Positions 1-37,302 of a stretch of 37,302 bases of DNA are shown in pieces. How positions within the stretch are numbered: position 1 is the first letter of the stretch; each line of letters begins with the position of its first letter. Location: the NCBI GenBank assembly GCA_026988075.1, contig JALSLZ010000176.1, forward strand, positions 1 through 37,302. Reading direction: 5' to 3'. The notes beneath the pieces are model-generated. The model worked only from the letters and a program-made list of their open reading frames with translations, ran no database searches and had not been told where the DNA came from. A program made the translations under genes and the position numbers. The stretch is from Flavobacteriaceae bacterium (GTDB lineage Bacteria > Bacteroidota > Bacteroidia > Flavobacteriales > Flavobacteriaceae).

Positions 1-216
1 TTCTGCAGCAATTTTGTAAACAGACCAAGAAGCTCCGTTTAATTCAACCTCAGTTGAATCTCCATTTTCATCAGTAACTGTTACGGTATCTCCATTATGA
101 CAATATTCGGTTGTTACGCCATCAATAGTACAATCAAAACAAGAAGTTTCTTCATCTTCATTACAACTTGTAAAAGTTAGTAAACTTACTACAATAATAA
201 GTAAATAAAATTTCAT
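1..216 (-). CDS. Putative lipoprotein, truncated by window edge
   Basis: An ATG at 216 on the minus strand opens a frame that runs off the left edge after 72 codons, so the C-terminus is missing. The first 18 residues form a lipoprotein signal: Met-Lys, a hydrophobic core, then Thr-Ser-Cys at 16-18 followed by Asn-Glu-Asp-Glu-Glu. Acidic residues after the lipidated Cys are common in Bacteroidota lipoproteins, some of them surface exposed. The mature part has further Cys residues (26, 29, 39) and an acidic Val/Thr/Asp-rich stretch. I do not recognise a family. A TAnnTTTG box lies 18 bases upstream of the start and supports it. It is transcribed leftward, separated by 48 bases from the end of the ABC transporter gene. 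Confidence 0.75.
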   Translation of the reverse strand, partial: MKFYLLIIVVSLLTFTSCNEDEETSCFDCTIDGVTTEYCHNGDTVTVTDENGDSTEVELNGASWSVYKIAAE

Positions 217-233
217 TTTAATATTATTTTTTG

Positions 234-241
234 CAAAGATA
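234..241 (-). promoter_or_regulatory. -7 promoter box of the truncated lipoprotein gene
   Basis: The minus strand reads TATCTTTG, a full match to the Bacteroidota -7 consensus TAnnTTTG, ending 18 bases before the ATG at 216. No clear -33 TTG was found at the usual spacing. Confidence 0.5.
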
Positions 242-264
242 TAATAAAAAACGACCTTACATTA

Positions 265-1044
265 CTAATAATCAAATAAAAATTGATTTGTTTTTTTATT
301 GAATGTAATATTATTAGATGTAAATATTTTTTGAATCTCGTTATTAGCTATTAATTTTTCTTTACTACCTTGAATAAAACTATTTTTGTTCATAAGCCAT
401 AAGTCGTTAGCGGTTTGTATGGCTAACTGCAATTCGTGTGAAGAAATAATAATTGTTTTATTTTTATTGACAACCAAGTCTTTTAAAAGTTTGAAAATTT
501 CGACTTTGTTAATAATATCTAAATGTGCTGTTGGTTCATCTAATAAAATAATGTCAGTATCTTGAGCTAAAGCTCTTGCAATCATTACTTTTTGATACTG
601 ACCATCGCTCAATTCGTCTATTTTGTCATGTAATACATGATTTATATTTACAATACTTGCGGCTTCTTTTATTATATCTTTATCATTACTGCTTAATGTA
701 CCAATCCAATTGGTGTACACTTGTCGTCCAAGGGCAATTACTTCGTAAACTGTTAAATTGCTCGATGGTATTTTTTCTGTTAAAACAAGACTTATTTTTT
801 TTGAAAATTCAGTAGCTTTATAGTCATCAATATTTTTACCGAAAATTGCTATTTTACCTTTTAAATATGGTTGAACTTTTGATATTGTTCGCAGTAAGGT
901 AGATTTTCCTATTCCGTTTATACCTATTAAAGCAATTAATTTGGGTTTATTAATTGAAACATTAATTTGCTTAGCAACAAGAGTTTCCTTTTTTTTCGAA
1001 GTATAGCCTATGCTTAAATTTTCTATATGTAAAATTTTAGTCAC
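265..1044 (-). CDS. FecE-family ABC transporter ATP-binding protein
   Basis: This is the cytoplasmic ATPase of a type II ABC importer of the iron-siderophore/haem/cobalamin class. Visible motifs are Walker A GINGIGKST at 41-49, signature LSDGQ at 145-149, Walker B ILLDEP near 167-171 and the H-loop His at 203. At 259 residues it has the normal FecE length. The start is GTG, immediately after the TAA of the upstream permease and in the same frame, so no ATG further upstream is possible and translation is probably coupled. No periplasmic binding protein gene is present in the window. The substrate (ferric siderophore, haem or corrinoid) cannot be told from sequence alone. Confidence 0.9.
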   Translation of the reverse strand: MTKILHIENLSIGYTSKKKETLVAKQINVSINKPKLIALIGINGIGKSTLLRTISKVQPYLKGKIAIFGKNIDDYKATEFSKKISLVLTEKIPSSNLTVYEVIALGRQVYTNWIGTLSSNDKDIIKEAASIVNINHVLHDKIDELSDGQYQKVMIARALAQDTDIILLDEPTAHLDIINKVEIFKLLKDLVVNKNKTIIISSHELQLAIQTANDLWLMNKNSFIQGSKEKLIANNEIQKIFTSNNITFNKKTNQFLFDY

Positions 1045-2130
1045 TTATAAAACAATTTTAGATTTTCTAATTAATAGCCAAATCACAATTGGCGCTCCAA
1101 AAAACGATGTTATTGCGTTGATTGGTAAAGTAAATGCACTATTTGGTAATTGAGCAATTATATCGCTAAATAACATTACAATAGCACCAATTATAGCAGT
1201 TGCAGGTAGTAATGTTTTATGATTAGAACTATTAAAAACCAATTTAGCTAAATGCGGAACTGCCAAACCAACAAATGCTATTGGTCCTGAAAATGCAGTA
1301 ATAACACCTGTTAACATTGCCGTAATAAATAATGTGATGTTTCTTGTTTTTTTTATGTTTACACCTAAACTTTGTGCATAATTTTCTCCAAGTAATAATG
1401 AATTAAGAGGTTTAATAATAAAAATAATCGAGCTAATTGCAATAATATAAACAATAAAGAAAAGAGTTAATTCATTCCAACTTAAGTTGCCCAAATTACC
1501 AAAGCTCCAAAACATGTATTGTTGTAATTCTTCTGCCGAACTAAAATAAGCTAAAATGCTTATAATTGCAGTTGTTAAGCTACCAAACATTAAGCCAATT
1601 ATTAAAATTGACATGGTGTTTTTAACTTTTTGAGCCACAATCATTACTGCTAACAAAACTGAGAACGCACCAAAACTCGATGCTATTGCTGTGCTATAAT
1701 TAGAAACTGCAAACGCAGAAAAACCAAAAAGTGAAGATCCTAAAATTAAAATGGCAACACCTAAACTGGCTCCTGAACTAATACCTAAAACAAATGGACC
1801 AGCTAACGGATTTCTAAATAACGTTTGCATTAACAAACCACTAACAGACAAGCCACTACCAACCATAATTGCAGTCAGTGCTTTTGGCACTCGAAGATTC
1901 AATATAATAAACTTAAAATTACTTGTTACATCATTACCAGTTAAAATCATAAACACCTCTTTAAAAGGAATTGAAACAGATCCTAAACTAATGTTTAGCA
2001 TTACAAAAAAAAGTAGCGCTATAATTAGTATACTAAATTGGAATGTATATTTGGTTTTATTCAAAATGTAATTTTTAATACAAATTTCACTATCTTTAGT
2101 TTTAAAAAAATCAAAATTTAAAGCCAACAC
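1045..2130 (-). CDS. FecCD-family ABC transporter permease
   Basis: This is the inner-membrane permease that pairs with the downstream FecE-type ATPase. It is hydrophobic throughout, with about ten expected membrane helices and an N-terminal cytoplasmic stretch of about 30 residues. Family hallmarks are RNPLAGPFVLGISSGASLG near the second helix and GPIAFVGLAVPHLAK in the C-terminal third. Its 361 residues are slightly longer than the usual 330-350. The ATG at 2130 lies inside the end of the upstream barrel-protein gene, a 20-base overlap that suggests coupled translation. Likely cargo is a chelated metal or cofactor, inferred from the family only. Confidence 0.9.
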   Translation of the reverse strand: MLALNFDFFKTKDSEICIKNYILNKTKYTFQFSILIIALLFFVMLNISLGSVSIPFKEVFMILTGNDVTSNFKFIILNLRVPKALTAIMVGSGLSVSGLLMQTLFRNPLAGPFVLGISSGASLGVAILILGSSLFGFSAFAVSNYSTAIASSFGAFSVLLAVMIVAQKVKNTMSILIIGLMFGSLTTAIISILAYFSSAEELQQYMFWSFGNLGNLSWNELTLFFIVYIIAISSIIFIIKPLNSLLLGENYAQSLGVNIKKTRNITLFITAMLTGVITAFSGPIAFVGLAVPHLAKLVFNSSNHKTLLPATAIIGAIVMLFSDIIAQLPNSAFTLPINAITSFFGAPIVIWLLIRKSKIVL

Positions 2131-2683
2131 CTAATTGAAATCCGATTTTTGTCAATTTTTGATTATCTTCGTCCATGATAATACGAATATTAGTGTGTTT
2201 TTTAAAATTGGGAATTACATAAATAAAATATTTTTTAAAATCATATCGTCCGCCAATACCAATATTATAGCCAATTCCAGTTTGCGTAGCAATTAAACTA
2301 TTTGCACTACTTTGTACATAATATATTAAACCGCCATTGACAAAAAAGTATTTACCAAAATTATAGTTAATAAAAATAGGTATAGTAACCATCTGAAAAA
2401 TTTCTTTAATAACAATAGGATTTGGTATTATGTTTAAATGTGATAATAAATCAGCTTGTTGATAATCTAACCCAGTTTCAAAATATAGATTATTTTTTAT
2501 TTTTCTTAAATATTTTACACCAACCTCTCTAAAATTTGAAAATTGATATGATGGTTTTCCATCTAAATCGTTATTTACAAAACCTCCACCTGAAAACTCA
2601 TAATAAGTACGAAATTCATTTGAATTTTGTGAATAACTAACCAGTATCATTGATGCAAAGCCTATTAAAAATACTAATTTCAT
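2111..2683 (-). CDS. Small outer-membrane beta-barrel-like protein
   Basis: A 190-residue protein with a Sec signal peptide (residues 1 to about 19, ending Val-Ser-Tyr-Ser-Gln). The mature part is rich in alternating aromatic/polar strands with many Gly, Tyr and Phe, and it ends in an amphipathic strand finishing with Phe (GVGFKF). This resembles the OmpW/PorT-like eight-stranded barrels frequent in Bacteroidota. The specific function is unknown. It starts 16 bases after the hutU stop and overlaps the FecCD permease start, so it probably shares a transcript with the transporter. A role in outer-membrane passage of the same cargo is possible but is inference from position. Confidence 0.65.
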   Translation of the reverse strand: MKLVFLIGFASMILVSYSQNSNEFRTYYEFSGGGFVNNDLDGKPSYQFSNFREVGVKYLRKIKNNLYFETGLDYQQADLLSHLNIIPNPIVIKEIFQMVTIPIFINYNFGKYFFVNGGLIYYVQSSANSLIATQTGIGYNIGIGGRYDFKKYFIYVIPNFKKHTNIRIIMDEDNQKLTKIGFQLGVGFKF

Positions 2684-2699
2684 AATATTATTTTTATAA

Positions 2700-4697
2700 T
2701 TAAAACAAATTCTCTAACAAACCATCATCTACTATATTTGGTAAAGTGATTTTTAAACTTGGCGTTCTTTCCATTTCTCTTTTTATAGCAAATATAGCTT
2801 CATTATTTCTTGCCCAAGACCTACGAGCTATTCCGTTATTTACATCATAAAAAAGCATTTTTTTGAGTCTATTTTCTGCTTCTATTGTTCCGTCAAGCAA
2901 CATGCCAAAACCGCCATTAATAACTTCGCCCCAACCAACGCCACCACCATTATGGATAGAAACCCAAGTTGCGCCCCTAAAACTATCGCCAATTACATTT
3001 TGAATTGCCATATCTGCAGTAAATTTACTTCCATCATAAATATTCGAAGTTTCTCTATATGGCGAATCTGTTCCGCTAACATCATGATGATCTCTACCTA
3101 AAACAACAACGCCTATTTCTTTATTTTTAATAGCATCGTTAAATGCTTTGGCTATTTTTGCTCTTCCTTCTGCATCGGCATAAAGAATACGTGCTTGCGA
3201 ACCAACCACTAAATTATTATTTTTTGCTTCTCTAATCCAGGTTATATTATCTTGCATTTGCAACTGAATTTCTTTAGGCGATTTTTCCATTATTTCTTGT
3301 AAAACATCGCCTGCAATTTTATCTGTTTTATCTAAATCTTTAGGATTTCCAGAAGCGCAAACCCAACGAAAAGGACCAAAGCCATAATCAAAACACATTG
3401 GTCCTAAAATATCTTGCACATAAGATGGATACTTAAAATCAATCTTATTTTCTGCCATTACATCTGCACCTGCACGAGAAGCTTCTAATAAAAAAGCATT
3501 TCCGTAATCAAAAAAGTACGTTCCTTTAGCGGTGTGTTTATTGACTGCCTTTGCATGACGACGAAGCGATTCTTGCACCTTAACTTTAAACAAATCAGGC
3601 TCATTACGTATTAAACGATTCGCTTCTTCATAAGCTGTATCTACAGGATAATAACCGCCAGTCCAAGGAATATGCAATGACGTTTGATCTGATGCAACAT
3701 GAATAAAAATATTTTGTTTATCAAATTCTTCCCAAACATCAACAATATTTCCAATATAAGCAATTGATATCGTTTCATTATTTTTTTGTGCCTTTTTTAC
3801 ACGAGTTACTAAATTTTCTAAGGTTTCTACCAAAACATCTACCCAACCTTGCTCGTGCCTTTTTCTGGCTGCTTTTTCGTTTACTTCGGCTGCAACAGTT
3901 ATGCAACCAACAATATTACCTGCTTTTGGCTGTGCGCCACTCATACCGCCTAAACCAGAGGTTAAAAATATTTTTCCTTTAGGAGTTTCATTTTCCTTTA
4001 AAATATTTCTAAAAGCATTCATTACTGTAATTGTTGTTCCATGAACAATTCCTTGTGGACCAATATACATAAAAGAACCAGCAGTCATTTGACCATAAGA
4101 TGTAACGCCAATAGCATTGTATTTTTCCCAATCATCAGGTTGCGAATGGTTTGGTATCATCATGCCATTGGTAACGACAACTCTTGGTGCTTCTTTTGAC
4201 GAAGGAAATAAACCCATTGGGTGACCAGAATACATATTTAAAGTCTGCTCATTAGTCATTGTTGCCAAATATTGCATTGTTAGTAAATACTGCGCCCAAT
4301 TTTGAAATACAGCTCCATTACCACCGTAAGTGATTAATTCTTCTGGATGTTGTGCTACTGCAGGATTTAGATTGTTCTGAATCATTAACATTATAGAAGC
4401 TGCTTGTTGTGATATTGCAGGATATTCAGAAATTGGTCTTGCGTAAAAGGCGTAATTTGGTTTAAAGCGATACATGTATATTCTACCAAAGTCATTTAAT
4501 TCTTGTGCGAATTCAACTGCTAATTCTTTATGCCATTTCGTTGAAAAATATCGCAAAGCATTTCTAATTGCCAATTTTTTTTCATCTTTTGACAAAATAT
4601 CTTTTCGCTTAGGAGCTCTATTTACATCTTTAGAATACACTCTTTTTTGAGGTAATTTATCAGGTATTCCTTGAAGGATTTGTTGTTTAAAGGTCAT
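2700..4697 (-). CDS. hutU: Urocanate hydratase (urocanase)
   Basis: The enzyme converts urocanate to 4-imidazolone-5-propionate with tightly bound NAD+, the second step of histidine degradation in the cytoplasm. Recognisable segments are TYGGNGAVFQNWAQY (123-137), the Gly-rich SGLGGMSGAQPKAG (247-260) and GPMCFDYGFGPFRWVCASG (432-450), where Cys435 aligns with the conserved active-site-region Cys. At 665 residues it belongs to the long form shared by many Bacteroidota and animals rather than the roughly 555-residue proteobacterial form. It lies 130 bases downstream of hutH on the same strand. hutI and the last pathway steps are not in this window. Confidence 0.96.
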   Translation of the reverse strand: MTFKQQILQGIPDKLPQKRVYSKDVNRAPKRKDILSKDEKKLAIRNALRYFSTKWHKELAVEFAQELNDFGRIYMYRFKPNYAFYARPISEYPAISQQAASIMLMIQNNLNPAVAQHPEELITYGGNGAVFQNWAQYLLTMQYLATMTNEQTLNMYSGHPMGLFPSSKEAPRVVVTNGMMIPNHSQPDDWEKYNAIGVTSYGQMTAGSFMYIGPQGIVHGTTITVMNAFRNILKENETPKGKIFLTSGLGGMSGAQPKAGNIVGCITVAAEVNEKAARKRHEQGWVDVLVETLENLVTRVKKAQKNNETISIAYIGNIVDVWEEFDKQNIFIHVASDQTSLHIPWTGGYYPVDTAYEEANRLIRNEPDLFKVKVQESLRRHAKAVNKHTAKGTYFFDYGNAFLLEASRAGADVMAENKIDFKYPSYVQDILGPMCFDYGFGPFRWVCASGNPKDLDKTDKIAGDVLQEIMEKSPKEIQLQMQDNITWIREAKNNNLVVGSQARILYADAEGRAKIAKAFNDAIKNKEIGVVVLGRDHHDVSGTDSPYRETSNIYDGSKFTADMAIQNVIGDSFRGATWVSIHNGGGVGWGEVINGGFGMLLDGTIEAENRLKKMLFYDVNNGIARRSWARNNEAIFAIKREMERTPSLKITLPNIVDDGLLENLF

Positions 4698-4779
4698 GTT
4701 TTCAATAATTGTTGGTTAACCAAAAGTGGTTTATGAGTAATCATTATAATAAAATCAAAAGAACGAAGTAACGAGAAGA

Positions 4780-4807
4780 ATGACCATAAATCAAAATATT
4801 TGGTCAT
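4780..4807. repeat. Inverted repeat in the hutH-hutU gap
   Basis: ATGACCA at 4780-4786 is matched by TGGTCAT at 4801-4807, giving a 7-bp perfect stem around a 14-base AT-rich loop, 20 bases after the hutH stop. There is no T-run long enough for a strong terminator, so it may be an mRNA processing or attenuation hairpin between hutH and hutU. Confidence 0.4.
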
Positions 4808-4827
4808 CACTCACAATAACCTTGACT

Positions 4828-6318
4828 TTATTTTACCAAAAATGCTCTTTCTTTTACCAAATTAATCATATTATTTATATCGTCTTTTAAAATTCTATCT
4901 TCTTCTAATTTTTTCACTTTTTTACGGATAATTGCAAAATTCAGCTCTAATATATCTGACAATCTATTTGGTCTTCTAAACTCAATCGCCTGTGCGGCAT
5001 ACATTAATTCAATAGCTAAAATTTTTTCTAAATTACCTAATATTTGGTTGAATTTTCTACCTGAAATACTTCCCATAGAAACATGATCTTCTTGACCTAA
5101 AGAGGTAGGAATACTATCTGCTGAAGGCGGAAAACAAAGCGATTTGTTTTCAGTTACTAAAGCAGCTGTTGTGTATTGAGGTATCATAAAACCTGAATTT
5201 AAACCACCTTTATCGGTTAACAATCTTGGCAAACCAAATTTACCTTCTAATAGCAAATAACATCTTCTATCTGAAATATTACCTAATTCAGCAGTAGCTA
5301 AAGAGGCATAATCTAATGCCATTGCCAATGGCTGCCCATGAAAATTACCACCAGAAATAGCTTGAGTTTCACTTAATATTATCGGGTTATCGGTAACGGA
5401 ATTCATTTCAATTACTGCTAATTTATTTAAATGATAATAGGCATTTCTTGATGCACCATGCACTTGTGGAATACATCGCATAGAATATGGATCTTGTACT
5501 CTAGAGCAAGAGCCATGCGATTGCATGTTTTCAGAATTTTTAAATAACATTCGCATGCGTTTAGCAACTTTTACAGTTCCTTTATAAGCTCTTACTTGAT
5601 GTAACTCTTTTATGAAAGGCGAAGTACTACCTTGATAACCTTCAATACTCATAGCACCAGATAAATCGACTAAATTTAATAAATAGTTCATACTATCTAA
5701 GCCTTTTATTGCATGAGCCAAAATAAATTGCGTTCCGTTAATTAAGGCTAAACCTTCTTTTGCTTGTAAAATAATAGGTTTAAGATTGTGTTTTCTTAAA
5801 ATTTCTTTTGCTGGAATGATTTGATTATCAATCCAAAATTCGCCTTCTCCTAAAAGAGGTAAAAACAAATGAGAAAGTGGCGCTAAATCTCCCGAAGCAC
5901 CAACAGATCCTTGTTTCGGAACAACTGGCAATAAATCATTATCTATAAAGAACAAAATACGCTCAATTACACTTAATCGTATACCCGAAAAACCTTGCGA
6001 TAAAGCATGTACTTTTAAAATCATCATCATTTTAGACAATTCTTTATCGATTGGCTTTCCAACTCCAACAGCATGTGTAATTAATAAATTTTCTTGTAAT
6101 TTATTGGTTTCTTCTGGTGTAATTTGCACATCACATAAAGGTCCGAAACCTGTATTAATACCATAAACAGCTTTAGATCCACTTGCCATAATCTCAACTT
6201 TCTTTCTACAATCAGAAATTTTTTTAATCGCTTCGTTAGTCAATTCAGCTTTAAGCTTACCATTTAAAATGGAAATTATTTTTTTTACTGTTAATTTATC
6301 AATTCCGTATTTAAACAT
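4828..6318 (-). CDS. hutH: Histidine ammonia-lyase
   Basis: The enzyme deaminates L-histidine to urocanate and ammonia, the first committed step of histidine catabolism. The MIO prosthetic group forms from Ala-Ser-Gly at 141-143 within GSVGASGDLAPLSH. The catalytic Tyr of the N-terminal loop is Tyr52 in VYGINTGFGPL. NSVTDNPI and GGNFHGQ further on are also typical of the family. Its 496 residues match the expected length. It is the first gene of the leftward hutH-hutU pair, with a TAnnTTTG box 18 bases upstream of the ATG. The terminator of the dodecin gene lies just upstream, so hutH begins its own transcript. Confidence 0.96.
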   Translation of the reverse strand: MFKYGIDKLTVKKIISILNGKLKAELTNEAIKKISDCRKKVEIMASGSKAVYGINTGFGPLCDVQITPEETNKLQENLLITHAVGVGKPIDKELSKMMMILKVHALSQGFSGIRLSVIERILFFIDNDLLPVVPKQGSVGASGDLAPLSHLFLPLLGEGEFWIDNQIIPAKEILRKHNLKPIILQAKEGLALINGTQFILAHAIKGLDSMNYLLNLVDLSGAMSIEGYQGSTSPFIKELHQVRAYKGTVKVAKRMRMLFKNSENMQSHGSCSRVQDPYSMRCIPQVHGASRNAYYHLNKLAVIEMNSVTDNPIILSETQAISGGNFHGQPLAMALDYASLATAELGNISDRRCYLLLEGKFGLPRLLTDKGGLNSGFMIPQYTTAALVTENKSLCFPPSADSIPTSLGQEDHVSMGSISGRKFNQILGNLEKILAIELMYAAQAIEFRRPNRLSDILELNFAIIRKKVKKLEEDRILKDDINNMINLVKERAFLVK

Positions 6319-6336
6319 GTTCTTTTTTAGTTTTTA

Positions 6337-6344
6337 CAAATATA
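6337..6344 (-). promoter_or_regulatory. -7 promoter box of hutH
   Basis: The minus strand reads TATATTTG (consensus TAnnTTTG), predicting a short 5' leader of about 15 bases before the hutH ATG at 6318. No clear -33 element was seen. Confidence 0.5.
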
Positions 6345-6414
6345 AGGTTTCTTAAAAGATTGAAAAATTAAATTATTCAAATTTTAAGAATGATAGTAAT
6401 TGGTCTAAAATAAA

Positions 6415-6443
6415 AAAAATCGCTTAATAAATAAGCGATTTTT
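6415..6443 (-). terminator. Rho-independent terminator of the dodecin gene
   Basis: A perfect 12-bp stem (6415-6426 with 6432-6443) with a 5-base loop, flanked by A-runs on the left and T-runs on the right, so it could work in both directions. It lies 24 bases past the dodecin-like stop and upstream of hutH. Confidence 0.85.
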
Positions 6444-6467
6444 TATACTCTGTACTATTTGTTTGTG

Positions 6468-6668
6468 TTATTTTACTTCAAAAGTAATTTTAACATTTAC
6501 TCTATATTCTGCAACATCATTGTCTTTAATTACAACACTTTGAGATTGCACAAATGCAGATTTCATATGTTTTACACTTTTACTTGCATGTTTAACTGCT
6601 TTTCTTGTAGCTTCTTCCCAACTTGTATCAGAATTAGCCATTACTTCAATAACTTTCATTACTGCCAT
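6468..6668 (-). CDS. Dodecin-family small protein
   Basis: A 66-residue protein with the dodecin layout: KVIEVMANSDTSWEEA at the start, a central amphipathic helix, and the closing strand EYRVNVKITFEV. Dodecins are dodecameric hollow shells that store or buffer flavins. The position that in halobacterial and Thermus dodecins carries the flavin-stacking Trp (in a V/D-W-A/F-E segment) is occupied here by KSAF, so the Trp is absent. Flavin binding is therefore uncertain and the ligand may differ. It is divergent from the phosphate transporter gene across 129 bases and monocistronic, with its own terminator. Confidence 0.88.
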   Translation of the reverse strand: MAVMKVIEVMANSDTSWEEATRKAVKHASKSVKHMKSAFVQSQSVVIKDNDVAEYRVNVKITFEVK

Positions 6669-6699
6669 CTTTTTTCAATTTTATAGGTTAATATTTATG

Positions 6700-6715
6700 A
6701 CTGTAAATATACAGT
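6700..6715. promoter_or_regulatory. Candidate operator palindrome between divergent genes
   Basis: ACTGTA at 6700-6705 and TACAGT at 6710-6715 form a perfect inverted repeat with a 4-base spacer, 32 bases upstream of the dodecin start and 83 bases upstream of the phosphate transporter. The shape fits a dimeric regulator site, but the regulator is unknown. Confidence 0.35.
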
Positions 6716-6797
6716 ATATTTTTATTAATACAAAAAAAGTAACATTAAATTAACATTGTTTTTATTAACTTCGCAGTATAATCAAAAACCAAACTAA

Positions 6798-9080
6798 ATG
6801 GAAAACCCGTATATTTTAATGATTGCTGCTTTAGCGTTACTTGCTATAGTTGATTTAATTGTTGGTGTAAGTAACGATGCTGTAAATTTTTTAAATTCAG
6901 CTATTGGCTCTAAAGTAATAAGCACGAAAAATATTTTAATAATTGCTAGTTTTGGTGTGTTTGTTGGTGCTGTAACTTCAAGCGGAATGATGGAAGTTGC
7001 TCGTAAAGGCATTTTTATACCTGCAATGTTTAATTTTCAGAACATTATGTACATTTTTATGGCTGTTATGATAACAGACATTCTTCTCTTAGATGTTTTT
7101 AACACTTTAGGCATGCCAACCTCAACAACAGTTTCTATTGTGTTTGAATTGTTAGGTGCGGCTGTTGCAATGGCTTTTATTAAAATGTCTTCCGACCCAA
7201 ATAATACGGCTACAATTTGGGAATATATAAATTACAGCAAAGCTTCAATGATTATTTTCGGAATTTTACTTTCTGTTGTAGTTGCTTTTTCAATTGGCGC
7301 TTTAGTTCAGTTTATTTCTCGTATGTTGTATTCATTTAAAATAGGCGAAAAAGATAGTATGGTAAATATTGTTTTTGGCGGATTTGCTTTAGCTGCAATT
7401 AGTTATTTTATTTTATTTAAAGGCTTCAAAGGTACTTCGTTCTATAAAACATACGATATGAAACACTATTTGGAAGATAATTTATTCCAAATTTTTGGTA
7501 TTGGTTTTATTGTATGGACTGTTATTTCCTTTTTACTATCTAAATTTACAAAAATTAATATATTACACGTAATTATTGGCGTTGGAACTTTTTCTTTAGC
7601 TTTAGCTTTCTCTGGAAATGATTTAGTAAACTTTGTTGGTGTACCAATTGCCGCCTGGAACTCTTACGAAGCTTGGCATAGTTCTGGTATACCTGCAACT
7701 GAGTTTTCTATGGAGATATTAGCAAAAAAAGTACCCTCAAATAATTTCTTATTATTAGTTGCTGGCGCTATTATGGTTTTAACAATATGGTTTTCTAAAA
7801 AAGCAAAAGAAGTTATAAAAACAGGTATTGATTTATCAAGACAAGATGCAGGTCAAGAAAGATTTCAACCAACATTTGCTTCAAGAACTGCAGTAAGATC
7901 TGCTATGTTTTTAAATAAAATTTACGAAACCATTACTCCTAAATCTTCACAAAAATGGGTTAATTCTCGTTTTGAAAGATCTGTTATTGCTTTGCCAAAG
8001 TCTAAAGAATATGAAATGCCTGCTTTTGATACTGTTAGAGCATCGGTAAATTTAGTTGTTGCTGGTATTTTAATTTCAATTGGTACATCTCAAGGTTTGC
8101 CGCTTTCTACAACTTATGTAACTTTTATGGTTGCAATGGGTACTTCGCTAGCAGATAGAGCTTGGGGAAGAGAAAGTGCCGTTTATAGAGTTGCTGGTGT
8201 TTTAAATGTTATTGGCGGTTGGTTTGCAACTGCATTTATCGCATTTATTGCTGCTGCAATTGCATTATATTTAATTAATTTGGGTGGAATTGTTGCTGTT
8301 GGCTTACTTTTAATTTTCGTAACATTCATAATTTCAAGAAACTACATTAATTACGCAAAGAAAAACAAAGAGACTCAAGCAGAACGTAAAGTCAATCGTC
8401 AAGAATTAATTTCGATTAGTGGTGTTATTGATGAAAGCACAAGTCATATATCTGAAGTTGTAAAACGTGTTAATAAACTTTATACAAGTGTTGCTAAAGA
8501 TTTAGCTTCTCATGATTTAAATAAATTAAAAAAGACAGACAAACATGTTGGTAAATTAAACCGTGAAGTAGAAAAATTAAAAGATGAAGTATTTTACTTT
8601 ATTAAAAATTTAGACGAAACTTCTGCTGAAGCAAGCAAGTTTTACATCATGGTTATTGGTTATTTACAAGACATATCGCAATCGATTAGTTATATTTCAA
8701 AATCGAGTTACAAACACGTTAATAACAATCATAAAAATTTGAAAGAAAGTCAAATTATAGAGCTTAAAAACATAGACTCTGAATTAGATAATATGCTAAC
8801 TCAAATTGAAAAAGCATTTGACACTCAAAATTTTGATAATTTAAATAAAATTATTGAAGAAAAAAATGAACTTTACAATCACGTTTCTAATGCTATTGAG
8901 CAACAAGTAAAACGTATTAGAAAAGACAAAACAGAATCAAGCCCTAAAAACACCACACTTTTCTTTGGCATTTTATTAGAAACAAAAGATCTTATTGGCG
9001 CATTAACAAGCTTATTAGAACTGTTTCAAGAGTTTGACTTAAATATTAAAAAAGCAAAAGCGCATGATAAAATGATGTAA
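6798..9080 (+). CDS. PiT-family inorganic phosphate transporter with PhoU-like tail
   Basis: A phosphate:cation symporter of the inner membrane. The two inverted PiT halves are visible. The first carries GVSNDAVNFLNSAIGS at 23-38, a variant of the GANDVANA-type signature. The second carries ISIGTSQGLPLSTTYVTF at about residues 427-444. Membrane helices occupy roughly residues 1-510. Residues about 520-760 are soluble, helical and charged, and look like a PhoU/DUF47-type four-helix domain fused to the transporter, which I recall as common for Bacteroidota PiT proteins of about 740-760 residues. The start follows a possible weak -7 box at 6766-6773. A strong terminator follows 22 bases after the stop, so the gene is monocistronic. 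Confidence 0.9.
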   Translation: MENPYILMIAALALLAIVDLIVGVSNDAVNFLNSAIGSKVISTKNILIIASFGVFVGAVTSSGMMEVARKGIFIPAMFNFQNIMYIFMAVMITDILLLDVFNTLGMPTSTTVSIVFELLGAAVAMAFIKMSSDPNNTATIWEYINYSKASMIIFGILLSVVVAFSIGALVQFISRMLYSFKIGEKDSMVNIVFGGFALAAISYFILFKGFKGTSFYKTYDMKHYLEDNLFQIFGIGFIVWTVISFLLSKFTKINILHVIIGVGTFSLALAFSGNDLVNFVGVPIAAWNSYEAWHSSGIPATEFSMEILAKKVPSNNFLLLVAGAIMVLTIWFSKKAKEVIKTGIDLSRQDAGQERFQPTFASRTAVRSAMFLNKIYETITPKSSQKWVNSRFERSVIALPKSKEYEMPAFDTVRASVNLVVAGILISIGTSQGLPLSTTYVTFMVAMGTSLADRAWGRESAVYRVAGVLNVIGGWFATAFIAFIAAAIALYLINLGGIVAVGLLLIFVTFIISRNYINYAKKNKETQAERKVNRQELISISGVIDESTSHISEVVKRVNKLYTSVAKDLASHDLNKLKKTDKHVGKLNREVEKLKDEVFYFIKNLDETSAEASKFYIMVIGYLQDISQSISYISKSSYKHVNNNHKNLKESQIIELKNIDSELDNMLTQIEKAFDTQNFDNLNKIIEEKNELYNHVSNAIEQQVKRIRKDKTESSPKNTTLFFGILLETKDLIGALTSLLELFQEFDLNIKKAKAHDKMM

Positions 9081-9101
9081 AAATTTATATTTTACTATAA
9101 C

Positions 9102-9136
9102 AAAAGCCTTTCAAACAAAATGTTTGAAAGGCTTTT
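9102..9136 (+). terminator. Rho-independent terminator of the PiT gene
   Basis: A perfect 16-bp stem, 9102-9117 with 9121-9136, with a 3-base loop and a T-run at the 3' side. Confidence 0.93.
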
Positions 9137-9532
9137 TATAAATTTTATTTTCTTGAAGCTAATTAACATTGAATTTTCATTGCTGAAATAAATTCAACTA
9201 TGAACTTTAAATAACGGATGAAACCAAATACACCCTATTATCACTTATGTTTTTTTGACAACGTTATTTTTTTTTAGTAATTTACTCAGCTAAATGTTCC
9301 ATAAAAGAATAACATCACTATCTACTCATTCTATTTTCTAAAATTTAGTTATTAACCTGAATACTTATTTTACTCTTACAAAAAAAAATTCTCACTAAAT
9401 ACCGCTATAACTAACTACTATCTCTTTTCATACTATTTGTGACTAAAGACAAATACCGTTAGACTTATTCGTTTATTAATCTAAGCTCAATTCATTATAA
9501 ACTATTTTAATCCCAAAATAAATCACATAAAA
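9137..9532. other. Non-coding AT-rich stretch between two terminators
   Basis: About 400 bases lie between the terminators of two convergent genes. I find no reading frame of useful length on either strand, no tRNA-like or repeat structure and no full TAnnTTTG box. It may be gene-decay residue or simply spacer. Confidence 0.5.
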
Positions 9533-9559
9533 AAAGCTGCTAAAAAAATTAGCAGCTTT
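9533..9559 (-). terminator. Rho-independent terminator of the T9SS cargo gene
   Basis: An 11-bp perfect stem (9533-9543 with 9549-9559) with a 5-base loop. On the minus strand it is followed by a T-run, 20 bases after the stop codon. Confidence 0.88.
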
Positions 9560-9578
9560 AAAATATTTATTAAAAAAA

Positions 9579-10505
9579 TTATTTAATAATTAATTTTTTA
9601 ACCAATTTAGCATCTGCTGAATTCATTTCAACAAAGTATAAACCAGAAGATAAATTTGATACATTAATCGATTTTTGACCAATTAAATTATCTAAATTAT
9701 TTGTTAATACTACTCTACCATTAACATCATATAAAGATACGCTTGTTAAAGTGATATTGCTTTGATTATTAATTGTAAAATTGTTTGTTGTAGCTGTTGG
9801 GTATATTTTAACTGAAGACGCTAAGATATTATCGTTAACTGCTGCTGTAGAATCATCTGTTACAACAAAATCATCTGTATGTAAAACAAATGCATCATTA
9901 GTTACATAGTGTATCGCAATATAAATATTAGAATTTGCATATGCAGATAAATTCGCAGTAATCTCAGTCCAATCGGTTGGAATTTCTTGATAGGCTTTTG
10001 TGTTTTGTGTATCTAAATCTTGGTCAATATCAATTACCGTAAAATCTGCGGGAGCTACACCAGTTGTAGACACTGCCATTTGAATTCTTTCTAAACCATA
10101 AGTATCTGTTAACGATTTTGCCCAAAACGATACTTGCCCATTACCTGCTATACTAATTTGAGGTGTTATAGCCCAATCATCATTTGGAGTTGTACTAGAC
10201 GAAGCACCAGAAGCAACAAAATACAAGCCTTTTGCTCCACCATGAGTATCATAAGCCGTTCCTGCTGCTGAAGGAGTTGTTGCAGATGGATTAAAAATAA
10301 TCGCACTACCTATATAGCCTTCATTGGCAAAATCATAAGTATCGAAGCCCCATGTTGTTCCTCCTTCACCATCAACAAGAGTCCAACCACCTATTGTTGC
10401 AATTTCAAAATCAGGATATGATTCAAAATCATCTGAAAAAATTGTTGTTTGCGCTGTTAAAGAAATAGTTGCAAATGCAGCTAATAAAAGTAAAGTTTTT
10501 TTCAT
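9579..10505 (-). CDS. Secreted T9SS protein with cleaved-adhesin/choice-of-anchor J domain
   Basis: A 308-residue secreted or cell-surface protein. It has a Sec signal peptide (MKKTLLLLAAFATISLTAQ), then a domain at about 22-215 with the choice-of-anchor J/cleaved-adhesin pattern: FSDDFESYPDF, GGWTLVDGEG, a DDWAITPQI segment and a closing HTDDFVVTDD. The last 75 residues are a type A Por sorting domain (VKIYPT, SLYDVNGRVV, LSSGLYFVEM, ending in KKLIIK). It should cross the outer membrane by type IX secretion. The upstream ATG at 10547 is rejected because it falls inside the -7 box at 10545-10552; the ATG at 10505 starts the signal peptide. The binding target is unknown. Confidence 0.88.
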   Translation of the reverse strand: MKKTLLLLAAFATISLTAQTTIFSDDFESYPDFEIATIGGWTLVDGEGGTTWGFDTYDFANEGYIGSAIIFNPSATTPSAAGTAYDTHGGAKGLYFVASGASSSTTPNDDWAITPQISIAGNGQVSFWAKSLTDTYGLERIQMAVSTTGVAPADFTVIDIDQDLDTQNTKAYQEIPTDWTEITANLSAYANSNIYIAIHYVTNDAFVLHTDDFVVTDDSTAAVNDNILASSVKIYPTATTNNFTINNQSNITLTSVSLYDVNGRVVLTNNLDNLIGQKSINVSNLSSGLYFVEMNSADAKLVKKLIIK

Positions 10506-10544
10506 AATTAAAAGTTTTAAATTGTTAAATAATTTGTTATTCTC

Positions 10545-10552
10545 CAAAGATA
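10545..10552 (-). promoter_or_regulatory. -7 promoter box of the T9SS cargo gene
   Basis: The minus strand reads TATCTTTG, matching TAnnTTTG. It predicts a leader of about 35 bases before the ATG at 10505 and argues that the secreted-protein gene is transcribed separately from the upstream DUF1704 operon. Confidence 0.55.
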
Positions 10553-10590
10553 CAAATAATTATAAAAAAAAAACTAAAATATTGTTAAAT

Positions 10591-11736
10591 TCATTTTAAT
10601 TTACTTAAAATAAATTTAATTGTAGCATCAATATCTACAGTATTATCTAATGATTTGGGTTTGTAAATTGGCATTTTAGCATAATTATTTTTTATTAAAT
10701 ACGCTATTTCATTTTTATACTCTAATGTTGTTTTTCCAACCAATAACAAGTCTACATCTTTATTTAATTGAAAATAATTAAAAATCTTTACCAAACCTGT
10801 TAAATACAAATAATCTTTTGTGAAACCGCCACCTCGATGTACTCGAAGTGTAATTCCAAAAGCTTTATTTGCAGAAAGACTATAACTATTGTACAACATT
10901 TTAAATGTTTGGGTAAAATCATACCCTTTTTCTAACGATTCAACAGCAATAACTCTATATGCTAACACTTTTAAACGTTCTAAGGTAATACTATTCGACA
11001 TAAACTCATTAAATACCGCTAAACCTTCTTGAGTTTCTACATTATTTGGAAAACCATGTGAAAATATTTTTAATGGGTTTATCAAGCTATTCATCGTAGT
11101 AACCATATGAATGCCTATTTCGTGATTTATTAAAATATCAATATCGCTTTGAGAAAAAGTATGATTCTTGTTTAAAACCAAAGTTTTATCATTACTTAAA
11201 ACCATAGCTATTGCAGAAAGCTTATCAGAATGTTTAATTTGATAGCTAAAATCATATTGTTTTGAATATTCACGAAATTGTTGCTCCGTTTGATGAACAT
11301 CAAATTTAGGTTTACTTTTATTTGAATCAACCTCTTCATTAAAGTGAAGAATAAATTTAGCATTATCTACATCTTTTTCGGTTGGTGTACCAAAAGAGCG
11401 CAGTGAATTGTAATAAAATTTTTCTGCTTTACCAATAGTAGCAATACATTCTATTAAACCAGAATATTCATAAATAATGTCTTCGTATAAATTTCTAACT
11501 ACATCATCTTGAATTAATTCTATTTCTAAAGAAAATAATTCTCGCTGCAATTTAAATGCATCAAAATCTAATTTTGGATATACGAATTTTGGATTTTTAG
11601 TAAAATTAGACGCAAAGAATTTCTTTTTTTCTTCTTCTATATTTATAGGGTTAATATAATTTAACAACTCAATTTTTTTTACTAAAAAATCAAGTTTTTT
11701 ATCAATTTTAATAATTGATGATTCTATTTTCACCAT
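10591..11736 (-). CDS. QEGLA-motif DUF1704 metallopeptidase-like protein (MATCAP-related)
   Basis: A 381-residue protein of the family annotated as flavohemoglobin expression-modulating QEGLA motif protein (DUF1704). It has a HExxxH zinc site, HEIGIH at 205-210, and TQEGLA at 235-240, where Glu237 is the likely third ligand. LRVHRGGGFTKDYLYLTG (297-314) is another conserved block. The eukaryotic members of this family (MATCAP/KIAA0895L) are tubulin tyrosine carboxypeptidases, so a carboxypeptidase activity is plausible here; the bacterial substrate is unknown. No signal peptide is seen, so it is probably cytoplasmic. It is the last gene of a tight cluster, starting 15 bases after the amidohydrolase stop. 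Confidence 0.9.
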   Translation of the reverse strand: MVKIESSIIKIDKKLDFLVKKIELLNYINPINIEEEKKKFFASNFTKNPKFVYPKLDFDAFKLQRELFSLEIELIQDDVVRNLYEDIIYEYSGLIECIATIGKAEKFYYNSLRSFGTPTEKDVDNAKFILHFNEEVDSNKSKPKFDVHQTEQQFREYSKQYDFSYQIKHSDKLSAIAMVLSNDKTLVLNKNHTFSQSDIDILINHEIGIHMVTTMNSLINPLKIFSHGFPNNVETQEGLAVFNEFMSNSITLERLKVLAYRVIAVESLEKGYDFTQTFKMLYNSYSLSANKAFGITLRVHRGGGFTKDYLYLTGLVKIFNYFQLNKDVDLLLVGKTTLEYKNEIAYLIKNNYAKMPIYKPKSLDNTVDIDATIKFILSKLK

Positions 11737-11751
11737 TTAATACTGTTATTT

Positions 11752-12585
11752 TTAATCGTTATAAAACTGAATCGCATGATTTTTTAATCTTATTTTAAGT
11801 GCCTCTTCGATTGAATTAACAACTTCGGGAAACATAATTTGATCTAACTCATCACAATAAATTTTACTTACTTCTGTCGCCAAAACTAAGGTTTCTTTAA
11901 AATTTGACATAATAAATTGTAAAAAATATCCATTTCCTTTAAAAACATCGTTTATTAAAGATGTTGATTTAATATTATGTGGCAACTTAATTTCGCTTAA
12001 TGATTGTTGCCAAGAAGTAACAAATTTACCAAATTTATTCATATCTACTTTTCCTGCACCTATATTAAAAGTAGGCACTTCTCTACTCCAACGTTTCCAA
12101 TTATATGAATGCATGTCGTACACAATTACTTTTCTATGTATTTGCTCAAGCTTACTAATTAAAGCATGCACAACCTTATAGAAATTTTCATGTTTTTTTA
12201 AGCTTTGTATCTTTGCATTTTTACTTAATGGTGATTTCCATAATTTTTTACCCCAAGCATCTTCGTAAATAGCAGCTTCTGGTGCTCTATTTAAATCGTA
12301 TTCAAATCGTGAATCGTTACCCGAAATAACAATAGGATGCGATTGTACCATCGTTAATGTTTCTGGATCTTCTTCAAACCAACGATCATATTCGGTATGC
12401 AAACAATTACTCCAAAGTGATTTTCTAAATTGATGTCCGTTATGAACAGCACCACAAACATAATGTGTATATGCTTCAACTTTCAATGTAAATGAATAAT
12501 CTTCAGCTACAGCATAAAAAACTCGTTCATTATTAATGTTTTCAATTATTTTTACTACTGATAATCTTTCCATTTTAAGCTTCAT
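11752..12585 (-). CDS. N-formylglutamate amidohydrolase-like enzyme
   Basis: A 277-residue zinc hydrolase of the N-formylglutamate amidohydrolase superfamily. Motifs seen are HNGH at 48-51, the substrate-carboxylate-type block NDSRFEYDLNRAPE at 90-103, VYDMHSYN at 155-162 and the late ATEVSKIYCDE block at 237-246. Known members remove formyl from N-formylglutamate in histidine degradation, but here the gene is wedged between an ATP-grasp ligase and a peptidase and is likely to hydrolyse another amide. The ATG at 12585 overlaps the ligase gene by 11 bases. A second ATG at 12573, one base past the ligase stop, is an equally plausible start. Confidence 0.85.
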   Translation of the reverse strand: MKLKMERLSVVKIIENINNERVFYAVAEDYSFTLKVEAYTHYVCGAVHNGHQFRKSLWSNCLHTEYDRWFEEDPETLTMVQSHPIVISGNDSRFEYDLNRAPEAAIYEDAWGKKLWKSPLSKNAKIQSLKKHENFYKVVHALISKLEQIHRKVIVYDMHSYNWKRWSREVPTFNIGAGKVDMNKFGKFVTSWQQSLSEIKLPHNIKSTSLINDVFKGNGYFLQFIMSNFKETLVLATEVSKIYCDELDQIMFPEVVNSIEEALKIRLKNHAIQFYND

Positions 12586-13609
12586 CTACTCGTTTTCTTA
12601 AAAGTGTTCTACGGTTAAAATTAGCATTCATTTCCATTACTTTACCTTCTAAAAAGTCAATTACTTTTTCTTGAAGTTTTATTTTATATGCTTTATTCAT
12701 ATATGTAATTCCACCTGGACTCATTACATTTACCTCTACTAATTTTTCACTAATCAAATCAATACCAACAAAATACAAACCGTCTTCTACTAATTTTGGA
12801 CCTATACGTTCGCATAACAACTTTTCATTTGCTGTTAATTTGTGTTTTTCAATACTTCCGCCAGCGCTTACATTAGAACGATGATCTTTTTCGCCTGGAA
12901 TTCGTCTCATAGATCCGATAGGTCTTCCGTTAAGTAATAAAACTCGAACATCTCCTTTCTCTGCACCTTTAATATATTCTTGCAAAATAACATAATCACT
13001 ACCACCAATTGCATTTTGCAAATAAAAATCTAATAAAGAATTGATATTTCCCATTGCCGATTTTTCAATTAAAATAACGCCAGATCCACCAAAACCATTT
13101 AAGGGTTTTAATATCATTTTGTCAGAATTTGACTCTTCAATAGTTTTAATTAAATATTCTTTATTTTTAGAAACATGCGTTACTGGAATAATATCATTAT
13201 TAGGATCATCAAAAACAGCAGTATATAGTTTATTATTTGCTACACGCATACCATTAATAGAGTTCATAATAAAAACATCGTCTTTAACTGAATCTAAAAA
13301 ATTCAACATTAATGGGTCTAATGGTGGTTCTGCTCTCATAAAAAGCACATCAAACCCTGCAAGAGGTAACATCTCTTCTCGTGTTGTTGCTTTTTTATGA
13401 AACGATTTTAAATTTGCTGGCACATTATCCATTCTTTCAATAATTGTACAAAATGCACTCGTAATACTATTACGAATCGTTAAATTTGCAGGTGTACAAG
13501 TTGCAACACCATGCCCACGCTTTACACACTCATTTATAAAGCTTACTGTTGAGTCGTTTTCTGGGTTTTTTATATCTTCCCAAGGATACATTAAAAAACA
13601 AATATTCAT
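12575..13609 (-). CDS. Glutathione-synthetase-like ATP-grasp ligase
   Basis: A 344-residue cytoplasmic ATP-grasp enzyme resembling GshB. It has RAEPPLD at 92-98 (GshB-type N-domain), the ATP-binding LKPLNGFGGSGV at 167-178, GDVRVLLLNGRPIGSMRRIP at 219-238, the glycine-rich RSNVSAGGS at 244-252, and the Mg ligands Glu292 and Asn294 in EVNVMSPGG. Such enzymes join a carboxylate to an amine through an acyl-phosphate. No gshA is nearby and the neighbours are an amidohydrolase and a DUF1704 peptidase, so ordinary glutathione synthesis is not the obvious role; a short-peptide or protein-tail ligase is an alternative. The start lies 30 bases after the symporter stop with no visible promoter in the gap. 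Confidence 0.88.
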   Translation of the reverse strand: MNICFLMYPWEDIKNPENDSTVSFINECVKRGHGVATCTPANLTIRNSITSAFCTIIERMDNVPANLKSFHKKATTREEMLPLAGFDVLFMRAEPPLDPLMLNFLDSVKDDVFIMNSINGMRVANNKLYTAVFDDPNNDIIPVTHVSKNKEYLIKTIEESNSDKMILKPLNGFGGSGVILIEKSAMGNINSLLDFYLQNAIGGSDYVILQEYIKGAEKGDVRVLLLNGRPIGSMRRIPGEKDHRSNVSAGGSIEKHKLTANEKLLCERIGPKLVEDGLYFVGIDLISEKLVEVNVMSPGGITYMNKAYKIKLQEKVIDFLEGKVMEMNANFNRRTLLRKRVDEA

Positions 13610-13639
13610 AACGGTTTGGTTTTAATTAGTTAATATATT

Positions 13640-14941
13640 TTATACAGAGTAATTATCATCCCAATTTTTTACTTTTGGTTCTCCTAACTTATCAATAGAT
13701 TTTGCTACCAGCATAGAAACCGCTGCATCTCCAGTAACATTCACTGTCGTTCTACACATATCTAAAGGTCTGTCAATTGCAAATATTAATGCTAAACCTG
13801 CTTCTGGAATTCCTGCTTGCGCCAATACAATTACCAACATAACCATTCCTGCACCAGGAACAGCAGCCGATCCAATTGAAGCCAATGTAGCAGTAGCAAC
13901 AATACCCAACTGCGTACCTAAACTTAAATCCATACCAAAAGCTTGTGCAATAAAAACAGCTGCAACAGCTTGATAAAGACTTGTTCCATCCATATTAATT
14001 GTTGCGCCTATTGGCAAAACAAAACTGGTAACCTCTTCATCTACACCTAAATGCTCTGAAACTCGCTCCATAGTAACTGGCAATGTTGCCGCACTACTAC
14101 TTGTTGAGAATGCCAATAATTGAGCTGGCGAAATTCCGTTCATAAAAAATTTAGGTGTTTTTTTAGTAACCAACATGACTAATAAATTATAGAACGCAAT
14201 CATGATTAGTAAACCTAAAACTACAGTTAACGCATACCATCCTAAAGCCTTAAATAAATCTGCACTTGGCGATTCTACCACTAAAGCTGCCAATAATGCA
14301 AATACACCATAAGGAGCTGCAAGCATTATTAAGTCTATCATTTTAAGTATTACTTCGTTAAAACCATCAAAAAAGTCTTTTACTGGTTTTGATTTTTCTT
14401 CAGGAATTAATATAAGTCCTATTCCGAAAAAAACCGCAAAAAATATTACTTGTAACATATTTTTATTATTTGCTGAAGCTTTAATAATATTACTTGGCAC
14501 TAAATCAACCAAGGCTTGTAATGGACCTGAACTTTGCTGATTTTTTGCTTCATCTTTATACTTTTGTGTATTACTTGTATAATTTTGCACCAACTCTTTT
14601 CTAGTTTCTTCGGTAATAGAATTGCCTGGTTTTATAATATTTACTAGAACCAAACCTATTGAAACAGCAATTACAGTTGTTAATATATAAGTAATAATGG
14701 TTCTTCCACCCATTTTTGAAAGTTTAGAAATGTCTTTTAAATCAGATACACCTTTAATTAGCGATGCCAATATTAACGGCACAGCTATTAATTTTAAAGA
14801 ATTGATAAATATTTTACCAAATGGCTTAATCCAATCTTGAATTAATTGTTTTCCTCCTTCAAAATTTGAAAATATTACTCCAATTGCTACTCCAAGTACC
14901 ATTCCTATTAATATTTTCCAATGTAATCCTAAATTTTTCAT
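13640..14941 (-). CDS. Dicarboxylate/amino acid:cation symporter (GltP/DAACS family)
   Basis: An inner-membrane elevator-type symporter for acidic amino acids or dicarboxylates, 433 residues from the ATG at 14941. HP1 carries SSSAATLP (281-288), TM7 carries NMDGT (316-320), and TM8 carries IDRPLDMCRTTVNVTGD. In that block Asp394, Arg397, Thr398, Asn401 and Asp405 fall where the archaeal GltPh aspartate ligands do. The conserved Arg favours glutamate or aspartate over neutral substrates. The longer frame from 15019 adds 26 residues that are not family-like and is rejected. It is the likely first gene of the cluster with the ATP-grasp ligase, amidohydrolase and DUF1704 peptidase. Confidence 0.92.
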   Translation of the reverse strand: MKNLGLHWKILIGMVLGVAIGVIFSNFEGGKQLIQDWIKPFGKIFINSLKLIAVPLILASLIKGVSDLKDISKLSKMGGRTIITYILTTVIAVSIGLVLVNIIKPGNSITEETRKELVQNYTSNTQKYKDEAKNQQSSGPLQALVDLVPSNIIKASANNKNMLQVIFFAVFFGIGLILIPEEKSKPVKDFFDGFNEVILKMIDLIMLAAPYGVFALLAALVVESPSADLFKALGWYALTVVLGLLIMIAFYNLLVMLVTKKTPKFFMNGISPAQLLAFSTSSSAATLPVTMERVSEHLGVDEEVTSFVLPIGATINMDGTSLYQAVAAVFIAQAFGMDLSLGTQLGIVATATLASIGSAAVPGAGMVMLVIVLAQAGIPEAGLALIFAIDRPLDMCRTTVNVTGDAAVSMLVAKSIDKLGEPKVKNWDDNYSV

Positions 14942-15029
14942 GTGTTCTATATAAAATTGAGTCACAATATATGAAATAATATGATTCAATAATAAATTAT
15001 AATAGCAAAAATTTGGCATGGTTTTTTCT

Positions 15030-15060
15030 TTTGTATAAATAACAATTTTTATGTAAATTG
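15030..15060 (+). promoter_or_regulatory. Promoter of the DUF937 gene
   Basis: TTTG at 15030-15033 (-33), 20 bases of spacing, then TAAATTG at 15054-15060, a -7 box one T short of the consensus. It lies 36 bases before the ATG. Confidence 0.45.
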
Positions 15061-15096
15061 CAAGAAAATTAATTATTAATTACTTAAAAAAGAAAA

Positions 15097-15732
15097 ATGG
15101 CAGGAATTTTAGATTTATTACAAGGTCCTATGGGACAAATGCTTATTAGTGGAGCAGGAAAACAATTAGGCTTAGGTCAAGACAAAACAAAGAGTGCTTT
15201 AAGTGCAGCAATGCCTCTTATATTGGGAGCAATGAAAAACAATGCAGCTACGCCTGAAGGCGCATCAGGGTTATTAGGAGCTTTAACTGGCGCTAAACAT
15301 GATGGCGGAATTTTAGATAGCTTAGGCAGTATTTTAGGCGGAGATAAAATTGATGATAATGTAATGCAAGATGGCGCAGGAATTTTAGGACATGTTTTTG
15401 GAGGTAAAGAAGAACATGTTGCTGCTGCGGTTAGCAAATCAAGCGGTATAGATTTAGGTTCCGCAATGAATATATTAAAAGTAGCTGGACCATTTTTAAT
15501 GGGCGCTTTAGGTAAACAAGCACGTACACAAGGTGTTTCAGATCAAAACGGATTAGGCAGTTTGCTTGGCGGAATGCTTGGTGGCGGACAACAAGAACAA
15601 CAAAGTTTAGTTAACAGATTATTAGATGCTGACGGAGATGGAAGTATTATTGATGACGTTGCTGGAATGCTTATGAGTGGAGGCAAAAAAGGTGGACTTG
15701 GAAGTTTACTTGGAGGTCTTTTTGGAAAATAA
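15097..15732 (+). CDS. DUF937 family glycine-rich protein
   Basis: A 211-residue protein rich in Gly, Leu and Ala with no signal peptide. The N-terminal block MAGILDLLQGPMGQ and the repeated amphipathic helices separated by Gly-Gly (LGSILGG, LGSLLGG three times) are typical of DUF937. Near the C-terminus residues 177-187 read DADGDGSIIDD, resembling a Ca2+-binding EF-hand or dockerin loop with Asp at positions 1, 3 and 5, although position 12 is Val. No function is established for the family to my knowledge. It is monocistronic, with its own promoter and a strong terminator. Confidence 0.88.
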   Translation: MAGILDLLQGPMGQMLISGAGKQLGLGQDKTKSALSAAMPLILGAMKNNAATPEGASGLLGALTGAKHDGGILDSLGSILGGDKIDDNVMQDGAGILGHVFGGKEEHVAAAVSKSSGIDLGSAMNILKVAGPFLMGALGKQARTQGVSDQNGLGSLLGGMLGGGQQEQQSLVNRLLDADGDGSIIDDVAGMLMSGGKKGGLGSLLGGLFGK

Positions 15733-15754
15733 TTTTTACTTTTCATGAAATATT

Positions 15755-15785
15755 AAAACTGTTACATTTTTTTTGTAACAGTTTT
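15755..15785 (+). terminator. Rho-independent terminator of the DUF937 gene
   Basis: A 12-bp perfect stem (15755-15766 with 15774-15785), an all-T 7-base loop and a T-run after it, 22 bases past the stop. Confidence 0.9.
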
Positions 15786-15817
15786 TTTTATTTTACTTTT
15801 AAGAGTATTATTATTAC

Positions 15818-15825
15818 TATATTTG
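15818..15825 (+). promoter_or_regulatory. -7 box almost touching the start codon at 15830
   Basis: TATATTTG fully matches TAnnTTTG and ends only 4 bases before the ATG at 15830, so transcription would begin at or next to the start codon. No convincing -33 TTG was seen. Confidence 0.4.
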
Positions 15826-15829
15826 GAGT

Positions 15830-16132
15830 ATGAATAAATTAAAGAGCCGTTGGAATATATCATCGAATAGTCAACTTATACTCATCTTACTAGTATTTGC
15901 TGTAAATGGCTCTTTATCTGGTTTAATTACAAAACCTGCAATGTCATATATTGGCATTAATAGTGAGAATATTCCTTTACTAATATATTGGATTCTTTAC
16001 ATCGTAATTATTTCAATTGTATACTTTGCACTACTTATTATAATTAGTAGAATATTTGGTCAATCTACTTTTTTCAGGAGGTTTGCTAAAAAATCACTTA
16101 CTCCTTTAGGGTTTAAACGTTTTTTTAATTAA
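15830..16132 (+). CDS. Small two-helix membrane protein, DUF6787-like
   Basis: A 100-residue protein starting MNKLKSRWNISSNSQ, then two long hydrophobic helices at about 16-36 and 48-74, then a basic tail (RRFAKK, GFKRFF). The layout, with the Lys-Arg-Trp start, a GSLSGLITKPA loop and FGQSTFFRRF after the second helix, resembles the Bacteroidota family I recall as DUF6787; this is from memory and tentative. The function is unknown. Its stop codon directly abuts the stop codon of the opposing gene at 16133. Confidence 0.75.
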   Translation: MNKLKSRWNISSNSQLILILLVFAVNGSLSGLITKPAMSYIGINSENIPLLIYWILYIVIISIVYFALLIIISRIFGQSTFFRRFAKKSLTPLGFKRFFN

Positions 16133-16408
16133 TTATTTCTTAATTACAAATTTATAAATCCACACTAATGTAAAAGTTGGAATAACATCTGTTGATGGCA
16201 AAGCTTCTTCTATAAAAACTATAGCACCTGCAATTTTACCCAAATTACCTTTATACATTTTTGACATTAAATATCCTGATAATGGAGCCCAGATAACATC
16301 TGTAAATTCGCCTATCATTGGTATTGAAAAGGACAAATAACCAATTAAATCAAAAATGACACTTAGCACAAGTTGACTATATTTACTTAATTTTATTTCT
16401 TTATTCAT
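16133..16408 (-). CDS. Small conserved membrane protein of unknown function
   Basis: A 91-residue protein with two or three hydrophobic stretches (about 12-32, 35-47 and 74-88) separated by polar loops. GEFTDVIWAPLSGYLMSKMY and IVFIEEALPSTDVIPTFT contain conspicuous acidic and Pro residues next to membrane segments. Similar short proteins occur across Flavobacteriia, but I know no function. It converges with the gene ending at 16132 with no intergenic base. No clear promoter box was found upstream of 16408. Confidence 0.7.
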   Translation of the reverse strand: MNKEIKLSKYSQLVLSVIFDLIGYLSFSIPMIGEFTDVIWAPLSGYLMSKMYKGNLGKIAGAIVFIEEALPSTDVIPTFTLVWIYKFVIKK

Positions 16409-16497
16409 AGTATTTATGTGACATCTAAATTACTTATTTGTTACACATTCGTTCGATTTATTTCACATTATGACATATCGAACTCAGGTTATTACTA

Positions 16498-16505
16498 TAT
16501 CTTTG
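16498..16505 (+). promoter_or_regulatory. -7 promoter box of the retropepsin-like gene
   Basis: TATCTTTG, a full TAnnTTTG match, ends 20 bases before the ATG at 16526. Confidence 0.5.
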
Positions 16506-16525
16506 TGTTTTCAAACACTCGATAA

Positions 16526-16978
16526 ATGAAGCTAAATAAAATTCTAAAACGCAAAGGTTATATTTCAATTAAATTAAACAAAACAATCACCAATCATTAC
16601 GAAGTAAAGGCAAAAATAAACGGCAAAAAAGGCAGCTTTATTTTAGATACTGGCGCTTCTAATTCTTGTATAGATTTTAATAATGCTAATTATTTTAATT
16701 TAGACGTATTAGCATCTTCTACGCTTGCTTCTGGAGCTGGAGCTACCGATATGTTTACAAAAAAATCGCTTAAAAACAAATTATCAATTAAGAAATGGCA
16801 TTTTTTTAATTTTGATTTGGTACTTTTTGATTTGACGCATGTAAATTTAGCATTAACAAAACACAATGCAAAAGAAATTCATGGCATTATTGGTGCAGAT
16901 ATTCTTCAAAAAGGAAAAGCAATCATAGATTACAAAAACAGCAAACTGTATCTTAAAAAACTTGTTTTTATGTACTAA
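16526..16978 (+). CDS. Retropepsin-like aspartic protease family protein
   Basis: A 150-residue single-domain protein of clan AA. The catalytic motif is FILDTGASNS with Asp41-Thr42-Gly43, preceded by the flap-forming strands VKAKINGKKG. The second hydrophobic-hydrophobic-Gly element is HGIIGADIL at about 116-124, followed by the closing strands AIIDY and KLYLKK. One active-site Asp per chain implies a homodimer, as in retroviral proteases. No signal peptide is seen, so it is probably cytoplasmic. The bacterial role and substrate are unknown. It is a short transcript of its own, with a promoter box upstream and a bidirectional terminator shared with rpsA. Confidence 0.88.
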   Translation: MKLNKILKRKGYISIKLNKTITNHYEVKAKINGKKGSFILDTGASNSCIDFNNANYFNLDVLASSTLASGAGATDMFTKKSLKNKLSIKKWHFFNFDLVLFDLTHVNLALTKHNAKEIHGIIGADILQKGKAIIDYKNSKLYLKKLVFMY

Positions 16979-16983
16979 ACAAA

Positions 16984-17013
16984 AAAAGACTGTCATTAAA
17001 TTGACAGTCTTTT
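16984..17013. terminator. Bidirectional terminator between the retropepsin gene and rpsA
   Basis: A 12-bp perfect stem (16984-16995 with 17002-17013) with a 6-base loop, an A-run on the left and T's on the right. It serves the convergent genes ending at 16978 (+) and 17037 (-). Confidence 0.88.
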
Positions 17014-17036
17014 AAAATTTAATAGATTAGAAAATA

Positions 17037-19256
17037 TTATTTTCCTTCCATTTTCTTTTTCAAATCAGCTAAAGCAGAATTTGCTTCACCAATAGTAGTT
17101 TTCTCAGCGGTTTCTTGTTTTTTGATTGCTGTTTTAACATTTTTGTTTTCTTGCTCTCTAAAAGTAGATGTATGAGATACAACAAGTCTTCTATAGTCTT
17201 TATTAAATTCTAATACTGTAAAATTAACAGTATCTCCTTTAACTAATTTAGAACCATCTTCTTTCTCCATGTGACGTGATGGTACAAAACCTTCAACATC
17301 ACCAAAAGATACTATTGCACCTTTATCGTTCTTTTCAGTAACAGTACCTTCGTGAATACTGTCAATTGAGAATGTAGATTCATGACCATCCCAAGGGTTA
17401 TCTTGAGTTTGTTTATGACCAATGTTTAGCTTTCTGTCTTCAACATTTAATTCTAAAACAACTACTTCTAATTCATCACCAACTTTTACAAATTCAGATG
17501 GATGCTTAACTTTTTTAGTCCAAGATAGGTCCGAAATATAAATTAAACCGTCAATACCTTCTTCTAATTCAACAAACACACCAAAGTTTGTGTAATTTCT
17601 TACTGTACCTTTATGTTTAGAACCAATTGGATATTTTTTAGTAATATCAGTCCAAGGATCAACATTTAATTGTTTGATACCTAAAGACATTTTTCTATCT
17701 TCTCTGCTAATTGTTAATATTTCAGCTTCTACTTCATCACCAACTTTTACGAAATCTTGTGCAGAACGTAAATGTGTTGACCATGACATTTCAGACACGT
17801 GTATTAAACCTTCAACTCCAGGAGCTACTTCGATAAACGCACCATAATCAGCAATAATAGTAATTTTTCCTTTGATTTTATCTCCAGCTTTTAAGCCTTC
17901 GTCTAAAGCTTCCCAAGGATGTTTACTTAATTGTTTTAAACCTAATTGAATTCTTGTTTTATCTTCATCAAAGTCAAGTATTACTACATTTAATGTTTGA
18001 TCTAACTCAACCACTTCGTTTGGATGATTGATTCTTGACCAAGATAAATCTGTAATATGTACTAATCCATCAACTCCACCAAGATCAACAAATACACCGT
18101 AAGAAGTAACGTTTTTCACAACACCTTCTAATACTTGTCCTTTTTCTAATTGACCAATGATTTCTTTTTTCTGAGCTGCAATATCAGCTTCGATAAGTGC
18201 TTTGTGCGATACTACAACATTTTTAAATTCGTGGTTTATTTTTACCACTTTGAATTCCATGTTTTTATCAACATATTGATCGTAATCTCTAATTGGCTTA
18301 ACGTCAATTTGAGATCCTGGTAAGAATGCTTCGATACCGAAAACATCTACAATCATACCACCTTTAGTTCTACATTTTACTAAACCAGTAACAATTTCTC
18401 CAGAGTCATGTGCGTCATTTACTCTTCCCCAAGCTTTAATTACACGAGCTTTACGATGAGATAACACCAATTGACCTGTTGAATCTTCTAATTTATCAAC
18501 TAAAACATCAACTTTATCACCTACTTTTAATGCTGAATTATAACGGAATTCGTTTAAAGAAATTACACCTTCTGATTTTGAATTAATATCAATAATAGCT
18601 TCACGTTCAGTCATTCTCATAACTGTACCAACTAACATTTGTCTTTCTTCAACAAAACCTTCAATGCCTTCTAATTCTTTTTCAAAAGCAGCAATTTTTT
18701 CTTCGTCAACTGCCTCAATACCTTCTTCATATTTATGCCAATCAAATTCAGCTAAAAATACTTTAGGGTCTACTTTTGGTTCTTCAACAACAACAGCTTC
18801 TTCCTTTGCCTCTACTTCAACCTCAACTTTTTCTTCTTTAGCAGCTTTAACTTCTGCTTTTGGAGCTTCTGCTTTAGTTGCTTTTTCTTCTGCTTTATTC
18901 ACTTCTTCTTTTTTTGAATCTGTATAATTACCCGCTAAATCTAAATCGCTTACTAAAATATAATAAAAAATAGCACGGTATTTGTTTTTATTAGATTTTC
19001 CCATTTTTTCACATACAGCAGTAATTGCCGCATCTAATTTTTCTGAATCTTCTAAACCATGCTTTTTAATTAAGAAATTTTTCTTAACTGTTAATACTTC
19101 AGATGCATCAGAACAAGAAACTACTTCTGCATCTTTTTTAAAAATTGAAGGTCCTAAACCTTTTACTACTTTTGTAAATAAATCTTTTTCAAAATTCACT
19201 CCTAATTTTTCCATCTCTGCGATGTAAAATTCAATTTTTTCTTCTGTTTTAGTCAT
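17037..19256 (-). CDS. rpsA: 30S ribosomal protein S1 with fused N-terminal DUF2853 domain
   Basis: S1 binds mRNA on the 30S subunit. Six OB-type S1 repeats are visible, at about 207-270, 286-351, 373-441, 458-527, 545-614 and 632-696; repeats 3-5 contain the canonical YGVFV/GAFIE and DGLVHITDLSW-type segments. The usual Bacteroidota S1 start (KVDPKVFLAEFDWHKYEEG) only appears at 161-179. Before it lie a Lys/Glu/Ala linker (about 114-160) and a complete DUF2853-like domain (1 to about 112: VKGLGPSIF, VSCSD, KKNFLIKKHGLED, CEKMG, NKYRAIFYYI). There is no Met codon between residues 86 and 206, so S1 cannot start at its usual place from an ATG. At 739 residues it is well above the roughly 600 normal for the phylum. 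Confidence 0.95.
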   Translation of the reverse strand: MTKTEEKIEFYIAEMEKLGVNFEKDLFTKVVKGLGPSIFKKDAEVVSCSDASEVLTVKKNFLIKKHGLEDSEKLDAAITAVCEKMGKSNKNKYRAIFYYILVSDLDLAGNYTDSKKEEVNKAEEKATKAEAPKAEVKAAKEEKVEVEVEAKEEAVVVEEPKVDPKVFLAEFDWHKYEEGIEAVDEEKIAAFEKELEGIEGFVEERQMLVGTVMRMTEREAIIDINSKSEGVISLNEFRYNSALKVGDKVDVLVDKLEDSTGQLVLSHRKARVIKAWGRVNDAHDSGEIVTGLVKCRTKGGMIVDVFGIEAFLPGSQIDVKPIRDYDQYVDKNMEFKVVKINHEFKNVVVSHKALIEADIAAQKKEIIGQLEKGQVLEGVVKNVTSYGVFVDLGGVDGLVHITDLSWSRINHPNEVVELDQTLNVVILDFDEDKTRIQLGLKQLSKHPWEALDEGLKAGDKIKGKITIIADYGAFIEVAPGVEGLIHVSEMSWSTHLRSAQDFVKVGDEVEAEILTISREDRKMSLGIKQLNVDPWTDITKKYPIGSKHKGTVRNYTNFGVFVELEEGIDGLIYISDLSWTKKVKHPSEFVKVGDELEVVVLELNVEDRKLNIGHKQTQDNPWDGHESTFSIDSIHEGTVTEKNDKGAIVSFGDVEGFVPSRHMEKEDGSKLVKGDTVNFTVLEFNKDYRRLVVSHTSTFREQENKNVKTAIKKQETAEKTTIGEANSALADLKKKMEGK

Positions 19257-19372
19257 TTGACTATTTATTTTGTATCTTATTGTTATTTAGATTATTAAGC
19301 AGTAAATAACACTAAGAGATTATTAAAATTTTCTAAATTATCTTCCTTTTCTAATCTATTACTGCGAAAAGG
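19257..19372 (-). ncRNA. Structured 5' leader of rpsA (candidate cis-regulatory RNA)
   Basis: The predicted transcript start near 19372 leaves a leader of about 115 bases, much longer than the roughly 15-35 predicted for other genes here. It begins with a 7-bp hairpin, CCTTTTC (19372-19366) with GAAAAGG (19351-19345). Its 14-base loop is almost wholly complementary to two downstream leader segments: GCAGTAA (19365-19359) to TTACTGC (19305-19299), and AGATTA (19357-19352) to TAATCT (19322-19317). This allows a pseudoknot or a switch between folds. S1 autoregulation is known in other bacteria; the link here is inference. Confidence 0.4.
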
Positions 19373-19376
19373 TTTG

Positions 19377-19407
19377 CAAAATTAGTTAATATTTTGGTCT
19401 TGAACAA
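19377..19407 (-). promoter_or_regulatory. Promoter of rpsA
   Basis: On the minus strand, TTG (19407-19405), 20 bases of spacing, then TAATTTTG (19384-19377), a full TAnnTTTG. This is the best-formed promoter in the window. Confidence 0.65.
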
Positions 19408-19546
19408 GATAATTGACTAAAAATAGAGAAGGAAAAAAGAAATGAAAAAGGAAAATTAATTACATAGTTTGGCTTTGTAATAGAAAACTCGTAAATAATT
19501 CGGGTTAAAACTGTACTTTTTACAAAAAAAAACATTAATTCAACTT
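19408..19546. other. Non-coding remainder of the rpsA / thioredoxin-gene gap
   Basis: The gap between rpsA (from 19257) and the gene ending at 19586 is 329 bases. Apart from the rpsA leader and promoter and a weak terminator at 19547-19580, the rest is AT-rich with no frame or repeat that I can support. Confidence 0.5.
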
Positions 19547-19580
19547 AAACACACAAATAACATATCGTATTTGTGCGTTT
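19547..19580 (-). terminator. Weak terminator-like hairpin after the thioredoxin lipoprotein genes
   Basis: CACAAATA (19552-19559) pairs with TATTTGTG (19568-19575), extended by 4 more pairs across one mismatch, directly after the stop at 19586. The T-run on the minus strand is short, so termination may be inefficient. Confidence 0.45.
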
Positions 19581-19585
19581 TTTGA

Positions 19586-20635
19586 TTAATTTATCAATAA
19601 ATTATCTAATGTTTTTTCTATCAATTTACTGGATGGTCGCTGTGCATTTGCATCAATAATATTCCCTTCTTTATCAATTAATATAAAACGAGGAATACTT
19701 CTAATACCATATTCTTTAATAAAGCTTGACCTCCAAGCATTATCTGCATATAATTGTACGCCTTTCATATTTCTGCTTTTAATCATACGCTTCCAAGCTA
19801 ACTTAGCTTGCTCCGCATCATTTTTATAACCTCTACCATTATCTACCGATATACTAACAAACTCGATTTTTTTATTTTTATACTTTTCTGTCAGCTTTTT
19901 TAAAGCAGGAATTTCTCTTTTACAAGGTCCACACCAAGTTGCCCAAATATCTATATAGACAAACTTTCCTTTAAAATTATCTAAAGATGTTTTTCCGCCT
20001 TTATAGTTTTCGTAATTTACAAATTTAGGCGAAACATTTCCTTTTTTGAATTTTAACAAGTCTTGATGCTTCTTAGCGTAATTTATTTTTAAATATTCAA
20101 TAAATTTATTGTTTCTATTAACTTCATTACTTCTTATTGTAGAATCAACATTCTTTATTGCTAATAAATCATTGAATTTTCGTTCTACACTTTTAAGTTT
20201 AGCATTGAATTCTTTTGGATTTAACTTAAAAAAAGAACTGTAATTATTTAAATTTTCTTCTTTATTTACCTTCTTTTTATTAAACAAATACTCTGTTGTT
20301 CCAGAACCGCTACCTGTAAATTGTATTGTTTTATTAAAATTTGTGTAATCGTATTGTAAATTTAATTCACCTCCATTTTTAATGTAAATTTCAACTTCAT
20401 TTTTACCATCTGTAAATCTATACTTGCCTGAATTAATTAAATGTAAGGTGTCCGAAAAACTGCCATCTAACTCAACATCAATTCGTTTATCTACAAGCTT
20501 GTTTGATACATATATAGTTTCTGTATCGTTTTTCGCTATTAAACCTTTTATAGTTATGTAATTACTATCTTGCTTATTACCACACGAAATAATTGTAAAA
20601 ACAATTAATACAGCTACTATTATTTTTTGAAACAT
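19586..20635 (-). CDS. TlpA-like thioredoxin-fold lipoprotein, copy 3
   Basis: A 349-residue envelope lipoprotein. The lipobox ends at Cys18 (TIISC). A beta-rich N-terminal domain (about 25-110) with VELDGSFSDTLHL resembles the DUF4369-type domain found before Bacteroidota redoxins. A helical linker follows, then a C-terminal TlpA/AhpC-TSA domain from about 200. The redox motif is WATWCGPC with Cys235 and Cys238, and the cis-Pro loop is SIPRFILID. It is probably a periplasm-facing thiol-disulfide reductase; substrate and reductant are unknown. It is the last of three adjacent homologues, starting one base after the stop of the middle copy. Confidence 0.9.
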   Translation of the reverse strand: MFQKIIVAVLIVFTIISCGNKQDSNYITIKGLIAKNDTETIYVSNKLVDKRIDVELDGSFSDTLHLINSGKYRFTDGKNEVEIYIKNGGELNLQYDYTNFNKTIQFTGSGSGTTEYLFNKKKVNKEENLNNYSSFFKLNPKEFNAKLKSVERKFNDLLAIKNVDSTIRSNEVNRNNKFIEYLKINYAKKHQDLLKFKKGNVSPKFVNYENYKGGKTSLDNFKGKFVYIDIWATWCGPCKREIPALKKLTEKYKNKKIEFVSISVDNGRGYKNDAEQAKLAWKRMIKSRNMKGVQLYADNAWRSSFIKEYGIRSIPRFILIDKEGNIIDANAQRPSSKLIEKTLDNLLIN

Positions 20636-20636
20636 A

Positions 20637-21668
20637 CTACTTTAATAATTTAGTTAATAGTTCTTTTGTTTGTGGATTTGACGGTCGTGACATTTTATCG
20701 TTTACGACATTACCTTTTGGATCAATTAATATAAAACGTGGTATTGAATTTACTTTATAAGCTTTTATAAATGAATCGTTTTGAATTGCAAACAATTGAA
20801 TTCCACCCATTTTTTTATCAGCTATCATTTTTTTCCATTTACTCTTAGCATTTTCACGATCGATTGAGATACTTACAAAATGTATTTTTTTACCTTTAAA
20901 TGCTTCTTCTAATTTTTGCAAGTGAGGAATCTCACCAAGACAAGGTCTACACCAAGTTGCCCAAATATCTATATAAACATATTTTCCGCTTAAATCTTTC
21001 AACGATGTTTTACCACCTGAAAAATTTTCATAATTGTTAAACTCTGGTGATTTTTTTCCGTTAAATGAACTGGTAGACGAATTATTAGTTCTTGATTGCC
21101 CTTGATTGTATTGCTTATCTAACATTGCTGGTAAACCTGCTAATGCTTTTTCTTCTTCTTTATAAAACGAGTCATCAATATTATTATGTTTTTTGAGCAA
21201 GGCAGTCAATTCGCTAACTATCATAGAAGATTTAGCTTTAAAGTCCGCTTCTTTCATTTGAAACAATTCTTTTACATTGATTTTACTTTGCCATAATGTT
21301 TTTTCTGCCAAATAATTATTCGTTTCACTTCCGTTACCTGAAAATTTTATAGACTCGATAAAGTTATCAATATTTGCATTTAACTTTATATCATCGTTAT
21401 TTTTCAAATATATACGTATTGGTTTTTTAACTGAAAATAAAAAAAGGTCTCCTTTCTCGTTTAAATGAAGTGTGTCTGAAAAAGTACCGTCATCATTTAA
21501 AACAATAGTCTTAGCATAACCAGTTCGCCCTTTAATCGTAATTTTTTTTACATTGGCATTTTTAATAGTTCCAGATATTTTTGCATAATCTTTTGGAGCA
21601 TCTTCTTTGCAAGAAGTTAAAAATGTAATTAATAATATAATACTAAGTAAACCTATTTTTTTCATCAC
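20637..21668 (-). CDS. TlpA-like thioredoxin-fold lipoprotein, copy 2 (CRPC variant)
   Basis: A 343-residue homologue of its neighbours with the same order of parts: lipobox Cys20 (TFLTSC), N-terminal beta domain with LNDDGTFSDTLHL, linker, and thioredoxin-like domain with cis-Pro SIPRFILID. The active site is WATWCRPC (Cys240, Cys243) instead of CGPC. Residues between the two Cys set the redox potential in thioredoxin-fold proteins, so this copy may differ in direction or strength of redox chemistry. It also lacks the GRGYKD-type insertion present in both other copies after SISVDN, reading SISIDRENAKS instead. The gap from copy 1 is 16 bases. Confidence 0.9.
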   Translation of the reverse strand: MMKKIGLLSIILLITFLTSCKEDAPKDYAKISGTIKNANVKKITIKGRTGYAKTIVLNDDGTFSDTLHLNEKGDLFLFSVKKPIRIYLKNNDDIKLNANIDNFIESIKFSGNGSETNNYLAEKTLWQSKINVKELFQMKEADFKAKSSMIVSELTALLKKHNNIDDSFYKEEEKALAGLPAMLDKQYNQGQSRTNNSSTSSFNGKKSPEFNNYENFSGGKTSLKDLSGKYVYIDIWATWCRPCLGEIPHLQKLEEAFKGKKIHFVSISIDRENAKSKWKKMIADKKMGGIQLFAIQNDSFIKAYKVNSIPRFILIDPKGNVVNDKMSRPSNPQTKELLTKLLK

Positions 21669-21684
21669 TTCAGTTTATTAAATG

Positions 21685-22734
21685 TTATTTTAAAATTTTA
21701 TTGAATAGCGCTGTTGTTTTAACACTTGATGGTCTTGATGCGTTCGCATCTACAATATTTCCGCTTGGATCTATCAAAATAAAACGAGGAATACCATTAA
21801 TTTCGTATTGTGTTACAAAATCAGACTTCCATGCTTTATCTGCAAACAACTGAATTCCACCCATTTGTTTTTCTTTTATCATTTTTTTCCAGCCATCTTT
21901 AGAAAGTGCTAAAGAATTGTCTTTATAACCTCTACCATTATCAACTGAGATACTTACAAATTCAATGTTTTTATCGTGATATGCCTTTTCTAACTTTTGC
22001 AAGTGTGGAATTTCAGCTTTACAAGGTCCACACCATGTAGCCCAAACATCAATATACACATATTTACCACGCAAATCTTTTAACGAAGTAACGCCACCTT
22101 TAAAATTTTCATAATTAATAAACTCTGGAGATGGTTTACCAATCAATTTAGCATAACGATTTTTTTCTTTTTTCATTTCGTAATAGCTTTTAAGCATTTG
22201 CTTTTCATTAGCTGCAAAGCTTTCTTTTTCTGCTTTTACTAAATTAGCAGCAACTCCTTTTTCTTTTGCTAAAACATTTTCAAATTGAGTCGTTATTTCT
22301 TTTGCTTTTGCTTTAAATTCTGTTTCATCAAGCTCAAATAAATTAGATGAATATGCTTTTTCTGAAAAAAGTGATTTTTTAGCTAAATAATTATTATTAA
22401 CCATTCCTTTACCTGTGTATTTTATAGTCTCATCAAACTCTTTTGTGTCTAAAGTCAATTTTAAATCATCTCCATTTTGTAAATAAACTGATGTAAACTC
22501 ATTGCCGTCAGAAAAAGTAAATAATGCACCATCATTTTTAACGTGTATTGTATCTGAAAAAACACCTTCTTTAGATATTTTAATTTCTTTTTTATAACCA
22601 TCGGTAGATATTGAACCATTCTTACCAAAATGATTTGTGATTATTCCAGAAAATGTAGCGTAATTTTGTGGTTTTTTATTACATGAAAATAATGAAACTA
22701 TTAATGCGAAAATAAATACTTTTTTAATCATCAT
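21685..22734 (-). CDS. TlpA-like thioredoxin-fold lipoprotein, copy 1
   Basis: A 349-residue envelope lipoprotein, first of the three-gene run. The lipobox ends at Cys18 (SLFSC), followed by a beta-rich domain with ISKEGVFSDTIHV, a Lys/Glu-rich helical linker (about 115-195) and the thioredoxin-like domain. The active site is WATWCGPC (Cys235, Cys238), the cis-Pro loop GIPRFILID, and the tail NIVDANASRPSS is shared with copy 3. By these blocks copies 1 and 3 are closer to each other than to copy 2. A TAnnTTTG box lies 23 bases upstream of the ATG and probably serves all three genes. Confidence 0.9.
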   Translation of the reverse strand: MMIKKVFIFALIVSLFSCNKKPQNYATFSGIITNHFGKNGSISTDGYKKEIKISKEGVFSDTIHVKNDGALFTFSDGNEFTSVYLQNGDDLKLTLDTKEFDETIKYTGKGMVNNNYLAKKSLFSEKAYSSNLFELDETEFKAKAKEITTQFENVLAKEKGVAANLVKAEKESFAANEKQMLKSYYEMKKEKNRYAKLIGKPSPEFINYENFKGGVTSLKDLRGKYVYIDVWATWCGPCKAEIPHLQKLEKAYHDKNIEFVSISVDNGRGYKDNSLALSKDGWKKMIKEKQMGGIQLFADKAWKSDFVTQYEINGIPRFILIDPSGNIVDANASRPSSVKTTALFNKILK

Positions 22735-22757
22735 AATATTATTTAGTTAGGTATTGG

Positions 22758-22765
22758 CAAATATA
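22758..22765 (-). promoter_or_regulatory. -7 promoter box of the three thioredoxin lipoprotein genes
   Basis: The minus strand reads TATATTTG, a full TAnnTTTG, predicting a leader of about 20 bases before the ATG at 22734. Confidence 0.5.
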
Positions 22766-22872
22766 GTATTTAAATTTTTAATTTTTAAGCTTCAACAAAC
22801 ACATTTGGCTTTGATATTTGGTCTTTTAATAAAATTACATCTCAAAAAATTAGTTTTATTAAAAATTTAATT

Positions 22873-22880
22873 TATATTTG
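22873..22880 (+). promoter_or_regulatory. -7 promoter box of the DUF4919 gene
   Basis: TATATTTG, a full TAnnTTTG, 29 bases before the ATG at 22910. A near -33 element (TTAG, 22850-22853) lies 19 bases further upstream. Confidence 0.5.
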
Positions 22881-22909
22881 ATATTCCCCTTTTATTGTTA
22901 ATTGAACTT

Positions 22910-23602
22910 ATGAGATATATAATTATTTTTATACTATTGTTCTTTATAAATACGAGTTTTTCACAACAAACAAGTAAAAAACCCAATTATAAAAGGATAA
23001 AAAAAAACATTAAGAAGAAAAATTCTAATCTTTACTACTACGCTTTATTTAAAAAGTTCAACAATACAAATAGAGCAATGACCTTAGAAGAAAAAAGACA
23101 TTTGTATTTTGGCTATATTTTTCAAAAAGAGTATGCTCCTTTTGGCTTTAATAAATACAAAGACAGCCTAAATTTATACGCTCGTAAAAAACTTACAAAA
23201 AAAACAATTACAAAAATGCTCTTTTTTATAGAGTATATATTAAGTAAAAAACCCTTTGATTTAAAAGTTTTGAAATACCAAGCTTATCTTTATAAAAAAA
23301 GTAAAAACAATATTGGATATGCCACAACAAAAAAGAAAATAATGTTAGTTAAAGATGCTATTTTATCTACTGGTAATGGTCGAAGCTCTGAAACTGCATA
23401 CCATGTAATTTACAGAGATCATGAACTGGATATTTTTAAGTTATTGAAAATAAAATTTAACGGCACTCGAAAAACCATTGACAAATTTAGAATTGAACGA
23501 CTATATGCCAAACCAAATAACCAAAACATTAAAGGTTTGTTTTTTAATGTTAAAGCATTTAAATTGAATTTAAAGTCGAAAAAACAGCTCTTCATTTTTT
23601 AA
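22910..23602 (+). CDS. DUF4919 family secreted protein
   Basis: A 230-residue protein with a Sec signal peptide (MRYIIIFILLFFINTSFSQ) and a strongly basic mature part. The block STGNGRSSETAYHVIYRDHELDIF and the closing IKGLFFNVKAFKLNL match the C-terminal pattern I associate with DUF4919, a Bacteroidota family of unknown function. The ATG at 22910 is preferred over a TTG five codons upstream because it begins the signal peptide directly. Its stop codon overlaps that of gpsA by two bases on the opposite strand, and no terminator is visible between them. Confidence 0.75.
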   Translation: MRYIIIFILLFFINTSFSQQTSKKPNYKRIKKNIKKKNSNLYYYALFKKFNNTNRAMTLEEKRHLYFGYIFQKEYAPFGFNKYKDSLNLYARKKLTKKTITKMLFFIEYILSKKPFDLKVLKYQAYLYKKSKNNIGYATTKKKIMLVKDAILSTGNGRSSETAYHVIYRDHELDIFKLLKIKFNGTRKTIDKFRIERLYAKPNNQNIKGLFFNVKAFKLNLKSKKQLFIF

Positions 23603-24594
23603 TTTAACAAATCGGTTAATTTTTTAAATTCAGTTTTTGCATTTTTACCATTATATAGTATTTGATAAACCGTGTCTAAAATTGGTGTTTTTGTATTATT
23701 CTCTTTTTTTATTTTGTATGCTGATTTTGTTGCATAATAACCTTCTGCAACCATACTCATTTCCATCATTGCTGATTTTACTGTGTAACCTTTACCAATC
23801 ATATTACCAAACATTCTGTTTCTACTAAAAACAGAATAGCCTGTAACCAACAAATCACCCAAATAAGCTGAATGATTAATGTTTCGTTTCATTTTATGTT
23901 GTTTTTTAACAAAATTTTTCATTTCTCTAATAGAGTTACTCATCAATACAGCTTGAAAATTATCTCCATAACCTAAACCATGTGCAATACCTGCAGCAAT
24001 TGCATAAATATTTTTAAGCATTGCAGCGTATTCTGTACCAATTACATCATTACTCAGTTTTGTTTTTATAAAATCACTTGACAATAAATTTGCCATTGCT
24101 TGCGCTTTCTTTTTATCTGCACTTGCAATTGTTAGGTAAGACAATCTACCCATTGCTACTTCTTCGGCATGACAAGGACCAGTTATTACACCAATATCAT
24201 TAAATGGAATATCTAAATGTTTTATAAAATGATTACCAACGACCAAACCTGTTTCTGGCACAATACCTTTAATAGCAGAAAAAATAATTTTTCCTTTTAA
24301 ACTTGTTGTTATTTTATCTAATTCGCCTTTTACAAATGCTGAAGGAATGGCAAAAATTAAATAATCGGCATAATTAACCAATTCATTAATATCATTACTT
24401 AATTTTAATTGTTTTGGATTAAATTCTGCTGCACTTATATAGGTTGGATTATTTCCATTACGTTTAATATGTTCTATGTTATATTCGCTTCGCATATACC
24501 AACCAACTTGGTCTAAGTTTTCGCATAACATTTTTACAATTGCAGTTGCCCAAGAACCACCGCCAAAAACTGCTACTTTTATATTTGATTTCAT
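23599..24594 (-). CDS. gpsA: NAD(P)H-dependent glycerol-3-phosphate dehydrogenase
   Basis: The enzyme makes sn-glycerol-3-phosphate from dihydroxyacetone phosphate for phospholipid synthesis. The Rossmann motif is VFGGGSWATAI at 9-19. FSAIKGIVPETG (105-116) and the catalytic Lys194 in AAMLKNIYAIAAGI are family hallmarks, as is SRNRMFGNMIGKG in the C-terminal helical domain. At 331 residues it has the usual length. It is the last gene of the leftward GNAT-aspartate kinase operon, 34 bases after the kinase stop, and converges on the DUF4919 gene with overlapping stop codons. Confidence 0.95.
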   Translation of the reverse strand: MKSNIKVAVFGGGSWATAIVKMLCENLDQVGWYMRSEYNIEHIKRNGNNPTYISAAEFNPKQLKLSNDINELVNYADYLIFAIPSAFVKGELDKITTSLKGKIIFSAIKGIVPETGLVVGNHFIKHLDIPFNDIGVITGPCHAEEVAMGRLSYLTIASADKKKAQAMANLLSSDFIKTKLSNDVIGTEYAAMLKNIYAIAAGIAHGLGYGDNFQAVLMSNSIREMKNFVKKQHKMKRNINHSAYLGDLLVTGYSVFSRNRMFGNMIGKGYTVKSAMMEMSMVAEGYYATKSAYKIKKENNTKTPILDTVYQILYNGKNAKTEFKKLTDLLN

Positions 24595-24628
24595 TTTAGT
24601 ACTGTTTTTTAGTTATTACAATTTCAAT

Positions 24629-25882
24629 TTATTTTAAGATAAACTGTACTGTTTCTCTACTTATTTGCTGCAACAAAATTACTTTAGTTGCTTTTACTTT
24701 CTCTATTGATTTTTTATCGAAATGTCTAATTGTTAGCAAAGTAGTTTTATTATTGTATTTAACTTTATATTTTGCATTTAAAATTAATAAAAAATGTGCT
24801 AATTGATTGAATTTATCTTCTAAACACACAGAAAAACTTATAGCTGTATTTTGTATTAAGTTCACTTTTAATTTGTGCTTGTGTAATAATTCAAAAACTT
24901 CACTAATATTTTTTTCCATCATAAACGAAAAATCACGTGTTGCAATTGATATTAATATTTGATTCTTTTTTACGATATAGCAAGGCAATACAGGTTCTAA
25001 ATCGATACTTCTACCTATAACTGTCCCTTTTTTTAATGGATCTATAAACGATTTTACAAAAAGCGGAATTTCTTTACTCTGTAAAGGTTGCAATGTTTTA
25101 GGGTGAATTACAGAAGCTCCATAAAAAGCCATTTCAATTGCTTCTCTATATGAAATTTTTGACAGCAATTTTACCTCATCATACAATTGCGGATCTGCAT
25201 TTAAAACTCCTGCTACATCTTTAAAAACAGTTACACTTTTTGCATTTAAACAATATGCAAAAATTGCAGCAGTATAATCGGAACCTTCTCTACCTAAAGT
25301 AGTTGTATTACCAAATTGATCACTTGCAATAAAACCTTGTGTAATTATTAATTTAGAAGTATTATTAAGTTTTTGTATGTTTTTATTAGTTGTTGTCCAA
25401 TTTACATTTGCTTCTCTATAATTTCCATCCGTTTTAATGTGTTTTTTTGCATCAACCCAAGTGTTTTTTACGCCATTATGATTTAGATAAGCACTAATTA
25501 TTTTTGTGGACAGTATTTCTGCTAAAGAAACAACTTGGTCATAAACATAATTGTAATCTTTGTTTTTATTATTTATAAAATAGGAAGACAAGCCTATAAA
25601 AACCAATTCTATTTCTTTAAAAATAGGAAGTGATTTATTTTGAAATAGATTGTTTAAAATTAATTGATGAAAACTCATAACCTCATCAATATACTTTGAT
25701 AAATTTCCTTTATTATTTATATAAGAATCAACTATTTTTTCAAATGCATTGGTCATTTTCCCCATTGCTGATACAACGAGTAAAACATCTAAACTTTTGG
25801 TTTTTTTAAGAACGCTAATTACGTTTTTTACTCCATTTGCATTTTTAACCGATGCGCCACCAAATTTATAAACTTCCATCAA
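24629..25882 (-). CDS. Aspartate kinase (monofunctional)
   Basis: The enzyme phosphorylates L-aspartate at the entry to lysine, methionine, threonine and diaminopimelate synthesis. The N-terminal motif is KFGGASV at 6-12, and TLGREGSDYTAA, KDVAGVLNADP and GASVIHPKTLQP define the amino-acid-kinase domain (about 1-290). The remaining roughly 125 residues correspond to the ACT-type regulatory region, so feedback control by an end product is likely. No homoserine dehydrogenase domain is attached. It starts 2 bases after the stop of the single-domain GNAT gene, a tight linkage that I recall from other Flavobacteriia. Confidence 0.93.
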   Translation of the reverse strand: MMEVYKFGGASVKNANGVKNVISVLKKTKSLDVLLVVSAMGKMTNAFEKIVDSYINNKGNLSKYIDEVMSFHQLILNNLFQNKSLPIFKEIELVFIGLSSYFINNKNKDYNYVYDQVVSLAEILSTKIISAYLNHNGVKNTWVDAKKHIKTDGNYREANVNWTTTNKNIQKLNNTSKLIITQGFIASDQFGNTTTLGREGSDYTAAIFAYCLNAKSVTVFKDVAGVLNADPQLYDEVKLLSKISYREAIEMAFYGASVIHPKTLQPLQSKEIPLFVKSFIDPLKKGTVIGRSIDLEPVLPCYIVKKNQILISIATRDFSFMMEKNISEVFELLHKHKLKVNLIQNTAISFSVCLEDKFNQLAHFLLILNAKYKVKYNNKTTLLTIRHFDKKSIEKVKATKVILLQQISRETVQFILK

Positions 25883-25884
25883 GG

Positions 25885-26376
25885 TTACTTCTTGTTAATA
25901 AATTTTGATAGCTGTTGCTCGTTCATCTGAACAATTTTCCAGTCATCAAATACTGTTGCGCCAGATTTTTTATAGAAATTAATTGCATTAATATTCCAAT
26001 CTAAAACTGCCCATTCTACCCGTTTTACTTTTTTAGAGTTTGCATATTCTAAAAAATGTTTATACAATGCTTTACCTATTCCTAAATTTCTATATTCTTT
26101 TTTTACAATTAAATCTTCTAAATGTATGCTTACACCTTTCCATGTAGAAAACCTTGGATAGAACAAAGTCATGCCAATAATTTTATTGTTCATTTCTGCT
26201 ACAAAAATTTTGAATGAAGGTTTTTCTTTAAAGCCTTCTGCTTTTAAATATTCTGCATCAATAATAACAGCATTGGGTTCATTCTCAAAAATAGCCAATT
26301 CTTTTATTAAATCTAATACAGCGTGCATATCATCTTTACTAGCATCTCTAATAATATATTTTTTAATATTAGTCAT
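25885..26376 (-). CDS. GNAT acetyltransferase, diamine/thialysine acetyltransferase-like
   Basis: A 163-residue single GNAT domain. Motif A is HLEDLIVKKEYRNLGIGKAL, with the acetyl-CoA loop Arg-Asn-Leu-Gly-Ile-Gly, followed by VEWAVLDWNINAINFYKKSGA, which closely follows the SSAT (spermidine/spermine and thialysine acetyltransferase) pattern. A small amine or amino acid is the likely acceptor. The chosen ATG at 26376 begins MTNIKKYIIRDA and overlaps the upstream gene by 8 bases; the ATG at 26406 would add ten basic residues and overlap more. It is the most intact member of a five-domain GNAT array. Confidence 0.88.
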   Translation of the reverse strand: MTNIKKYIIRDASKDDMHAVLDLIKELAIFENEPNAVIIDAEYLKAEGFKEKPSFKIFVAEMNNKIIGMTLFYPRFSTWKGVSIHLEDLIVKKEYRNLGIGKALYKHFLEYANSKKVKRVEWAVLDWNINAINFYKKSGATVFDDWKIVQMNEQQLSKFINKK

Positions 26377-27328
26377 TATATAGTTTTTTATAATCTTCTT
26401 TAACATACCAAGCTACTCGTATGTTTTCATAAGGAAAAACACCAACTTCTTTTAATGCTTCAATTTTTTCTACTTCAAATTTACTAATAGACGATTCTAC
26501 TTTAGAATAATCATTATCGTATGCATGCTTAAACAATCCGTTTAACAATGAGGTTCCGATACCTTTTGCTCTATGCTTTTTATCAACATAAACTTGATCG
26601 ACTATAAGCGATTTTCCGCTACATGTACAATACGCTTCGTAAAAAGACATAAACCCAAAAACCTCATTATCAATCAAGACTACCATAACATTGATTTTAG
26701 GCTTTGTTGAAAAAGCTGCACTCATCAACTTATAAACGTCTTGTTTTAAATCTGTCTTGGTTTCAATTGCTAAATTCTTTACACATTCAAATACATCTGG
26801 CAATTCGTATGATTTAACCAACCTAACCTCAAAGGCTTGCTTTTTATTAAAAATAGTTAGATGTTTTTTTAAATTTTCATTAGATATATTTAGTATCAAT
26901 ATATCTTTGTTTATAAAAACACCTGCTTTTTCTTCTACAGCAACCAGCTTTTCGTCTTTTAAACTTATAGCCCATTTAATTAAAAAGCTATTGTTAGCAA
27001 AAGCAACATCGATAACTTTTGAAAATAAAAAAACAGAAACACCTATATTTCGATATTCTTTCTTAACAAACACCTCTAAAATATTAATTGATGGTCCTGA
27101 GGTTATATTATACGAATGTGTATAACCACAATAACCCAAAATATTTTCTTGAAATTCTGCTATAAAAAAATGAACAATAGAATCATTGCCAAAACAATCA
27201 TTTATAAAGCTTTCTAAAGAATTTGTGAATTTACTATTTCGAATATTCACTTCTTCTTGATACAATGTAATCATTTCATAAATAATAGCTGCATCATTAA
27301 CATTTGCATTTCTAACGGTAAAACTCAT
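26369..27328 (-). CDS. Tandem two-domain GNAT acetyltransferase
   Basis: A 319-residue protein made of two SSAT-like GNAT domains. The first (about 1-150) has LEVFVKKEYRNIGVSVFLF, where the second Gly of the acetyl-CoA loop is Ser, and its C-terminal helix is divergent. The second (about 160-319) has VDQVYVDKKHRAKGIGTSLL with an intact Arg-Ala-Lys-Gly-Ile-Gly loop. One half is therefore probably active and the other degenerate or regulatory. It starts 3 bases after the stop of another two-domain GNAT gene. The natural substrate is unknown. Confidence 0.87.
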   Translation of the reverse strand: MSFTVRNANVNDAAIIYEMITLYQEEVNIRNSKFTNSLESFINDCFGNDSIVHFFIAEFQENILGYCGYTHSYNITSGPSINILEVFVKKEYRNIGVSVFLFSKVIDVAFANNSFLIKWAISLKDEKLVAVEEKAGVFINKDILILNISNENLKKHLTIFNKKQAFEVRLVKSYELPDVFECVKNLAIETKTDLKQDVYKLMSAAFSTKPKINVMVVLIDNEVFGFMSFYEAYCTCSGKSLIVDQVYVDKKHRAKGIGTSLLNGLFKHAYDNDYSKVESSISKFEVEKIEALKEVGVFPYENIRVAWYVKEDYKKLYND

Positions 27329-27331
27329 AAA

Positions 27332-28285
27332 TTAACTATTAATAAAATTACACAAAGCTTGATATTCAATTCTCACTATTCTAACACCATCTTGTCGTTT
27401 TGCACCTAACTCATTACATAATTTTATATGGTTTTTATCAAAATCTGACACTAAAAATGATATTTTATTGTACTGATTTATTTTTGCATGATGTACTAAT
27501 TGCTTGTACAAAAGGCTTTCAAAATCACTACCTTTATATTCTTCTTTCACAAACGAATCGGCTATATTTAATGTTTTTTGATCCATAATAGAATATGCAT
27601 CACAAAATAATATATACCCAATTATTTTATCGTTAAACTCTAAAACAAAAGTTCCATACAATGGCGCTTCTGAAAAACCATCTGCAATAATATCGTTAAT
27701 TGTTAACGTTGTAAAAACACCTTTTTCTAAATTAGATTGAGCCATTAACAGCATGATATTATAAGCATCGTTTTGAACTCCTTCTCTAATAAAAATATCG
27801 TCTTTAAGAATTAAATCATCATCAACATCGCCGTAAATAACTTCTTTATTTATTGAAAAAGCACTTGTGGTTTCTAATATTTTTGCACCTGCTCTTTCGT
27901 AAAGTAATTTTAAACTGGGAAAACCTTCGTTATAAGCCCATTCTAATTGTTTAATTTTTTTATCATTTGCATATTCTAAATTTTTCGAAAACAAAGACAA
28001 ACCTATCCCTTTATTCTTATATGCTTTTGTAACAAATACCTCTTCTATAATCATTGACTTACCATAACGTGAATATGCTGTATGATAGATTGAAAAGCCT
28101 ATTATTTCTTCTCCTAATTCTGCTACAAAAAGATTAAAATATTCTTTATTTGAAAAACCATCTCGAATTAAATCGTAAATAGTAATTTCTGACTCTATTT
28201 TATATTCAATAACTGATAACTCTTGAATTAATTCTAAAACCTGTGCTAAATCGTTAAGTTCCCCTTTTCTTATAATAAAACTCAT
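27332..28285 (-). CDS. Tandem two-domain GNAT acetyltransferase with decayed second domain
   Basis: A 317-residue protein from the ATG at 28285. The first domain (about 1-155) has [20 protein letters not shown] with an intact Gly-Ile-Gly loop. In the second (about 160-317) the same segment reads [20 protein letters not shown], so the acetyl-CoA pyrophosphate loop is lost. It is the first gene of the operon leading to aspartate kinase and gpsA, and is divergent from fbp. A longer frame starting at 28309 is rejected because that ATG lies inside the -7 box at 28307-28314. Confidence 0.87.
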
Positions 28286-28294
28286 TCTTTTATT

Positions 28295-28324
28295 TTTGAC
28301 ATCCCACAAATTTAACGATATTTG
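28295..28324 (+). promoter_or_regulatory. Promoter of fbp
   Basis: TTTG at 28295-28298 (-33), 18 bases, then GATATTTG at 28317-28324 (-7, one mismatch to TAnnTTTG), ending 20 bases before the ATG at 28344. It overlaps the divergent GNAT promoter. Confidence 0.5.
28307..28314 (-). promoter_or_regulatory. -7 promoter box of the GNAT-aspartate kinase-gpsA operon
   Basis: The minus strand reads TAAATTTG, a full TAnnTTTG, predicting a leader of about 18 bases before the ATG at 28285. It sits between the -33 and -7 boxes of fbp on the other strand. Confidence 0.5.
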
Positions 28325-28343
28325 TAAAATAAATTATCATTTT

Positions 28344-29366
28344 ATGAAAAAATATAGCACACTAGGAGAATTTATCATCAATAATCAAAAACATTTTAAA
28401 GGCTCGTCTGGTGAATTATCAAGATTATTAAATGCTATTAGACTTGCTGCCAAAGTAGTAAACCACCAAGTAAACAGAGCTGGTTTAGTTGATATTTTAG
28501 GTAATGCTGGCGAGGTAAATATACAAGGAGAAGAACAACAAAAATTAGATGTTTATGCCAATGAAATATTTATGCATACATTAATTAATAGAGAAATTGT
28601 TTGTGGAATTGCAAGTGAAGAGGAAGATGATTTTGTGGCTATAAAAGGCAATAATGGTAAAAATGACAACAAATATATTTTATTAATGGATCCTTTAGAT
28701 GGTTCTTCAAATGTTGATGTTAATGTATCTGTTGGAACAATATTTTCAGTTTACGAACGAATTACGCCTGAAGGACAACCTGTTACAAAAGATGATTTTT
28801 TACAGAAAGGCAACAAACAAGTTGCTGCTGGCTATGTTGTTTACGGCACCTCTACAATGATAGTTTACACCACTGGTAATGGCGTAAATGGTTTTACATT
28901 AAACCCTGCAATTGGCACTTTTTATCTTTCGCACCCAAATATGAATTTTCCTAAAAAAGGAAATATTTATTCTATTAATGAAGCTAATTACATTCATTTT
29001 CCGCAAGGCGTTAAAGACTACCTTAAATACATTCAAAAACAAGTTGAAAAAGGACACAAATACACTTCGCGCTATATTGGTTCTTTGGTGTCTGACTATC
29101 ATAGAAATATGATAAAAGGTGGCATTTATATTTATCCACAAAGCACCAATAACCCTAAAGGAAAATTGCGCTTATTATACGAGTGCAATCCGATGGCATT
29201 TTTAGCGGAACAATCAAATGGAATGGCAACCGATGGTTACCAACGAATTATGGACATTAAACCAACTGAATTACACCAACGTGTGCCATTTTTTTGCGGA
29301 AGTAAAAACATGATGACTAAAGCCGCTGAATTTATGAGCAATTATGCTGGTGACGCAATGTATTAA
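28344..29366 (+). CDS. fbp: Class 1 fructose-1,6-bisphosphatase
   Basis: A gluconeogenic enzyme that hydrolyses fructose-1,6-bisphosphate to fructose-6-phosphate with Mg2+. The metal motif DPLDGSSN is at 116-123, preceded by ASEEEDD (90-96). [17 protein letters not shown] near the C-terminus is the substrate-site block. Its 340 residues fit the family. The frame stays open upstream to 28296, but those 16 residues are not family-like and would begin within the promoter, so the ATG at 28344 is chosen. It is divergent from the GNAT-aspartate kinase operon and monocistronic, with a strong terminator. Confidence 0.95.
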
Positions 29367-29395
29367 CCCGAATATTTTACAACTTACTCAATCAA

Positions 29396-29430
29396 AAAAA
29401 ACCTTTTCATTTAAAATGAAAAGGTTTTTT
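29396..29430 (+). terminator. Rho-independent terminator of fbp
   Basis: 29396-29410 pairs perfectly with 29416-29430 (15 bp) around a 5-base loop, with an A-run before and T's after. It could also stop leftward transcription from the LytTR operon. Confidence 0.9.
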
Positions 29431-29588
29431 GCACTCTATGAAAAAGAAAAGTAATAATTATTTAATAATATGTATAATTCCCCAAAAATACATATCTAAT
29501 TATTACATCTCAAAGATACTACAAATTAAAGATGTACAGCTCGTTAATATTTTTTCGTGTCTTTTAAATATATATCCGTTAAAAAAAA

Positions 29589-30305
29589 TCACTTTTTATC
29601 TAAAAATTTATTTATTATCGATACTTTTCGTGCAGAAACAGGAACAGTTATATGGTCATTTAAATAAATAAGACGCGTTTTACTATCGAATTTATTGATA
29701 AATTTTGTATTAACAAAATAAGATTGATGTGCTCTAATAAATTGGCATTCGGTTAATTTTTTTTCAAATTCTTTTAATGGTTTTGAAGCAACGTGCTTTT
29801 TACCGTTCAACATAAAAAAAGTGGTATAACCTTTACTTGACTTGCAGTATAGTAAATTTTTCACTTCAATTATTTGAGTTTCGTTTATAAAATTAAGTGT
29901 TATTGTTTGGTTTTGTAAGGTTATTTGGCTTTGAAGTTTAGCTTCATTTTGCAACAAAAAAACTTTATCAATTGCCGCTTCTAACTCATCAATATCAATT
30001 GGTTTTAATATATAATCAACTGCTCCTGCTTTAAGTGCTCTAATTGCATAATTATCATACGAAGTAATAAATATTGTATAAAAATTTAAGTGTTTTGTTT
30101 TTTCTAAAAACTCAAAAGAGTTGCCGTCTAAAAGTTTTATATCTAACAATACTAAATTTGGCTGTAATATTTCAACCATTTTTACAGCCCTATTTATCGT
30201 AGTAAATTCACCTACAACTTCTGTATTTTTATTAAAACTATCTAAAAACGAAACAATTCCTTTTCTAATATAAAACTCATCTTCAACAATTACTATTTTA
30301 AGCAT
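29589..30305 (-). CDS. LytTR-family response regulator
   Basis: A 238-residue two-component regulator. The receiver domain (1 to about 120) has acidic residues Glu8, Asp9 and Glu10, the phosphoacceptor Asp55 in LVLLDIKLLDG, Thr81 and Lys101 in DYILKPID. The LytTR DNA-binding domain (about 140-238) has LYCKSSKGYTTF, FIRAHQSYFVN and VPVSARK. It overlaps the 3' end of the histidine kinase gene by 8 bases, making a cognate pair. The regulated genes are not evident from the window. Confidence 0.94.
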   Translation of the reverse strand: MLKIVIVEDEFYIRKGIVSFLDSFNKNTEVVGEFTTINRAVKMVEILQPNLVLLDIKLLDGNSFEFLEKTKHLNFYTIFITSYDNYAIRALKAGAVDYILKPIDIDELEAAIDKVFLLQNEAKLQSQITLQNQTITLNFINETQIIEVKNLLYCKSSKGYTTFFMLNGKKHVASKPLKEFEKKLTECQFIRAHQSYFVNTKFINKFDSKTRLIYLNDHITVPVSARKVSIINKFLDKK

Positions 30306-32235
30306 TTTTAATAATTTTATATGGCAAAATCAACACTACTTCAACTCCTTTTTCTCCAATTTCCTTTCTATCTTTAACGACCATACTTGCCTGTTGTTTA
30401 AATTCAGCAGCATACAATTCTAAACGCTCTTTTATTATTGTAGATGAAATGGAAGTTTTATCTTTTGTTTTTAATGTATCTTCTCTATAACCTTCACCGT
30501 TATCTGTAATTACACATTGCAGTTTAGAGTCTATCATTTTAAAATTAATTGACAGTATATAATTTTTATTCAATGCTATAAAAGCATGCTCAAAAGAGTT
30601 TTCTACTATGGGTTGTAAAATCATTGGCGGAATATAAATTTCTTCAACAATTACCTCATTATCAATCGTTACATTATACACACATTGCAAATCTTTATTA
30701 CTCATATTTCGCAATAAGATGTAATTTTCAATAAAAACCAGCTCGGTTTCTAAATTAATGGTTTCTTCTCTTGATTTTTCTAACACAACACGTAATAGTC
30801 TTGAAAATTTAGAAATATAACTTTGTGCTTTGTTAAATTCTTTTTGTAAAACAATACCTTGTAAAACGGACAGTGAATTAAAAATAAAATGAGGCTTCAT
30901 TTGTGAGTAAAGTAATCGTTGTTCTAAATTAATTTTTTGATTTTTAACAGACAGCCTTTTTAACCTTGACCTATAAGCAACTGTACTTAATGTTATTATC
31001 ACTGATAATGCAAGCAAAAAACCATATAATACATTTTTATATGTAGTGTTTAATTGATCATTCACTTTTTTTATTTTTTTATTTAATTCTAATTCTTTTT
31101 CTACACTTAATAGTTCTTCAGATTTAAATTTATATTTTAATTTTAAATCTTCTAACTTATTAATTGATTCAATATTAATAATTGAATCGTAGTACTTTTT
31201 ATAATCCATATGGTATTCTAATGCTTTTTTGTATTCTTTTTTTTCAGAATAAATATTTGCCAATACTCTTGCAACATCTTTCTGTTGATTTAATAAAGAA
31301 TACTTATTTACTATTACTTCACTTTTTTTTATGAATTTATAGGCTAAACTATATTTTTCTTGTTTAAAATACAATTCACTAACAGCTATATATAATGTAC
31401 TCAAACTTGTCGGGTTTTTAAGCCGTTTATTTATTTTTATTGCTTCCGAGTAATAATAGTATGCTTTTTTATATTTCTTTATTTTACATTGAAGAATACC
31501 CATAAAATAATACGATTCTGATAGTAAAGCATCATCATTATTTTTTATTGATAACGCTATAGACTCTTTGTATAATGCATTTGCTTTTTTATACTTTTTT
31601 TCTTCAATATAAATACCACCCATATTGTTTAATGTAACTAACATATACTTATAATTTTCATTTTTTCTATGAATTTCTAATGCTAAATTATAGTATTTTA
31701 ACGCTTCTTTTAATTCATTTTTATTGTCTAATATAATGCCTACGTTATTATAGGCATTTGCCATAATAATTTTATCATTAATTGTTTTATTAGCCTCTAT
31801 TGCTTTATAAAAATATTCTAATGCTTTATCGTAATTACTTCCATAAAAAAGAATAACTCCTTTATTGTTTATACATTTTGCAACACCTAACTTATTGTCT
31901 GTTTTTTTAAAATATGATAAGGACGTGTCGTTCTTCTCATCTGCTTTATCTAATTTAAATTCTATTGTATATACTTTTGATAATACGTAACTAGCTTCTG
32001 CTTTTCCATTTAAGTAAGTTAGACTATCTGATATAATTAGCGCTTCATTAGCAAAATTAATTGCTAATTCTTTATCGTTCTGAAAAAGATTTGACGCTAT
32101 TTTATTTAACAAGTCTACACGTACAGTATCTCTTTGTAAATTATTTTTCAATAATACATTTAAGCTGTCCAATTTTTTATTTTGTGCGAAAATTGAAACA
32201 AAACTTATTAAAACTAATAAATTAAATATTTTCAT
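30298..32235 (-). CDS. TPR-containing LytS-type sensor histidine kinase
   Basis: A 645-residue membrane kinase. It has a signal peptide (1 to about 18, ending Phe-Ala-Gln) and a periplasmic array of about seven TPR-like repeats (about 40-355, recurrent KALEYFYKAIE/EALKYYNLALE patterns). A coiled coil follows at about 360-398, then one membrane helix at about 401-420. The His_kinase domain has MKPHFIFNSL with His449, the N-box ILQPIVENSFEHA and DNGEGY. The segment expected to hold the last ATP-lid Gly motif reads SISSTIIKERL. It pairs with the overlapping LytTR regulator. The sensed signal is unknown. Confidence 0.92.
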   Translation of the reverse strand: MKIFNLLVLISFVSIFAQNKKLDSLNVLLKNNLQRDTVRVDLLNKIASNLFQNDKELAINFANEALIISDSLTYLNGKAEASYVLSKVYTIEFKLDKADEKNDTSLSYFKKTDNKLGVAKCINNKGVILFYGSNYDKALEYFYKAIEANKTINDKIIMANAYNNVGIILDNKNELKEALKYYNLALEIHRKNENYKYMLVTLNNMGGIYIEEKKYKKANALYKESIALSIKNNDDALLSESYYFMGILQCKIKKYKKAYYYYSEAIKINKRLKNPTSLSTLYIAVSELYFKQEKYSLAYKFIKKSEVIVNKYSLLNQQKDVARVLANIYSEKKEYKKALEYHMDYKKYYDSIINIESINKLEDLKLKYKFKSEELLSVEKELELNKKIKKVNDQLNTTYKNVLYGFLLALSVIITLSTVAYRSRLKRLSVKNQKINLEQRLLYSQMKPHFIFNSLSVLQGIVLQKEFNKAQSYISKFSRLLRVVLEKSREETINLETELVFIENYILLRNMSNKDLQCVYNVTIDNEVIVEEIYIPPMILQPIVENSFEHAFIALNKNYILSINFKMIDSKLQCVITDNGEGYREDTLKTKDKTSISSTIIKERLELYAAEFKQQASMVVKDRKEIGEKGVEVVLILPYKIIKNA

Positions 32236-32274
32236 ATGGCAAAATACTGTTATTATATTAAATATCGCATCAAA

Positions 32275-32787
32275 CTACAAATACCTTTCTTTAAGAATTT
32301 CTAAATGATGTAATGAATGACCACTAATAATAAACCCAACTGCTCTTACCGATAAATTTAAACTACTTGCCGTGCCAACTCTAAGTAACAACTCTGCATT
32401 AAAATTGGTAAACATTACAATAATTGATTTTCTAACTAAGTCATATTCTTTTAAAAGATCTTTATACGGAATTTCATTAGCGTTTGAATTTGCTACAAAT
32501 TCATTTTCATTAAATGGCAATAAGTTAGCTGTATCGTTACGAGAAATTCGCAAAGCTCTATACGCCATAATACGCTCTGTATCTATTATATGACTTAGAA
32601 GTTCTTTAACAGTCCATTTTCCTTTTTCATAAGCATATAATTGCTTTTCATCTGAAATATTAGAAAAAGCTTTATAAACCTGATTAAAACTATGCTCCAA
32701 CGTTTTAACAATTCCCATTTCTACTTTTAAAGCTTTTGATATGTATGTTTTAAAAAAAGGTGAATATTCGTTATTTTGTAATTTCAT
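32275..32787 (-). CDS. DinB-superfamily protein
   Basis: A 170-residue four-helix protein of the DinB/YfiT-like fold. The metal-site pattern is visible: His66 in WTVKELLSHIIDTERIM, with His157 and His161 in SGHSLHHLEILKERY. Relatives include bacillithiol-type S-transferases and damage-inducible proteins; which reaction this one performs is not clear. It starts 2 bases after the acyltransferase stop and ends 39 bases before the histidine kinase gene, so it is probably co-transcribed with both. Confidence 0.85.
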   Translation of the reverse strand: MKLQNNEYSPFFKTYISKALKVEMGIVKTLEHSFNQVYKAFSNISDEKQLYAYEKGKWTVKELLSHIIDTERIMAYRALRISRNDTANLLPFNENEFVANSNANEIPYKDLLKEYDLVRKSIIVMFTNFNAELLLRVGTASSLNLSVRAVGFIISGHSLHHLEILKERYL

Positions 32788-32789
32788 AT

Positions 32790-33344
32790 TTAAAATATTT
32801 TAGGATTGTAATTTTCAGGATATTTTGCACTAATATCTTTATAAAAATCTTGAATTTTAATCATATCATGTTCAAAATTATCGGTCAAATCTAACAATTT
32901 ACCAACGCCTGCAATTCTATTTTTATAATCTAAAAAACCTAAAGCAACTGGTACTTTTGCTTTTTGGGCAATGACGTAAAAACCTTTTCGCCATCTTTTA
33001 ACATTTTTTCTTGTTCCTTCTGCTGGCACCAATAAGATAAAACGTTCTTTTTCTAAAAACGTTTTTACCGAAATATCGACAAGTTTGTTGTTTTTACCTC
33101 GCGTTACACCAATACCTCCAAATTTCTTTATAAAATAACCTTGAATACCTTTTGTCCAATCGTCTTTAATAAAAAACTTAGCATTTACACCTTCTTTCCA
33201 ATAAAATGCCATTGCAAAAAGCAAATCCCAATTTGAAGTGTGTGGCGCTGCTATCATTACACATTTATCAACAATACATTCTTTTTTATAATCAGTTTTC
33301 CATCCAAAAATAAATAATATGAATTTACCTACTACTTTTTTCAT
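32790..33344 (-). CDS. PlsC-like 1-acyl-glycerol-3-phosphate acyltransferase family protein
   Basis: A 184-residue acyltransferase. The catalytic HxxxxD motif is HTSNWD at 35-40 and the substrate/phosphate block is VPAEGTRK at 106-113. At this length it is a short PlsC-like form, a family that acts on lysophosphatidate or on ornithine-lipid and related intermediates at the inner membrane. The exact acceptor is unknown. It lies 44 bases downstream of pyrD and 2 bases upstream of the DinB-fold gene. Confidence 0.88.
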   Translation of the reverse strand: MKKVVGKFILFIFGWKTDYKKECIVDKCVMIAAPHTSNWDLLFAMAFYWKEGVNAKFFIKDDWTKGIQGYFIKKFGGIGVTRGKNNKLVDISVKTFLEKERFILLVPAEGTRKNVKRWRKGFYVIAQKAKVPVALGFLDYKNRIAGVGKLLDLTDNFEHDMIKIQDFYKDISAKYPENYNPKIF

Positions 33345-33388
33345 TCTTAATTGATATTTATAGCCGTTTTTATTGTAATAATTACAGC

Positions 33389-34411
33389 TTATTGTTTTTG
33401 AAAATATTTTAAAATATTCTTTATAATTTTTGGACCTTCATAAATAAAACCTGTAAAAACCTGCACTAAATCAGCGCCATTTACTAATTTGTCTTGCGCA
33501 TCTTTACCGTTAAATATACCGCCTACTCCAATTATTACAAACGCTTTATTTGATTTTTCAGATAAAAAACGAACCACTTCGGTTGCTCTATCAGCAACTG
33601 GTTTACCACTTAAACCGCCAATTTCTTTGATGTTTTTAAGTGATTTTAAACCTTTTCTATCAATCGTAGTATTACTAGCTATAACGCCATCAATTTTAGT
33701 TTCTTTAACAATATCAATAATATCGAGTAATTGTTCGTTCGTTAAATCTGGTGCTATTTTTAATAATATTGGTTTTGGTTTTTCTTTTTTTAAATTTATT
33801 ACTTGCAGTGTATTTAACAATTTAGACAATGGTTTTTTATCTTGCAAAGCTCTTAAATTTGGTGTGTTTGGAGAACTGACATTTACTACAAAATAGTCTA
33901 CAAAATCAAATAATTTATTAAAGCATATTACATAATCATCTACTGCATTTTTATTTGGTGTTGTTTTATTTTTACCAATATTTCCACCAATAATAATAGT
34001 TGATTTTACTTTTTTTAATCGCTCAACAACTGCATCTGCACCATCGTTATTAAAACCCATTCTGTTAATAATGGCTTGATCTTTTTTTAATCGAAATAAT
34101 CTTTTTTTAGGATTGCCAATTTGCGGCTTAGGCGTTACTGTGCCTATTTCTATAAAACCAAAACCAAAAGCAGCTAATTCATCAATTAAAACTGCATTTT
34201 TATCAAAACCAGCCGCAAGACCAACAGGGTTTTTAAAATTAAGTCCTAATATGTTTTTATTTAACTCACTTTTTTTAACAGCGTAGCAATTCGTAACTAT
34301 TTTCTTAACAAAGGGAATTCTAAACACTCCTTTTAATAATGAAAACGTAAAGTGATGTACCTTTTCTGGGTCAAAATTAAATAATATTGGTCTAATTATT
34401 TTTTTGTACAT
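33389..34411 (-). CDS. pyrD: Quinone-dependent dihydroorotate dehydrogenase (class 2)
   Basis: The enzyme oxidises dihydroorotate to orotate in pyrimidine synthesis and passes electrons to membrane quinone through [15 protein letters not shown] at 61-72, [18 protein letters not shown] at 87-104 and [13 protein letters not shown] (175-187, with the class 2 catalytic Ser) identify it. The N-terminal helices (1 to about 40) form the membrane-associated quinone tunnel that distinguishes class 2. Its 340 residues are normal. The ATG lies 3 bases after a 12-bp inverted repeat that begins right behind pheT. Confidence 0.95.
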
Positions 34412-34414
34412 AAC

Positions 34415-34483
34415 TTTTTGGTCGTTAATCTTTGGTCGTTGGTCTTGGTTCGTGTTTCTTGGCTAAAATAAAACGACCAAAAA
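34415..34483 (-). repeat. Inverted and direct GGTCGTT repeats between pheT and pyrD
   Basis: TTTTTGGTCGTT at 34415-34426 is perfectly complementary to AACGACCAAAAA at 34472-34483, and a 10-base direct copy of its core, TTTGGTCGTT, recurs at 34431-34440. The pheT-proximal arm could therefore pair with either of two pyrD-proximal arms, the nearer one ending 3 bases before the pyrD start codon. Confidence 0.6.
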
Positions 34484-36910
34484 CTATCGTAATTCTGCTT
34501 TTAGTTGTTTTTCAAAATTGGCTTGTAATTTTTTCATTATTCCATCAATCTGTTTTTCTTCTAAGGTCTTATTTTTATCTTGTAATAAAAAGCTAACAGC
34601 GTATGATTTTTTTCCTTTTGGAAGTTTATCACCTTGATAAACATCAAACAAATCAACGTCTAACAATAATTTTTGCTCTGTTTGTTTTGCTATATTATAG
34701 ATTTCTTTAAACTGCACTTTATTATCTATTAACAAAGCTAAATCGCGTTTAACAATAGGGAATTTAGGCAAACTATTTACTTTAAAATTGCCTTTTTTCA
34801 TTACCAAAAGTAAATTTTCCCAATTAAAATCAGCAAATAATACAGGTTCTTTAATTCCAAAATTCTTTAATATTTTAGCATTAACAACACCAAATTCTAC
34901 TAATTTAATTTTTCCTTTTTGAAGATTAATCCCTTCCGAAAAAATATCATTTTTAACAGGTGTTGTTTTTAAATTTTCTAAACCCAAACGTTCTAAAATA
35001 GTTGCAACAATACCTTTAAAATAGAAGAAATCGGATTTTTGTTTTGCATTACTCCAATTATCTTTATATCGATTACCCGTTACAAATAAGGTAAGGTGTT
35101 TATTTTCTTCGTACTTATCGTTGTATTTATGGTAAGTTTTACCAAATTCAAAAAACTTAATGTTTTTATTTTTTCTATTAATATTAAAAATAACTGCTTC
35201 TAAACCACTAAACAACATAGATTGACGCATAACAGATAAATCATTACTTAGCGGATTTAATATCTCTACATTAAATTCAGCTTTTAAATCATCTGACAAT
35301 GCTACATATTGAGGCTTTGTTAATGAATTAGCCATGGTTTCAGAAAAACCTTGTGCTGTTAATTGGTTAGCAATAATATTTTCAATAGTATTAGAATCGT
35401 ACTTATCAAAATAAGGAATAGAAGTATTTACTTTATCAGAAATTTTCACATTATTATACCCATAAACTCTCAAAATTTCTTCGGCAATATCTGCTTCACG
35501 TTGCACATCTACTCGGTATGCTGGCACTGTTAACCCTAAACCAGAAGCAGTAATGCTATTAATTTTAATATCTAACGAAGCTAAAATATTTTTGATGGTG
35601 TTTTCTGGTATTTTATCACCAATTAATCTATAAATATTGGCATATGAAATCAACACTTCAAAATCTTCCATTTTTTTAGGGTACACTTCTACAATATCTG
35701 AAGATATTTTTCCACCAGCAACTTGTTTAATTAACAAAGTGGCTCTTTTCAAAGCATATTTTACCATATGTGGATCGATTCCTCTTTCAAAACGAAAAGA
35801 TGCATCTGTATTTAATTGATGACGCTTTGCCGTTTTTCTAACAGAAACCGGATTAAAATAAGCCGATTCTAAAAACACACTTGATGTATTATTAGAAACA
35901 CCTGATTTTTCTCCTCCAAAAACACCAGCAATACATAAAGGATTGTTTTCAGCATCACAAATCATTAAATCATCTTGATACAATTCACGTTCAACGCCAT
36001 CTAATGTAATAAACTTAGTACCTGCTTCTAAAGTGGTAACATTAATTTTATTGCCTTTAATTTTAGAAACATCAAAAGCGTGTAAAGGCTGCCCTATATC
36101 GTGCATTACGTAATTAGTAACATCAACAATATTATTTATTGGTGTTAAACCAATTGCTTTTAACCTTGTTTTAAGCCATTTTGGAGATTCTTTTACCTCA
36201 ACGTCATTAATAGTAACACCAACATATCTTGGTGCAAGTTCTGAATTCACCTTATCAACATCAACTTTTAGCGTTCTTTCATCTACATGAAAATCACTTA
36301 CTAATTTCGGCATCAATTCTGCTTTAATTCCATTTTGCATTAAGCCTGCACGTAAATCTCGAGCAACGCCATAATGACTCATTGCATCTGCTCTATTTGG
36401 CGTTAAACCAATTTCAAAAACATGGTCTATTTCAATATTAAAAACTTTAGCCGCTTTAGTTCCTGGCAAAAGTGACTCTTCTAATACCATAATACCGCTT
36501 TTATCGTTACCAAGTCCCAATTCATCTTCACCACAAATCATACCGCTACTATCTTCGCCTCTTAATTTGCTTTTTTTTATTTTAAATGAACCTTTATCAT
36601 CATACAAAACAGCTCCGATTGTAGCAACAGGTACTTTTAAACCAGCGGCAACATTATTTGCACCACAAACTATTTGCACAGGTTTATCTGTACCAATATC
36701 AACTGTAGTCACTTTTAATTTATCCGCATTTGGATGTTGCTCACAAGTAAGTACTTTACCAACAACAATACCTTCTAAAGCGCCTTTAATAGATTCTATT
36801 CGCTCTACACCTTCAACCTCTAAACCTAAATCGGTTAACAATTCACTTATGTAATTAACTTCTAAATCAATTTCTAAAAATTGCTTTAGCCAATTATATG
36901 ATATTTTCAT
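34484..36910 (-). CDS. pheT: Phenylalanine-tRNA ligase beta subunit
   Basis: The beta chain of the alpha2-beta2 synthetase that charges tRNA-Phe. The N-terminal start SYNWLKQFLEIDL, an EMAP-II-like tRNA-binding domain (about 40-150, VLTCEQHPNADKLKV), the B3/B4 editing region (PLHAFDVSKI, FGGEKSGV), B5, the catalytic-core-like domain and the C-terminal FDX-ACB anticodon domain (from about 715, LPKFPIVKRDLALLID) appear in the expected order. At 808 residues it has the usual length. pheS is not in the window. A TAnnTTTG box lies 24 bases upstream, so pheT heads the leftward run into pyrD. Confidence 0.96.
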   Translation of the reverse strand: MKISYNWLKQFLEIDLEVNYISELLTDLGLEVEGVERIESIKGALEGIVVGKVLTCEQHPNADKLKVTTVDIGTDKPVQIVCGANNVAAGLKVPVATIGAVLYDDKGSFKIKKSKLRGEDSSGMICGEDELGLGNDKSGIMVLEESLLPGTKAAKVFNIEIDHVFEIGLTPNRADAMSHYGVARDLRAGLMQNGIKAELMPKLVSDFHVDERTLKVDVDKVNSELAPRYVGVTINDVEVKESPKWLKTRLKAIGLTPINNIVDVTNYVMHDIGQPLHAFDVSKIKGNKINVTTLEAGTKFITLDGVERELYQDDLMICDAENNPLCIAGVFGGEKSGVSNNTSSVFLESAYFNPVSVRKTAKRHQLNTDASFRFERGIDPHMVKYALKRATLLIKQVAGGKISSDIVEVYPKKMEDFEVLISYANIYRLIGDKIPENTIKNILASLDIKINSITASGLGLTVPAYRVDVQREADIAEEILRVYGYNNVKISDKVNTSIPYFDKYDSNTIENIIANQLTAQGFSETMANSLTKPQYVALSDDLKAEFNVEILNPLSNDLSVMRQSMLFSGLEAVIFNINRKNKNIKFFEFGKTYHKYNDKYEENKHLTLFVTGNRYKDNWSNAKQKSDFFYFKGIVATILERLGLENLKTTPVKNDIFSEGINLQKGKIKLVEFGVVNAKILKNFGIKEPVLFADFNWENLLLVMKKGNFKVNSLPKFPIVKRDLALLIDNKVQFKEIYNIAKQTEQKLLLDVDLFDVYQGDKLPKGKKSYAVSFLLQDKNKTLEEKQIDGIMKKLQANFEKQLKAELR

Positions 36911-36934
36911 TTTATTATTTTAACAAATCAAATG

Positions 36935-36942
36935 CAAAGATA
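36935..36942 (-). promoter_or_regulatory. -7 promoter box of pheT
   Basis: The minus strand reads TATCTTTG, a full TAnnTTTG, predicting a leader of about 20 bases. No clear -33 element was found. Confidence 0.5.
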
Positions 36943-37027
36943 AGCAATACTTATTAAAAAATAGTCGCTAATTTATTATCATATTAATATAAAAATTTAG
37001 TAAATTGCGAATATTAAATTATAACTA

Positions 37028-37302
37028 ATGTCAAAAACTATTACACGTTTATTCGATTTTCTTGATTATCAATTAAAAAACAAACCATTAGAGAAATCTT
37101 TAGTTACTAAAAAAGATGGCAAATGGGTTGCAACTTCTACAGAAGAATTTGTAAAGAAAGCAAATCAATTAAGTAGAGGTCTACTTAAATTAGGTGTAAA
37201 GCCAAACGATAAAATTGCGGTAATATCAAGCGCCAACAGAACTGAATGGAATATTTTAGATATTGCTATTTTACAAATAGGCGCACAAAATGTACCCATT
37301 TA
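37028..37302 (+). CDS. AMP-forming acyl-CoA synthetase, truncated by window edge
   Basis: The first 91 codons of a protein beginning MSKTITRLFDFLDYQLKN. The part visible, with WVATSTEEFVKKANQLSRGLLKLGV and the block DKIAVISSANRTEWNILDIAILQIGA, is the N-terminal region of long-chain fatty-acid-CoA ligases (ANL superfamily). The ATP-binding and CoA-binding motifs lie outside the window, so chain-length preference cannot be judged. It is divergent from pheT across 117 bases. Confidence 0.85.
   Translation, partial: MSKTITRLFDFLDYQLKNKPLEKSLVTKKDGKWVATSTEEFVKKANQLSRGLLKLGVKPNDKIAVISSANRTEWNILDIAILQIGAQNVPI

Follow-up and report, generated by a model that had tools for sequence, protein, structure and literature searches.

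The locus described here lies in a 37,302-nucleotide stretch of DNA from a Flavobacteriaceae bacterium (the window), in which positions 17037-19256 (minus strand) form a single open frame of 739 amino acids that joins a DUF2853 domain, a linker and ribosomal protein bS1, the product of rpsA and a protein that helps ribosomes to capture mRNA. To one side of this gene, at 16526-16978 (plus strand) and convergent with rpsA, is a gene for a small retropepsin-like aspartyl protease-like protein; to the other side, at 19586-22734 (minus strand), are three paralogues in tandem, each of about 345 codons, the first of which encodes a thioredoxin-like (Redoxin/AhpC) protein. The features of the fused gene and its flanks, in the direction of transcription, are the following.

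19377..19407, minus strand: promoter-like site TTG ... TAATTTTG, of the Bacteroidota TTG/TAnnTTTG pattern
19269..19379, minus strand: rpsA leader RNA element, consisting of hairpins P1 and P2 and a loop-loop pairing, aligned in 50 leaders
19372-19345, minus strand: leader hairpin P1, recovered by energy folding
about 19317-19275, minus strand: leader hairpin P2, recovered by energy folding
18933..19256, minus strand: DUF2853 domain, residues 1-108 (PF11015 match and five-helix model)
18768..18932, minus strand: acidic Lys/Glu/Ala/Val-rich linker, about residues 109-163, disordered, without ATG and under relaxed constraint
17040..18767, minus strand: bS1 body, residues 164-739, with N-terminal helices (FDWHKYE motif) and six S1 repeats (NF004953)
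16984..17013, minus strand: terminator-like stem-loop and T run just 3' of the rpsA stop codon, with a 12-pair stem that includes 4 GC pairs

An earlier note on this sequence had described one uninterrupted 739-codon frame in which DUF2853 precedes a complete six-repeat S1, and our profile searches bear this out. The frame is intact; residues 11-105 match Pfam PF11015 (DUF2853) with 114.3 bits against a cutoff of 25 (E 4.5e-33); PF00575 (S1) matches the protein in six stretches, corresponding to six S1 repeats; and the 30S S1 equivalog NF004953 of NCBIfam matches residues 164-738 with 880.7 bits against a cutoff of 720. The protein scored below the cutoff for the IspH-S1 family NF000907 (465 bits against 624), with the best stretch located in the S1 part.

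We regard as negligible the chance that this gene is a sequencing or assembly artefact. The window does come from a fragmented genome assembly that is 70% complete, but the same open-frame architecture, in diverged sequence, is present in 28 other assemblies, two of them single-contig, and these rule out an assembly artefact. A scan of GTDB genomes detected the fusion in Lutibacter sp. NORP37 and in other metagenome assemblies of Flavobacteriaceae or Bacteroidota, and found unfused S1 frames of about 600 codons in Polaribacter, Tenacibaculum, Wenyingzhuangia and Winogradskyella. Among 400 Flavobacteriaceae genomes, drawn evenly from 237 genera, DUF2853 occurs in 264 and bS1 in 390, and the two are fused in 16 genomes from 9 genera; the fused frames have 743-809 codons, save two that are cut by a contig end (G002 and G153). 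When two more genomes of the window's genus and the named loci were added to these 16 and duplicates removed, the fusion was counted in at least 29 distinct Flavobacteriaceae assemblies, including the two single-contig genomes (G030 and G119). A phylum-wide sample of 386 genomes contained no more fusions to S1 outside the Flavobacteriaceae. The bacteria of the fused clade are marine and related to Lutibacter, and it is near certain that the fusion itself is a genuine, lineage-specific variant of bS1. As a separate observation on S1 length in the family, the unfused S1 of one genome (G053; L177 / L266) has about 713 residues and an N-terminal tail repeating EAVTETIKEVEAEVVATEVV.

Methionine occurs in the fused protein at residues 1, 15 and 85 and then at residue 207, as expected from the earlier statement that none lies between residues 86 and 206, and the linker thus has none; between codons 85 and 206 of the frame, GTG is present only at codon 119 and TTG is absent. 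An ATG is likewise missing from the linker in 20 of 24 fused genes compared. The pattern TTG-N-TAnnTTTG has a single match on this strand in 17037-19500, at 19407-19377, which agrees with the placing of the sole promoter ahead of the DUF2853 part, and the sequence TAnnTTTGCA is kept ahead of rpsA in most relatives. The bS1 of the fused gene is the sole S1 of the window's genome at E <= 1e-100, and a single S1 was likewise present in every fused genome checked. With ATG rare in the linkers and no promoter match other than the one ahead of DUF2853, S1 in fused genomes is apparently made solely as the fusion protein.

An alignment of the regions ahead of rpsA, in fused and unfused genes alike, extends from the promoter as far as about 15 bases short of the start codon, and the aligned stretch has the features of a structured leader RNA. 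In the window, the loops of P1 and P2 can pair with each other through GCAGTAA/TTACTGC and TAGATTA/TAATCTA; energy folding recovers P1 and P2, with a total energy that is unremarkable (z -1.5). P1 was located for each sequence individually, since MAFFT misaligns it. For P2 and the two loop-loop helices, 91.5% of cells in the 50 leaders are paired, 18 of 23 pairs change on both sides, and such both-side changes number 101 cells as compared with 29 in shuffles; when partners were slid by 1-3 columns as a control, only 34-48% of cells were paired. The covariation may partly reflect a structure read from the same sequences, although the contrast with the slid controls is large. A covariance model of the leader, used with strict filters, matched 23 of 148 genomes from the order, with a single hit in each, and an S1 frame lies downstream of the hit in 17 of 20 loci inspected; several of the order's families have this leader ahead of S1. 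Neither the window nor 7 relatives matched Rfam 15 at gathering score (weak chance hits only), and a published survey of 20 ribosomal leaders mentions neither rpsA nor bS1. What is new here is a two-hairpin leader with covarying loop-loop pairing that is common to fused and unfused rpsA and absent from Rfam. Its position directly before the start codon in both kinds of gene means that DUF2853 was inserted behind rpsA's own control region.

We infer a regulatory role for the flavobacterial leader by analogy with E. coli, in which bS1 is an autogenous repressor of its own mRNA and has a high affinity for pseudoknots (PMC10931766). That repression and affinity, together with the conserved, structured leader directly upstream of the fused frame, would also suit an explanation in which the tethered DUF2853 tunes S1 synthesis by altering the binding of free S1 to the rpsA leader. 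We consider this improbable, since the same leader is present in unfused genomes and hence does not depend on the domain, and the DUF2853 domain is not basic.

With regard to the origin of the fused domain, DUF2853 trees are compatible with a single clade of fused domains, and constraining them to group gave a better tree; in a second tree one weakly supported branch (49) separates them from the rest. The free proteins with which they cluster are of the MSK[L/F]DEKI type, not of the commoner MSKRDEL type that is encoded behind menD, and the menD-linked free gene was therefore rejected as their source. On these sequence comparisons, the fused domains look like the product of one origin from a free paralogue of the MSK[L/F]DEKI type. 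Fusion by read-through of neighbouring genes was also rejected: in three unfused relatives no DUF2853 gene adjoins rpsA, the free genes being located elsewhere. Trees of the S1 body gave a different result, in that the fused genes are not grouped as one clade (p-AU 1.6e-4 with every row included), and a further S1-body tree test likewise rejects such a clade; p-AU is 0.07 when L011, L015 and L183 are left out. The fused S1 of L011 (4001-6223) is a mosaic, the first 240 columns resembling the fused clade and the remainder the Winogradskyella group, and is apparently a product of intragenic recombination or of chimeric assembly. The conflict between the trees may stem from mosaicism of this kind or from lineages that lost the fusion secondarily.

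In pairwise comparisons the fused domain has dN/dS values of 0.03-0.21, as against 0.09-0.48 in the linker and 0.01-0.10 in S1; the domain is therefore under purifying selection, weaker than that on S1. In an alignment of 29 free and fused DUF2853 sequences, residues G33, G35, P36, V46, E53, K58, N60, K64, K65, G86, K92, Y93, R94, A95, Y98 and L101 are invariant; the family-invariant residues are mostly present in the Jannaschia protein of known structure (PDB 2PYQ). This selection and the retention of invariant residues speak against the view that the domain is a near-neutral N-terminal elaboration with no function of its own. S1 N-terminal tails do vary freely in Flavobacteriaceae, the 713-residue S1 mentioned above being one example, but on balance there is little to recommend that view.

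The earlier suggestion that fused genomes might lack a separate DUF2853 gene proved mostly wrong. The window's genome contains a free DUF2853 as well (a 119-codon frame), as do all six genomes searched of its genus; further fused genomes likewise have free DUF2853 genes, which are of the same or different types and in some cases very divergent. Among near-complete genomes, the fused copy is alone only in G030 and G259, which belong to one genus; in G336 (90% complete) no other copy was seen either. As most fused genomes keep a free DUF2853, the domain was not simply moved to S1. Four of the very divergent free copies, in fused genomes from three genera (L251, L252, L253 and L254), have scores of 58-96 bits against the fused-domain profile, which suggests that their function is relaxed or altered. 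In one free DUF2853 gene (G125), an apparent stop disappeared with a narrower domain match, and the frame is open. In about 28 of 30 family loci with a menD-linked free gene, that gene is preceded by menD and followed by one encoding an S1_2-domain (CvfB-like) protein (L092-L121, L148, L149). This neighbourhood is not universal, free DUF2853 genes having other neighbours in some Flavobacteriaceae, in other families and in Alphaproteobacteria, and it is for this reason a second but weak link to RNA biology. A search for DUF2853 in phages found none, and one in plasmids found two alphaproteobacterial records with no translation genes in the neighbourhood.

The modelled DUF2853 domain has five helices (pLDDT 90) and superimposes on 2PYQ with TM scores of 0.89/0.87; 2PYQ was its sole match, and the search yielded no fold relative of known function. 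In the full-length model the linker has pLDDT values mostly of 26-41, as for a disordered segment, and short helices lie between it and the first OB fold; because confidence in this model is low (pTM 0.37), we claim no arrangement of the domains. The net charge of the DUF2853 domain is about zero and the linker is acidic, so that protein binding is favoured over nonspecific RNA binding, and the latter, as an activity of a basic domain, was rejected on the grounds of this charge.

We propose that a duplicate of a free DUF2853 gene entered rpsA in frame, behind its promoter, leader RNA and start and ahead of the S1 body, so that each S1, as the sequences show, bears an N-terminal DUF2853 whose flexible linker is about 45-110 residues long. 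Domain 1 of E. coli bS1, at the N-terminus, is cited in PMC6847099 as binding uS2, the anchor to the 30S subunit. The corresponding N-terminal helix region is conserved in the fused proteins, for which incorporation through uS2 is predicted, and by analogy DUF2853 would sit on the platform side of the 30S subunit near the mRNA exit. There, the tethered domain would most likely act as a protein-binding accessory module that keeps a partner at the ribosome or at S1-bound mRNA, and the free proteins of the family would have a related translation- or RNA-linked role. That DUF2853 is such an accessory domain, tethered at the 30S anchor of S1 near the mRNA exit and holding a partner there, is a reading to which we assign an even chance. 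We hold more tentatively to the wider picture of DUF2853 as ribosome-associated, a 30S domain by way of bS1 in this clade and a set of free proteins binding the same target elsewhere, together with a kissing-hairpin rpsA leader not described before.

The principal alternative, for which we allow an appreciable but smaller chance, is that a non-ribosomal DUF2853 gains the high, leader-controlled expression of S1 by being joined to it, and is perhaps freed by proteolysis of the linker. This accords with a linker that is long, disordered and poorly conserved; with the expandable acidic N-terminal tail already present in unfused S1, which makes the site tolerant of insertions; and with the occurrence of DUF2853 next to genes unrelated to translation. 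Yet the tether to S1 has been kept across many genera even though splitting would be easy, its cost is borne by an essential protein, and no conserved cleavage motif was noticed, outside any systematic search. Returning to the accessory-domain reading, the earlier inference that DUF2853 proteins act in translation or on ribosomes is plausible and partly supported, by the occurrence of the fusion in 9 genera, by purifying selection, by the single-copy state of S1 and by the frequent location of the free gene between menD and the S1_2-domain gene. It nevertheless stays unproven, as an inference, in view of the lack of net positive charge, a fold that matches only 2PYQ and the variable gene neighbourhood; the free DUF2853 kept by most fused genomes and the S1-body trees also count against the accessory-domain reading.

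It has been proposed that bS1 is one factor standing in for Shine-Dalgarno pairing in Bacteroidota, whose ribosomes conceal the anti-SD (PMC6847099, PMC9976891), and in F. johnsoniae initiation on one SD-less mRNA rose about two-fold when bS1 was added (PMC9976891). A clade with DUF2853 on every S1 gives direct access to the function of this family, which is named in a single paper of the literature searched, and to the recruitment of other factors by S1; with the shared leader RNA, autoregulation of S1 becomes testable in Bacteroidota.

As compared with other Bacteroidota bS1 proteins (NF004953; the solved relative PDB 9ZCD has 591 aa), the fused protein has the same six repeats, N-terminal helices and single copy, and its gene has the leader RNA common to unfused relatives, but a 108-residue DUF2853 and a long linker have been added at its N-terminus. 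The added domain resembles DUF2853 proteins at large (PF11015; 2PYQ) in sequence, five-helix fold and invariant residues; that family is normally free and of about 110 residues, whereas here it forms a domain of a ribosomal protein. The bifunctional IspH-S1 protein (NF000907) is a precedent for an unrelated protein ahead of S1, although its partner is a metabolic enzyme and its lineage is different. Finally, the autoregulated rpsA leader of gammaproteobacteria (PMC10931766) is, like the leader described here, a structured 5' region of rpsA mRNA; the flavobacterial leader differs in consisting of two hairpins with loop-loop pairing, in lying outside Rfam, and in that its regulation is predicted.
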